64,000 nucleotides of DNA from NCBI GenBank assembly GCA_951812925.1, contig OX638368.1, positions 2,480,001 to 2,544,000 on the forward strand, written 5' to 3'. Origin of the DNA: Calliopum simillimum (lineage: Eukaryota; Arthropoda; Insecta; Diptera; Lauxaniidae). The notes below the pieces were generated by a model that was given only the letters and a program-made list of their open reading frames with translations, was not told where the DNA came from and made no database searches. How positions within the stretch are numbered: the first letter of the stretch is position 1; each line of letters opens with the position of its first letter. Below, piece after piece: positions 1 through 64,000 of the stretch. The translations under genes were made by a program, and so were the position numbers.

Positions 1-569
1 GTATTCAGAAATGCTCTTTGGATGCGCTTCGCTCTCGCTACCTATAGCGCAGAAAATATGCGCATACAAATCAGCTCTTTGGATGCGAGAAGGACGCGCA
101 TCGCTATTGCATCTTGGGGATGCGCATCGAAATTTTCTGTTGGGTAGTTTCATTCACCTATTTATAATATAACGGCTATTTTTCAGTGTCTTTGTCTGTT
201 AAGTCTTTTTTTCTTTCCCAGATTCCCCATCTGATTTTCAGTTTTTGTACCAAAAACATTTGTGGTCACATATACTATTAACCCTCATCAAGACTTTTTA
301 ATAAATTTTCCTTTTTATTACATTATTTGCAAATTATTTTTGACACAAAAAGAAAAAAAGACAACCAACAACTCGCAGTCACAAAAAAAAAACAAAATAC
401 TTCGAATGTCGGTTAATTCTTTATTGCTTTCGCTATAACTCCGTAACGGTACTTTTTACAGTTACGAAATTTGTGGAGAAGATGCGTATGGACACGAATT
501 ATAGGTTTTCATCAAAAAACGAAAATCCGAAATCGTGTCGGTTAAGTCTTTTTGGCGGTTAGGGCTCGA
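1..569. mobile_element. Truncated TIR element (GGGCTCGATA family, copy 1) and flank
   Basis: Positions about 152-569 match, in inverted orientation, the element at 47481-48042. Shared features are the repeated phrase GTTAAGTCTTTTT and the right terminus TTAGGGCTCGA followed by TA at 570-571. The left terminus is missing here: the match stops near 152, where a different GC-richer stretch begins. In that stretch (1-150) the 13-mer CTCTTTGGATGCG occurs twice, near 14 and 75. No coding potential was seen. It is probably a non-autonomous Tc1/mariner-like MITE, judged by the TA flank. Confidence 0.6.
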
Positions 570-991
570 TATGTTACTAAAATTATGCATTGATGATACA
601 ATTTTTGGAAAAATATAGCTTAAAAAAAAAATCAAAATTTCTGAAAGTTTGCAATATCTCTAAAACTACAACTCGGATTAAAATTTTTTTAGGTCGATTT
701 TATAGAAAAATAACATATCTTTCGTATGACATTAATATTATCAAAATTCTTTCAGGGGTTCCCAACTTATAATAGTTTTTATAAAAGATATATCTCGATC
801 TTCTGATGGCTATATCTCCGAAAGTAGGTCCGACAAGAACTTTTTGTAGTTATTGTTGTTGCAATTAATTTCTAGAGCCCTACTTGGGCAAAAAGAAAAG
901 AAAAGAAACAACAACAGTTTTTAAAGTAAAATTTTTCTAAGTTTTAATTTTCCTTTGCTTTTATTTACAAAAAATTTTGTGAGTGAAAATG
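570..991. other. AT-rich interval without recognisable gene
   Basis: I see no coding pattern. A 60-codon open frame at 590-772 is low-complexity (lysine/isoleucine-rich) and sits in AT-rich DNA, so I do not call it. Phrases such as ATCTCCGAAAGTAGGTCCGA resemble other non-coding repeats in the window. Confidence 0.5.
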
Positions 992-995
992 GAAT

Positions 996-1562
996 AGCGT
1001 TGTTTGACGAACTTAAGCGAGAAACATACTTCGAGCATACTTTCTATCTGGGCGCTCTCATAAGGAGACATGTATTTGACTTCAATTTGACAATTCTTGA
1101 TGCATGCATACTTTTTATGTGTTTCTCGCTTTAGATCAGAGTAGAGCAGGCAGAGTAGAGCAGCTTTCGAAAACTGTCATATGACTTTTAGAGCAGGCTA
1201 GAGTAGAGTAGGGCAGAGCAGAAATTTCAAAAACCACAAAACAAGCAACTTTGAGAAAATCAGCAAAAGTTTAGAAATATTTACATATTTTTACGTTAAA
1301 AATAAAATATAAATATCAAAATTAACGATAAGTTTTAAAAATATTTATTTTGTTTTGATTTTTCTTATGAAAATTTGCTGCTCCAACCTGCTCTACATAA
1401 AAATCTAGAGCAGAAAAGAGCAAACAGAGCAGTTTGGAGCAGACTCATCGAACACTTTTCAGAGTAGAATAGAGCAAGCTACAGCAGAAAAAAGTTTCAT
1501 CGAACACTTTTGACGGCTTTAACTTGCTCTAGAGTACTCTAGAGTAATCATCAAACAAAGCT
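996..1562. mobile_element. Small inverted-repeat element with AGAGTAGAGCAG repeats
   Basis: The left end AGCGTTGTTTGACGA (996-1010) pairs with TCATCAAACAAAGCT (1548-1562), 13 of 15 matching. Both flanks carry AAT, a possible 3-bp target duplication like that of the MITE at 18613. Inside are many degenerate copies of AGAGTAGAGCAG and its complement, near 1137-1215 and 1385-1550. There is no open frame. This looks like a non-autonomous DNA element with sub-terminal repeats. Confidence 0.5.
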
Positions 1563-1997
1563 AATAAGTCATACAAAAGTATAACAAATTTTTAAATTTA
1601 TTATAAATGAAAATGGAATAAGTCCATTCAGACCAAAAATACTCAACTATTTTCTATTACACTTGTAAAAATTTTTACAGCATAACAAAATTTGATTAAT
1701 TTACAGTGGTAAACACTTAACACCAGTTTAATAACGCTTGCTAATATTTTTAAATTGATTTAAAAGCAAAACCTTCTGTGTAGCAGTAGATGAAAAAGTG
1801 GACTTATTCCACTTTCAAAAAAATCATTTTTGTAAAAATGCTTTTCATGAAAAGTTCTTTTGAGTAATTTATGATGAAATCGTGGTCTAACGAGTCTGTA
1901 ATTTTCAATATAAAAAGAGGACATATATAACTAGCTATAACTACCATAAACTCAATTTTTCTGGAATTGTACTTATTCCCCTTTCAAATAAACCCAT
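1563..1997. other. AT-rich interval, no gene seen
   Basis: The phrase GTGGACTTATTCCACTTTC near 1799 is partly the inverse of GAATAAGTCCATTC near 1616, so a further degenerate inverted-repeat element is possible. No coding signal was found. Confidence 0.4.
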
Positions 1998-2806
1998 TCA
2001 TATATTAATGTCACACATTACGGTAATATTTTTTCTTATTCTCTTGAAGAGCCCTATTTTCTTTGAGATTTTTTTCGCCACGTATGGCATATGACTATGA
2101 AAGTTCAGTTTACAATCGAGTATGGCACCCAAATATTTAATTTCATTCACTTGTTCTATGGGTTTTCCTTCTATCATTAAGTTAACTATGTCATTACTAT
2201 TGACCACCATACATTTAGTCTTGTTAACATTTATTTTTAATTTGTTAAGTTGAATCCATACACAAAGATTGTTTGAATCTTCTTTTATACATTCAGTGAG
2301 TTCACTCAAGTTTTTACCACTTATAAACAATAGGGCATCATCCGCAAACAAGGATATTTTGCGCATTTTTAATACTTACAGATATCGTTTATGAATAACA
2401 GGAACAGTAAGGGACCTAGAATGGTTCCTTGTGGGACACCGAAACATGTTTTAATTGCACTCGACGTTACATTATTTATATTTGTCACTTGTGTTCTGTC
2501 TGTTAAGTACGATCTGAACCATTCCAGCTCAGAGCCCTTAATACCATATTATGATAGTTTGCTGAGAAGTATATCTCGATCAATAGTTTCAAATGCTCTT
2601 TGGAAGTCTTAAAATAGTGTTATTATTTTATTGCCACTATGTCTCTCTTCTTTAAGAGTTGTTATCAGCCAGTTCAAAGACGTTTCACATGAGTGCTCAT
2701 GTCGAAAGCCTGGCTTATTTTCTGTTAAAACTTTATTATCACACACGAATTTATAAAATTTTTCGTACGCGCATTTTTCTACAATTTTCTCTTGTAGTGG
2801 CATCAT
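1998..2806 (-). pseudogene. Non-LTR retrotransposon reverse transcriptase relic (Jockey/CR1-like)
   Basis: Read on the minus strand, three consecutive frame segments form a fragment of a LINE reverse transcriptase. The first (2806-2609) has KPGFRHEHSCETSLNWLI, a typical palm-upstream motif. The second (about 2612-2380) has GVPQGTILGPLLFLLFIND. The third (2366-1998) has the catalytic FADD box and the later YLGAILDCKLNFHSHM motif. A frameshift near 2370 separates the polymerase motifs and another lies near 2610. Endonuclease, C-terminal domain and 3' tail are absent, so this is a dead internal fragment. It is a different family from the element at 13594-27250. Clade assignment is by motif memory only. 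Confidence 0.85.
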
Positions 2807-2929
2807 ATAATAATCGAGTTTAGCTACAGCAGCTAATACCCATGCAGTTATTAATAGCTGTTATTAAACGCAGTTATTTTTTTGTCTTTTAACACATAAT
2901 CATATTTTAGAAAGACAACATCTTCCTAG

Positions 2930-3078
2930 AAAATGTAATAGTTTGGCATATAACAAGATTAAGATTTTCAAAGGATTTCAAGTCAGACTGAAGCAGAAAT
3001 GTCGTTATTCTCCCTTACGGACCTGAAAATGTTCATATCATCCGCGTAAACCAGCAGGTTAGAGTATTAAGGTCCAAT
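2930..3078 (-). pseudogene. Second reverse transcriptase relic with YADD box
   Basis: The minus strand reads NLLVYADDMNIFRSV, the catalytic YADD motif of a non-LTR reverse transcriptase with hydrophobic residues on both sides. It ends in a stop about 20 codons later. The YADD box differs from the FADD of the neighbouring relic, so this is a separate family (R1/Jockey-like is likely). Only about 50 codons are recognisable. Confidence 0.6.
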
Positions 3079-3515
3079 TAGCAGGTCCTGGGCAAGAATT
3101 CTATTTGCTACTTTGTAAGTAGTACATAACTGTCGTCATTGAAGCCTTACAGAGAAGCCCTGAAATGGTCAAAATCGCTGTACCGTGCAGGTTCTCGGCA
3201 ACAAAAAATCTGACAAAGTTTAACTACATCCATGTTCAAAACTTATAAATAGCCTGTCTCCACCGTATATTTTAAAATGAGAATAAGCCACAACTCACCT
3301 CATTCATCATGCATTAAACGTCAACTAATAGGGCTATTCCTGTTAAGACAGGAAGTTTTTCGTTATATATTTCAGAAAAACTTTCTAAGACTTTCGGTAT
3401 TCTGGCGAAATTTAAGCAAAACTGACGAACTTGATCGATTGTCTGTACCGCCTTTAACATGCAGAGATTTTTTCAACGGAACTGGGTAAATGGCATTATT
3501 AAAAGAGTCTGTCTA
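3079..3515. other. No gene recognised
   Basis: A 70-codon open frame at 3277-3489 has no recognisable motif and no homolog I can name; I treat it as chance. There is no obvious repeat apart from proximity to the GC-rich unit that follows. Confidence 0.4.
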
Positions 3516-3780
3516 TACGGGGCGTTCCGCGTACGCGAAAACTCCTCTCTCTCTCAATTTACTCAATTAGCGTACGCGAAATCCAGTGAAGTTTTTTCCC
3601 CCGGGACACATCTTCGTTACAACAGTAATTTTACATAAAAGTAGGGGTAAGTGGGCGGCCTGCGGCCGCAGCTCAGGATTTAAACCCGTCAGACATCCAA
3701 CACCGGCTTCGCGGCGGCCTTCGGCCGCGGATCAGTGCATAAATTAATCAAGTTCCCCGGGGGAAAAAACTTCAAGCTTG
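3516..3780. repeat. GC-rich unit with inverted repeat around CCCGGG
   Basis: The arms GAAGTTTTTTCCCCCGGGA (3588-3606) and TTCCCCGGGGGAAAAAACTTC (3751-3771) are complementary and enclose about 145 bp. The interior has GCGGCCTGCGGCCGC and GCGGCCTTCGGCCGC (NotI-like palindromes), unusual in this AT-rich window. Just upstream GCGTACGCGAAA occurs twice in direct orientation (about 3519 and 3570). It may be a short non-autonomous transposon. No open frame was seen. Confidence 0.5.
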
Positions 3781-4129
3781 AAAAAAAAATCGATTCCATT
3801 TGAACTAAATTAAAATGTTTAACACACTGCATTGGATTCATATAAAATACGAAGGGATTTTAATATATGTTAAACGTAATGTAAATGTTATCGGTATGTA
3901 TTCGTGATAATTTTTTGGAATTACATAATTGAACATGAAAATGCCGGCCAATAAAAAAAATGAACGAATTCAAAAGATTTTAATTAATTATACTTGCTTT
4001 GACTGGTGCCATTGCAGTTATTGAAAATGCACGCAAATACTTTGCTCTACACACAGTGGAATTTCTTGAAATTTGTGAAAAAACTGAATGCATATTTTAT
4101 TTACACCAATCAGCGTTGCCACTTCGAAT

Positions 4130-4137
4130 GTTAAAAT
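4130..4137. repeat. Left target site duplication of hAT-like element
   Basis: GTTAAAAT directly abuts the left terminal inverted repeat and is repeated exactly at 9149-9156. Confidence 0.85.
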
Positions 4138-4275
4138 TAGTGCTGCGACATCGACATCGATGTTGATGAAACATCGATGTTTTGCAAGAACATCGACTGT
4201 TTTTAAAATCGATGTTTTAAGTTCGATTTTTTTGCAAAATCGATTTTTTGCCTCGATGTTTTTATTCGATGTTTT
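4138..4275. repeat. Left sub-terminal CATCGATGTT cluster of hAT-like element
   Basis: After the terminal repeat, ATCGATGTT or close variants recur at least six times in about 120 bp (near 4151, 4168, 4203, 4253 and 4267, plus ATCGATTTT variants). In hAT elements such sub-terminal repeats are commonly transposase-binding sites; that role is inferred here. Confidence 0.65.
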
Positions 4276-5103
4276 CACAAATTCTGTTTTCTCAATTTTA
4301 GTTTGCACAAACTTTGTTTTCACAAATTTTGTTTGCACAAATTTTGCTTAGACAATTCGCATTCAAAATTGGAACATGTACTACATACTAAGATTGTTGA
4401 GTGTGTGTAAACAGCCCCACAACTAATTTTGACATAACATTGTAGGCGTCGTTTCTGTTGAAATTCTTTTGCTGTTGGCCATAAAAAAATACGTGTTTAA
4501 TATGATTTAAAAAAAACTTTAAAAGAAAAAGTGCAGCAGACACAATATAAAACCATAAGTAAACAAAAATTAAATTAATTTGTATTAACTTTTACAAAAT
4601 GGCGCATAGAAGTAACGTTTGGAATTTTTTTACCAAACCCAAAGAAAGACCAAAATTTGTTAAACATATGGTTTATTATTTATTGGTTTATTTAAATTAA
4701 CAATTTTTCCATCCGTTTCACAACCACTGACCAAAAACAAAACCCGTCCCAACCTATACGACATTCCCCTACTATATTACTTGTGTTGCATTAAATGCAA
4801 AAGTTAATTATATATTAGGTGCGTTTTTTTCGGCATTCTATCTGGACTTTCTTTAGCACTTTACGATAAATGTATGGGAAAGCAACAACAAATAGCGCTA
4901 AGCTAATGCACGTTAAATTAAAATGGTAAGCTCCGCGGCTAAATATTGTTGCCGTTTGACACTGTTTTTTATTGATTATTAATCGGGTTTTTTTAATCGG
5001 TAATTGTGACTTCGCACTTGTTATCGATTGTAAGTTGACATTTGTGTATTGTTGACATTTGTAGTTTTTTTTTATTAAAAAATATTAAGAAGTGTAATTG
5101 AAA

Positions 5104-6648
5104 ATGGCTAAAATTCGTTCAAAACTTAAGCGTCATACCAAAAGTAAAAGCTGGGGACGAGGCCTTTCGTCAACTTCAAATCCAGAGCAGATGAAACATC
5201 GGATGAAGGCAAAGTCGCGTTTCTTTCAACCAAATTTGAATATGGGTAAGAAAATTGCTTTATTCAGTAAAAAAAAAATGCATCAATTTATAAATTATAG
5301 TGGCAGGAGATGCAGATGCAACTGGCCTAACATTGGAAGCGGTGCAAAAACATGAACAGCGTCAAATGTACAACGCCGAAGCCACAGTAAATGACATCGC
5401 AGGAAGCTTGAAATCTTTCAATATGGATGATGATGCTGATGAGGATATGTCCGAAACACAACACGGCACATTTAATACTTTCAAAACATTTGCATCCAAC
5501 TACAGCACTTGTACCAACATGAGCTTTAAAAAATTGCCCGTCGGCTTTAGAGGTTCTTCAGATTTGCATAAGGAAATGTTGGCCATATTAACAGCGCTGA
5601 CGGAAATAATAAAAGAACGTGGCGGTACAGAATCATCTACAGAATATTTTATTTTATTAATGCAACGAATAGAGGCAAGCACTGAGGAGCAGGATATTAT
5701 TGCTGGTGTCTTTATTGGGTATGGGTATAAAATCAGTGCCAGCACCAGTACTTCGTAAAAGTTTCGGAGAGACTGCACAAACGCTGTTGTCGTTGTTGCA
5801 GCGTTTTATGGAGACAACAAATCAATCGGTCATTAAATACATCATTGGCTGCCTGTCAGTGTTGTTGCGTGCACAAGACTATGCGACCTGGAGTTATAGC
5901 TCAACTTGGCAGTATATTGATGCGATACTCTCATTTACGACGCATTTAAAACCAAAAGTAGGTAGTTTTTGATTAATTTTTCAATTATGTACTTACTAAA
6001 TTCTTTTAATATACATAGATACGCAAAGCAGCACAACATGCAATTGTGTCCATAGTACATGGCAGTTCATTTATGACAACTTCCAACTCTAATGATGAAA
6101 ATGGTGATGACAATGAGGCATCTGCAGCAACCAGTACTAATGGAAATTAAATAAAAATAAAATCTCATCCTGCTAGCTAATGATGCTGCTAGCATGCACT
6201 CTGGTAAATCTTTTACCTCGCGTTATAGTGATGGTGGCAAGGGTATACATCGACCTGTTGGGGCCAGTAATGCAGTTTCGATGAAATCGGATTATACAGC
6301 TAAATCGGGCAAATCAGCATATTCAGGTTCACTACTACTACTCATCGAAAAAGGCAAAAGGTGATACGAAAAAAAAGGCAAAGTAGATCCATACACTAAC
6401 ATACTATTGAGTAGAAATTCCTTAAATAAACGGTAAAATGAGTTGAGACTATTCATAATCTTAATAATGAATTCTTTTTTAATTTGATATATAGTTCACG
6501 TGCCCAAAATTCACGTGCGATTAAAAACGCTGTTAAAAATTCACGCAAAGGAGCATTCAAAGGTGTGAAAAACAAGATACAAAAATCTTATAAAAAAGAA
6601 ATGATTGCGGGTTTCTTTTTGAAATCTAAAGTTGATATTTTATTGTAA
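5104..6648 (+). pseudogene. RRP12: Captured RRP12 (ribosomal RNA-processing protein 12) fragment
   Basis: RRP12 is a HEAT-repeat factor for ribosome assembly and export. Exon 1 (5104-5245) encodes MAKIRSKLKRHTKSKSW and the SSTSNPEQMKHR motif typical of the RRP12 N-terminus. A 55-bp GT..AG intron (5246-5300) follows. Exon 2 (5301-5957) continues through LPVGFRGSSDLHKEMLAIL and IKYIIGCLSVLLRAQDYATW, but a one-base frameshift near 5709 breaks it. A second intron (5958-6018) leads to RKAAQHAIVSIVHGSSFM and a stop at 6148-6150. The long middle of the protein is missing. The lysine-rich C-terminus resumes at about 6170 (GKSFTSRYSDGGKGIHRP) with frameshifts and a further intron-like gap (about 6434-6494), ending at 6648. 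Introns show capture from DNA, not from mRNA. It is non-functional by frameshift and deletion. Confidence 0.85.
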
Positions 6649-6930
6649 AAAGCTTGTAAAAAAAAAAACAGTTTGAAAGCAAGGCGTGTTAAATTAATTA
6701 CTGTATAAAATAAAGTTCATTATTACTATGTAAACTAAATAATTCATATTTTTTAAAAGTTTATAGTTATTTGGAACGTTAAACACATTAAAAGTATTAA
6801 AATAACTTCTGGCTGTAAATGACCTGAGAAAATTGCTGAATACATTTATTTTTGCATACAAAAGTTGGACTCGTCTTTGAATGAATAACACATACAGTTT
6901 ATTTAAATCGTCAAAGTATTGCTTCTCAAT

Positions 6931-7304
6931 CAGGCCTGTTCTGTAATCCTCGTTGTTTCAATTACTTTTCACTTAGGAGGTTTTTTTGATGAAATGGTGA
7001 GTCACACGATAAAAAGCATTAAAATCTTTTTTGAGGAAAATTACAGATTATACAAATAACATTGACTTGCATCAACAAAAAAGTAACCGTTTAGGAAACA
7101 TTCTTAAAAAACTGCAAAAAGTCGAAAAATTCGACTTTACCGAATATTTACTTTTTAATAAATACTAATGAATATTATTTTTAGAACCTGTAATTTTCCA
7201 CAAAAAAAGATTCTTATACTTTTTATAGTGTGACTCACCATTTTCATCCAAAAAACCTCCTAAGTGAAAAGTAATTGAAACCACGAGGATTACAGAACAG
7301 GCCT
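6931..7304. repeat. Nested inverted repeat inside the hAT-like element
   Basis: Two arms of about 118 bp (6931-7048 and 7187-7304) are complementary at roughly 90 percent by eye and share CAGGCCTGTTCTGTAATCCT and CACTTAGGAGGTTTTTT. The right arm directly abuts the TANGO2 fragment, so this MITE either landed at its edge or took part in the capture. No coding content was seen; the central loop is AT-rich. Confidence 0.75.
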
Positions 7305-7305
7305 G

Positions 7306-7470
7306 AATATTAGTCGTTGTCCACTTATCATCTGGATTGACTCCAGCCATTGCCTCCTCACGAAGATATAATTTATTCTTGTCATCTAATAAAATTATCG
7401 TATGCGTACGACTGCCATAACTGGCTTCTGGTATATGCACCAGAAGGTTCTCCACAATTTGGTGCTCGTC
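7306..7470 (-). pseudogene. TANGO2: Captured TANGO2 C-terminal fragment
   Basis: The minus strand encodes ENLLVHIPEASYGSRTHTII, continues LLDDKNKLYLREEAM and ends DDKWTTTNIQ. This matches the end of the TANGO2 family (an NRDE-domain protein linked to Golgi organisation and heme/lipid handling), where YGTRTNTIILVD and a W near the C-terminus are conserved. Only about 50 residues are present, with no start and no native stop; the frame runs on into the nested inverted repeat. Upstream it fuses with the p32 fragment through a junction I cannot place exactly (about 7470-7560). Identification rests on motif recall and is fairly but not fully secure. Confidence 0.65.
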
Positions 7471-7539
7471 GTTGATGATAAACTATTACCAAAACCAAAG
7501 TAGCGACCTTCTTCATATTGATCAAGACCCAGTGGTACA

Positions 7540-8199
7540 TTGCTGCAAAGTGGTCAGACAATTTTTCAACAAATTCATTGCTGATACCCTTCTCTTCAAG
7601 TAAATTCATAAGTAAATCATATAGACAACCATCGAGCACATCTCCGGCAACAGCAACAGCGTATACTTTATCATTTCACTCGCTTTCAAAAATGCACCTT
7701 TCAACAATTTTTTGGTCATTATATTCGCCTTCCTGTGGTGTTCCTTGTAGGAAATTGTGGCTTGCTACGCATTTCACCCATTCGGGTTTATCAGCATTTG
7801 GATCAATTTCGGGTTCTTCCTCAGTGTCAACTGTATGATTTACGTTGAAACTGACGACAACAACGGCTCTACATCAGCGCCTTGCAATTTAACAGTGAAT
7901 CCATCCAAAGCAGTTGGCACAGCTTTGGCTTTTTCTGCCTTACGCTCTGCGACAATTTCTTCAGTTAAAAACTCAACCAATTCGCGTTCACCCTTGGTGT
8001 GAATGTGATGTTTAATACCACAACCGCAGCTGCACCCTAAGCTTGGCTTTTCAACATTTAAATCCTAATATTGTTGGATTTTTCGACATGTGCCAAATGC
8101 TGTAAGGTTGCACTTACCGAATACATTTTTCAGCGAATTTGCCTTGGCACTGGCGGCGATATTGAAAAAACGTAATGTGGCTTTGTTCAAATTATTCAT
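7540..8199 (-). pseudogene. P32: Captured p32/C1QBP (MAM33 family) fragment
   Basis: p32 (C1QBP/MAM33) is an acidic mitochondrial-matrix protein needed for mitochondrial translation. The minus-strand start at 8199 gives MNNLNKATLRFFNIAASAKA, a plausible mitochondrial leader. It is followed by CSCGCGIKHHIHTKGERELV, FLTEEIVAERKAEK and DGFTVKLQGADVEPL, the classical N-terminal half of the family, and later DGCLYDLLMNLLEEKGISNE from the C-terminal half. An in-frame stop after CRKIQQY, a stop near 7775 and several frameshifts kill the reading frame. No intron is evident in the copied part. An ATG on the opposite strand near 8324 (MQRFVRPQLAHL) might be the start of a divergent neighbour copied with it; this is unproven. 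Confidence 0.8.
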
Positions 8200-8643
8200 T
8201 TTTCTGTATTTTTAGAAAACTATTTAATTTCTTTCAAAGTTAACCAAAAAACAAAAAACCAAAACATAAACAAATGTCAGCTGTTAATAAAGAAGAACAT
8301 AATTTTCGAAAGTGCTATTCACAATGCAGCGTTTTGTTCGACCACAGTTAGCACATTTAAGCCCACTTTAAGCCCACTTGCCACGAAAACGAACCTATTA
8401 TCTTAGAACAACTAGAAACTGATACGATTTTAGATTTCTTAAATGCGCGAGTCCCCAAAACTTTAATATTTCAAATCAACTGTGTATTGTAAAATTCAAA
8501 AAGGATTCCCAACACAAAAATTAAGGCTTTTTAGCCATTAAATTCTTAAATTGAAAATTTTTAAAATATTGTTAAACACATGCAAGTAAAAAAATTGAAA
8601 AGTTTTCAATAAGGAAAAAATTATAAAAAGTACAATATATAAG

Positions 8644-8800
8644 TGACCTGGTCTATGAAAAGGGTGCTTAGGTGTCAAAAAAAAAAATTTTAGAATTTTT
8701 TGCCGATTCGCATAGAATTGACCTTTGATAGTTGTTTACCAGCTGTTTTCTCGAAAACTTATTTTTCGCACGTAAGCCCCCCTTTTCACAGACCAGGTCA
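8644..8800. mobile_element. 157-bp MITE with TGACCTGGTC termini
   Basis: The ends TGACCTGGTCTATGAAAAGG (8644-8663) and CCTTTTCACAGACCAGGTCA (8781-8800) are near-perfect inverted repeats. It is nested in the right arm of the hAT-like element and has no coding content. Confidence 0.7.
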
Positions 8801-9033
8801 GATATACTTAAAGTTTCGTTAAAATAATGACTTTTTAGCTACATATTTGTAAGGATATTCAAAAAGTTATGGCTTCTATAATTTAAAATTAAAGTGAAAT
8901 ATTTAAATTAATACAAAAATAAGCAATATTTTCCATTTATATATGTATTTAATTTTACTGTTCCATGTTCTAAACAAAATTTGAGAGATATTTGATTCGT
9001 TTTGTCAGAGTTTTCAACTTATTAAAAAAGTAA

Positions 9034-9148
9034 TCGATGTTGCCAAACATCGATCTTTTTTTGGCGATGTTTTCTAGACATCGATGTTTAATGCAGATAA
9101 CATCGATGTTCAAAAAATCGATGTTTTCCGGTCGATGTCGCAGCACTA
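9034..9148. repeat. Right sub-terminal CATCGATGTT cluster of hAT-like element
   Basis: ATCGATGTT-type units recur near 9034, 9047, 9080, 9104 and 9117, then the terminal repeat closes the element. The arrangement mirrors the left end, as expected of paired transposase-binding regions. Confidence 0.65.
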
Positions 9149-9156
9149 GTTAAAAT
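9149..9156. repeat. Right target site duplication of hAT-like element
   Basis: This is an exact copy of the octamer at 4130-4137, directly after the right terminal inverted repeat. Confidence 0.85.
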
Positions 9157-9220
9157 TAAATCGTTCAGCTTTCAACTAAAAAATAAGAAGCAAGGTTCAA
9201 AGGAGAAAAGTAAAGTAGAA

Positions 9221-9517
9221 AGTTCATCCGGGTATAAAAGGAGCTGTTCATGAGAGTTGCAACACAGTTGATTTTAAGCAATAAAGCGAAAAGGTTGTAC
9301 ACACAGTGAAAGTGAAAGTAAATAAAGTGCTAATTCTAATATTAGATTTTGAATGTAAATGAACAGAACCGTGTAAAAATAAACGTTTGTAATTTAAATA
9401 AACCATTTTATTACTAAATAAAGTGTGTGTTTTTGATTGCTACACAATCCAGTGATCGAACTCAGAAAACTGTAAGAGACTGAAATTATCGTCATAGAGA
9501 CAGGAAATTTCGTAACA
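9221..9517 (+). repeat. Truncated 5' LTR of gypsy copy 1
   Basis: This matches the last ~300 bp of the LTR at 21257-21729, including the TATAAAAGG promoter, AGAGTTGCAACACAGTTG, and the terminus GTAACA before the primer-binding site. The first part of the LTR, upstream of the TATA box, is missing. Confidence 0.8.
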
Positions 9518-9586
9518 ATTGGTGTCAGAAGTGGGATTGTGTAAAAAGAATTTGCAATCAATAAAAAAAAAAAAAATAATAATAAA

Positions 9587-10879
9587 ATGGTTAAGTTTGA
9601 AGATCTAATCATTGGCCAACTTAAAAGCGAGTTGGAAAAGCGGAATTTACAAACGGCTGGCAGAAAGGTGGAACTGCAGCAGCGATTGCGGATTGCTTTT
9701 GAAGAAGATGGTGTGAATATTGATGAGTTTGACTTTGCAGAAGAGACATCGAAAGTAGAGGAAGCTTCTGGACCAGCGGCAAGTGGTGAAGTTGTGAATA
9801 TGTCAAAGTTCGAGCAAATGTTAATGGCGATGACGCAGACAATAAACAAAAATATTCAGGCGGTTCGGGAAGAAGCAATTCAAAATGCACTGCAGATTGA
9901 TCAGAGGTTAAGCCAGAACGCGCTGCAGATGAATAAAAATATCCAAGCGGTTCGAGAAGAAATTGATCAGAGCTTAAGTCAGAACGCGCTGCAGACGAAT
10001 AAAAATATCCAAGCAGTTCGGGAAGAAATTGACAAGAGGTTAAGTCAGAACGCGGCGCAGATGCTCACATTGAATCAAAATATGGAGGCTGTTCGTGCGG
10101 ATGTTGAAAAAATAGTAAATGGCCTCGAAGTAAAAGTGACTGAGTTGCGAGATGACGTTGAATCCTTCAAGGAAAAAGTTGAAAATAATCTTGAAAATGT
10201 TAATAAAAGGATTCAACAGTTGGAAATAAGCAAACCAGCAACTCAAGTGATAAGAGAAAACAGCGCAGTGAGGCTTAAGGCACCCACATACGATGGAACA
10301 ACGGCATTCAGTGTTTTCAGGCTCCAATTCGAAACAACTTCCACTCATAACCTCTGGGATAACGATAGCGCAGCAGCGTCGCTTATCGTCGCATTAAAAG
10401 GCGCAGCTGCAGAAGTATTGCAAACGGTTCCAGTGGCGGAGCAGAAAAGTTACAAGGCTGTGATGGATGCCTTGTAGCGAAAATATGGCAGTGACCACAT
10501 GAAACAGATTCACAGACTGGAGTTGAAAAGTCGTATCCAGAAATCTGGTGAGTCCTTGCAGGAGTATGCTGCGGATATTGAACGGTTGGCACACCTTTCC
10601 TACCCTGACGAGTTAAGTGTCGTGGCTGAAAAATTCAAAATAGAGGCGTTTATTGACGGCATACGTGACTCTGAGACAAAACGCGAAACGATGAGGAGCC
10701 CGAAGGCAACATTTAATGAAACAGTAATGGTTGCCCTCACTCAGGAGATGATTGCATTCACATGCCGCCCAACATTGAAAACTCGTCGGATGGAGGCTGA
10801 AAAGAAAAATTCATCGTTCGCCAGTAGTAGCTTCAGTGGAAAATGCTATGACTGTGGTAAGCAGGCACATGGCACGTGA
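9587..10879 (+). pseudogene. gag: Gag of gypsy copy 1 (SAP domain, coiled coil, zinc knuckle), broken
   Basis: This is the nucleocapsid/capsid precursor of the element. Residues 1-40 (MVKFEDLIIGQLKSELEKRN) form a SAP-like fold motif. Residues about 85-150 hold three tandem units of QNALQxNKNIQAVREEIDQ, a predicted coiled coil. The capsid core follows (LKAPTYDGTTAFSVFRLQFE). A TAG at 10475-10477 replaces the CAG of copy 2, splitting the frame. The frame resumes (MKQIHRLELKSRIQKSGES) and ends just after CYDCGKQAHGT, where a one-base deletion destroys the CCHC knuckle CYNCGKQRHMARDC seen in copy 2. Both lesions make it a pseudogene. Confidence 0.85.
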
Positions 10880-11363
10880 CTGTCGATCACGTCGAAAACG
10901 AGCTGCATCATGTTCACCAAGAAGAAACATTGAGAATAGGGTGAACAATGGCGAAAATGGTAACGTTCGCAGTCGTGAGTATGATCGAGAACGCGAGCAA
11001 CGTCAAAAAGAAAGAGAACGAGAGCATGATCGCATACGTCAGAGGAAGATTCTTTCTTATAAAAAATACGTGAGAGAAGAGAACGAAAGCGCTTAAAAGA
11101 AAAAGAACGCAAGCTTCACGAAGAAGAAACACGCCGTCATGAGATTCGTGAACGTCAACGACAAAAAGAACAACGCCTAGCTGAAGAACGTAAAAAACTG
11201 GCTCTGGAAAGAGAGCGACGAGAAAGAGAGAACGCTACAACAATTGATGTGCGCAGTTTGAACGTTCTGCCTGAAGAAAAGTGGTACACATTGAAAGACT
11301 AACGCCATATGGAGGCGACAGCGAATCTCTTGTTCGGGACGAACAAGTTTAAGAGGAGGGCAG

Positions 11364-11708
11364 TGTGACGAAAAATAACAACACATGAAAAGAAACTTCG
11401 CGACATTTCAAGAATAGAACCAGTGACGTCACAAGAGTACTTGAGAGTTGCAACACAGTTGATTTTAAGCAATAAAGCGAAAAGGTTGTACACACAGTGA
11501 AAGTGAAAGTAAATAAAGTGCTAATTGTAATATTAGATTTTGAATGTAAATGAACAGAACCGTGTAAAAATAAACGTTTGTAATTTAAATAAACCATTTT
11601 ATTACTAAATAAAGTGTGTGTTTTTGGTTGCTACACAATCCAGTGATCGAACTCAGAAAACTGTAAAAGACTGAAATTATCGTCATAGAGACAGGAAATT
11701 TCGTAACA
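11364..11708 (+). repeat. 3' LTR of gypsy copy 1 (internally deleted)
   Basis: It starts TGTGACGAAAAATAAC after the polypurine tract AAGAGGAGGGCAG and ends GTAACA. It lacks about 125 bp, including the TATA box, relative to the 473-bp LTRs of copy 2. The break sits at a short TGAGAG/TGACAG similarity. Confidence 0.85.
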
Positions 11709-12289
11709 ATATAATTATAATATTATATAAAAGACGTGTGTCTTGTTTGTCTGCTCAATATCAAGTAGTTTATTTTATTTTTATATTCAATATTTGATTG
11801 ATAAATTTATGAATACTACGATACTACAATAATTAATTTTTCAATGTTTACCAGTATTGGTTATACAAAAAACAATAAGGGTATTCATGATCAGGAGTAA
11901 CGTCCTGAGTAACAGGGTAACGAACCGAGTGTACTTTTACCCTGTTACTCAGCTCGTTACGTTTTTTGTCAGTCATTCGTGCGAATACGGCAAAGAGATG
12001 AATATTGAAAAAGTTATTGTAGAAACAAGGGATTTTATCTAGGGGGGGAAACAAACTCTAATTTTGTATAACTTCTGTTTTCTTTTTAGAAATTTCAATG
12101 TAAGAGCTAATAAGAACCAAGTTCTTTATATTGGTAGGATATTTGTGCACTAAAATATTTAATAAATGTTCAAAATAAGTTATGAAGGTAGATAAATTTC
12201 TATTTTTTTGACGTTTCCACTATCCGGAACTTCTTGCGGTCTTATCTTTCCACTATGTTTGGTGTCACACAAAGGGCACTGGCCGGCCT
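11709..12289. other. Intergenic interval with a small palindrome
   Basis: GAGTAACAGGGTAA (about 11908) and TTACCCTGTTACTC (about 11937) form an inverted repeat inside a larger imperfect one bounded by GTATTCATGA (11882) and CGTGCGAATAC. The first 29 codons upstream of the RTE break (12290-12200, minus) encode CPLCDTKHSGKIRPQEVP, which I do not recognise. No gene is called. Confidence 0.4.
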
Positions 12290-13593
12290 TTTGTAATTCC
12301 AAGACAAGGTCTTCAACTTTGCTTTGCATATCTGAATGTTTGGACGATAAGAGGCAGATGTCGTCAGCGTTATCGAGATCTTCTAGATGTTCGGTAAAGT
12401 TCCATTGGATACCTCTTTTGGCCTTATTAAGAGCTTTACCTAGGATATCGTCAAGAACGATGAGGAAGAGAGATGGTGATAGTAAACACCCCTGCCGTAC
12501 GCCTGAATTAATTGTGAATGTCAGTGACAATAACCCGTTGTGTAACACACTGCACTTAAAGCTTTCATATTGAGCACGTGCTAAGCTTATGGCCTTTGCG
12601 GCAATACCTCTTCGTTGCAGTGAAGCCCAGATGTTTTCTCGCGAGACACTGTCAAAGGCAGTGCTATAGTCTACAAAGACAAGTTGAAGCACACCACTCG
12701 CATGATTGTTCGAAAATTATTCTGAGCGTGTTGATTTGATTCACGCGTTATCGGTTTCGCCGGAATTCTGCTTGCTGCTTTCGAATGGCCAAATCAAGTT
12801 TTTTGCATAACCTGTTCAGAAGCACTGTCGTCAATACTTTTGATGGTACTGAGAGCAGGGTTATGTTTCTATAGTTTCGGCACAGTTTGACTAACATGCC
12901 ATGTAGCCAATCTTCTGGCAAACGCTCTTCGCTCCAGATTTTGGTGAGCAGAGGATGGAGAATTTTAGCTGATGTTATGGAGCATGCGTTTAGCACCTCA
13001 GCTGTTATTTGATCTATACCGGCGGCCTTGTTGTTTCCATGCTTTGGATACTTTCACTATTTCATCGATTGCAGGCTGCGGTGGTTGCATTCGACTACTA
13101 CTGCGAGTCACTGCGGCAGTTGTAGTTGGTGATTCTGGTTGCGGGGATGTGGTAGACATGGGATTTAGTATATCACAAAATTACTCTTTCCATCTCTTTT
13201 GTTGGTCGTCCGCGGATGTTAAGAGATTTCGATTTTTATCTGTGATAGGGCAGCTCTGTTGGTGTTTTCTGCCAGATAATCTGCGGGTGATATCGTAAAG
13301 CTGCCTGAGATTTTGAGCATTTGCAGCGCTTTCGGTTTTGCTCGCGAGGTCGTTATACATTCTTCTTTTGTCTTGTCTGCACGATCGCCTGACTTCTTTA
13401 TTGAGAGAGTCAAAGACTTTTTCGGCGTCGTTCTTCTGCGCTCTAATTTTAGCGTCGTCTCTCAGTATTTTCGCGCTTCTTTTTTGTTCAACAAGACCCC
13501 ACGTTGCCCACTCATCCAGTGTTTCTTGCTCGAGGGTCGAAACCTAAGTATTTTTTCACTGGAGTTTAAAAACGCCGCCTTGGCCCTCCATGA
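12290..13593 (-). pseudogene. RTE-like non-LTR element: linker and reverse transcriptase part
   Basis: The minus strand begins at the break with IETSWRAKAAFLNSSEKIL, the linker that follows the endonuclease in this family. It continues through ITDKNRNLLTS and QNLERR-type text to TKIWSEERLPEDWLHGMLVK, then the polymerase (VFVDYSTAFDSVSREN; VRQGCLLSPSLFLIVLDDIL). The catalytic YADD is mutated to NADD (DLDNADDICLLSS). There are several frameshifts and the sequence stops after LVLELQKAG, so the C-terminal domain is lost. It is about 90 percent similar by eye to the + strand copy at 28245-29644. It appears to be the continuation of the endonuclease at 27253-28129, interrupted by the CR1-like insertion. 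Confidence 0.8.
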
Positions 13594-13969
13594 TGTTTCA
13601 ATACTTATTTTATTTATTTATTTATTATTATTCATTACTTAATTTAAGTTTAACATATATTATAAAGACAAAAGATTATTCTTCAAACAAAACTTAAAGT
13701 AAATATTGAATAATATCTATATTCTATAGTTATGATAAACTAGAGGCGAATACAGATGTGGTAAAATTAAACATTATTTTAAATTTGGGGTCAAACTACA
13801 GTATTATTTGCACAGTTAACTAAGAAATATATATGGATAAAAATTTAATGATATAATGTATGAGTTTGATGGTAATAAGGATTCTATTTTAGAGCATTTT
13901 TATTTTGCAAGTATATTTTTTTTTCTTTTTTATGCAATAACGAGCAAAAAAAAAAAAACAAAAAAAGGG

Positions 13970-14443
13970 TTATATTTGAATTGCGAGTAAGGAGAAAACT
14001 TCATTATGATCTTTGTTTAAAAGCCAAGCCTTAACCTCTCTAAGGAAAACGTTAACATTGCGAAGGCATCTAACATTGCTAGGTAATTTATTTAAAATCC
14101 TTGGCGCGACAGAGCAGTAAAAATGATAATAATGCTGTAACGAAAAAGTAGGCGGTAGAGCTAAATTTTGGTTGTTTGCTCTTAAATGATAATTTCTATT
14201 GCTTCTGTTACTGAGATATCCACTATCATTGAAAAACATTTTTAAAACTTTATAAAAATATAAATGTTTAAGAGGCAAGATCTTCAAATTTTTAAACAAA
14301 ATCATGCTCACCATACGATTTCTTTTACATATTAGACGAATAACATGCTTTTGAATTATTAGAAGTGGATTTAATTTGTTCTTATGTGTACCGCCCCAGC
14401 ACACTAATCCATATTCTAGTTTAGAATGGAAAAGGCCATAATA
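13970..14443 (-). pseudogene. C-terminal domain of the CR1/Jockey-like reverse transcriptase
   Basis: The minus strand reads LEYGLVCWGGTHKNKLNPLL, then IIQKHVIRLICKRN and LRANNQNLALPPTF, ending at a stop at 13970. This is the C-terminal region that follows the thumb in CR1/Jockey LINEs (the LxYGxxxWG...IQxxxIR motif). It joins directly to the frame ending ELLTCI at about 16519 once the 14446-16516 insertion is removed with one TA. AT-rich 3' UTR extends to about 13600. Confidence 0.8.
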
Positions 14444-14445
14444 TA

Positions 14446-16516
14446 TGGGGAAATCTCAGCAAGTGTGGACTTTTCGAAAAAAAAGAAGTTATTTTTCAAA
14501 CATGTGGCACCCTTTTTTGGACCGCGAATTATTAATTTGAGATACATTAGAAGTATTTTACAGCCAGCGTTACTGACTTTTTTCGATCGCCTCCCCCAAT
14601 ATCGTCAAAAATCTCGCGTCACGGTGTTTGTGCTTGAACTCCTCTGAAATGGCTCGACCGATTTTTATGAAATTTTTTATATGTATTTGATAGGTATGGA
14701 AATCGGTTATAAGGTATTTTTCATTCCGCAAGAGTGTATATTTACGGTGGCCCTCATACAAAAATATTTTTTAAATCGGATTTTTTCACATACCGGTAAA
14801 TCGATTCACATTATTTCTACACCGCGTGGTTTTTATATTAAGTTGCACAGCTTTAACTATAAAACTTTTATTTAGGGTGGCCCTCACACAATTTTTTAAA
14901 TCGTATTTTTTCGATTCACATGGAATTTGCCTTTTATATCAAGAGGCACAGCTTAGGTTAAAAAATTTTTATTAAGGGTGCATATTTAGAGTGGCCCTCA
15001 TATAAAATTTTTTTTTTAAGGTTATACTGCACCGATTATCATGAAAGTAAGCATGGGAATTGAAGGGAATATTTCTGAAGAATTTTCATGAAATCAAGTA
15101 TGGAGGAGGATTGAAAGGAAGCTTTCTGAAAAAAAAATATTATTTAGAGTGGCCTTCATACAAAAATATTTTTTAAATCGAATTTTTTCGATTCACATGG
15201 GATTGAAATTCATTGCTGGGGTAGGTGTGAGAAAAGGCCGTAAAGTATATTTCATATCTAACGATCGTATAATTTTTTGTGACCTTCGGAAATCTTCGGG
15301 TGTCACAGAAAACTATTAGTTTAGGTTTGTTGATAGTTCGTCATATATTTTTTTCCTCTCGTATTCTTCGTGTTGAGTATGAAGCCTTCGGGTGACCTTC
15401 GGGAACCTTCGAGAATTTCAAAAAACTATCAGTTAAAGTTTTTTGATAGTTCGCCATGGATTTTTTCCCTCTTGTATACCTAGATATTCTTCGTTTTGAC
15501 TATCAAGCCTTCGGGTGACCTTCGGAAAACTTCGAGTGGCCCAGAAAATTATCAATTAGAACTTGATGAAAGTTTGCCACAGATATTTTCCCTCCAGTGT
15601 ACCCAGATATTCTTCGTTTTGACTTTGAAGCCTTCGGGTGGTTTTCGGAAACCTTCGTGTATAGCATAAACACATTTTCATACCTGAGATGCACTCATTC
15701 CCAAATTTTTATCTCAATTGGCTTAGTAGTTTCTGAGTGATAATGCTTCACACACATACACAGTCATTATATATATAGATGAATCTTAAAAAATTGTACA
15801 TTTTAGCCATAGTTCAAGTATGTACTGAGGGGCGATTTTTTTACATATTCATTGGCCCTAGGTCCAATGATTTCGCAAGGTTTGAGACAATTTTGTGCCC
15901 TCGGATTTTTGTGCCCCTCAAAATACCATTTTTTTAGACGTAATTTCGCATGAAAAATCGACATTTGCGCTTCTTCTCAAGTGTGTTACCACCGAACCAG
16001 TGGGGGCACACCCTTTTATCTGGACATTACTTTTGGTCATAACATTAAGAAATCATATTTCATGAGGAATATTGCGAAAAATAATCGCCCCCAGAGCAGC
16101 ATGGTTTTAAACCGAAAATTACCAGATTTTGGGTAAAAACCATTCACACAACTTTGGAGACCCATATCTAGCGTTCTACCTGAGGCACATCAACGGGATG
16201 CAATTTTTCTTACGTCTTAACATTCATGCTAAAGATACTAAAAGCCTTAAACAATTTGCTGAACCGCCTCAAAAGTTATGGCTCAGTAACGGAAGCGGCT
16301 TATACAATTCACACTCAAAATTTGTGGATTTTGATCAAATTTCGGCAAAAAAAAAAAAAATAAAGCTTCCAGGCGGTAGCACACGCCTATTTTTGCATTT
16401 AACATCATTCAATAAGTGTCCCAGACATGTTGGAATGGATGGGAAATGCAACGGGTGCTGACTCGGCGAACCGAGACCTATTCACACCGAAGTCCACACT
16501 TGCTGAGATTTCCCCA
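14446..16516. mobile_element. 2.07-kb TIR element inserted in the LINE (TA target)
   Basis: The ends TGGGGAAATCTCAGCAAGTG (from 14446) and its complement (to 16516) extend for 27 bp through GTGGACT. TA flanks both sides (14444-14445 and 16517-16518). The interrupted LINE reads through correctly when the element and one TA are removed. There is no transposase frame. The interior holds a degenerate repeat series (GTGGCCCTCATAC near 14750, 14876, 14990 and 15150), a CCTTCGGGTGACC series (15285-15660), and a stretch with GTGCCCCTCAAAATACC. It is probably a non-autonomous Tc1/mariner-like element that acquired other repeats. Confidence 0.75.
15280..15665. repeat. Tandem GAAGCCTTCGGGTGACCTTCGG units
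   Basis: Four degenerate units of about 110-125 bp start near 15281, 15381, 15505 and 15627. Each contains CCTTCGGGTGACCTTCGG or a close variant and a CTATCAATTAG-like spacer. No function is evident. Confidence 0.6.
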
Positions 16517-16518
16517 TA

Positions 16519-16680
16519 TACATGTTAATAATTCAGTTGAGCAAAATGTTCTTAATAAATATATTTGTCTTATAACAGCTAAGCCATATAATTTAAGTGC
16601 TAAAGTATGATCAAGCCAACTTAATTTCCAATCGAGCACAATACCAAGATATTTAAATGTTTTTACACAATCAATATGTA
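16519..16680 (-). pseudogene. Thumb segment of the CR1/Jockey-like reverse transcriptase
   Basis: The minus strand encodes HIDCVKTFKYLGIVLDWKLS, the conserved thumb-proximal motif of LINE polymerases, ending QIYLLRTFCSTELLTCI at the 14446-16516 element. It is joined upstream to 18430-18609 after removal of the 16681-18427 insertion. Confidence 0.8.
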
Positions 16681-18427
16681 GAGTAGAACGGGGCAATGTC
16701 GTGCACTCAACTTTGACATGCTCGTAAAGCCGTACATCTCAAGCGAATGCGACGAGTAAGCATCCGATCGAAAGATAATTTCGTTGGTTACATCCATGTG
16801 TAACAACATTTGTGTAGCGAGAAATTGTGTTTGTATAAGTGAAGAAAAAAAAAATGTGCACGACATTACCCCCCTCAAAATTTGTGGGGTAATGTCGTGC
16901 ATTGTTTTCTGAGTATAGTAAAGGTACCCAAATGTGTGAGAAATGATAGGTAGTGGTTCTATTAGACGAGATTTAGCATTATCAAGGATTTATTCATTAT
17001 TATACAAGTGTGAAGTACATAATATCCCCGTAGCGAAAGCTGACTTCCATGGCGTTTTCATCAATGACTTGTCGGTGACTTTGAGTCTCACACACGTTTT
17101 TTAGGCAACATACAATAGACATATCGTAGACATAGTCACTGACAATACATTGTCATGCATACGTCTCTCAACATATGACGCAAACAAGAAAATGTCATGC
17201 AATCGTCAGCCTCATACAAATCCTCTCTCATTTTTTCATTATTTTTTATTGTTTTCTTTGTCAGTCTTGCTAGTTGTTTTTCTTAAAAAAATTGATTGAA
17301 ATTGATGTGAAAAATTTTATTTCAACAAACATTTATTTGTTCATCATTTTTTATCTGCTAAAAAAGGGTCCTGGAAAATGTAAGAATTGTGGTTCCTAGA
17401 TTATGTAGAGACATTAATGGCAGACTTTTTATTTAACATTTGATAGAGACATACAGAAATAGCATTTCACGAAAATTGTGGCCGAACTTCGAGCAACTAT
17501 ACGAAGAGAGCGTACAAATGAAGGCTACAAAGAAAACGCCATAGCGACAGCATATCATTAATACATATTTATGTACATTTATTCTTTTGAAATTAATTTC
17601 TTCATTTAGTGAGTGATGTACTGCATATGTACCACCTTAATATAATATAATTTGGTAAAAAAACGCAGTAATTATGAATGACAATGTCATCCAGAAGGCA
17701 TCATGTCCCCTGCATGACAATGTCATCCAGAAGGTATTAACGACAGATTGGTCACTTGTATGGAATTGTCATGAAAGACTTATATGGGAACGTCCCTGAA
17801 TGTCATCAACGCCAAAGCACTGTCGTTAGTGACTCATAATGATTCTTTCATGACATTCGCTACGGGGATGTTGTGTAGAGAAGAACGGGGCAATGTCGTG
17901 CACTCAACTTTGACATGCTCGTAAAGCCGAACATCTCAAGCGAATGCAACGAGTAAGCATCCGATCGAAAGATAATTTTATTGGTTACATCCATGTGTAA
18001 CAACATTTGTGTAGCGAGAAATTGTGTTTGTGTAAGTGAATGTGCACAACATTACCCCAATGGTCGTTTTAAAGGTCAACTTCGATAACTCACTCGGTGA
18101 AGCCCAAAATTTTTTTCAAAAACCAAATACTTCTTTTCTTTGGCAGGATATTTCGTTTCAGAAAACACTTACCTGGTATATTTTCCCGCAAGGAAAATTA
18201 TTTTTCTGGCCCGATGAAAAAACACTTTTATCGTCCCGAAAGCGTGCGTTTTGAAAAAAAGGTTACTCTGTAGAGACGAACTGGTGAAAATTGCTAGTAT
18301 TATATGCATAAGCTCAGTAGGTCAGCAGGTCCCTACCTTACAAACAGTTGGTAAATCATTCAGTTCTTTGGGCTAAAACAGCCAGTGCACGACATTACCC
18401 CCTGCACGACATTACCCCGTTCTACTC
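16681..18427. mobile_element. 1.75-kb TIR element GAGTAGAACGGGG, with a nested element
   Basis: The left end GAGTAGAACGGGGCAATG and the right end CATTACCCCGTTCTACTC are inverted repeats flanked by TA (16679-16680 and 18428-18429). About 190 bp of the left end is duplicated at 17876-18060, as if a second copy lay inside. Between the two lies a separate inverted-repeat element, about 17023-17869, with ATCCCCGTAGCGAA termini. The phrase GCACGACATTACCCC recurs at both ends. No transposase is seen. Confidence 0.7.
17023..17869. mobile_element. Nested element with ATCCCCGTAGCGAA termini
   Basis: The left end ATCCCCGTAGCGAA (about 17023) and right end TTCGCTACGGGGAT (to about 17869) are perfect complements. 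The interior has degenerate repeats of ATGACAATGTCATCCAGAAGG near 17680 and 17718. It is non-coding and nested in the 16681-18427 element. Confidence 0.65.
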
Positions 18428-18429
18428 TA

Positions 18430-18609
18430 TGCATTTGTTTGAACAATGATTTTTGGATTCATACGAGTAACTATTATTGTTACCAATAAAAAATTTTTGG
18501 CAAAGAGCGTGGTGGAAGACAAAGTTATTAAAATTGTAGTCAACTCCCGATACATTAAAAAACATTAATTTGGTTTTTTCGCTCAGAGCTAACTTATGGT
18601 ATGCAAACC
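18430..18609 (-). pseudogene. Reverse transcriptase segment between two insertions
   Basis: The minus strand reads WFAYHKLALSEKTKLMFF and FHHALCQKFF, the post-FADD region of the CR1/Jockey-like polymerase. The frame is continuous with 19419-19443 after the 803-bp MITE and one AAT are removed. Mild decay is visible before HIDCVKTF. Confidence 0.75.
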
Positions 18610-18612
18610 AAT

Positions 18613-19415
18613 AGGCCTTTTTACATTAACAATCTAGCTGTCAATATGCCAATGATGCCAAGTTCACTTTCTTTCCATCAATCTGAGAATGTATGCAGAT
18701 TGATGAGAAACTGTTAATGTAAACACTCATCAATCTGTATTGACAATCTGATTGCCGAAAAACAAAATTTTTTGACTTTCTGCTGTATTGATGACTTTAT
18801 TGATGGGTAGGTTGACTGTGTAAACGCAATGAAAATTTTTCAGTACACTTTTAGTCAGTTAAGAAAAGATTTCAACAGGTACACATCGTGCGGAAATGAA
18901 AATGGCTTGCATATATGATTTGTTTTTAATCAAAAACGGATAGTTTAATGATTTTGGTTTTCGCTGAAGCTTAATGGGAGCTTTAAGAGAATCTTTTAAT
19001 TTTTGATTGGGACAAAATCAATTTACTGAAACCTGATTGTTATTATTTTTATCAAAGGCTCTTAGTTTTAATTTAAAAAAAAAAAGATTTCGATTAAAAA
19101 ATTTTAATAAACGGCCAAAACCCATATATTTGGTGATAAAGTGGGTTCGGAAATGACAAATTGTTGCTGTGGACCCATTTAAATAAATTTATGGTGTAAA
19201 TTTTGTTATTTCCACTATTTTTTATTAATTTATTTCTGTTATTTCCATCAGCATATCAATTTCTATCATAAAAATTTTATCCGCTGTTGCTTTGTTTCCT
19301 CTTTGGCGTACAAAGCAACACTAAATATTGACAGTTTATTGAACATGTAAACACAAACTCGATATGACATATTGATGGCCAGTTTGATGGCTACACTGAT
19401 AATGTAAAAGGGGCT
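18613..19415. mobile_element. 803-bp MITE AGGCCTTTTTACATTA, copy 1
   Basis: The termini AGGCCTTTTTACATTA and TAATGTAAAAGGGGCT are imperfect inverted repeats. AAT flanks both sides (18610-18612 and 19416-19418). Removing the unit plus one AAT restores the LINE frame exactly, which confirms a 3-bp duplication. The copy at 33765-34564 is almost identical. No open frame was found. Confidence 0.85.
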
Positions 19416-19418
19416 AAT

Positions 19419-21252
19419 GTCTTAGGATATTAAGGTCATAGTTTATATCAGCTACAACGTCAAGCACAGAATCACTCGAATATGTGTACGCCATGTCATC
19501 GGCAAATGCAACTAACTTATTGTACCACAGAAGTTTTGCGAAAAAATAGAGTTGATATACACAAGAAAAAGAATGGGACCTAGTACTGAGCCTTGCGGAA
19601 CACCTATGCCAATATTTTTGTAGCCACTGAAAGTATTTAATATTCTTACTCTCTGGACTCTATCCGACAGATATGTGGCAAACCATTTATGAACTGAGCC
19701 TTTCACCCCACATTTATATAGTTTATCTAAAAGGATTTTGTGGTCTACTGTATCAAAAGCCTTCGTGATATCAATGAAAAGAGCTCCAGTAATCTTTTTA
19801 TTATTTATACCATTGTAAACAGCTGAGCAAAACTTTAATAAAGCTTTTTCTGTATATAGCCCTTCTCTAAATCCAAATTGGCAGTCACTTAATAATTTAT
19901 TTTTATTTAAAAAACTCAATAGCTTTTTTTTCATAGTTTTTTCATAAATTTTGGAAAAGACAGGCAGAAGTGAGATAGGTCTATAGTTTTTTGTCATTTT
20001 TATCTCCTTTTTTATATAATGGTATTACCTCAGCTTTTTTAAGGTTCATTGGAAAGACTCCGGCTTCAATGCTTTTGTTTATAAGATGACACAGGACATC
20101 GGATATGTTAAAAATGATTTTTTTAACAAAAATATTAGAAAAATTATCTGCAGTCTTAGCATTAGAATTTTTAAGTTCAGTAGCAATTTTGTACAGTTCA
20201 AAAGACGTATAGGTTCGTAGAAAAAGCTTGGGCCGTGAAAATTTTCATTAATTAAGCAATTTTCGATTTCCGACGGAAGCCCAATATCTGAAACTATTGT
20301 TTCCCCTGCGCATGCAAAGAAATTATTAAAAGCATCTGCTTTTGTTTCTGGATCAGAAATTATCCTATCATTAACACGAACGAAATTTTTTAATTTTTCT
20401 TAAGTCTATTTAATAAATTATTTACTATTCTCCATTCCTTCTTGGAATCACCTTTAGTTTTTTTAAATTCATTAATATAATAGCTGTTTTTGAGAATTGA
20501 CGATTCAGAAAAAATTTCCTTGCAAATATTTTTGTATTGAGCTTGTAAACTTAATTTTGATGGATGTTTTTTGAGATTCTTAAAGAGCTTATTTTTTGTA
20601 CGAATTTTACGAAGTAATTCAGACGTCATCCACGGTTTTAACCTTTTTGTTCGGGAACTATTAACCTTAACTATTTTCGTACACTGAGATGTATGATGCA
20701 TTAGAATTTTGACAAACTTGTTATAGGCTTCCGAAGGGCAGGTTCCTCATAAACATTGTCCCAAAATTCATACCTTAGACAATCATTTAATTTTTCAAAA
20801 TTAACAATATTACGCTCAACAGATGATACAATTTCAGAGTCAGTTATTTCTATGTTGCCAAACTTTAGACAAGTCAAACAGTGATCCGAAATTTGAAAAT
20901 CGGCCACGGAACTAGCTAAAGAAATTCCACTAGATTGTTTCAGTCTTACAAAAATGTGATCAAGACAAGTACGAGAAGAAATACGTGTTGGCTGATTTAT
21001 ACAAGATTCCAAACCATAAGATGAGAGCAAAGCCAAATAATTGTCGACAAAATTAGAATCATTCAAAATATTCAAATTTAAATCTCCTAATAAAACAAAG
21101 TTGTCAGACTTACCACCTTGCATGACACTGCCCAGATCATTAAGAAATAAATCATTGGGACAATATTCATTAAATCTGTATATACAAACAAAGCTAAACT
21201 TTTGGCCATGAACTTCACAACTCAGTTTCAAAATATCAGAAGTCACAAAATT
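19419..21252 (-). pseudogene. Endonuclease C-terminus, linker and polymerase core of the LINE
   Basis: On the minus strand the first segment (21252-20701) carries the second half of an APE-type endonuclease: FVLLGDLNLNIL (catalytic D/N) and FQISDHCLTCLKF (the SDH motif). A linker follows (RLKPWMTSELLRKIRTKNKL). The polymerase then shows MTKNYRPISLLPVFSKIYEK, ALFIDITKAFDTVDHKIL (catalytic D) and GVPQGSVLGPILFLVYIN. The FADD box lies past a one-base frameshift at about 19530 (LVAFADDMAYTYSSD). There are other frameshifts near 20700 and 20000-20390. It acts in cis with ORF1 during target-primed reverse transcription; this copy is dead. Confidence 0.85.
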
Positions 21253-21256
21253 ATAT

Positions 21257-21729
21257 TGTGACGAAAAATAACACATGAAAAGAAACTTCACGCCATTTCG
21301 AGATAGAACCAGTGACGTCACGAAAGTACTTGACAGTGATGCCAAGTTTTGTCAAGAAACTATTAGCCGAAGGAATCAACGAGATGTTGCCAGATGTTTC
21401 GCTAATGCAATTCTAGAACGTTCATTTGGGTATAAAAGGAGCTGTTCATGAGAGTTGCAACACAGTTGATTTTAAGCAATAAAGTGAAAGAGTTGTACAC
21501 ACAGTGCCAGTGAAAGTAAATAAAGTGCTAATTGTGATATTAGATTTTGAATGTAATAAATAGTGAAATAAACAAGTTTACCGTGTGAAAATAAACATTT
21601 GTGATTTAAATAAACCATTTTATAACTAAATAAAGTGTGTGTTTTTGATTGCTACACAATCCAGTGATCGAACTCAGAAAACAGTAAGAGATTGAAATTA
21701 TCGTCATAGAGACAGGAAATTTCGTAACA
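21257..21729 (+). repeat. 5' LTR of gypsy copy 2
   Basis: TG...CA ends; TATAAAAGG at 21431; a GCAATAAAG polyadenylation-like signal near 21475. It appears almost identical to the 3' LTR, implying recent insertion. Confidence 0.9.
21431..21438 (+). promoter_or_regulatory. TATA box in the 5' LTR
   Basis: TATAAAAG sits in the LTR upstream of AGAGTTGCAACACAG, in the usual position for LTR transcription start. The same box is at 24989 in the 3' LTR and near 9233 in copy 1. Confidence 0.65.
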
Positions 21730-21730
21730 A

Positions 21731-21749
21731 TTGGTGTCAGAAGTGGGAT
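21731..21749 (+). promoter_or_regulatory. Primer-binding site
   Basis: TGGTGTCAGAAGTGGGATT lies one base after the 5' LTR and begins TGG, complementary to a tRNA CCA end. A leucine tRNA primer is plausible from memory of related elements; I cannot confirm it. Confidence 0.7.
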
Positions 21750-21789
21750 TGTGTAAAAAGAATTTCCAATCAATAAAAAAAATAATAGA

Positions 21790-23265
21790 ATGGTTAAGTT
21801 TGAAGATCTAATCATTGGCCAACTTAAAAGCGAGTTGGAAAAGCGGAATTTACAAACGGCTGGCAGAAAGGTGGAACTGCAACAGCGATTGCGGAATGCT
21901 TTTGAAGAAGATGGTGTGGATATTGATGAGTTTGACTTTGCACATAGTTCAACAGAAGATACATCGAAAGTGGAGGAAGCTTCTGGACCGGCGGTAAGTG
22001 GTGAAGTTATGGATATGTCAAAGTTCGAGCAAATGTTAATGGCGATGACGCAGACAATAAATCAGAACGCGCTGCAGATGAACAAAAATATCCAGGCGGG
22101 TATCCAGGCGGTTCGGGAAGAAACAAGTCAAAATGCACTGCAGATTGATCAGAGGTTAAGCCAGAACGCTCTGCAGACAAATAAAAATATCCAGGCGGTT
22201 CGGGAAGAAATTGATCAGAGCTTAAGTCTGAACGCGACGCAGATGCACACATTGAATCAAAATATGGAGGCTGTTCGTACGGATGTTGAAAAAATAGTAA
22301 ATGGCCTCGAAGCAAAAGTGACTGAGTTGCGAGATGACGTTGAATCCTTCAAGGAAAAAGTTGAAAATAATCTTGAAAAAGTTAATAAAATGATTCAAGA
22401 GTTACAAATAAGCGAACCAACAACTCAAGTTATTAGAGAAACCAGCGGAGTGAGGCTTAAGGCACCAACATACGATGGAACAACGCCATTCAGTGTTTTC
22501 AAGCTCCAATTCGAAACAACATCCACTCATAACCTTTGGGATAACGATAGCGCAGCAGCAGCGCTTATCGTCGCTTTAAAAGGCGCAGCTGCAGAAGTAT
22601 TGCAAACGGTTCCAGTGGCGGAGCAGAAAAATTACAAGGCGGTGATGGATGCATTACAGCGAAAATATGGCAGTGACCACATGAAACAGATTCACAGACT
22701 AGAGTTGAAAAGTCGTATCCAAAAATCTGGTGAGTCCTTGCAGGAGTATGCTGCGGATATTGAACGATTGGCACACCTTTCCTATCCTGACGAGTTAAGT
22801 GTCGTGGCTGAAAAATTCAAAATAGAGGCGTTTATTGACGGCATACGGGACTCTGAGACAAAACGCGAGACAATGAGGAGCCCGAAGGCAACATTAATTG
22901 AAACAGTAACGGTTGCCCTCACTCAAGAGACGATTGCATTGACATGCCGCCCAACATTGAAAACTCGTCGGATGGAGGTGGAGGCTGAAAATAAAAAATC
23001 ATCGTTTGCCAGCGGAAGCTTCAGCGGAAAGTGCTATAATTGCGGTAAGCAGAGACACATGGCACGAGACTGCCGATCACGTCGCAAACGAGCTGCATCA
23101 CGTTCACCAAGAAGAAATATTGAAAATAGGGTGAACGATGGTGAAAATGGTAACGATCGCAGGCTTGAGTATGACCGAGAACGCGAGCAACGTCAAAAAG
23201 AAAGAGAACGAGAACGTGATCGCATACGTCAGAGGGAGGTTCTTTCTTATAAAAAAAATACGTGA
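21790..23265 (+). CDS. gag: Gag polyprotein of gypsy copy 2
   Basis: 491 codons, intact. Residues 1-42 form a SAP-like motif (IIGQLKSELEKRNLQTAGRK) that in other proteins binds AT-rich DNA or chromatin. Residues about 95-160 are a predicted coiled coil built from repeated QNALQxNKNIQAVREEIDQ units; the number and order of units differ from copy 1. The capsid region follows (DGTTPFSVFKLQFETTSTHN). The zinc knuckle CYNCGKQRHMARDC (CCHC) sits near residue 417. An Arg/Glu-rich tail ends at SYKKNT. The integrase frame begins just before this stop in another frame, so a frameshift probably joins them. The start is the ATG after the A-rich leader at 21775-21790. Confidence 0.85.
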   Translation: MVKFEDLIIGQLKSELEKRNLQTAGRKVELQQRLRNAFEEDGVDIDEFDFAHSSTEDTSKVEEASGPAVSGEVMDMSKFEQMLMAMTQTINQNALQMNKNIQAGIQAVREETSQNALQIDQRLSQNALQTNKNIQAVREEIDQSLSLNATQMHTLNQNMEAVRTDVEKIVNGLEAKVTELRDDVESFKEKVENNLEKVNKMIQELQISEPTTQVIRETSGVRLKAPTYDGTTPFSVFKLQFETTSTHNLWDNDSAAAALIVALKGAAAEVLQTVPVAEQKNYKAVMDALQRKYGSDHMKQIHRLELKSRIQKSGESLQEYAADIERLAHLSYPDELSVVAEKFKIEAFIDGIRDSETKRETMRSPKATLIETVTVALTQETIALTCRPTLKTRRMEVEAENKKSSFASGSFSGKCYNCGKQRHMARDCRSRRKRAASRSPRRNIENRVNDGENGNDRRLEYDREREQRQKERERERDRIRQREVLSYKKNT

Positions 23266-24802
23266 GGAAAGAGAACGAAATTGCTTAAGAGAAAAAGAAA
23301 GCGAGCTTCGCGAAGAAAAAAGACGCCGACATGAAATTCGTGAACGTCAACGACAAAAAGAACAGCGTCTAGCTGAAGAACGTAAAAAACTGGCTCTGGA
23401 AAGAGAGCGACGAGAAAGAGAGAAAGCTGCAACAATTGATGTGCGCCATTTGAACATTATGCCTGAAGAAAAGTGGACAAATGAGGAGATACAACGGGAC
23501 CAGCGCAGTGATACAGATTTGGCAACTATAATTAAGTATAAGGAGCTGGGTAGGAAACCAGCGTGGCAAGAAATCTCAAGTGAAAGCCAAATCTGTAAAG
23601 CATACTGGGCGCAATGGCAAAGTTTGCATGATGGTTGCCTATATCGAATCTGGGAAAGCGAGGATGGCAAAATTCGCTCAAAACTGCTGGTTATTCCAAA
23701 GGCAAAATTTAAGGAGATAATCGAGGATTATCACAATGGATCGAGTGGTGGACATCTGGGTATAACAAAAACCACAGAGAAAATAAGGAAGCGGTTTTAC
23801 TGGGTAGGATGCCAAGAAACAGTTGCTGACTGGATCCGCCGTTGTGACCAACGCGCAATTGCTAAAGGACCAAGGCGACGAGCTCGCGGGAAAATGCATC
23901 AGTATAACGTTGGAGCTCCCTTTGAGAGGATAGCCATGGATATAGCTGAACCTTTTCCAATCAGCAATGCAGGAAATAAATACATCCTTGTGGTAATTGA
24001 TTACTTCAGTAAGTGGCCAGAAGTATATCCCATTCCCAATCAAGAAGCAAAAACAGTGGCAGACATTTTCATCAAAAATTGGATTTGTCGATATGGAGCT
24101 CCACTTGAGTTGCATTCCGACCAAGGACGAAATTTTGAGTCGGCACTTTTTAAAGAGGTTTGTGGCTTGCTTGGAATACAGAAGATACGTACCACAGCAT
24201 TGCATCCTCAGTCCGATGGCATGGTCGAAAGGTTCAACCGTACTCTAGAGGAGCATCTAAAAAAGGTTGTCGACAAAGGACAAAAAGATTGGGATGAGCG
24301 TCTACCAATGTTTCTAATGGCTTATCGTTCGTCAATACATGATACCACTACAGTCACGCCATCAAAAGCCATTTTTGGTACGGACTTAAGGCTTCCAGCG
24401 GATTTGAAGTACGGAGTAAGCGTTGTCCCAGAAACAACCCATGCTGACGATTACATGTCGCGAAAAAGAGAAGAACTGGCTGATATACACGAGCTTATCA
24501 GGAGACGTACTCAATTGGCTAGCGACAAGATGAAAGCTCGATATGATCTGCGAGCAAATACTGAAGGGTTCAAAGAAGGTCAATTAGTGCTGCTACACAA
24601 CCCACAACGAAAACGAGGCTTGTCCCCTAAATTACAGACCCACTGGGAGGGACCTTACCGGATCGTCACAAGGATAAACGATGTTGTGTATCGAATCCAA
24701 AAATACCCCGGTAACAAAGGTAAATTAAAAGTGGGACACATTGAAAGGCTAACGCCATATGGAGGCGACAGTGAATCTCTTGTTCGGGACGAACAAGTTT
24801 AA
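23266..24802 (+). CDS. Integrase-only Pol of gypsy copy 2
   Basis: The frame is open from 23138, but conserved protein begins about 23270. An Arg/Glu-rich coiled segment (REKESELREEKRRRHEIRER) is followed by MPEEKWTNEEIQRDQRSD, the region normally after RNase H. Integrase follows: a zinc domain with YHNGSSGGHLG and WIRRCDQR (the last Cys of the HHCC set is Arg here), then the catalytic core with MDIAEPFPIS (D), LELHSDQGRNFES (D) and GMVERFNRTLEEH (E). A C-terminal GPYRIVTRINDVVYRIQ domain completes it. Protease, RT and RNase H are missing. The element could only transpose with enzymes supplied in trans. Confidence 0.85.
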
Positions 24803-24813
24803 GAGGAGGGCAG

Positions 24814-25286
24814 TGTGACGAAAAATAACACATGAAAAGAAACTTCACGCCATTTCGAGATAGAACCAGTGACGTCACGAAAGTACTTGACAGTGATGCC
24901 AAGTTTTGTCAAGAAACTATTAGCCGAAGGAATCAACGAGTTGTTGCTAGATGTTTCGCTAATGCAATTCTAGAACGTTCATTTGGGTATAAAAGGAGCG
25001 GTTCATGAGAGTTGCAACACAGTTGATTTTAAGCAATAAAGTGAAAGAGTTGTACACACAGTGCCAGTGAAAGTAAATAAAGTGCTAATTGTGATATTAG
25101 ATTTTGAATGTAATAAATAGTGAAATAAACAAGTTTACCGTGTGAAAATAAACATTTGTGATTTAAATAAACCATTTTATAACTAAATAAAGTGTGTTTT
25201 TTTGATTGCTACACAATCCAGTGATCGAACTCAGAAAACAGTAAAAGATTGAAATTATCGTCATAGAGACAGGAAATTTCGTAACA
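24814..25286 (+). repeat. 3' LTR of gypsy copy 2
   Basis: 473 bp, TG...CA, differing from the 5' LTR at only a few bases by eye (for example GGAGCTG to GGAGCGG near 24997). It is followed by ATAT. Confidence 0.9.
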
Positions 25287-25290
25287 ATAT

Positions 25291-25639
25291 TTTACTACAT
25301 CACAGTTTATATAATTTTTAACAAAAGCAGCCACACCACCCGCCGCGTAAATATTATTACAGTTAGCAAAAAAGAATACCCAGGAATATCAAACAGAGAT
25401 GTTTCCACATCATATATCCACGTTTCCGTTAAGAAAACTAAGTCTGGCTTTTTTACAAAAGAATCTAAATGTACAAGAAAGTTATCAAAGTTTTTCCTCA
25501 TGCTCCTTATGTTTTGTTGTAGGATATAAAACCCGTTCAAATGTATATCATTTGAGATCGAAAGAAAGTCAACGTTCTGACAAATATTAAAAGGATGGTG
25601 AAATAAACTTGATTGGGGATGATTATTATTCAAACTCAT
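25291..25639 (-). pseudogene. N-terminal endonuclease of the CR1/Jockey-like LINE (ORF2 start)
   Basis: The minus-strand ATG at 25639 gives MSLNNNHPQSSLFHHPFN. The endonuclease motifs ILQQNIRSMRKNFDNF (catalytic N) and DLVFLTETWIYD (catalytic E) follow. A frameshift occurs after GYSFLL; the other frame continues IYAAGGVAAFVKN to the gypsy insertion at 25286. The same domain resumes at 21252. The ATG overlaps the ORF1 stop as ATGA, suggesting termination-reinitiation, known in some non-LTR elements. Confidence 0.8.
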
Positions 25640-26827
25640 TTATTTAATTTGGCTAAATCCTCAAGAGAGTTAATTATATAAAATTTATCACCATCTTTTT
25701 TACGCATCAGAACTTTACCTCTTCCAACCCAAACATACTTATATTTTAAATCTTTATTTGCTTTTTTTGCAGCGTTAAAAATTTTACGTGTCTTGTAAGT
25801 TAAGCTTTCATTAATAAAAATGCTCTTATTCTGGGTACCACCAAATAGATTTGTAGTTAACTTTGTTATATTTGCATATTTTTTTTTTTCATTAATAGTT
25901 TTTTTGTATTGTAAGACACAAATTTTACATATAATACATCAGACGAGTTTTAAAGCAGAATCAAGTGCATTGTCATTTTTAATATTATTTCAACGCAATT
26001 GTCTATGTTTTTCTGCTGAAGATAATTAACTTCTGTTTGAAGCTCGATAACATAATCTGTTAAAACTTTTTTTTCTTTTTTTAGAGTATCAATTTGGTAG
26101 ACCGCATTCGTTAACAAAGATTTTAATGACATGATCTCAGTATACACTAGTTCTAACTTCGTTTCTATGTTCATTTGAATTTGTGAGTTATTATTATTAA
26201 GACTATTAGTATTAAGACTAACTAAATATGGATCTAGAGATTGGTAATTGTTTAATGTTTTCTGTTGCTGCTCTTGCTGAAATTGGTACTCTTTATGTGG
26301 ATCATATTGTTGTTCATCTAAATGTGGTGGCAATTGTAACTCCTGAGATTTTTGTTGTCGCTGTATGTGATGAAACTGGTATTCTTTTTGATGTTGCTGA
26401 TGCTGCGTTTGAGGATTTTGTTGCTGAGTAAGTAGACGTTGACTCTGAGTTTGAAGATTCTGTTGTTTGTGTGGAATAATATTGTCGTCAATCTGTTTGC
26501 TTTGTTCTTTAAGCAAAATTTCAACCGCTAATTTTTGCTGACTTTTTTGTGCTTTAGGAGATTTTTTTTCTTTTACATTGTTAGACATGTTTGTTTTTTT
26601 GGCGGAAAATTTTGTATGTCACTTTCTGAATTGTCTGTTTTTTTGCTTAAATCAGTTTTACTTTGTATATTTACTACGCCCTCGAAACTTGAAGGACTAT
26701 CAAGTAGAGGATCAGTTGCATTAGTGCTTTGTCCTTCTTCGCTCAATCCTGCGATTTTGTCAAACAGTTTTCGCTTACGACTCAATGTAGCCCTAAGCTG
26801 CATTGCTGCAGGTGACGACATCACCAT
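25636..26827 (-). pseudogene. ORF1 of the CR1/Jockey-like LINE
   Basis: ORF1 proteins bind the element RNA. The minus strand starts MVMSSPAAMQLRATLSRKRK (26827), shifts frame near 26580, then runs through a Gln-rich segment (about 26500-26260) and a coiled-coil region (KLELVYTEIMSLKSLLTNAV, DYVIELQTEVNYLQQKN). After another frame change the C-terminus reads YKYVWVGRGKVLMRKKDGDK and INSLEDLAKLNK, like the baculovirus FP25K-type domain found in several LINE ORF1s. The stop at 25636-25638 overlaps the ORF2 ATG. No zinc knuckle is seen. Two or more frameshifts make it non-functional. Confidence 0.75.
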
Positions 26828-27252
26828 TACACTTAATGGCAGATATAGTTGGAAAAGAAAAGGAACAAATTTTCTTTACTTCTTTTAGGCTGATCCTAGT
26901 GTAGTGGATTGTGGTTGTACAGTACGAAACAAAAGCACAATTTTTATAACAGTTACCGCAGCACAATAACGTGTGTCTAGGGTTTGACAGCTATGGTTTG
27001 GAGTCTCAAAATTTTTCCTTTTTTGTTTTCTTTCTTAAATTATGCTTTGTACTCACAACTATTCCGCCAGAAATGATTTCATTGTAATAAAATCCGAATT
27101 CACTAACGAATCAAATGAACTTAATGAATTTAAGGTGCCGTCCATCGAAAACTATCAACTGCTTGATACGCCAGTATTATTTGTTCTTTAATTTATGTAA
27201 AAAGTTGTAATTTTTAATCACCGATATAATTTTTTCAACTTGCTAGCAACAG
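26828..27252 (-). other. Probable 5' UTR of the CR1/Jockey-like LINE
   Basis: Non-coding sequence lies between ORF1 and the point where RTE endonuclease coding ends on the same strand (about 27253). It contains CGTGTGTCTAGGG near 26971. The exact 5' terminus and target duplication could not be identified. Confidence 0.4.
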
Positions 27253-28180
27253 TGTTCCATCACAATCGAACGGAACTGTTTTAAATTCTTATACGAAAGA
27301 TCTGCGTATCTCGTCGTTCTTAAGCTTAAGCACGTCGATTTTTTTTTTTATACAGATTGTTCGCTGGGTCGTTTATTAGCGGCAAGTGTTTGTCGAATGA
27401 CCGCGACGAGAAGATGGTGGTCGGAGCCTATGTCAGCGGCCCTCTTTACTCGTACGTTCAGAAGACTCCTTCTCCATTTTCTGCTAATGTAGAAGTGGTC
27501 GATGTGGTTGTCAGTGATGTTGTCTGGAGACACCCAAGTAGCTTTATTGCATTTTTTGTGTGGGAATAGCGTATCTCCAACGACTAGACCGGCTGCATTG
27601 CAGGCGTCAATGAGAAGCTATCCATTGTCGTTTCTTGCACCCAAACCTGTCTTCCAATCACGGTTAAGGTTTTCTGAGCCTACTTTAGCATTCAAATCGC
27701 CCATAACCATTATGATGTCGTTCTTGTGAGCACTGTTTATTGCTGCAGCGAGCTGGCTGTAGAATTCATACCGGAGTATAGAAATTTTTCGCCGTCAGGA
27801 AGTACATATTCGCCGGCACCGTTCCATCTACACCCGCTTAATCCCAATATCTCAAGGTTGAATTTGTGCAGTTCTCTTATGGCTTGGTGTATTTTGCTTG
27901 GTTCATCAAGAGTTCGGACATTCCAAGAGCCGATGCGTGTTCGAGTTTTCATCGAAAGGATTTTAAAATTTTGATGAACCATATTGATTCCAGTTATACG
28001 AGAATCATTCCTAACTTTGCATGTTTCTTGGACCTCCAAATCCGATGTGCATGCTACCGAGGTAGGTGGATTAACCACGCTCTGGTGGGTACCACTTGGA
28101 GAGTTATTTTCCATCGTTTTTCGATCCATAATTCATTAGGATAATCTTCTTAGCAACGCCCCATGCAGTAAGTTATAAGC
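27253..28180 (-). pseudogene. RTE-like element: endonuclease part
   Basis: The minus strand reads MDRKTMENNSPSGTHQSVV (28129), then TRIGSWNVRTLDEPSKIHQ, EILGLSGCRWNGAGEYVL and, after frameshifts, FNAKVGSENLNRDWKTGLG-like text and DHFYISRKWRRSLLNVRVK with SDHHLLVAVI. These are the motifs of an APE-type endonuclease as in craniofacial-development-protein-2-like RTE elements. Past SDHHLL the frame shifts in an A-run (27338-27347) and continues IDVLKLKNDEIRRSF, the start of the linker. It ends near DGT, about where 13593 resumes with IETSW. The 5' leader (to about 28180) is non-coding. Confidence 0.8.
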
Positions 28181-28244
28181 TTGAAGCTGGATCCGGCAAG
28201 CGCTGCAACTGTAGTGGCCAAATTCACTTTCAATTTCAGACACC

Positions 28245-29644
28245 CAATCCATCCACTGTTCACCAAAATCTGGAGTGAAGAGCGTTTGCCAGAAGATTGG
28301 CTACATGGCATGTTAGTCAAATTGCCGAAAAAAGGTGACCTAAGTGAGTGCCGAAACTATAGAGGAATCACCTTGCTCTCAGTGCCATCAAAAGTACTGA
28401 CGAAAGTGCTTCTGAGCAGGGTAAGCGAAAAACTTGATTCGGCCATTCGAAAGCAGCAAGCAGGATTCCGGCGAAACAGATCATGCGTGGATCAAATCAA
28501 CACCCTCAGAATAATTGTCGAACAATCATGCGAGTGGCGTGCTGCACTTCAACTTGTCTTCGTTGACTATAGCACTGCCTTCGACAGTGTTTCCCGAGAA
28601 AACATCTGGGCGTCACTGCAACGAAGAGGTATTGCCGCAAAGGCCATAAACTTAGTACGTGCACAATATGAAGGCTTTAAATGCAGTGTGCTACACAACG
28701 GGTTGTTGTCACCGACATTCACCACTAATTCAGGCGTACGGCAGGGGTGTTTACTGTCACCATCTCACTTCCTTATCGTTCTTGACGATATTCTAGATAA
28801 AGCTCTTAATAAGGCCAAAAGGGGTATCCAATGGAACTTTACTGAACATAAAGAAGACCTCGACTACGCCGACGACATCTGCCTCTTATCATCCAAACAT
28901 TCAGATATGCAAAACAAAATTGAAGACCTTGTCTTGGAATCACAAAAGGCCGGCCTGAAAATCAACGTATCCAAGACAAAAAGCATGAAGCTAAACGCAA
29001 GCAATGACATCACGTTTAAAGCTGGCAGTGATGACATCGGAAACGTCGATAGCTTCACGTATTTAGGCAGCATTATCTCCATGGATGGTGGAGCAAAAGA
29101 GGATATCAACTCAAGAATAGCAAAAGCAAAAGGCGCGTTTGCTCAACTGAACAAAATATGGTCTTCATCCGTTATATCCACCAAAACGAGAGTACGCATT
29201 TTTGATTCGAATGTGAAATCGGTTTTGTTATATGGGTGCGAAACATGGCTTGTTACTGAACAACTAACGAACAAGCTGCAAGTATTCGTCAACAAATGCT
29301 TAAGGCGTATACTAAAGGTTTGGTGGCCTCGCACTATATCAAATGCCGAGCTACATCAAAAATGCAAACAGAAGGCAATAGCAAACGAAATCAAGCTGCG
29401 CAAATGGGGATGGATTGGTCACACTCTCCGGAAACCACACAGCGTAGTTTGTCGCCAGGCCCTTGAGTGGAACCCACAAGGCAGTAGAGGACGTGGTAGA
29501 CCCAAAACCAACTGGAAAAGGTCGTTGGAACAGGAAATTCAAGAATCGGGAAAATCGTGGCAAGAGATCAAAGTCATCGCAAAGGATCGTGACAAATGGA
29601 GAGATTTCATATTGTACATACATACAATCTGGAACAGATGCTAA
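28245..29644 (+). pseudogene. RTE-like reverse transcriptase, + strand copy (5'-truncated)
   Basis: The open frame runs 28181-29644, but recognisable protein starts at HPLFTKIWSEERLPEDWLHG. Polymerase motifs are complete: LPKKGDLSECRNYRGITLLS, KQQAGFRRNRSCVDQINTLR, LVFVDYSTAFDSVSREN (catalytic D), NSGVRQGCLLSPSHFLIVLD and DLDYADDICLLSS. The thumb (SFTYLGSIISMDGGAKEDIN) and a C-terminal domain (LRKWGWIGHTLRKP, GRGRPKTNWKRSLEQEI) follow. The reverse transcriptase domain is free of stops and may be catalytically intact, but endonuclease and start are missing in this orientation. 5' truncation is the usual result of target-primed reverse transcription. Confidence 0.85.
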
Positions 29645-29880
29645 CCTGGGAGCCGCCCCTTCTGGGTCAGACGCTTCAGGATTTCGACAAGATGCTTATT
29701 TAAGGCGGCATCGACTCGCCTTGTCAGTGCCAGTTACGGGCATTGTGGGTTTTTCTTTCGAGGCGCAACGCTGTTCAACGCTACACCCTTCCACACCCTG
29801 GCTGGGCACCCGCTTTTAGTGGCCTTTTACGACAGGCATGCTTACCTCCGGCATATTCTGACGACCTCTTACCCGCAGGG
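29645..29880 (+). other. 3' UTR of the + strand RTE-like copy
   Basis: This GC-richer stretch contains GGGAGCCGCCCCTTCTGGG, GGCATTGTGGG and GTGGCCTTTTACGACAGGCA, ending about CCCGCAGGGTAAACG. There is no poly(A); RTE-type elements often end in short repeats instead. AT-rich unrelated sequence follows. Confidence 0.6.
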
Positions 29881-30136
29881 TAAACGCATTAAAAAATTAA
29901 GCTTGATAACGAATTAATACTTTTAAAAGCGATTTAATTGCAAAAAAATGTTTTCAATGAATTCTAACTAATTTTACTAGGAATATTTTTATTTGACAAA
30001 TGACAAATTTTCTCCCAAGGTTATCTGAACGATTTAATCACCAATAATCAATTTTCTCGCTGACATATGTGAGGTGGACTTTTGGGCTTCGTTTTTGCCG
30101 AAAATTTTATCTATTTTTCAAAAAGTTGCAAAAGTA
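29881..30136. other. AT-rich interval, nothing recognised
   Basis: No open frame, repeat or RNA signal was found. Confidence 0.4.
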
Positions 30137-30478
30137 GTGATGCCAAACAAATTCGAATTCATCAAATTAAAAATCACAAAATTTGAACCATGGTACAATT
30201 ATAGAGGTAGTGCCAAATTGTCAAAACGAACAAAGCGGAGACAAAATTGGTAGCAAGTTCTGTCAAAAAGAGCAAAACGGAGAACGAAATCAACCAATCA
30301 AATCACCTAGAGACAAACGTAAAAATCAGAAAACTGTAAAATTGTTGTTGTTTTGCTAGTTAATTTTGACAGTACTTGCTACCAAAAAAGAAGATCAAAA
30401 AACGTGTCAGTTACTGACGTTACCTAGTTAAAATTGCAAAAATTAATTTGATGAGTTCGAATTTGTTTGGCATCACCA
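30137..30478. mobile_element. Fold-back element with GATGCCAAACAAATTCGAAT arms
   Basis: GATGCCAAACAAATTCGAAT (from about 30139) and the complement ending TTTGTTTGGCATC (to about 30475) form arms of about 32 bp around 280 bp. The same arm sequence occurs at 31108 and 33721, flanking the ribozyme array, so this is a local repeat family. Confidence 0.6.
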
Positions 30479-31129
30479 ATTTTGCCGCCAAAAAAAAAAA
30501 TTGTATGGATTTGATGAGTTTTTGATAGTGAGAACGCTTCTTCAAATAATTTGTCAAATACTTTGAAGAAAATTAAGAATTTTTGATTTTTCGCTGATTT
30601 GACGAGTGATTTGATGAATTATTTGAAAATGTGTACGCAAATACATTTTTCCGCATGCATACTTTCATTTCAAAAAAAGATTTCAACGAGTGCACATCGC
30701 TCGGATGATGAAAGTTAAGAGGAATATGAATTTTTTATACTTTTAGGGTTGTTTTCATTATTTGAAATAAGGTTGTGGTTGAAAGAAAGCTTAAATAATT
30801 TGATTCAATTATTAAATAACTTCTTAGCCAATTTGTATACACATTTGTAATTTTAGATGCAGCTACTGAAGAATTTTATTTACAAAAGTACTTTTTTATA
30901 ATTAATAAGTTACTTTTAGTTGTCTTTTTAATGGACGGAATAATTTGTTTTTGCAAATAAAATTTAATTTATGGTACCTATATCCACTACAATTAAATAA
31001 TTGGTTTCCTTGTTTTTCAACGACGCTTCAATTTTCATAGCCAGAATTCATCCGCTATTGCGATGTTACCTCATCGGCGTACAGAGCAAAACTGAAATTT
31101 GAAAAGTGATGCCAATCAAATTCGAATTC
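30479..31129. repeat. Diverged relative of the AGGCC MITE
   Basis: GATTTCAACGAGTGCACATCG near 30684 and the ATCCGCTATTGCGATGTTACC / GGCGTACAGAGCAAAACT block near 31050 align with GATTTCAACAGGTACACATCG and ATCCGCTGTTGC / GGCGTACAAAGCAACAC of the 803-bp MITE. It ends at a second GATGCCAATCAAATTCGAAT. There is no coding frame. Confidence 0.55.
31117..31129. repeat. Left 13-bp target duplication of the ribozyme array
   Basis: CAAATTCGAATTC, repeated exactly at 33721-33733. Joining the flanks gives a sequence matching the related repeat at 30139-30175. Confidence 0.75.
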
Positions 31130-31410
31130 TTAGCTACCAACAATGAAAATACATTGATGGTTGGAGCTTACTGATACACATACGAATGCGCTTGCTACTT
31201 CGTTTTGTCTCGGCAAAAAAACCTTGCAAACGAAGCGCTATGCAAAAATAGTATAATATCGATGACTCACAACGGCAGGGCAATGCATATAAAGGGAAAA
31301 AACAAAGAAATTGGAATTTTTGCATGTGCTGTGTTTTTCTTGTAGCTGTGATTCTCGTTTAATCTATGCTAAAAGTTAAATAAAGTATGCTTGCAGAATT
31401 CTATAAGACG

Positions 31411-31501
31411 TCGGCAAAGCGTCTGATGAGGAATTGACTTATTATAGTCAATTTTGACCTGTGGTGGGTCCCGAAACTAGTAACGCAAACCAGCCTTCCG
31501 A
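31411..31501 (+). ncRNA. Candidate type I hammerhead ribozyme, unit 1
   Basis: Core CTGATGA (31423-31429) and GAAA (31473-31476) are in the right order. Stem I: GCGT (31419-31422) pairs with ACGC (31483-31486); beyond an internal loop TCGG (31411-31414) pairs with CCGA (31498-31501). Stem III is the palindrome ACTAGT (31476-31481), followed by A, giving a GUA cleavage site between 31482 and 31483. Stem II opens with GG and closes with CC and contains two small hairpins (ATTGACT/AGTCAAT and GACC/GGTC), which is longer than usual and the weakest part. The short palindromic stem III suggests activity as a dimer of neighbouring units. Activity is inferred. Confidence 0.55.
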
Positions 31502-31795
31502 TACATTTTTTTGCTTTTTTTATTTATGTGTATTTTTGCCTTGTTTTTTGTGTTTTTATTGTTGTTTTACTCAAAAACACTGAACAGTAAGCTCCAACCA
31601 TCAATGTATTTTCATTGTTGGTAGCTAAGAATGTTAATCATCATCTGTTCCAAAAAACAAAAAATTTGAAAATCTCAGAGAGCCAACTGATACACATACG
31701 AATGCGCTTGCTACTTCGTTTTGTCTCGGCAAAAAACCTTGCAAACGAAGCGCTATGCAAAAATAGTATAATATCGATGACTCACAACGGCAGGG

Positions 31796-31808
31796 CAATG
31801 CATATAAA
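31796..31808 (+). promoter_or_regulatory. TATA-like box in the 515-bp unit
   Basis: GCATATAAAGGG follows a locally GC-rich CAACGGCAGGGCAAT in every unit, about 130 bp before the ribozyme. It could start transcription of the array; this is a sequence resemblance only. Confidence 0.35.
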
Positions 31809-31925
31809 GGGAAAAAACAAAGAAATTGGAATTTTTGCATGTGCTGTGTTTTTCTTGTAGCTGTGATTCTCGTTTAATCTATGCTAAAAGTTAAATAAAG
31901 TATGCTTGCAGAATTCTATAAGACG

Positions 31926-32016
31926 TCGGCAAAGCGTCTGATGAGGAATTGACTTATTATAGTCAATTTTGACCTGTGGTGGGTCCCGAAACTAGTAACG
32001 CAAACCAGCCTTCCGA
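31926..32016 (+). ncRNA. Candidate hammerhead ribozyme, unit 2
   Basis: Same motif as unit 1, shifted by 515 bp; CTGATGA at 31938. Confidence 0.55.
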
Positions 32017-32440
32017 TACATTTTTTTGCTTTTTTTATTTATGTGTATTTTTGCCTTGTTTTTTGTGTTTTTATTGTTGTTTTACTCAAAAACACTGAAC
32101 AGTAAGCTCCAACCATCAATGTATTTTCATTGTTGGTAGCTAAGAATGTTAATCATCATCTGTTCCAAAAAACAAAAAATTAGAAAATCTCAGAGAGCCA
32201 ACTGATACACATACGAATGCGCTTGCTACTTCGTTTTGTCTCGGCAAAAAACCTTGCAAACGAAGCGCTATGCAAAAATAGTATAATATCGATGACTCAC
32301 AACGGCAGGGCAATGCATATAAAGGGAAAAAACAAAGAAATTGGAATTTTTGCATGTGCTGTGTTTTTCTTGTAGCTGTGATTCTCGTTTAATCTATGCT
32401 AAAAGTTAAATAAAGTATGCTTGCAGAATTCTATAAGACG

Positions 32441-32531
32441 TCGGCAAAGCGTCTGATGAGGAATTGACTTATTATAGTCAATTTTGACCTGTGGTGGGTC
32501 CCGAAACTAGTAACGCAAACCAGCCTTCCGA
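32441..32531 (+). ncRNA. Candidate hammerhead ribozyme, unit 3
   Basis: CTGATGA at 32453; core and stems identical to unit 1. Confidence 0.55.
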
Positions 32532-32955
32532 TACATTTTTTTGCTTTTTTTATTTATGTGTATTTTTGCCTTGTTTTTTGTGTTTTTATTGTTGTTTTAC
32601 TCAAAAACACTGAACAGTAAGCTCCAACCATCAATGTATTTTCATTGTTGGTAGCTAAGAATGTTAATCATCATCTGTTCCAAAAAACAAAAAATTAGAA
32701 AATCTCAGAGAGCCAACTGATACACATACGAATGCGCTTGCTACTTCGTTTTGTCTCGGCAAAAAACCTTGCAAACGAAGCGCTATGCAAAAATAGTATA
32801 ATATCGATGACTCACAACGGCAGGGCAATGCATATAAAGGGAAAAAACAAAGAAATTGGAATTTTTGCATGTGCTGTGTTTTTCTTGTAGCTGTGATTCT
32901 CGTTTAATCTATGCTAAAAGTTAAATAAAGTATGTTTGCAGAATTCTATAAGACG

Positions 32956-33046
32956 TCGGCAAAGCGTCTGATGAGGAATTGACTTATTATAGTCAATTTT
33001 GACCTGTGGTGGGTCCCGAAACTAGTAACGCAAACCAGCCTTCCGA
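32956..33046 (+). ncRNA. Candidate hammerhead ribozyme, unit 4
   Basis: CTGATGA at 32968; core and stems identical to unit 1. Confidence 0.55.
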
Positions 33047-33470
33047 TACATTTTTTTGCTTTTTTTATTTATGTGTATTTTTGCCTTGTTTTTTGTGTTT
33101 TTATTGTTGTTTTACTCAAAAACACTGAACAGTAAGCTCCAACCATCAATGTATTTTCATTGTTGGTAGCTAAGAATGTTAATCATCATCTGTTCCAAAA
33201 AACAAAAAATTAGAAAATCTCAGAGAGCTAACTGATACACATACGAATGCGCTTGCTACTTCGTTTTGTCTCGGCAAAAAACCTTGCAAACGAAGCGCTA
33301 TGCAAAAATAGTATAATATCGATGACTCACAACGGCAGGGCAATGCATATAAAGGGAAAAAACAAAGAAATTGGAATTTTTGCATGTGCTGTGTTTTTCT
33401 TGTAGCTGTGATTCTCGTTTAATCTATGCTAAAAGTTAAATAAAGTATGCTTGCAGAATTCTATAAGACG

Positions 33471-33561
33471 TCGGCAAAGCGTCTGATGAGGAATTGACTT
33501 ATTATAGTCAATTTTGACCTGTGGTGGGTCCCGAAACTAGTAACGCAAACCAGCCTTCCGA
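33471..33561 (+). ncRNA. Candidate hammerhead ribozyme, unit 5
   Basis: CTGATGA at 33483. CCGATAAATT replaces CCGATACATT just outside stem I, so the predicted fold is unchanged. Confidence 0.55.
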
Positions 33562-33720
33562 TAAATTTTTTTGCTTTTTTTATTTATGTGTATTTTTGCC
33601 TTGTTTTTTGTGTTTTTATTGTTGTTTTACTCAAAAACACTGAACAGTAAGCTCCAACCATCAATGTATTTTCATTGTTGGTAGCTAAGAATGTTAATCA
33701 TCATCTGTTCCAAAAAACAA

Positions 33721-33733
33721 CAAATTCGAATTC
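33721..33733. repeat. Right 13-bp target duplication of the ribozyme array
   Basis: Exact copy of 31117-31129; after it the interrupted repeat continues ATCAAATTAAAATCGAC. Confidence 0.75.
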
Positions 33734-33764
33734 ATCAAATTAAAATCGACAAAATTGTGCTAAT

Positions 33765-34564
33765 AGGCCTTTTTACATTAACAATCTAGCTATCAATATG
33801 CCAATGATGCCAAGTTCACTTTTTTTCATCAATCTGAGAATGTATGCAGATTGATGAGAAACTGTTAATGTAAACACTCATCAATCTGTATTGACAATCT
33901 GATTGCCGAAAAACAAAATTTTTTGACTTTCTGCTGTATTGATGACTTTATTGATGGGTAGGTTGACTGTGTAAACGCAATGAAAATTTTTCAGTACACT
34001 TTTAGTCAGTTAAGAAAAGATTTCAACAGGTACATATCGTGCGGAAATGAAAATGGCTTGCATATATGATTTGTTTTTAATCAAAAACGGATAGTTCAGT
34101 GATTTTGGTTTTCGCTGAAGCTTAATGAGATTTTTAAGAGAACATTTTAATTTTTTGACTGGGACAAAATCAATTTACTGAAACCTGATTGTTATTATTT
34201 TTATTAAAGACTCTTATTTTTAATTTAAAAAAAAGATTTCAATAAAAAAATTTTAATAAATGGCCAAAGCCCATTTTTTTGGTGATAAAGTGGGTTTGGA
34301 AATGACAAATTGTTGCTGTGGACCCATTTCAATAAATTTATGATGTATATTTTTATGTTTCCACTATTTTTTATTAATTTATTTCTGTTATTTCCATCAG
34401 CATATCAATTTCTATCATTAAAATTTTATCCGCTGTTGCTTTGTTCCCTCTTTGGCGTACAAAGCAACACTAAATATTGACAGTTTATTGAACATGTAAA
34501 CACAAACTCGATATGACATATTGATGGCCAGTTTGATGGCTACACTGATAATGTAAAAGGGGCT
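33765..34564. mobile_element. 800-bp MITE AGGCCTTTTTACATTA, copy 2
   Basis: Same termini as copy 1 at 18613 and flanked by AAT (33762-33764 and 34565-34567). The two copies agree almost base for base over most of their length, with small indels near 34150-34340. Non-coding. Confidence 0.85.
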
Positions 34565-35779
34565 AATTGTATCATGGTTTGAACGTGCAAAAAATATGAA
34601 ATTAAGCATCTCTGGTTTTTAGGTGAATGTCACAATTCAATGCAGCCAACATATAGCAAGAAAAAAATATAAGAAATCCGAAGATGTTAAAAATGGTTCG
34701 CCGTGAAAATTGTTAAAATTATTAGTCGAAAAATCAATATTTTGTTTATGAATTCTACAATAAAATTAAGGCAACGCGGCTCAATCGAATAAAATTCCAG
34801 AATAGAAAAAAAGGCTGTGGCAACGAGCTAAGGAAAAAATTTTCTTTGAATGGGAAAATTAGCAAAATCTATAAAGTGTGCAAAGTGTTAAATGAACAAC
34901 TAGAAAAATTGCACACAATTGTAAAAATAATGTTAAATATTTTAAAGATTTTACTTTTTATAAGGAAAATATCTTTAAAAAAGTAAAAACGTCAAAAACA
35001 AAGGAAAAAATCGATTAGTTAAAGCTAGCGGATCAGTGGAATAGTGTGACAGGAGAAGTGACGAAAAAGAGAAATCTTTGAAGACGTCAGCGCCCCAAAT
35101 GCACTTTCAACAAAATTATGTGAGTTTTGGTTTTTACTTGATTCTAAAAAAGGAGAGTGAAAAATAAATTTACAGTTCGGTTTTCTCTATCAATAAATTT
35201 TTACTTGGGGTTTTTTTCTTATCCACCACTCAGATTCCATTACTTACCTAACGTAACGGTTTTGTGACATGTGACCTTCATTTGAGTAACAAAATCAATA
35301 AGAGCTTTGTTGAAATTATAGTTGTTTTTGTAGTATTTTCTCATCGTACTTTTTTTATTTCCTCTTCCGTTCCGGCTAAATGGATTGCGTTGCGACCATT
35401 GGCATGTTTTCTAAATTTAGTAACCTGCATCAAACATGGTTAAAATTTTAATATTTCGCTGCTATTTTGATTAAAAGTTAGCGATCAAGTTTACTTGATG
35501 GACATGTAAAGTTTGTTTAAACCTAGTTTTATAAGGCAAACTCTGCACCTCGTATACGATAAAACGATTGTTTTTTTTTTTTTTGTTTTTTTCACGGACA
35601 AACACAATCGAACCAAAAAACATTTTATGCTGGAATAAATCACTTGCTCTTGCCTTAGCCTTAGGATTTTAGTTCTGAGGAAAAGTATGTCATCAAAAAG
35701 TCCCTCTTTGATCATGTTTCGGAACAGCTGCAGCAAAACCAACACAATATGCCTGATGTTGGCGTCAGCCACCGAGAGA
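34565..35779. other. No gene recognised
   Basis: AT-rich sequence with long A and T runs (for example 35567-35590). Open frames on the minus strand (34418-34609, 35491-35793) lack recognisable motifs. CACGGACAAACACAATCG and CCACCGAGAGATTCC near the right edge probably belong to the LINE relic that follows. Confidence 0.4.
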
Positions 35780-36005
35780 TTCCTAGCAGCCAATATCCAC
35801 GGCAGACGTGCTTTTGAGGAATTCAGGAATGCTTAATCGAAATACCGAAAGCTGAAATTGCGTGTGCAGCAAGGAGCCGTGCTTTCCCCCCTGCTGTGCA
35901 ACTTCTATCTCTCTTGCATACCAACTCCTCACCTGACATCGCCTGATGACTATACCATTGTTGCCTCAACCCAAACAATAATGGAAGTTGAGCAGAAATA
36001 TTAAT
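35780..36005 (+). pseudogene. Reverse transcriptase relic (R1/Jockey-like)
   Basis: The plus strand reads RKLKLRVQQGAVLSPLLCNF and YLSCIPTP, the GxPQGxxLSPLLFNLYLS motif of LINE polymerases, then DDYTIVAST after a frameshift, corresponding to the YADD box with its first two residues lost. Only about 70 codons survive, with a stop near 35837. Confidence 0.7.
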
Positions 36006-36300
36006 GCTCAATATTTTCAGATAGCCGAAAGTTTCAACTTGACGTCCACATTGATAATGACCAAAACCCCACTATTGAATACCCCAAAATCTTCTGAGAT
36101 CAAAAATTTTTCTTGCTGAATGGAACACGAAAACAGCATGTTTTTTGTTTTTGCTGGTGCGGATGACGGGTACAAATATTTTGACATTTGTAGCAACAAA
36201 CAAGAAGAAAAAACATTTTTCCAAACTTTAATAGCAATGGAGTTCTAGCAGTATTTTAGCTCTTCCAAAAATTACATAAAATAGATTGGAATGTATTGTA

Positions 36301-37297
36301 GCCCAGGAAAATAAGACGAAAAATAGAGATGCTGTGCGAAATAATTCCAAGTGTTTTTTTTCACCGGAATTATATTTATTTATGCATGGTTAATAGTGTG
36401 TTAAAAGTCCATTGAAGTTTATTGTGCGCATAAAAAGTTATTCAGGCTCAAAGGTCGCTAAGATCAGTTTTTTGCAAATATCTCGCTAACGCAAACTTTT
36501 TACAGAAAAATTTTTCTTCACAATTTTGTAACACAGGAAATTTCTTATGTAAAGATGTAAAAAATGTTTTCGGGTAGCTTATAGTTTAGGAGAAAACTCA
36601 ATTTAAAAACTATTAAACTATTTTACTTTTAAAATTGCGAATTAAAAGAAATAAAAACCGGTTTTTTGCCATTTAGGGGTTTTTTTTTTAATATCTTATA
36701 AACGGTTACTTCAATGTGTACACATATGGCTTATTTTATGTAGATCTTGTGATTCTCTACAAAATCGATGCTATTGCTTTTTATCGTATGACTTACCGTT
36801 TCAGAGATATCCTTCAAAAACCAGTATTTTCGAGACCTTAACGGTTTTTGAAGAAAATCTTTTAGACCATGAGTGGCTCCAAAAAAAATTTAATACGGTG
36901 CTTACAAATTCCAATTATCTTTTGAACGGTTTTTTTAATTTTTTTGTACGACTCCTCGTTAAAGAGTATTCGCAATTTTAAAAGTAAAATATTTAAATAT
37001 AAATTTATACGTAGCATTTACATATAAAAACTGTGAACAACTTTTTAAATTGAGTTATCTCTTAAACTATAAGTTTTTACATTTTTTTCATAGGAAATTT
37101 CCTGTGGAGAAAAATTTTTCTGCAAATTTTGGCGTTAGCGAGATATTTGCAAAAAACTGATTTTAGCGACCTTTGAGCCTGAATAACTTTTTATGCGCAC
37201 AATGGACTTTTTACATGCTTAATAAATAATAAAAACAATTCCGGTGAAAAAAATTCGCTTGGAATTTTTTCGCAGCAATATTCTTATTTTCCTGGGC
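36301..37297. mobile_element. Palindromic TA element GCCCAGGAAAATAAGA, copy 1
   Basis: The ends GCCCAGGAAAATAAGA and TCTTATTTTCCTGGGC are perfect complements flanked by TA (36299-36300 and 37298-37299). The two halves are imperfect mirror images throughout: ATATCTCGCTAACG near 36478 and CGTTAGCGAGATAT near 37133, CTCAAAGGTCGCTAA and its complement. Non-coding; it can fold into one long hairpin. Confidence 0.8.
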
Positions 37298-37719
37298 TAT
37301 TGTTGTAACTGGAAATAAAAATATTTGAAGAAATTGATTTTCTGATTTGGGTTCGAACTTTTAACCAAGATGTGCCAACTGTTCCTATTGCAGAACAGCA
37401 TTTTGAAAAGAAGGTCATAGCTAAATCGAATAAGGAGGTGATGCTGGAATATATATACTTTTCTATACCTGCCACACCTCTTTCATTGCGTTACAAGCGC
37501 TTATACAAGTGAATATACCCTGGGTGTAGGGTATAACAAAAGATACGCTGACAATTGATTTGTTATTTTAAACTACGCGATTTCACTAACTTTTATCAAT
37601 TCTATAAATGGGGAAACACTTTCATGACTAACACCATCAGATAATATTGGCGCTGATAGGCTTAAAGAACCAACTGTGTTAAAACATGAAGATGTGCGGT
37701 ATAAGGTTAAAAAAATCAC
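37298..37719. other. No gene recognised
   Basis: Contains ACACCTCTTTCATTGCGT and TATACCCTGGGTGTAGGGTA, likely repeat fragments. There is no coding pattern. Confidence 0.35.
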
Positions 37720-37870
37720 CATGTGCCAACTCACACGAAGGGCACGGGCATGTAGGGCACGTCAAATTTCTAGGCAAGCGGAGGGAAGTGGTGTTTTCAT
37801 TTCCCTCCGTTTGCCTACAAATTTGACGTGCCCTAAGTGCCCGTGCCCTTCGTGTGAGTTTGGCCCATGT
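37720..37870. repeat. 150-bp near-perfect hairpin
   Basis: CATGTGCCAACTCACACGAA (from 37720) and TTCGTGTGAGTTTGGCCCAT (to about 37869) are the ends of arms of about 70 bp that also share GGGCACGTCAAATTT and GGAGGGAA, with an 8-12 bp loop near 37795. It is GC-richer than its surroundings. It could be a MITE or a hairpin RNA source. Confidence 0.75.
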
Positions 37871-40068
37871 AAGATAAAAAGCACTAGCAATATGTAAATT
37901 GGTGGGAGAAAATCCTGTCGTGTTATAACATACATGAAGAACAATAATTTAATTATTTTAACCGATATTGCGACTTTTTTTAAAAGCCATCATCCAAAAA
38001 TGTTAATTGTAATGATTTTACGGTTCGTATACAAAAAATATATAAGAATACAGTACCTGGAGACCGATCCCTGTTCGGTATACAATTCTAATCTTTTCGA
38101 ATAGAGGTTTTTACTAACAGCTTTTTTATGTGGTGCAATTCGTGTCCAAAAATTTTCAATCGCAAAAATTATTGAAAAAAGTTTAAAAGTTACCAATGTA
38201 TTAATTATTTTTCAAATTGTTAATTCCTTTAACAAAACAAATCAAATGACACACAAATTTGTCAAAATAGGTACAGTAGTCTAGAACTCAAATTTCTCAG
38301 TTGTTAAAAAGTGAGCGTGGTATTACTTAAATATCGCCAACTTTTTGTGCGATGATCTAAACTCTTTTACCAAACTTTATTATAATATCTTATACAGTTT
38401 AGAGATGTTATGTTAAACGTTTTACAGCTTCATCATCCCTTATGGCGAGTTAGTTTTCTTTCAATAGCGTATAAAAGTTTTGTGGGCAGTGCCACGCGGT
38501 TTAAAAAGTTCTCCCAATACCAAAATATACCATACATTAATCATCGTTATTAGTGGAAATACGTCCTAAGTTTTCATCAAAATCGTTGTAGCCGTTTTTG
38601 AGTAACATAGAATAGAAATTTTTCATTGCTAAAGAGTAGGCATGGCACTTTTTAGATCCTGCCTTGTTTTTACTTATTATGTACAAGGTACTGATGGTCG
38701 AGGGTCGACATTTTTTAAGGATTGCGAGATACACCATTTAACGTGTTTTACTTGTAAGAGAGGTGCCACGTTCACTAGCGATATTTTGCCCACTTTTAGT
38801 TCAGAGGTGCCTAATAGCGTCAAGTAGCAAGAAGACTCCCCACAGTTAATTTTAGAAGGATTGCTTTATAAATTTTCTTTTTATAGCATATTATATTTTT
38901 GTGGACAGTACCACGCTCAACTACGAATTTTCCAGTACAACGGCATATTACATATTAATCCCTGTCTTCAGGAGTAACATCTCTTCAATTTTCATCAAAA
39001 TTGTTGAAATCGTTTTCGAGTTATTTTAAGATTAAAATCGCTTTAGTTAAATATTCTTTATATTATAAAAGGCTAAAAAGGCTCAATGGCGTTTCGATGC
39101 CACCCAGTTTTCGTTTATTTAAAAGGCATTGGTAAGCTATACCTGCCTACCAAATTTTATCAAAATAAATTGTACATACCTTTAAGGTTAAGGTTAAAAA
39201 GTGGGCGTAGCATTTCTTCGATGCCGCACACTTTTCTGTTATTACAAGGCACTATCCGCCTACCAAATTTCATCAAAATACCTTGTATGGCTTGCGAGAT
39301 ATGACCAGATCAAATTTAAAATTTAGGGCGGTACCACGCCTCCTCATGAGTATCTACAAAGTCCAAGCCTAGCTAATTCTTCATTCCATACTTATATCAA
39401 ACATTATCTGTAGTTTCATTAAAATCGCCAAGTACATACAATTTTAGCTCGTATAAGAAGAAAAGACACCGGGTTTTTCAAGAGTCGCGGAAAGGTAAAA
39501 TATTTTGAAAGCCTCACGTTGAATCAAATAACAAAAGAGCAAGTGTCCAACACTTTTGAGAAAGCTATTCAACTATACTAATCTTTAACCTCCCCGTCAC
39601 CTCCCGCGCTATTCTGGAAAAATTTCGACAACATTTAATTATTCCATAAACTTTTTAATCCACTGCAATGTATGTGCTATATTAAATATGAAAATTAAAA
39701 ACAAAGTTCAAATTGATAGATTTTTTCACCCATCGCATGAATTTCCTTTATCATACTGAACTTATTTGTTGTTTTATGAAAACTTGATTGAATAATAATT
39801 GAATGGTTCACATTCACAATTACATATCTTATTTTTGCACATACTAATCTGAGATAACAAGCTCACAGGTTTTTGTCAAATGTTACTATTTAATCAGAAG
39901 CGGCGTCATTAAATGTGCTACCTTTATGGATTTGATCGCATGATATACGTACGATATACATATATACATATATGGTTACGTATATGTATAAATATAATAG
40001 CCTTAAATTTTTATTTTTTATTTTATATTTGTTACATAATGTATGATTGGTTTGGTTTTTCTTTTCAG
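37871..40068. repeat. Degenerate non-coding repeat field
   Basis: Between 38280 and 39470 units of roughly 300-350 bp recur with loosely conserved phrases: GTGGGCAGTGCCACGC, ATACATTAATC, TTTTCATCAAAATCGTTG and GAGTTATTTTAAG or variants. Such GGGCGTGGC-type repeats are common in fly introns and intergenic DNA. From 39480 to 40068 I see only AT-rich sequence with ATACATATATACATATATGG-like runs. There is no gene. Confidence 0.45.
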
Positions 40069-40556
40069 GTTTCCAAAAAATGCAAAATTATGATCTGGGA
40101 TCAGTGATTGAGGAGGAAAGCCTTCCAGATTTAATCGAAATTCCAAAAGCTAAATTAATTGCAGAAGTTGATTACAACAAAAGTATAGTTTCAAGAGTAA
40201 AACTCTGTTCACTAATATCAGAAGAAAAAAACCGAACAACATTTGAAAACATAACAAATGTACTAAACAAAGCACCAAACATCAAAATAAAACCACAAAC
40301 TGATCCACTACAACTAAGTCAAGAGAAAAACAATAACAATATAATAAAGAGCTTTGATACTATTCCATTCAAAACTGAGGTTATAGTTAATCAGGACTTC
40401 TCGTTAGACATAAATAACAAAAACGCGTCAGTGGAACTTGAAAATAAAACGGAAATTAAGAAATTTTGTGATACAACAAAAGCTTTGAAAGAAAATCAAC
40501 TGTTGGCAGTGAAAACTAAAGCTGGTACTAAATTACTATTAAAACTTACAATTTAA
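40069..40556 (+). CDS. Unidentified terminal exon upstream of USP1
   Basis: TTTTTCTTTTCAG at 40056-40068 is a good splice acceptor, followed by an open frame starting FQKMQNYDLGSVIEEESLPD and ending AGTKLLLKLTI at TAA 40554-40556. AATAAA lies at 40589-40594, so it looks like a last exon of about 160 codons. The protein is acidic then Lys/Asn-rich, with no domain I recognise. The acceptor phase (two bases before the first whole codon) equals that of the USP1 exon at 41218, so this could be an alternative last exon of the USP1 locus. It could equally be the end of a separate upstream gene. Confidence 0.5.
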
Positions 40557-40609
40557 AAACTTCATACATTTACATTTCAATTTTCCAAAATAAATTAAAA
40601 ATTAAATAT

Positions 40610-41217
40610 ATATACTAGTGTGTTGCTCCACCTTGTCTTGTATGGGAGGCTAGGCATCACCAATTTTCTTAAAATAATCCCTATGTATTTTATATGTGTA
40701 CCAAACCTCATATATGTTCTGTTAAATAGTTTCAGAGATATGACATTTTTTTAAGGGCGCGGCACCTCCCATTTTTCCAGTGGACACTATTTTTGCCGAT
40801 ACTCTTTATACATATACCAAATCTTATTCATATCCGTTAGATATTTTCAGAGATATGATGAATTAATTTTTTTGGGGCGTGGTGCAGCTCTTTTTTTCTC
40901 TGAAAATAATTTGCCCCAATGTAGTTTATACTCAAACTAAATTTCACCCCCACTTTTTTAGCCTATGACCTAGCTTTTTTTCAATACTAAGACACCATTA
41001 AAATTTCATTCAAGTCGGTCAGTTAGTTTCCGAGTCTATAAGTAACAAACATACAAACAAACAAAATCTAATTTTTATATATTAGTAGATTTAATTAATT
41101 AATAGTGGAGTGAATAAAGCCATAAAACAGGCAAAATGAGGAAGTCATCAAGAACAACTCCGATTTTTATACAGTTATAGTTATAGTTATTAAAGTCTTT
41201 TTACTCTTCTATTTTAG
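40610..41217. repeat. Degenerate GGGCGTGGTGC-type repeats
   Basis: Phrases AGGGCGCGGCACCTCCCATT (40754) and GGGGCGTGGTGCAGCTC (40873), each preceded by TTTCAGAGATATGA, are spaced about 120 bp. The block ends with ACAAACATACAAACAAACAA and ATATTAGTAGATTT. It is a non-coding repeat of the kind seen at 38280-39470, followed by the intron end before USP1. Confidence 0.5.
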
Positions 41218-44200
41218 TTTTTCACCAAAGTGGTGATGCAGCACTAAGTCAAATTAAACCAGTTAAACAGCCAAAAAATTCAAACACAGCTAAACGTAGA
41301 AGAAATATTTCTTTGGTTGCACAAAAACCTACTGGTGTGAAAGACGCTGAGAAACCCTCAATATTAACAGCATTTCAAAATAACTCATCGCAGCAGAAAA
41401 ATCCTGTAAACAATACAGGAAAACGTCCGCGCATTATGTCGGTTTATGAGCGCCGTTATCAAACGGACGACGGGCGTGGCGTTGTCAGTAACGGCTATCT
41501 AAGCACTTCTCGTAACTCTTCAGCAGCTTCCAGCGCTGTTCATTCTGACGATAACAATGATATTTCTAATCAGTATTACATTGCGTCGTCTTCCACCACA
41601 GCATCAGCGTCAGCGCTGCCAAATGGCAGTACTTCCAATCATGCACCCACTATGGCCACACTGTGTAATATAGGAAATACATGCTATTTAAATTCTGTCG
41701 TGTACACGCTACGGTTTGCACCACAATTCGTACATAATTTGCATCATTTAATTGTGGACTTAAGCAATGTACAACAAAATATTGTAAAGCATCGCGCCAA
41801 GTCATCTTCCTTGGGACGAAATATGAATAGTACCCAAATTGAAAATGCGCGCAGTTGGAGTAGCAAGGATTTGGCATCTTTAGAGAACTATAGCGGTTCT
41901 ACAGGTAGTGGTAACAGTAGCAGCGTAGGGAATTCGGCTCAAGTAGAATCGCAAAAATCATCACAACAACTTCTCACAGAAAAACTACATGAGTTGTATC
42001 AAAATCTCAATAGGAATGAGGTAGCAGAGTCTTCGGAACCATTTCATGCAGACACGCTTCTACATGCTATACAAGAGGTTAGCTCAATTTTCGAAGGAAA
42101 CCAGCAACAGGATGCGCACGAATTTCTTATGTGTGTACTTAATAGCATACGTGAAACGTGTCAGACTTTAATTAAAGCAATTGCTGAATGTCCCGATATT
42201 ATTCTGAATGGGTAAGTAACATAAGAACTATTTCTTTTTGGTAGAAATCAAATTTTTTTTATCTTTAATTAATTGCAGTTGCTTATCCAATTCGGATCAA
42301 GGTGATTTACAAACTCTCTGTGCTAATGAAAAGGATGTACGTTCTTCCAGCAGTCAAAGTTATAGTGGTGGCATTATTAGTGGTGGTGGTGGTGGGGGCA
42401 ACGGCTCCTCTAGTCTAAGCACAAGTAACATTTCCAAAGTTACATTTTTTACGCGTAAATCTAAGCGAAAAGAAGAAGCAAAAAACTCTAAAAACCAACG
42501 TTTGCAATCGCCTCTTAAAGATAGCGCACAAACAACCGGTTCAAATAGTCTCTTTTATTTAAATACAGTTGATCTCAGTAGTGGAACAAATGGAAAACCA
42601 AACGAGTTATCCAATTCCACTTTCAATTCAAGTAATCAGTCAGCAACATCAGCATCAACATTACTTGGCAATTCATTGAAAATGCAAACAACTGAAGCAA
42701 AAGTTGTTGGTGGTGATGATAGCGATTCACTAATTACTAACATTAAGGATAAAGAATACTTAGCGGAAAAAATACGTCAATTGGGCTTGGATTTTTTTAG
42801 AGACGATTTCGAGGGCATAACTGTGTCAACAACAAAATGTTTGAGCTGTGAAACAATAACTGAACAAAAAGAAAGTATGATTGATATTGCTGTACCTGTG
42901 CCCATTTCAGGATTCGATAACACAGACTATATGGATAAGTCTGGTTCATTTATTCAGGTAAAAATAGAGCGTAAAATTTGATAAGACTAAGCATAAATGA
43001 ATGTACATAAACTACGCAACAGAGAGTGGAAGTTCATGATTTAAAAATGTAAATTTAGTCTCAATTAACAGTGGGCTTAAAGTGATTTTTAGTTATGAAA
43101 ATAATTTATTTCCAATGTGAGGTGTATTTGTGGACTTCAGTTAATTAGACCGCCGCATGATCAGCCCCTAATTTAGTACTAAATATAGTATAAGTTCCAC
43201 CATAAACGATTTTTTTAAATTAGTAACTGACGTTTTTCAATGTTTTTGTACTACCAAAGGGGCAAGTGTCTCTATGCGAATAGCAAAAGTTAATTTGCAC
43301 CCTTTCTTATGAATTCAATAGCGATTGTGTGTATTTCGGTGGCTTAAAGTATAAATCCGCTAAATCCATTTTTTTTTTGCGAAAAAGCTTCTATTAAATG
43401 AGCAGATTTTCGTAGTTAAGGGATCATAAATATGATCTACTTTAGGTATTATACTAACCGAAACACGACCCATGCTTATAAGTTATAAGCGTACTTGAAA
43501 CTCATTATGAGTTATAGGTATGAACTAAGTTTGCAGTAGTAAGCAAGTTATTAGGAAATAACGTCGAATGAAATAACGCCCAAAAAAAAAAAAAAAGAAA
43601 TAGCACCTAAACAATATGAAAAAACGCCCAAAAATAAAAACAAAAAACGCCCATATTAGCCTTGTTCGTTGAAAAAAACTTTATAAATATTTGTAAATAT
43701 TTATAAAGTTTTTGTGACGCAAGTATGAAATTTTTGTTTCAACGAACGCTTTTTGTTAAAAACTTAATGAATATTTACAAATACTTATAAAGTTTTTTTT
43801 TCAACGAACAAGGCTATTATTTTCATTGAAATTTCGCCGATAATCATTTTGGAAATATCGCCCAAAATGTATTTAAATGAAAGTACGTGGGCTGCTATAT
43901 ATATTTCTGGCCTAGGCAACACTAATGTCAATAGCTAAAATCTGGCAACAACGTAATGAAGTTTGACATTTTTTAGCATAAACGTACTCACAACGTTTTG
44001 ATGTACAAGTGCTATTTTTTTTGTTTACAGTGAGTTAAGAAAATTAATTTTTCCATTGATAATTTAAGCGATTGATAAATTATGGGGTTTCCAACGAGAA
44101 CTAAGTGTTCATGCAAAATCGAATGTATTGAATAGAACTAATGTGCAAGAATGCTTCTATCTCACAATTGCCACATGACGATCTTTCATTATCAGTTCAT

Positions 44201-46018
44201 GCACTGCATCGATGTTTTGTGACACAAGTATAGGAGGGTGCTTCATCGCCAAACAAAGATTTAAGTTCATCGATGCACTCTTGTCGTGATAATCCACGTC
44301 GAAAGTTGTGAAAAATGATAGCACGAAAACGTTCACGAGTTAATTCCATTTTTTTGCCAAATTGATTTTTTGAAGTCACTGTAAACAACACAAATGATGG
44401 TCGTACGTCAAAACGTTCTGAGTACGTTTATGCTAAAAAATGTCAAACTTTATTATGGTGTTGCCAGATTTTAGCTATTGAAATTAGTGTTGCCTAGGCC
44501 AGAAATATATATAGCAGCCTACGTAATTTGGACGTTATTTCATTTTATGTTTTTGGATGCTATTTCGTTTTTTTTATTGGGCGGTATTTCCAAACGCTAA
44601 TGCTAATTTTTTGATTAAAAGTTGGAATTATCAGATTCCAATGATGATACGAAAAGGTGAAATTACAAGATCTAATAAAATAGATATTATTGTTTAAATT
44701 CTTTTTTTAAATTTACGACTTTTTCTTGAAATAGTGAAGTAAAAATGAACCCTTTATATATGTATGTTATTAAATTTACTAATAAATATGCTAGTCTGAT
44801 TTATTTTTATTTGATACAATTGCTTCTAAATAATTCTTAATAATTTTTCAGAACTCATGCATTACTCGCGAATATTTTCGTGGTGAAAATAAATATCGTT
44901 GTGAACAGTGTACCGGCTATACAGAAGCCATACGTTCCATATCATACGAAGTCTTACCACGGCTACTAGTTATACAATTAAGTCGCTTTTCAGGAGGCAT
45001 GGAGAAAATTAACAGCTACATTCCAACATCGTTTACACTTCAGTGTTTTTGTTCCAAGTGCTGTGAATTGAGCGATAGCAACAAATTACATATTTATAAA
45101 TTGTACAGTGTAATTACCCATGTTGGAGCGACCATGTCAGTAGGCCACTACATTGCATATACGTGTTCACTAGATTGGGCCAATGAATATGTCAATTGTC
45201 CTAAGGATATGAGAAGGAATCAACAGTACAGCAACTCAAGTGGCTTACAAAGTAATGCTAGTGTTGGTAATGTATCGGGTAATGTTGGTAGCAGCGTAAG
45301 CCCCGGAATATCTTCAAATCAGTCTTCCACTAGCTTAGCAGCATCAGCTATTGCTTCATCTGGTACAAGTCTGATGAAAAAAATGAAATTTGTTCGGAGT
45401 AAAGCTCAGAGTAGCGGTGATATGAGCAAAAATGTCAAAAATTTAAATGGTGTCACCAGCAGCAGCAACATTATAACGAATGGTATCGGTAAGCTAAGCA
45501 TGAACACTACATGTCACAGTACACGATGTTGTGCGACACGCCTAAAGAGCGCTGAGGCAATGAATGCCTCAAATTCTCTTAATGGCAGTACCACAGGTGG
45601 CGGTGCTGTTGGCTTTTACGGTAGTAACACCAGTGACTTAAATGATGAAAACTTGCAAAACGGTGCCAGTCAGCATTCCAGCAGCAATAGTTACAACTAC
45701 GCATCTAATTATGGCAGCACAGGACGTGGCGGGTACAAATCTTCACTATCATCGAATCCATCAGGAAACAATGAACCTATTTGGTATATGTGCGACGATG
45801 ATAAAGTAAAAGCGATGACACAGAGAGAATTAGAAGATTTGCTTTCACCATCGCGTAAAATAACAATTACGCCTTATTTGCTATTTTACGCTCGTATCGA
45901 TCTTCAGTCAAGTTCAGCTGCATCTAAGCAACCCACTCCACCAAAACAAACGCAAGCACAGTCATGGTCCTCCAGTGAGGGCCAACAGCAACGTGTCATT
46001 CAAACAGAAAAAATGTGA
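41218..46018 (+). CDS. Usp1: USP1-type ubiquitin carboxyl-terminal hydrolase (3' exons)
   Basis: USP1 removes ubiquitin from PCNA and FANCD2 in DNA-damage tolerance, usually with the cofactor UAF1. Three exons: 41218-42211, 42279-42957 and 44852-46018, with GT..AG introns and matching phases. The Cys box is ATLCNIGNTCYLNSVVYTL (exon 1), then QQQDAHEFLMCVLNSI. Two CxxC pairs form the zinc ribbon: TKCLSCETITEQKESMIDIA (exon 2) and RCEQCTGYTEAIRSI (exon 3). The His box is THVGATMSVGHYIAYT, and the third catalytic residue probably lies in WYMCDDDKVKAMTQ. Ser/Asn/Gly-rich inserts separate these blocks, as in the insect and vertebrate USP1. About 946 codons are visible; the first exon(s) are not identified, so the true N-terminus is missing. 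It looks functional. Confidence 0.85.
42212..42278 (+). other. USP1 intron (67 bp)
   Basis: GTAAGT donor at 42212 and TTAATTGCAG acceptor ending 42278; joining restores GCLSNSDQG after ILN. Confidence 0.8.
42958..44851 (+). other. USP1 intron (1.9 kb) carrying transposon remains
   Basis: GTAAAA donor at 42958 and AATTTTTCAG acceptor ending 44851. The exons join in phase 0 between SFIQ and NSCITREYF. Its length is mostly due to the inverted-repeat element at 43890-44518 and a region of TTTATAAGTATTTGTAAAT hairpins at 43670-43810. Confidence 0.8.
43890..44518 (-). mobile_element. Mariner-derived element with ~120-bp inverted repeats
   Basis: GGCTGCTATATATATTTCTG (43890) and the complement ending ATATATATAGCAGCC (44518) bound arms of about 120 bp that share CTAGGCAACACTAAT, AGCTAAAATCTGGCAAC and TTTAGCATAAACGTACTC. 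The interior (44040-44391, minus) is a mariner transposase N-terminus: MELTRERFRAIIFHNFRRGL, QECIDELKSLFGDEAPSY, then frameshifted GNCEIEAFLHIS. The catalytic core is deleted. It lies in the USP1 intron, opposite to the gene. Confidence 0.75.
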
Positions 46019-46308
46019 GGTCAATTGGAACGGACTCAACATCGTCGTTGCTGTTGCGAACAGGAAATCTAAGCTGTATAGACAAAATTCCTTATAATGA
46101 AAGCCCAGTCAGTCCCCTCCTGCTTCAAAGGTTAAATTATACATATATATGGGGAGACGAGTATTGTGATTAATTGTACTCATGCAGCATATAATGTGCA
46201 ACATTAAACATAATTTGATATAAGTTTAATTAAGAATATAACATTCATTGTATTTTTCTTTGTTATAATTTTAAATTTCATAAATTTGGTTTTTGCTTTT
46301 GTAGACTT

Positions 46309-46314
46309 AAATAA
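46309..46314 (+). terminator. Candidate USP1 polyadenylation signal
   Basis: AATAAA about 290 bp after the USP1 stop; others follow near 46611, so the actual site is uncertain. Confidence 0.45.
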
Positions 46315-47343
46315 AAAATAATTGTATTTTGTTTTGTAGACTGAAAATTACATATGAAACAGAAATGAACGTGTCACATCAATTTTTATTATCACAAATT
46401 AAAAATACATCAAAAGAAACAGCAGCCTTTTGACACTGCAAATGCAATTAATTACAACATACATATACACAAATACTTAAAAAATAAAGAAATGCTTCTC
46501 TGCATACATATATAACAATATTCAAAAAGTTAGCATTAACCTGAATTTAAACTTAAGATTATTTTCTAATTTACTTGTTATAATTTCAACTGTTATAATT
46601 AAGCGTTAAAAATAAAACAGAAAAAAAATTTTATTAAACAGTGTTGCATTTAATAAAAAATCTCACTCATGATAACACAGTTTAGTCAGCAAAACTAGGG
46701 ACAAGTTTTGGTTATGTAGTTTTGGAATGGTAGCTCAAGCATAACCAAGTAAAATCTCCGATATGTTTTACAAAGTAAGCGACCCAGCGAGTTTGTTGGA
46801 AATTGTTGGTCATTATGGTACAATTTAGTAAATATAAAAAAACTTTTACTGACATAGTACAGGCGATAGGAACGAAAACTGATTGTCACTTACAAAAATT
46901 TCAAAGGGCAATTGAATTCGCTGGGTCGCTAACTTTACAAATCGCAATAAGGAATGTAATGAGCTATCATCCCAGTTCAACCAACTCTTGTAGCTCGAAT
47001 ATTTTATTGAAATTTCGATCGTTTTTGCTCATTATTTTTTTCCAGATATTTGAATATAAATTTTGTTTTAATTACAGTAAAATCGATGTGATATAAAATA
47101 CTTTATTACTCTAGAAATGCCTAGCTGTTTAATTAAGGCTCTTTGTTAAGTATAGTCCAGCTAAAGATTCAAATTAACAAAAAATAAAAAACCACAATTG
47201 CTTGGAATTGTAAATATTTGATTCTCTATAACTCAAAAAACATCAGTTAAATTTTGTAGTCAAATGCTTAAATGCTATCCCAGGAAAATTTTTTCTCAGT
47301 CGAGATTACCTAAATTCCAAAAGAAAGCATACACTTTTTAAGA
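46315..47343. other. Intergenic, one short hairpin
   Basis: AGTAAGCGACCCAGCGAG (about 46773) and CGCTGGGTCGCTAACT (about 46919) are complementary arms 130 bp apart. Otherwise AT-rich; open frames at 46695-46889 and 46803-47096 overlap on opposite strands and have no motif. Confidence 0.4.
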
Positions 47344-48960
47344 GAACTAGTAGATAGGTCTCGTCGAGTACTTTGTTTGCTCATAAGATACTGTTTTTGG
47401 GTGACTACGCGCTTAAATTTTTTTAGCTCATTAACTCTTTAACCGATTTTTGATTTTTTTATTATGGATAGTATAATATATCGAGCCCTAATCGCCAAAA
47501 AGACTTAACTGACACGATTTCGGATTTTCGTTTTTTGATGAAAACCTATAATTCGTGTCCATACACATCTTCTCTACAAATTTCAGAACTATAAAAAGTT
47601 ATAGCAAAAACAATTAAGACTTAACCGACATTCGAAGTATTTTGTTTATCTTTTTTGTGACTGCGAGTTGTTGGTTAAGTCTTTTTTGCTTTTTGTGTCA
47701 AAAATAATTTGCAAATAATGTAATAAAATGGAAAATTTATTAAAAATTCTTGATGAGAGTTAATAGTATATGTGACCACAAATGTTTTTTGGTACAAAAA
47801 CTGAAGATCAGATGGGGAATCTGGAAAAGAAAAAAATACTTAACTGACAAAACACTGAAAAATAGCCGTTATATTATAAATAGGCGAATGAAACTAGTTG
47901 CATCGCATGTCTAACACAAAACATAGCTTACATACTTAATTTCACTGTAATAGCTATACCAAATGCACAGATATTTAAAAAAAACCTTCTCCTGTAAAAT
48001 TTACTTTTTGTCAGTTAAGTCTTTTTGGCGGTTAGGGCTCGATATGTAATTCATAAAAATATATATCGTCGTAGGAGTATAATGACCTATTTCGAGATAT
48101 TTTGGAGGAACTTTGAAATTAGCAAATATTTTTTCCATTTTTTTGAGTTTATTACAGTTTTAAAGCAATGATTTTGAAAGGTTCAATTAATTAATAAAAT
48201 CCGTTCAATTCCATATAAAGCTAAAATAATATTCATGACATTCACAATTTCCAACAAATTTCAATGAATGATGAGTTTTCTTCGAAACTGAACGCACTTT
48301 CTGGATAAATTAAAATATATCTGTGGCATTTTGACAAAACAACCTTACCCGAAATTGGCAACTTTTAAGGAGAGCTAAAAAACTGTTTAACTGCTTTTCA
48401 ATAATGTGGCTTAATTTCTTAGATCCAGCGTTAAATCTCCTCTTTCAATACATTTTTACTAATCTTCAACTGTCAGCTGTCAAATTATTTTCTTCTTTTG
48501 GTTAGCAACACATCACCGCACATGGCGCTAAGTTCAATTCTTGTGTGAATTATGGGACATCCTTATATATCTAGAACTGTAAACCATAAAGATATGGTGA
48601 TTATACCAAAAGAAGCGTATATAAATTTCATATGGGGGTTATCGTGAATCAAAATTCCCCCCGATGACCCCATTTATGATTACAATCCTGGAGAATTGTC
48701 TTATCTCGAGTTGGGTTGTTTTGTCGAAAGTCCACAGATATATATACCTTACCTTTTAGTGTTGCTTAAAAACAGACAAAAAAAAAGTGTTTATTGTACT
48801 TTCTAAAAAATAACGAAGCTATAAATTTTTAAGCGCGTAGTCACCCAGAAACGGTTTTAAGGGATACTTAAGATTTTGAGGGTATATTGCAATTTTTAAG
48901 TTTGCTAGTCATGTTAAGTACTCGCCCTGGCCTACAATATCTACTATGTAGGTCTGTTGC
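47344..48960. mobile_element. Inverted-repeat element with a nested MITE
   Basis: GGGTGACTACGCGCTTAAA (about 47399) and TTTAAGCGCGTAGTCACCC (about 48827) are complementary. Weaker complementarity extends outward to CGAGTACTTTG (about 47367) and TTAAGTACTCG (about 48915). The interior holds the 562-bp MITE (47481-48042) and AT-rich sequence. There is no coding frame. Confidence 0.5.
47481..48042. mobile_element. 562-bp MITE TCGAGCCCTAA, complete copy
   Basis: TCGAGCCCTAATCGCCAAAA (47481) and TTTTGGCGGTTAGGGCTCGA (to 48042) form inverted ends of about 37 bp flanked by TA (47479-47480 and 48043-48044). It is the complete relative of the copy at 152-569, in the opposite orientation. Confidence 0.8.
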
Positions 48961-49913
48961 GAAGTGTAAAGTCGCTGTAGCACTGTGTTTTTTATACTGA
49001 TTTTTCCATTCCCCTTCAAATCTTATTTAACTAGATTAATAAGGTTTTATTAAAATGAGATAAACAAGGTCGTCTTTTTTTGCGATATTGATTTATTTTG
49101 ACAAAATTTTTGCTGGAATGTTTTATTTTACATTTATTTATTTATAATATGAAAATAACTAAGCCGTTTACGGAGAACAATAAAATTATAATTAATCATT
49201 AGTAATTATTAGTTATATGTTTTCACATATGCTACGAATTTATATATATATATAGTATGAAATGTAATTTCCAATATTAAGCAATAGGGTAATTCCACAT
49301 AAAAATTTACGCGCTTCATAAAAATTAAACAATTTTATATTCAATTTTCAAATTTAAATTTCCATCTTAACTATCACTCTTTTCATCTTAGCCGCAGTTC
49401 GAATGATACGACTGTCACGTAAGGATTTAGAGACGTCGAAAACCCGTGTTTTTTGCACTTTTTAGGTTAGGATATCTCGAAATCTTAACGTTCTTATGTG
49501 CTGATTTTTTGTTTGTTTTGTACGCAATTTTTCGACATCTTTATCCAGTATCTCTTAAAATTGTGACATACTATAGAGTTTTCACTTATAGATTCGTCAT
49601 CAATAGGGCCATTTAATAAGAAGCAGCTATTAAATGAATGTTATAAATAGCATATAAAAACTTCAGTAAGATTTCAATGTGATGAACTGCACACTTCCAC
49701 TTAAGACTGTGTGAGTTACCATACAGTTTAAACTTAATCATCCCTATTATGAATTCGGGCGAAAATATTCGCAAAAAAAAAAAAAAAAAATAAAAACCAA
49801 AAATCAAATCCGGGCGAAAATTTATTTCACAATGCTTATGATAAAATAATTGAATCGATGATTGCTAAAACCTCACAGGTTACATTGCGTTTATATTTTC
49901 CTTACACATTTTA
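48961..49913. other. No gene recognised
   Basis: AT-rich. Phrases such as TTTTTAGGTTAGGATATCTC (49462) recur at 53150, 52808 and 54020, so dispersed repeat fragments are present. A 17-base A run lies near 49776. Confidence 0.4.
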
Positions 49914-50690
49914 GCCCAGGAAAATAAGAATATTTCTGCGAAAAAATTCCAAGTGAATTTTTTTCACCGGAATTATATTTATTTATGCATGATTAATAAT
50001 GTGTAAAAAGTCCATTGAACTCCATTGTGCGCATAAAAAGTTATTCAGGCTCAAAGGTTGCTAAGATCAGTGTTTTGCAAATATCTCGCTAACGCAAACT
50101 TTTACAGAAAAATTTTTTTCCACAATTTTGTAACACAGGAAATTTCCTATTAAAGATGTAAGATATGTTTTCGTGTAGCCTATAGTTTAGGAGATAAACC
50201 AATTTTAAAAGTTACTTTTAAAATTTAAAAATTTAATACGGTGTATACAGAATCCAATTATCTTTTGAATGGTTTTTTAAGTTTTTTTGTACGACTCCTC
50301 GTTAAAGAGTATTCGCAATTTTAAAAGTAAGATATTTTAATAGGAACTTATACGTAGCATTTACGTATAAAAACTGTGCACAACTTTTTAAATTGGGTTA
50401 TCTCCTAAACTATAAGCTACACGAAAACATTTTTTACATCTTTAAATAGGAAATTTCCTATGTTACAAAATTGTGGAAAAAAATTTTTCTGGAAAAGTTT
50501 GCGTTAGCGAGATATTTGCAAAACACTGATTTTAGTGACCTTTGAGCCTGAATAACTTTTTATGCGCACAATGGAGTTCAATGGACTTTTTACACATTAT
50601 TAACCATGCATAAATAAATATAATTCCGGTGAAAAAAATTCACTTGGAATTTTTTTGCACAGCAGCTCTTATCGTCTTATTTTCCTGAGC
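49914..50690. mobile_element. Palindromic TA element GCCCAGGAAAATAAGA, copy 2
   Basis: The ends GCCCAGGAAAATAAGA and GTCTTATTTTCCTGAGC are flanked by TA (49912-49913 and 50691-50692). It is shorter than copy 1 (777 against 997 bp) because the central part is deleted; the arms mirror each other. Confidence 0.8.
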
Positions 50691-50775
50691 TATTTACACA
50701 AACCGCAATACATCTGGTGTGACTTGAAGCCACATTTCACATATGAATAGAGAAAGTGTAAGTTATTATTATATA

Positions 50776-52237
50776 GGGGAGACTGGGGCACATTTGACAC
50801 AAAATTTTCAAAGGCCTGTATCTTTGAAAATTATTGAACGATCTTAATACTCTTTACTGTTTCTGAAACATTGATTATTTAAGATTAAAACCAAGAAAAA
50901 AATTTTAAAAAGACTGCATTAAGAGTACTTTTTCCAATTTTTTCAAAAAAAGTCATTTTGACAGGTACGGGGCACATTTGACATTGTAAGGGGCACATTT
51001 GACACTCACAAAAATAACACAGAAACATTAAACAAAACATTAATACATATATTTTTTTTCATATAAATACAAATTAACGGAGACTTATTTTATATATAAG
51101 TGTGAGAAGTCGATGTCAACGTGAAGTTGAGGCTGCATTTGGTAGTTTAAACTCAATTGCACTCCTCAAAGTCAGGCAAAAATCTTCCACTTCCGATTTT
51201 ATAAAAACCCAACTTAATGGTGAAACTCTTCTCAAATAACTGATCTTGTATGAGGTATAGCCAATTAAATACTTACTTCTACAATTTCTCCCACATAAAA
51301 AAATGGGTTTTTGGATTTTTCGCCAAATTTCCCAAGGACAATATATAAGCATAAAGTACAATTTCCAACAATACCCTTAATGAAAACATCAACATAAAAT
51401 GTATGATAAGACCCAGTTTGGTGGAAATTTCTTTGGTGTGGATTTTGGGTAACACCATCGTCAAGATATCTGCAGCGTTTTCACATGATGGGGCGTATTT
51501 CAAATCAATTTGATTGTTATTAAAAACTTCGCATACATGATGAACTTTGATGTCAATATGTTTACTTCGGGAATTCATCCATCCAGATTTTCAAAATAAA
51601 ATAAGTGGTAGAGGTCCTGGAAAGCATCTATTCAAAAATCTTGTGTTGTAGATAAAACAAAAGTAACAAATTATATTAAATCAAATGAAATAGATTCTGT
51701 TCGGAAGTCAGGGTTTCTCTTTGGTTTCCGATATTAGAAATAGCGTATTTAACTTTTTTGCATCGCCATCGTGTCTGTTCGTTTTCATTTTATAGTGACA
51801 TACCATATATTTAAAAGATAAAATTAGAAAATCTTTTAAAATACACAAACACGAACGTCAAATGTGCCCCAAAATCTCTTGAAGAATTAAAAATATTTTA
51901 TAATTTAAACTATTTGACCTTGACAAAAAACACCTTTATTCTATTAATTATAAAGGTTAGTGCTGCCAAATTGTCATACTTACTTTCAAAAAACAATACA
52001 AATTTATTTGCAAAACCCTTACGAACAAGATGCCGAAAATTACAAAAAAATACACAAAAAGTTAAAAAAGCGTATTGGTGCGGGAGGAGTCGCAAGAGAA
52101 CTGCCAAAGTTCATTACGTTGCTTCCACTCTAATTAGTTATGTTTCTGCATTTCAGGTTTTTGGTTCGATAGGCGTGTTCACACCGAAAATGGCAAAGTC
52201 AAATGTGCCCCGGTGTCAAATGTACGCCAGCTTACCC
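50776..52237. mobile_element. TIR element GGGGAGACTGGGGCACATTTGACA with copia relic inside
   Basis: GGGGAGACTGGGGCACATTT (50776) and the complementary right end (about 52195-52237, AAATGTGCCCCGGTG... CCAGCTTACCC) are imperfect inverted repeats flanked by TA (50774-50775 and 52238-52239). GGGGCACATTTGACA recurs near 50978 and 50997. A separate retroelement fragment is nested at about 51110-51590. There is no transposase. Confidence 0.65.
51279..51578 (-). pseudogene. Ty1/copia RNase H C-terminal relic
   Basis: The minus strand reads RSKHIDIKVHHVCEVFNNNQ, IDLKYAPSCENAADILTMVL and PKIHTKEISTKLGLI. This is the well-known end of copia-type Pol (RTKHIDIRYHFVRE...ADxLTKxL...KLGL). The sequence after KLGLI (about 51410-51110) may be 3' flank or LTR. 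No other copia domain is present. Confidence 0.8.
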
Positions 52238-52239
52238 TA

Positions 52240-52615
52240 CATACAAATAAAAGTTAAAAGGTTCGCTAGTCTACCACATAAAACATTTTCGACACTACCC
52301 GTGTATTTTGGAGTGCTATTGATTTGTTTTCTGGGTGTTCGGTTCCCCTTTATAATCGCAATAGGCTCGCAAGATGTTTTAACCAATCGGTCCTCCCAGT
52401 CTGGTGTCTGATTCCCGTGGTACCTAAAATAATTTTAAAAAATTAGAGCTTTATTATTATTATTATCTCAAACCTTAAATATTTTATAATAAAATATCGT
52501 TAATACAGGTAAATAGTTATTTTTCGGGATGAATGAAAAAATTTATTTTCGCGAAATGCGCCCCATGCTGCGGTAGCTTCAGCATTTGGAAAAAAATAAC
52601 CGTAAAATCGCCACG
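52240..52615. other. No gene recognised
   Basis: Mixed-composition DNA. The open frame 51914-52411 on the plus strand overlaps the right end of the TIR element and shows no motif. Confidence 0.4.
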
Positions 52616-52619
52616 CCCA

Positions 52620-53425
52620 TACTATAATAGGTAACTCCGAAACTATCACTCTTTTTCCCATTGTCCAAAAAATCCGATCAGATTACTCCTTCGAGAAAGC
52701 CCCTTTTCTATTGTAGTTTTCCATATAAAACAAAAAAAAAATTTTTTTTTTACTACAACAAACACATTCGATGTGCTTTGTGATGCGCCATTTTCAAAAT
52801 TGCTCTATCGAGATATTCTAACCTAAAAACCGAAAAAAATTTTTTTTGCCATTTTTTGAAGACATACACAATGGGGGTTATCGTGAATTAAGATTCCCGG
52901 GGAATTTTCTTAAACTGCAATAGAGAATGCACGGCAGTCCGAGAAAATTCCTCGGGAATCTTGATTCACGATAACCCCCAATAACTATATGACATATCGT
53001 TTATTCGTTAAGTCTGGTAACGGTACATGAAAGCCCTATTTTTTTCTTTAAAACCTAATTTCAAATATGTCGATATCTTCATGTTTCTAGGAGATATCGT
53101 TAACTGAAATATTGAAAAAAACTGTTTTTTGCACTTTTTTTTATCTTTTTAGGTTAGGATATCTCTGAAAAAAAAAGTTATGTCGATAAGTTGGATTTTA
53201 AAGACAAAGATTAGGGCTTTCAAGTACTTTATCGAATTTTAGAGGTGAACGATGTGTCATCCAGTTATATAGGTTTAAGCACATCGAATGTAATTATTTT
53301 GATTTTTGTTTGTTGTAGTAAAAAAAAATTTTTTTTTTTGTTTTATATGGAAAACTAAAAAAGGGGCTTTCTCGAAGGGGGCGCATCTGATTGGATTTTC
53401 TGGATAATGGGAAAAAGATGGCAAA
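52620..53425. mobile_element. Fold-back element, arms ~160 bp
   Basis: The left arm (about 52640-52800: CTTTTTCCCATTGTCC, CGAGAAAGCCCCTTTT, ACTACAACAAAC, CATTCGATGTGCTT) is complementary to the right arm (about 53270-53425). A smaller perfect hairpin (GGGGGTTATCGTGAAT at 52875 and ATTCACGATAACCCCC at 52963) lies inside. The same GGGGGTTATCGTGAATC occurs at 48634. Non-coding. Confidence 0.65.
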
Positions 53426-54961
53426 AGCCCATAGAATCACCCCCCATTTTCAGTTTTTGTCGTAATTTTTGTGTCATAATCCTGCCCTTTAAGAACACTG
53501 TGATAAATGGTTAAAAAGATTTCCTCAAAGTAAAATGGTTCTTTGAAATGCAACGTTTGCAATTTTTCTCGGAAAATTTGCAGTGTAGATAATAGTACAG
53601 GCAAACTAGGTGAAGAAATTTAATTTTGTTGAACATGTACTTTGATCACACATATCTAATTTTTTTCGTCAAAAAACGGTTTCTTGAAAGAAAAAAAAAA
53701 CTAATTTAAAAAAATAATAATTTTCGATGTACTTCTCGATGCTGAATTCAATTCCGAACTCAAAATTGCTCTATGAGATATGGTTTTTGAGATATTCTAC
53801 TCTTAAAGATCAAAAACATGATTTCTGAGGTTTATATCGAAAACACAAAATATTGTTTTGGCCTTTTCGACTAAATACATTGCTTAGTACTATTTTTTTC
53901 TTTAAAATAAGCTATGAATTATTCTTGTGTGATTAATTTTTTTTTGTAAAAGTTATGAAATGACATAATTTTTGTTGAGTCCTTTATACAAACTGAGAAA
54001 TCGTGTTTTTTAATTTTTAGGTTGGGATATCTCAAAAACTATTTTAGATAGAGCAATTTTGAATCCAGATTTGATTTCAAGATTGACAAATACTTACATC
54101 GAAAATAATTTTTGTTTTTCTAATGAATTTTAGTACATTTTCAAGGGGGTAGGCGTGGCCATTGACATATCATGCCCATTTTTAGAATATCTTTTAACTA
54201 GCTATATTTTATTAAGCATGCAAAATTTTATTGTTATTGGAGCACTCTTTCTATTTTGTATGTATGAAGCTATACATACCACTGTGCGCTTCGCCAAACA
54301 TCTGCGATTGTTTTTTTCATCAATCGGATTTCCGTGGGTCTTACTTTTATACATATAAAGCTAAAAAGAGCCAAAAAAGTAGATTGGGTAGAATTTTGTT
54401 CTCTCACAACATCCCGTATTCGTATTCCTCCTGAAAATATAAATTAAACGAAATTTGTAGTAAAAAATTAAAACTGTGAAAATAAAACTTTTCAGAGAAT
54501 AACTGTATTCTTCGTCATCTTTTTTAACCACCTCGTGCATTTGTGTATAAAGTTTCTTTTTTTTTTTTGTTAAATGCAATAAAAGCAATGGGGGAAAAAA
54601 GTATTAATTTACTTCTCATCAACTTTTCCAGAGCCGATAACTTCAATAGAAACGTAATAATATGTATCTAAAATAAATAGGTAATGTTAAACATTAGCAT
54701 TAAAACCTATTTATTAAATACATTTAAATAATTATCCATATATAAAACAAATGCATATATAAACTGTTATAACAATATTCAGGTTTTATATTGTCCTTAT
54801 TTCTAAACTAAATATTTACATTTTATATTATTGAAATATTTATTTTTAATTGGAAAACACTCATTTGCCAAGGGCAAAAAATTAACTGAGAGATTTGTAA
54901 TTTTACGTTATATTGACCTTTGCGAATGACTTAAAAAGAGTTCATTTAAAAATAAATATTC
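53426..54961. other. No gene recognised
   Basis: AT-rich with repeated phrases on disabling of ATATCTCAAAAAC type and AGGCGTGGCCATTGACATAT (54151). Several short open frames have no motif. Two AATAAATA-rich stretches lie near 54670-54850. Confidence 0.4.
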
Positions 54962-55162
54962 AAATTGTAATAAATCGGTCGACTAATACTTTAAAAAATT
55001 TTGTAATAACGATAATAAAAAGATATAAAAACTAAGCTTAAGACTGGGTTCATAATTTCAATGTTTTTGTTAAACTAAGATTGCTAAGTTTTTATATCTT
55101 TTTATTATCGTTATTAGAAATTTTTTCAAAGTATTAGTCGACGTATTTATTACAATTTAAGC
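54962..55162. mobile_element. 200-bp hairpin MITE
   Basis: AAATTGTAATAAATCGGTCG (from about 54961) and CGACGTATTTATTACAATTT (to about 55159) end arms of about 75 bp sharing ATTATCGTTATTA and AGTATTAGTCGAC, with a 50-bp loop. Non-coding. Confidence 0.75.
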
Positions 55163-55684
55163 AACAACAAAAACTAAAAACAAAGGCCAGTTTTCAAAAA
55201 TCGCCAAAATACTGCAAATAAAACTTGTACATTTCTCTAAAATAATTAGTTCTAAAACATGAGCAAAGCTTTTGTTTTAAGCTGTAAAATACAAAACATT
55301 ATTAGAAGTATACAAAAATAAATACAGTAAAATCTATTAAGAAAATGTGGAAACATAAAAAATAAATATTAATATTTATTCAAATTATTTGACCGATCCC
55401 GCTTTTTAATTGTTATACTTATTCTTATCTTGATTTTCAGAAGAAAATATAATGATTGTTTTGAGTTTGAAAAATACTTTAAATCAAAATATGTTTGAGA
55501 ATTTTTACAGTTTTACTATTTTGAAATTGAAACTAAATCAAAACTCTTCGTTTTTAACTAGAGTTAGCAATGATTAAATAAAAAGAATATTTCAAAATAT
55601 GAAAAATTTCAAACTATTACGTATGGCACTATTTATGTTTCGGGAATAGCAAATAATAACAAACATTTTTAGTTGAAAATGGCT

Positions 55685-56652
55685 TTATTGTTTTTCAAAA
55701 TATTCCCCTTGATAATCAATACACTTCTGCATTCGTTCAAACCATTTGTCATAGCAGTTTTTCCATTCCTCTTGAGACACCTCCAAAACATGTCTTTTGA
55801 ACGCTTCAACTGCTTCTTCGGCACTCGTAAGTCGTTGACCACGCAGTTTAACTTTAATGTTCGGGAACAAGAAGAAGTCATTGGGTGCCAAATCAGGACT
55901 GTACGGAGGATGAGTCATCAATTCGATGTTTTGACTGCTCAAAAATTCACCTGTTTCACGAGATGTGTGAGAGCTCGCATTGTCATGATGGAGAATAATT
56001 CGTCTTCAGGGGTTGGTTTTACGAATTTCTCCAAAGACTTCCGGCAAACAAGTGGTCGAGTACCACTCAGAATTGACCGTCCTACTTTGTTCAAGCGGAA
56101 CAGTGGCCACATGACCCATTCGGCCAAAGAAACAGGCGATTTTTGGATCTAGCCCGTCTTGGAATACCCACACGGTCGATTGCTGTTTTGTTTCCGGCTC
56201 ATACGCATATATCCATGATTCGTCACCTGTCGTGATCTTATACACGCATTTTGAAGCACCACGGTCGAGTTTTTTAATCATTTCCTTACACTAAACTATG
56301 CGAGCCTTTTTTGAACGATTGATAAATTATGGGGTTTCGAACGAGAACAAACGTTTTTAACAACTACATAAGTGTTCATGCTAAAACTAATGTGCAAAAA
56401 TGCTTCTATCTCACAATTGCCACATGACGATCTTTCATTATCGGTTCATGCACTGCATCGATGTTTTGTGACACAACAACCGATTTTAGGCGACCTTCAC
56501 GGAATTCGTCGGTTACCAAACTCCGACCACAATTGAATTCACTATACCAACCATATACCAACCATCGACACATTCTTGTTGACATAATCCACGTCGAAAG
56601 TTGTGAAAAACAATTCAACGAAAATCTTTGCTTGAAATTTCCATTTCGATAA
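55685..56652 (-). pseudogene. Mariner transposase pseudogene (DD34D)
   Basis: Mariner transposases cut and paste DNA at TA. The minus strand starts MEISSKDFR near 56652 and soon meets stops. The HTH region is damaged (HNFRRGLCQQECVDG, with an internal deletion after it). The catalytic part is better kept: ITTGDESWIYAYEPETKQQ (first D), RIILHHDNASSHTSRETGEF (second D, across a frameshift at about 56010), and THPPYSPDLAPNDFFLFPNI (third D), ending EYFEKQ. The N-terminus is close to that of the mariner piece in the USP1 intron (HNFRRGL, QECID), so both come from related mariners. No clear terminal repeats were found. Confidence 0.85.
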
Positions 56653-56929
56653 TTTTTTTTGACTAATTCAGAGTCGCTGATTCCGAATCTAGTTTACCTA
56701 ACATGTCTGAGGATTGAGTTATCCTCGATTTAAAGTGCAGACAACGCTATTTTTAGACATATGGCGTACACCCAAGAAGTAGTATCGAATCTGCGAGCAG
56801 TTCGATCACATCCCATTTTAAAGCACTTAAGTAACACAATTTTATAATTTTAAAAACTATGAAAATGGCAGAAGCAGTGGTAGATTGCTAGGGCCATGTT
56901 AAAATCAGAAGTTGCTCTTACACATGGTG
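56653..56929. other. No gene recognised
   Basis: Short interval between the mariner and hAT relics; it may belong to the upstream part of the hAT relic but nothing is readable. Confidence 0.35.
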
Positions 56930-57262
56930 GAAAGTCAAACATCAAATGCTATGGTTTCGAATTGGTTAGTAATGCTGGCGACATACTCAATGTCATTGAG
57001 TAGCGAAATATGGAAAACATAGTTCCGAATGTAGCTATCGCATTTCGAATTCTTCCTATGATTGCAGTATCTTTTGCAACAGAAGCGATCGTTCTCCAAA
57101 CTCATCAAAACATATCTTCGAAGTAGTAGATTTAGTGAATTAGCCATATTTTCAATTGAAAAAGATGTCGCCAACTCAGTTGCATACGATGATGTTATTG
57201 ACAGCTTAGCATCTGCAAAAACAAGAAAGGAGATATACACTGCGCGCCTTCCACAGGATTGA
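56930..57262 (+). pseudogene. hAT transposase C-terminal (dimerisation) relic
   Basis: The plus strand reads KRSFSKLIKTYLRSSRFSEL and AIFSIEKDVANSVAYDDVID, ending SLASAKTRK. This matches the C-terminal hAT dimerisation domain (ERxFSxLKxIKxYLRSxM...RLSxLAxLSIExxxA), closest to the ZMYM/Tip100-like group by memory. An upstream frameshifted stretch from about 56930 gives weaker similarity (IPLMIAVSFAT). The catalytic core is absent. It shares no visible termini with the hAT-like element at 4138. Confidence 0.7.
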
Positions 57263-57428
57263 AGCTGGAATTTTAGGAGAAATCTCTGTATGTAAAATGT
57301 TGAAAAATAAAATAATAGGACCGATGAAAAAAAAATAAAAATAAAATGCTTACAGAAAAACCACCGCAATTTACATTAAGGTGGGTCGAAATTTTATACT
57401 AACCATTGAAATATTTTCCTTGGCTTAC

Positions 57429-58013
57429 TGTTCGACTTTTCACAAAATATTTTGACTCTGGTAAAAACTTAATAATGTTAAAATTTTCTTTTAACCGAAA
57501 ACATAATATGTATAGAAAAGGTTTTTTCTTTTGGTTTTTGAGAAGTTGCTCTCAGTCTCAGGACATTGAGCTTAGAAACAGTGACAAATTTCAAATTTCA
57601 AATGTGTCATACGTTTAAGACTTTGCCTTAAAATACGCAACTTTTTTGTAGTTTCAAACAACGTTGAGCCCAAAAGTATGCTATACTTTGTGAAATTTGT
57701 CTTACAAAACATTTTGCATGAGCATAAAAGTGTGCTAGTATTTCAAAATGCAGCATATTAAAAATTATGCAAAAACGCAGCATAATTTTAAGCAAAATAT
57801 TCAACGGTTGACACGCTTGAAATTTGAAATTTATCACTATTTCTTAAATCAATGTCGTGAGATTAGAGATCAACTATCTATGTGAATTTTTTTTTGCGCT
57901 ATGTTGCTAAACAAAAAGTTTTCTAAACAAATTTTGTGTTTTTGGTCGAAAAAAAAACTCTAGCATTATTGAAGTTTTTACGACAGTCAAAATATTTCGT
58001 GAAAAGTCTAACG
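57429..58013. mobile_element. Imperfect fold-back element
   Basis: GTTCGACTTTTCACAAAATA (57430) and TATTTCGTGAAAAGTCTAAC (to about 58012), and further in CTCAGGACATTGAGCTTAGA / TCTTAAATCAATGTCGTGAG with the shared core AAATTTCAAATTTCAA, show complementary arms of about 180-200 bp. Non-coding and old. Confidence 0.6.
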
Positions 58014-58028
58014 ATAAGAAAAGAAACT

Positions 58029-58505
58029 TGTGTACACCAATAAACTGTCGGTCAGTCAAGCGAACTGTAGAACAGGTGGCTGATATATGGTCTCAAACAT
58101 GTCATAATATCGATTTTGATCAAATTAATTTCTAAAGGCTGAAAATTGTAATTGTAATTGTAATTTATGACGTTAAAAATTTTTCAAAAAAAAAAAAAAA
58201 AACCACACTTGTTCCTTGGATGATTCTAAGCATTTTATGCCATGTGCACTTTTTTCGTAAGATGCCTCCCTCTTGAGTAAAAAAGCGTTTTGCCTTCCAC
58301 GGGGCTGCTGACCAGCCTTGTTCTGACGTTTAACTGAATGACAGACAAAATTGTTTTTTATATGCACTATACAATCTGTATAACAATTTTCAGCCTTTAG
58401 AAATTAATTTGATCAAACTCGAAATTATGACATGTTTGAGACCATATATCAGCCACCTGTTCTTCAGTTCGCTTGACTGACCGACAGTTTATTGGTGTAC
58501 ACAAT
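58029..58505. mobile_element. Fold-back MITE with ~120-bp arms
   Basis: TGTGTACACCAATAAACTGT (58029) and ACAGTTTATTGGTGTACACA (to about 58504) begin arms of about 120 bp that also share GACTGACCGACAG, TATATGGTCTCAAACATGTC and CTTTAGAAATTAATTTGATC. The loop is about 230 bp. It lies only 5 bp from the maT element that follows. Confidence 0.75.
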
Positions 58506-58510
58506 TACTA

Positions 58511-59823
58511 CAGGGTAGCTGATTCGAAGTGTTAGCAATTCAAAAGACTATATTTTTAGTTTCCATGCACAGATTTTATTGATCAAACGCTATAATTGTT
58601 GGGAAATGTTCAAATTTGAAGAATCTACTTGAGATTTTCGATATGGCCACCTTCGGCCTTAACTATGGCCCGTAGACGGTCGAAGAACGAGTCGTATGCT
58701 GCACGAATTTGATTTTGTGGAAGTTTGCGCCATTCTCGTTGAAGGGCCACTTTTAGCGCATCAACGCTCTGGTATTTTTTAGTCAAGACCTTCCTGTCCA
58801 ACATACCCCAGATTGAGAAATCCAGCGGATTCGCATCAGGCGAATTTGAGAGCCATTGTTGAGCAGAAATGAAGCTAGGAACGTTTTTTTCTAACCATTC
58901 TTGATTCACACGAGCTTTGTGTGACGGTGCCGAGTCTTGTTGGAATGTCCATGGCTTGCGACCGAAATGTTTGCGTGCTCACGGTAGTAAAGCACCCTAC
59001 AACACTGATTCACGATACACCTGGGCGTTTACTTTGACGCCAGCGGCCAAAAAAACGAGTGGTGAGCGCCCATCAGCAGTCACTGCAGCCCAAACCATCA
59101 CATGCGGTGGTGCCTGCGTCCTGGTGGCCAAACGAACATTAAAATTTTCGTAGGACCTCTCTGTCAAGTAAACCCGATCATTTTGTTTGTTTACATATTG
59201 CTGGATACAGTAATTTTTCTCATCAGAGAAGACAATTTGTGACAGATTTCCGGCGGCGTGCAAGCGCAACAACTCCTTGGCTCTATCGAGCCTAACTTTT
59301 TTTTGAGCAGGAGTGAGATCATGCGCCTTTTGGAACTTGAGGGCCTTTAGTCCGAGCTTGTTTGACAATATGTGTTGCATTCGTTCACGCGATATTTTCA
59401 GCTCGGCAGCCATTTGTCTGCCACTGCGTCTCGGATTTCGCTCAATTCTGGCCTTCACCTTTCGAACCATTTCTGGTGATGTTGCAGTTATTTTCCGACC
59501 ACCACCATGTCGTTTGGCAACGCTGCCGGTACCATTGTAACGTGTTATGGTCCGATACACAAACATTTTATTCACTTTTAAATGTTTCAGCTCACGAACA
59601 ATTGCTGGTTGCGATTTTCCAGCCAAACAAAGAGCAATCACACTATTACGTTTGAATTCCATTTCGAAAATTTTTTATTTTCAATAAATTGACGCGCAAA
59701 TGCTTTTGGTTACTTGTTGACAATAGAATGAACTAACATCATGCCAATTTTTAGACAGCTGTCATGTTCCACCTGTCAGATAAGTCTATCTGAAGTTAGT
59801 AACAGTTCGAATCAACCACCCTG
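58511..59823 (-). mobile_element. maT (DD37D) mariner-like transposon
   Basis: The termini CAGGGTAGCTGATTCGAA (58511) and TTCGAATCAACCACCCTG (to 59823) are inverted repeats flanked by TA (58509-58510 and 59824-59825). The total length of 1313 bp is typical of Tc1/mariner elements. It contains one transposase frame (59662-58622) with two nonsense codons. Clade maT is inferred from the spacing of the catalytic residues. Confidence 0.85.
58622..59662 (-). pseudogene. maT transposase with two nonsense codons
   Basis: About 346 codons on the minus strand from ATG 59662. N-terminal helix-turn-helix pair: KRNSVIALCLAGKSQPAIVR and SVAKRHGGGRKI, with the GRK AT-hook-like motif. Catalytic residues: IVFSDEKNYCIQ (first D), WTFQQDSAPSHKARVNQEWL (second D) and SNSPDANPLDFSIWGML (third D). 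There are 37 residues between the second and third D, which defines DD37D (maT). TAG at 58997-58999 and TGA at 58979-58981 interrupt an otherwise unshifted frame. It ends AEGGHIENLK. The whole gene is close to intact and probably decayed recently. Confidence 0.88.
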
Positions 59824-59825
59824 TA

Positions 59826-60798
59826 TAACCAACTGTAACAAAACCAACTTTTAGAAACGGAAAGTTGTTTTTAAGCGCTGGCTCTCCGGCTATAACATCA
59901 TTTTGAATTTTTCAAAGGCTTTGCAAAAAACGACTTCTTAAAATTCCAAATATTTTATATTTTAAAGCCAGTTGTGGCTAGTATTGCTTAGTACCGATTT
60001 TATTTTAGGCAATACTTCGAGTTTTAAGCCGTTTTTTGCAACGCCTTTGAAAAACTCAAAATGATGTTTCGCATTTTTCCATTTCAGGTGACGATATGTT
60101 TGTATCTATGCGCATGACCTTATTGGGTGATTTAAATTTTTTTAACATTTTGTCTTTAGACGGCTTAACCAATTTATGTTAACTCTTATCAGACCACCCA
60201 AGGCAAATTAAATCCATAGCATGTGGTTCAAAAGCGTTTATATCAATTGTGTTTAAAGATATGCGTTTAGTGTGCTTATGATATCCATTTATACTATATT
60301 TCGCCTCAAGCGTTACAATACCCACCGGGATCAAGCAATAAAACCAAAAACAAAATTTAAAGGTTGAGGATATTTCCACGCTGAGCTACTATAAATTTAA
60401 ATAAAGAAAACAAACAAAAGCGGCACTTGAATATCAATAAAAATTACGCCCCATTTGTGGTACTGTTTCTTTCACAATATTTACATATGACAAAAAAAAA
60501 AGCTTGAATCGGCTTGTGATAGTTTAAATTTTTTATAAATTGTACATGTAAAATCTACATGTACAAATTTCTTGCTTTTCGAATTTGGGGCAATTTTAAG
60601 ACCGAAATAAGTGTTAAAATCGCTCAAACGTAGGAAAATTTAATACAGGACTGGGAGAAAATGTCATGTGACAAGAGTTTTTAATTTTGTGCCACTAAAT
60701 ATATTTATAGAAGACTTTGCTCTATTTTACCTCGATCATACGTTATTTGTTGTCCAAAAAAGTAGAAAATAATTTACGTAAAAAATTTAATACTTATA
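59826..60798. other. No gene recognised
   Basis: CAAAGGCTTTGCAAAAAACG (59916) and CGTTTTTTGCAACGCCTTTG (60031) with adjacent ATCATTTTGAAT / TCAAAATGATG form a small inverted repeat (about 59898-60066). Elsewhere only AT-rich DNA; minus-strand frame 60179-60379 lacks motifs. Confidence 0.4.
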
Positions 60799-62510
60799 TG
60801 TACATTAGACCGGTGCGTTTTGGACGAAAGTTTAAAATTTGTCGCGCAACCGGCAGAATTGTAAAGTTTAACTATCGACATGAAGATTGCCGCCACCCTA
60901 GCTCTGAGAGATGACGGGAAGGGGTGTCGATATATTTTTGTAGGTTGAAAAACGTGGTTTAAAAATGCATGCTCATAGGTCCGAAGTGAATCAATTCTCA
61001 GCTTCGTAGTAGGTCGAAAACTGAAATCTAAGACATGGATTCTTATGTATTTTTTCAAGTAGAATCGAATGGCATCATTAGTTTTCTGATAAGACGTCCA
61101 CTTTTGGCGTTAAGTCAACTTTTCAGCTCAAAAAAGTCGAAATTTTTCCAAATCCCCTGTTTGAGCACTCCACAATTGAACAGAAAAAATCTTAGAAAAA
61201 TTTGAAATGTATATTTTGTTAGGATTTTTTCTGACGAATCCAGTGATACCATTTTTTTTGCACTACGACATTATTTTCAATCATGAAAAACGAATTTTTG
61301 ATTTTTATTATCAAAAAATAACACGAAATCGGGCGTAAATATTTAGTCAACGACGGTTCCCAACGTCCGGACGGTTTTTTCTTTTCAGTGCCCCCTAGTA
61401 AAATTTTTTTAGAATATTTTTGGAAATTTTTTTAACCCATTATAAACAAGTTTTTGAAAAAGGGGTCAAAAAGACCCTTAAAAACGAGATATAATGGGTT
61501 AAGATGTTCGCATAACTTAATGTAGAATCAAGCATGGAACAATATTTTAGAACGTCTTAACCCATTATAAACAAATTTTTGGAAAAGAGGTCGAAAAGAC
61601 CCTTAAAAACGCGTTATAGTGGGTTAAGATGTTCTAAAATATTGTTCCATGCTTGATTCTACATTAAGTTATGTGAACATCTTAACACATTATAACGCGT
61701 TTTTAAGGGTCTTTTCGACCCCTTTTCCAAAAATTTGTTTATAATGGGTTACGACGTTCTAAAATATTGCTCCATGCTTGATTCTACATTAAGTTATGTG
61801 AACATCTTAGCCCATTATATCTCGTTTTTAAGGGTCTTTTTTACCCCTTTTTCAAAAACTTGTTTATAATGGGTTAAAAAAATTTCCAAAAATATTCTAA
61901 AAAAATTTTACTAGGGGGCACTGAAAAGAAAAAACCGTCCGGACGTTGGGAAACGTCGTTGACTAAATATTTACGCCCGATTTCGTGATATTTTTTGATA
62001 ATAAAAATCCAAAATTCGTTTTTCATGATTGAAAATAATGTCATAGCGCAAAAAAAATGGTATCACTGGATTCGTCAGGAAAAATCCTAACAAAATATAC
62101 ATTTCAAAATTTTCTAAGATTTTTTCTGTTCAATTGTGGAGTGCTCAAACAGGGGATTTGGAAAAATTTCGACTTTTTTGAGCTGAAAAGTTGACTTAAC
62201 GCCAAAAATGGACGTCTTATCAGAAAACTAATGATGCCATTCGATTCTACTTGAAAAAATACATAAGAATCCATGTCTTAGATTTCAGTTTTCGACCTAC
62301 TACGAAGCTGAGAATTGATTCACTTCGGACCTATGAGCATGCATTTTTAAACCACGTTTTTCAACCTTCAAAAATATATCGACACCCCTTCCCGTCATCT
62401 CTCAGAGCTAGGGTGGCGGCAATCTTCATGTCGATAGTTAAACTTTACAATTCTGCCGGTTGCGCGACAAATTTTAAACTTTCATCCAAAACGCACCGGT
62501 CTAATGTACA
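60799..62510. repeat. 1.7-kb nearly perfect hairpin
   Basis: TGTACATTAGACCGGTGCG (60799) and CGCACCGGTCTAATGTACA (to 62510) end two arms of about 850 bp that are complementary along their entire length with few differences by eye. The arms include TTTTCTTTTCAGTGCCCCC and GGACGGTTTTTTC. Near the centre (about 61430-61880) there are four further units of AACCCATTATAAACAA...AAGACCCTTAAAAACG...TAATGGGTT, so the middle can fold in several ways. A 94-codon minus frame (60774-61058) and an 87-codon plus frame (62251-62514) are the same sequence read from the two arms and are probably not genes. It could be a fold-back transposon or a hairpin-RNA source. Confidence 0.8.
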
Positions 62511-62765
62511 TTAGGCCGGGTCAATTTGTTCGGGAAGCAAAATATTGACAAAGAGTATAGCAACAAAAAAAATCTATGGAAAATTCTAATAAAACTTTTC
62601 CCAAGAAACTATTAGTCTAAAATCAATATCGAGCCGGCGTAAATTGCGTTGAAATTTTGATATAGTACTTTAAAATCCAATACAAAAAAAAAAATTCAAA
62701 ATATTTTAATAATTTTATATGAAACAAACAGACATTTTTTTTCACAAGTTTATTTTAAAGTTATA
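62511..62765. other. No gene recognised
   Basis: AT-rich spacer between the long hairpin and the palindromic element. Confidence 0.4.
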
Positions 62766-64000
62766 GCCCAGGAAAATAAGACGAAAAAAGAGCTGCTGTG
62801 CGAAAAAATTCCAAGTGAATTTTTTCATCGGAATTATGTGTAAAAACTCCATTGAAGTCCATTGTGCGCATATAAAGTTATTCAGGCTCAAAGGCTGCTA
62901 AAATCAGTTTTTTGCCAATATCTCGCTAACGCAAACTTTTGCAGAAAAATTTTACACAATTTTGTAACACAGGAAATTTCCTACAAAAGTACGTAAAAAA
63001 TGTTTTCGTGTAACTTATAGTTTAGGAGATAACCCTATAAAAAGTTGTGCACAGTTTTTATATGTAAATACTACGCATAAGTTCATATTGAAATATCTTA
63101 CTTTTAAAATTGCGAATACTCTTTAACGAGGATTCGTACAAAAAAATTAAAAAACCGTTCAACAGATAATTGGATTCTGTATACACCGTTTTAAATTTTT
63201 TTTCGAGCGACTCATGGTCCAAGAAATATTCTTCAAAAACCGTTAAGGTTTCGAAAATACTGGTTTTTGAAGGATATATCTGAAACGGTAAGTCATACGA
63301 TAAAAAGCTACAGGATCAATTTCGTAGAGAATCACAAGATCTACAAAACATAGCCATATGTGTACACATTGAAATAACCGTTTAGAAGTTATTCAATAAA
63401 AACAGGTTTTTTTGCCATTTAAAGGTTTTTTTTGAATATCTTCTAAACGGTTACTTAAATGTGTACACATATGGCTTATTTTTTGTAGATCTTGTGATTT
63501 TCTACAAAATTGATGCCGTTGCTTTTTATCGTATGACTTACCGTTTCGGAGATATCCTTCAAAAACCCGTATTTTCGAAACCTTAACGGTTTTTGAAGAA
63601 TATTTCTTGGACCATGAGTCGCTCGAAAAAAAATTTAAAACGGTGTATACAGAATCCAATTATCTGTTGAACGGTTTTTTTAATTTTTTTGTACGACTCC
63701 TCGTTAAAGAGTATTCGCAATTTTAAAAGTAAGATATTTCAATATGAACTTATGCGTAGTATTTACATATAAAAACTGTGCACAACTTTTTATAGGGTTA
63801 TCTCCTAAACTATAAGTTACACGAAAACATTTTTTACGTACTTTTGTAGGAAATTTCCTGTGTTACAAAATTGTGTAAAATTTTTCTGCAAAAGTTTGGC
63901 TCCTAAAAAAATTTAATACGGTGTTTACAGAATCCAATTATCTTTTGAACGGTTTATTAATTTTTTTTGTACGACTCCTCGTTAAAGAGTATTCGCAATT
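62766..64000. mobile_element. Palindromic TA element GCCCAGGAAAATAAGA, copy 3 (runs off window)
   Basis: It begins GCCCAGGAAAATAAGACG after TA (62764-62765) and shares CTCAAAGGCTGCTAA, ATATCTCGCTAACG and AACACAGGAAATTTCC with copies 1 and 2. A mirror axis lies near 63400 (TAACCGTTTAGAAG / CTTCTAAACGGTTA). After 63890 the mirror stops and a further GGCTCCTAAAAAAATTTAAT segment begins, so this copy is longer or rearranged. The right end is outside the window. Confidence 0.75.

What the first reader, a model, noticed from the sequence alone, without database searches (positions are those of the whole stretch)
31130..33720. Mobile tandem array of 515-bp units, each with a candidate hammerhead ribozyme
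Five near-identical units are flanked by an exact 13-bp direct repeat (CAAATTCGAATTC), so the multimer was inserted in one step and not built by local duplication. It starts with a 41-bp inverted piece of the unit itself. Each unit has CTGATGA and GAAA cores, a two-part stem I (GCGT/ACGC and TCGG/CCGA) and a GTA cleavage site, plus a TATA-like box. Known relatives of this layout are Penelope-like elements with hammerheads in their terminal repeats, animal and plant retrozymes, and the ~500-bp hammerhead satellite of Dolichopoda crickets. No protein is encoded, so it would depend on another element's reverse transcriptase. A ribozyme-processed, probably circular RNA copied into a multimeric insertion would explain all of it.
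Basis: partly seen in the sequence, partly recalled or inferred. Interest (0 to 1): 0.92.

Follow-up and report, generated by a model that had tools for sequence, protein, structure and literature searches.

The report
Jumping tandem repeat with self-cutting RNA
A 515-base repeat in this insect (probably fly) genome is a protein-less jumping element found at dozens of separate sites; each repeat carries a predicted self-cutting RNA, and its insertions look as if each was copied from one small, probably circular, RNA by the enzyme of a Penelope-like retrotransposon, which would tie two poorly understood kinds of mobile element together.

Summary
The array is real and is one complete insertion: five 515-bp units, a 44-bp inverted arm and a 13-bp target duplication, with a similar empty site in the same window. 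The genome holds many more copies (772 ribozyme-pattern matches, 897 terminal hairpins). I examined 38 sites. Of 27 with both flanks, 22 have target duplications, mostly 13 bp. Outer ends fall at two points about 27-44 nt apart, both away from the ribozyme cut; 18 of 21 sites with an inverted arm have one end of each kind. That is the "tail" signature of Penelope-like elements (PLEs), whose reverse transcription starts internally at two adjacent sites. Within arrays, variants are fixed in all units (39 cases), single (55) or partial (1); permuted labels give 0.7 fixed. So each array was copied from one monomer, which fits a ribozyme-made circle. The hammerhead is supported by shuffles (1 of 20,000) and by the fold of an older family. 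No Rfam match, no RNA data, and no autonomous PLE sharing the unit was found. Best filed as a PLE-mobilised, retrozyme-like element.

The parts
31117..31129 (+). left target site duplication CAAATTCGAATTC
   Evidence: exact 13-bp repeat; paralogous empty site at 30136-30183
31130..31173 (-). inverted arm (unit positions about 483-440), outer end of type B
   Evidence: 100% complementary to each unit; similar arms at other sites
31170..33720 (+). direct arm, 4.95 units of 515 bp, outer end of type A
33721..33733 (+). right target site duplication CAAATTCGAATTC
31288..31295 (+). TATA-like box TATAAAGG (repeated every 515 bp); promoter role not tested
   Evidence: sequence only
31411..31501 (+). 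predicted type I hammerhead ribozyme, unit 1; cut predicted after 31482
   Evidence: relatives
31926..32016 (+). predicted hammerhead, unit 2; cut after 31997
32441..32531 (+). predicted hammerhead, unit 3; cut after 32512
32956..33046 (+). predicted hammerhead, unit 4; cut after 33027
33471..33561 (+). predicted hammerhead, unit 5; cut after 33542
31583..31625 (+). hairpin at the two insertion end points (unit 1; also from 32098, 32613, 33128, 33643); likely recognition site of the reverse transcriptase
   Evidence: 897 pattern matches in the genome, reversed control 0; ends map at or just after it
31622..31633 (+). end point B (unit positions 477-488, mostly 482-488), likely reverse transcription start
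   Evidence: ends of the sites
31658..31667 (+). end point A (unit position 513 to 7 of the next unit, A-rich), likely second reverse transcription start
   Evidence: ends of the sites
30136..30183 (+). paralogous empty site: 44 of 48 bases match the joined flanks, ungapped, one copy of the 13-bp target

Best explanation
The array is one insertion of a protein-less mobile element that was likely copied, as a multimer, from a single 515-nt RNA, probably a circle made by its predicted hammerhead ribozyme, by the reverse transcriptase of a Penelope-like element acting in trans. Shown: one insertion with a 13-bp target duplication; many other sites; clonal arrays; outer ends at two points about 27-44 nt apart; head-to-head arms that carry the same variants. 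Inferred steps: units are transcribed from a promoter in the unit; the hammerheads cut the transcript into monomers, probably as dimers, since helix III is the self-complementary ACUAGU; a host ligase closes the monomer; the PLE enzyme cuts both strands of an AT-rich target about 13 bp apart; each DNA end primes at its own internal start site (A or B) next to the hairpin; the enzyme runs round the circle a variable number of times; the two cDNA arms are joined where they stop, giving the inverted junction.
For: Target duplications at 22 of 27 sites with both flanks in hand, 12 of the 22 exactly 13 bp, all 18 sites with an inverted arm included (my tally of the rows). Empty sites. Outer ends: of 21 sites with an inverted arm and both outer ends seen, 18 have one A and one B end, 3 have A plus an end inside the unit, none AA or BB (rows). 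The published PLE mechanism predicts this: internal initiation at two adjacent sites that bound the 30-40 bp 'tail', cleavage and extension of both strands, AT-rich targets (PMC11167929); a 31-bp tail on one of two inverted pLTRs with a short target duplication (PMC3846280). Clonality: 39 fixed, 1 partial, 55 single variant-in-array cases over 38 sites and 149 pieces; permuted labels give mean 0.7 fixed, at most 6 in 1000 runs; 14 fixed cases are private to one site; 11 fixed cases span both arms. Exact ribozyme junction (15 nt each side) in 127 of 130 pieces. Hammerhead; the consensus of 31 older copies folds by itself into the hammerhead; one stem I pair changed from T-A to G-C. PLE genes with long open frames are present.
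Against: No autonomous PLE that shares the unit was found: four PLE loci have no blastn match to it; six GIY-YIG hits on C1 below 72.3 Mb that I took as PLEs lie 147 kb or more from any listed hairpin; one further PLE frame has a unit about 2.8 kb upstream, which may be chance and could not be read. No RNA data exist here, so transcription, cutting and circles are untested. Rfam finds no hammerhead. Folding energy is ordinary (z -0.60 for the unit motif, +0.53 for the old consensus). The unit's own minimum-energy fold pairs part of the core; the fold held to the hammerhead is 2 kcal/mol weaker (-20.5 against -22.5). Within the old copies covariation is nearly absent (1 double change in each stem). 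In the PLE tested in vitro the hammerhead was not needed for insertion and the two strands showed no difference in start site (PMC11167929). Five of 9 direct-only sites show no target duplication. Inner ends of arms do not fall clearly at the ribozyme cut.
Confidence: 0.78

Rival explanations
1. Same element and enzyme, but the template is a linear multimeric transcript of an existing array; the hammerhead is idle during insertion.
For: The Anolis PLE inserts unprocessed RNA in vitro and hammerhead mutants do not matter (PMC11167929). Seven of the 55 single variants recur at another site.
Against: A linear multimer would hand on mixed units; only 1 partial case against 39 fixed, and 14 fixed cases are private, so each would need an unseen source array fixed for the same variant.
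Confidence: 0.15
2. A monomer or dimer inserted and then expanded in place by unequal exchange or gene conversion, like an ordinary satellite.
For: Hammerhead satellites are usually described as long arrays, and exchange would keep the flanks and target duplication.
Against: Expansion would leave variants in 2 to n-1 units; 1 of 95 cases does. Both arms of head-to-head copies can be multimeric (L034, L035, L055, L060, L062).
Confidence: 0.06
3. Mobilised by a LINE-type enzyme with twin priming, not by a PLE.
For: LINEs make target duplications and 5' inversions (recalled); several non-PLE reverse transcriptase frames lie in the window.
Against: Twin priming leaves one 3' end outside (recalled); here both outer ends are RNA 3' sides at two neighbouring points, the PLE tail pattern.
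Confidence: 0.06
4. The hammerhead-like motif is chance and the array is a non-ribozyme PLE derivative.
For: No Rfam match; ordinary folding energy; unit fold prefers another pairing by 2 kcal/mol.
Against: 1 of 20,000 shuffles, hammerhead fold of the old consensus, a paired change in stem I.
Confidence: 0.04

Closest known systems
Metazoan non-LTR retrozymes (Cervera and de la Pena 2020, PMC7229834; abstract, Results parts 1-2 of 3 and Discussion read)
   Same: Protein-less tandem repeats with a type I hammerhead, low G+C, target duplications longer than 4 bp, coexisting with PLEs in one genome; proposed circular RNA intermediate and PLE enzyme.
   Different: Unit is 515 bp (150-450 bp there); stem II carries an extra 23-24 nt; the end points, head-to-head arms and tail described here are not in the sections read; expression of circles not tested here.
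Penelope-like elements and their pseudo-LTRs (PMC11167929, parts 1-2 of 4 read; PMC3846280, passages read)
   Same: Two end points 30-40 bp apart, head-to-head inverted copies, short target duplications, TATA-like box, hammerhead upstream of the end points, tandem arrangement.
   Different: No open reading frame with reverse transcriptase and GIY-YIG; no PLE with the same unit sequence found.
pDo500 satellite of Dolichopoda crickets (PMC2808323, passages read)
   Same: Insect repeat with a hammerhead-like motif, transcribed to some extent (as that paper states).
   Different: Described as a satellite; no insertion ends or target duplications in the passages read.
Plant LTR retrozymes (PMC4918200, search listing only; features as given in PMC7229834)
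   Same: Protein-less retroelement with hammerheads and proposed circular RNA.
   Different: Type III hammerheads in LTRs, primer binding site, 4-bp target duplications; here type I and about 13 bp.

Membership tests
Hammerhead ribozyme, type I | CUGANGA...GAAA...UH core with open helix I and closed helix II | tested here: met
   All five window units; 1 of 20,000 shuffles. Helix II of the unit can form in two ways
Hammerhead ribozyme, type I | match to a curated covariance model | tested here: not met
   No Rfam hammerhead match at E <= 10; the motifs of PLE loci L077 and L078 are missed as well
Hammerhead ribozyme, type I | conserved pairing in relatives | tested here: met
   Old consensus folds as hammerhead; in 31 old copies 134 of 151 stem I cells and 131 of 146 stem II cells pair, against at most 90 and 107 when slid; only one double change per stem
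Hammerhead ribozyme, type I | self-cleavage | not testable with these tools
   needs transcripts
Metazoan non-LTR retrozyme | tandem repeats with a type I hammerhead and no protein, dispersed, with target duplications | tested here: met
Metazoan non-LTR retrozyme | unit length 150-450 bp as published | tested here: not met
   515 bp
Metazoan non-LTR retrozyme | abundant linear and circular RNA | not testable with these tools
   no RNA data on hand
Penelope-like element (autonomous) | ORF with reverse transcriptase and GIY-YIG endonuclease | tested here: not met
   No ORF of 120 aa or more overlaps 31130-33720
Penelope-type insertion (PLE enzyme used in trans) | two end points 30-40 bp apart (tail), head-to-head inverted copies, short target duplications | tested here: met
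   18 of 21 sites A plus B; distance 27-44 nt at the 12 sites where both ends map; 14 of 14 mixed sites of the C1 list head-to-head; duplications mostly 13 bp
Penelope-type insertion (PLE enzyme used in trans) | an autonomous PLE in the genome sharing the start-site region | tested here: inconclusive
   PLEs present; none of four examined shares the unit; one 797-aa PLE frame has a unit about 2.8 kb upstream, about 0.07 such pairs expected by chance by my own arithmetic, and it could not be read
Plant LTR retrozyme | type III hammerhead in LTRs | tested here: not met
   helix I is the open one: type I

The most novel reading that the evidence does not exclude
Internal initiation, the oddity of Penelope-type reverse transcriptases, exists because their natural template is a ribozyme-made RNA circle: on one circle the two cut strands of the target each prime at their own start site, A for one strand and B for the other, and both copies run round it until they meet, so that an insertion is a two-armed clonal multimer.
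Probability: 0.4. Interest if true: 0.85.

Novelty: new variant of a known kind. Interest (0 to 1): 0.68.

Why it matters
That PLEs move retrozymes, and that circular RNA is the template, had been proposed, but in the sections I read (PMC7229834) the PLE link rests on coexistence, shared type I hammerheads and tandem copies. This genome offers a missing link in sequence: a ribozyme element without protein whose insertions carry the PLE tail signature and whose arrays are each clonal for one monomer, inverted arm included. It also suggests a use for the hammerheads of PLEs, whose role a review calls still a mystery (PMC7761336, passages), and makes the two-start-site mechanism testable with natural insertions. 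I saw no paper that reports these points in nine searches of the held library, which lacks most subscription journals; most hits were seen as listings only.

Tried and rejected
Rfam scans of the window, of the array region and of 15 old copies plus L071 and four PLE loci, and RF00163 over the genome (its 14 control genomes did not ring either, so that search shows little): no hammerhead match. I used a descriptor, shuffles and relatives instead.

First lead to an autonomous partner: the best GIY-YIG hit (L071) lay beside unit-like sequence, but the gene looks like a host SLX1-type nuclease (my reading by eye; no family search run) with an old element copy next to it. Four real PLE loci do not share the unit. 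PLE coordinates were compared with the listed hairpins: one neighbour pair, the unit at C1:11923247-11923453 and the PLE match at C1:11926241-11928193, same strand. No ribozyme motif or hairpin is listed within 20 kb beyond that PLE, so I treat it as probably chance.

Did the reverse transcriptase stop at the ribozyme cut? Inner ends of arms pile up 3-15 nt downstream of it (unit 341-353), but the best 11-nt window is not unusual against random placement (P 0.24). Three of the 59 ends in that call abut runs of N and should be dropped; the count in 338-348 is then 5, not 6. I do not rely on it.

Covariation among old copies alone is too scarce to prove the structure. I first took helix II of the unit (GACC/GGUC around UGUGGUG) as a set of compensating changes, but the insertion makes the alignment ambiguous and the minimum-energy fold pairs that stretch otherwise, so I do not count it. 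A first ribozyme pattern had a wrong gap length and found 4 variant copies only; corrected. Dropped: pieces under 60 bp, indels, the outer bases of each piece, unit 484-489.

Full report
1. What is there. Window 31117-33733 is a 13-bp direct repeat, a 44-bp inverted piece of the unit, 4.95 direct units of 515 bp and the second 13-bp repeat. The units are 99.4-100% identical to the reference unit I used, itself cut from the array. No ORF of 120 aa or more overlaps the array. The joined flanks match 44 of 48 bases, ungapped and with one copy of the 13-mer, at 30136-30183 of the same window, and 32 of 34 bases at 30443-30476 on the other strand: paralogous empty sites.

2. The genome. The window lies in a 690-Mb assembly of 334 contigs. 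The host is an insect, probably a fly: of 120 listed relatives of a ubiquitin hydrolase frame of the window, the three that bear organism names are from Anopheles (two) and Bradysia. The unit has 187 matches, not all of them listed and a lower bound. The young ribozyme pattern matches 772 times, reversed control 0; the hairpin pattern 897 times, reversed control 0. The 100 hairpins listed, all on C1 up to 72 Mb, form 62 sites, 39 with a single hairpin; 22 of 24 same-strand spacings are 513-518 bp.

3. Insertion anatomy. I fetched and mapped 38 sites (loci L031-L070 and the window). They are the best matches to the window unit, so they are young and not a random sample; of four of them I hold only one or both ends. 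From the rows: of 27 sites with both flanks in hand, 22 have a target duplication (8-16 bp, 12 of them 13 bp), including all 18 with an inverted arm; the five without one are direct-only sites (L032, L042, L043, L056, L059). In three of the 22 the repeat lies beyond a filler or an A-run (L046, L051, L055); the script missed these and one search shows them. For site L049 the joined flanks match 38 other genomic places straight across the target, while the site itself matches as two halves overlapping by 13 bp.

4. Two end points. With unit position 1 at window 31661, the ribozyme cut is at 337/338. With the longest repeat counted as target duplication, outer ends lie at 477-488 (B, mostly 482-488) or at 513 to 7 of the next unit (A, in an A-rich run that can be longer); 27-44 nt apart at the 12 of 17 sites where both ends map exactly. 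Of 21 sites with an inverted arm and both outer ends seen, 18 have one A and one B (L033-L036, L044, L045, L047-L051, L055, L057, L058, L060-L062, window); three have A plus an end inside the unit (L039, the C1:89.02-Mb site L069/L070, the C2:68.49-Mb site L064/L065); none has AA or BB (rows). Of nine direct-only sites with the left end seen, eight end at B and one at A (L056). All 14 mixed-orientation sites of the C1 list are head-to-head, 3' sides outward. This is not the twin-priming pattern of LINEs (recalled). It is what is known of PLEs: a purified PLE starts reverse transcription internally at two adjacent sites that bound the 30-40 bp tail, cuts and extends both strands, and prefers AT-rich DNA (PMC11167929); [quoted passage not shown] Against a strict one-site-per-strand rule, the in vitro work saw no difference in start site between strands.

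5. One monomer per array. I aligned 149 unit pieces (61,755 bases) from the 38 sites and classed each substitution within each array. Fixed in all covering pieces: 39 (25 with three or more pieces, 14 with two). Partial: 1 (L037). Single: 55. A further 2 had only one covering piece. With site labels permuted 1000 times the fixed count averages 0.7 (maximum 6). Fourteen fixed cases are private to one site. Eleven fixed cases are carried by both the inverted and the direct arm, four of them private (L044, L049 twice, L061). So the units and both arms of these insertions came from one monomer sequence. The ribozyme cut site is crossed without a seam: 127 of 130 pieces are exact over 15 nt on each side. 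A monomeric circle copied round and round explains this; a linear multimer or local expansion would leave partial patterns. Three variants that are single in one array are fixed in another (211T, 299T, 359A); by a rough count of mine about 0.7 such coincidences are expected, so this is only suggestive.

6. The hammerhead. In the window the descriptor rings in the five units only; in dinucleotide shuffles of the unit, 1 of 20,000. An older family was found through L071, 68-72% like the unit, and 58 matches to L071 at about 40 places, mostly 78-85% like it; I read the ribozyme region of 30 of these plus L071. Its consensus folds without constraint into helix I (UUCGU/ACGAA), helix II (AUGAU/AUCAU, with U-U at its base) and the open core. 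Seven of 31 copies keep both core strings exactly, as expected of dead copies; core substitution is 26 of 395 cells against 75 of 577 outside the motif. Between old family and unit, one helix I pair went from T-A to G-C and the outermost one was lost. Helix II of the unit gained 23-24 nt and can form in two ways: a short helix GACC/GGUC around the kept sequence UGUGGUG, or, in the predicted lowest-energy fold, a longer helix between the insert and that sequence. The unit's free fold also pairs part of the core; the hammerhead-held fold is 2 kcal/mol weaker. Helix III is A-CUAG-U, self-complementary over six bases; in the old family ACGU; in PLE motifs L077 AUGCAU and L078 AUAU. Amphibian hammerheads with a one-pair helix III and a palindromic loop cut well as dimers, and minimal PLE ones may, so a tandem array supplies partners. 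Energies are ordinary and Rfam does not match.

7. The enzyme. The genome has PLE genes: four loci with both reverse transcriptase and GIY-YIG domains in frames of 554-841 aa and 68 matches to one of them, many with long open frames. None of the four shares the unit by blastn. Of 11 such matches on C1 below 72.3 Mb, one (C1:11926241) lies within 3 kb of a unit; with 62 sites about 0.07 such pairs are expected by chance (my arithmetic). The letters could not be fetched. So the partner is not identified, and the PLE step rests on the insertion signature.

8. Verdict. A protein-less, hammerhead-bearing element that works like a metazoan retrozyme and is inserted the way PLEs are. As a retrozyme it meets the structural features but exceeds the published unit length, and circular RNA is untested. 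It is not itself a PLE (no enzyme). Shown here: insertion, dispersal, two end points, clonality. Supported by sequence: the ribozyme. Inferred: cutting, circle, PLE enzyme in trans.

Noticed in passing
L045 3008-3944: A DNA transposon of about 940 bp with CAGTGCTGTCGT-type inverted ends and an 8-bp duplication (GTTCCAAA), hAT-like by my reading, sits inside an array.
   Followed up: partly
window 33762-34033 and 18610-18882: A stretch 99% identical over 273 bp, rich in CATCAATCTG inverted repeats (miniature transposon-like by eye), begins about 30 bp after the insertion and occurs earlier in the window too.
   Followed up: no
window 21757-24802: Gag- and integrase-like frames of an LTR retrotransposon; a frame at 9545-10879 looks like the same gag by eye.
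   Followed up: no
window 28172-29644, 12180-12716, 19512-20024: Reverse transcriptase frames (RVT_1; the first also DUF6451), LINE-like by my reading.
   Followed up: no
window 61432-61877: Tandem array of a 125-bp unit that contains inverted sequence.
   Followed up: no
L079 1459-6201: A PLE copy with inverted arms (964 bp at 99% identity) and a 1.3-kb transposon-like insertion between inverted ends in its 3' part.
   Followed up: partly
G000 C2:87222731-87230446: Three PLE frames in tandem with a period of 2892 bp.
   Followed up: no
window 31430-31466 (each unit): The extra stretch in helix II (GACTTATTATAG) pairs with CTGTGGTGGGTC largely through G-U; against an exact inverted copy all five differences are C to T (by eye).
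   Followed up: no
G000 C1:69679376-69883666: Six single young ribozyme motifs, all on the minus strand, 13-55 kb apart, with no listed hairpin beside them.
   Followed up: no
L046 left flank: About 24 bp of filler between target duplication and element contains an inverted copy of part of the target, as if target DNA had served as template.
   Followed up: no
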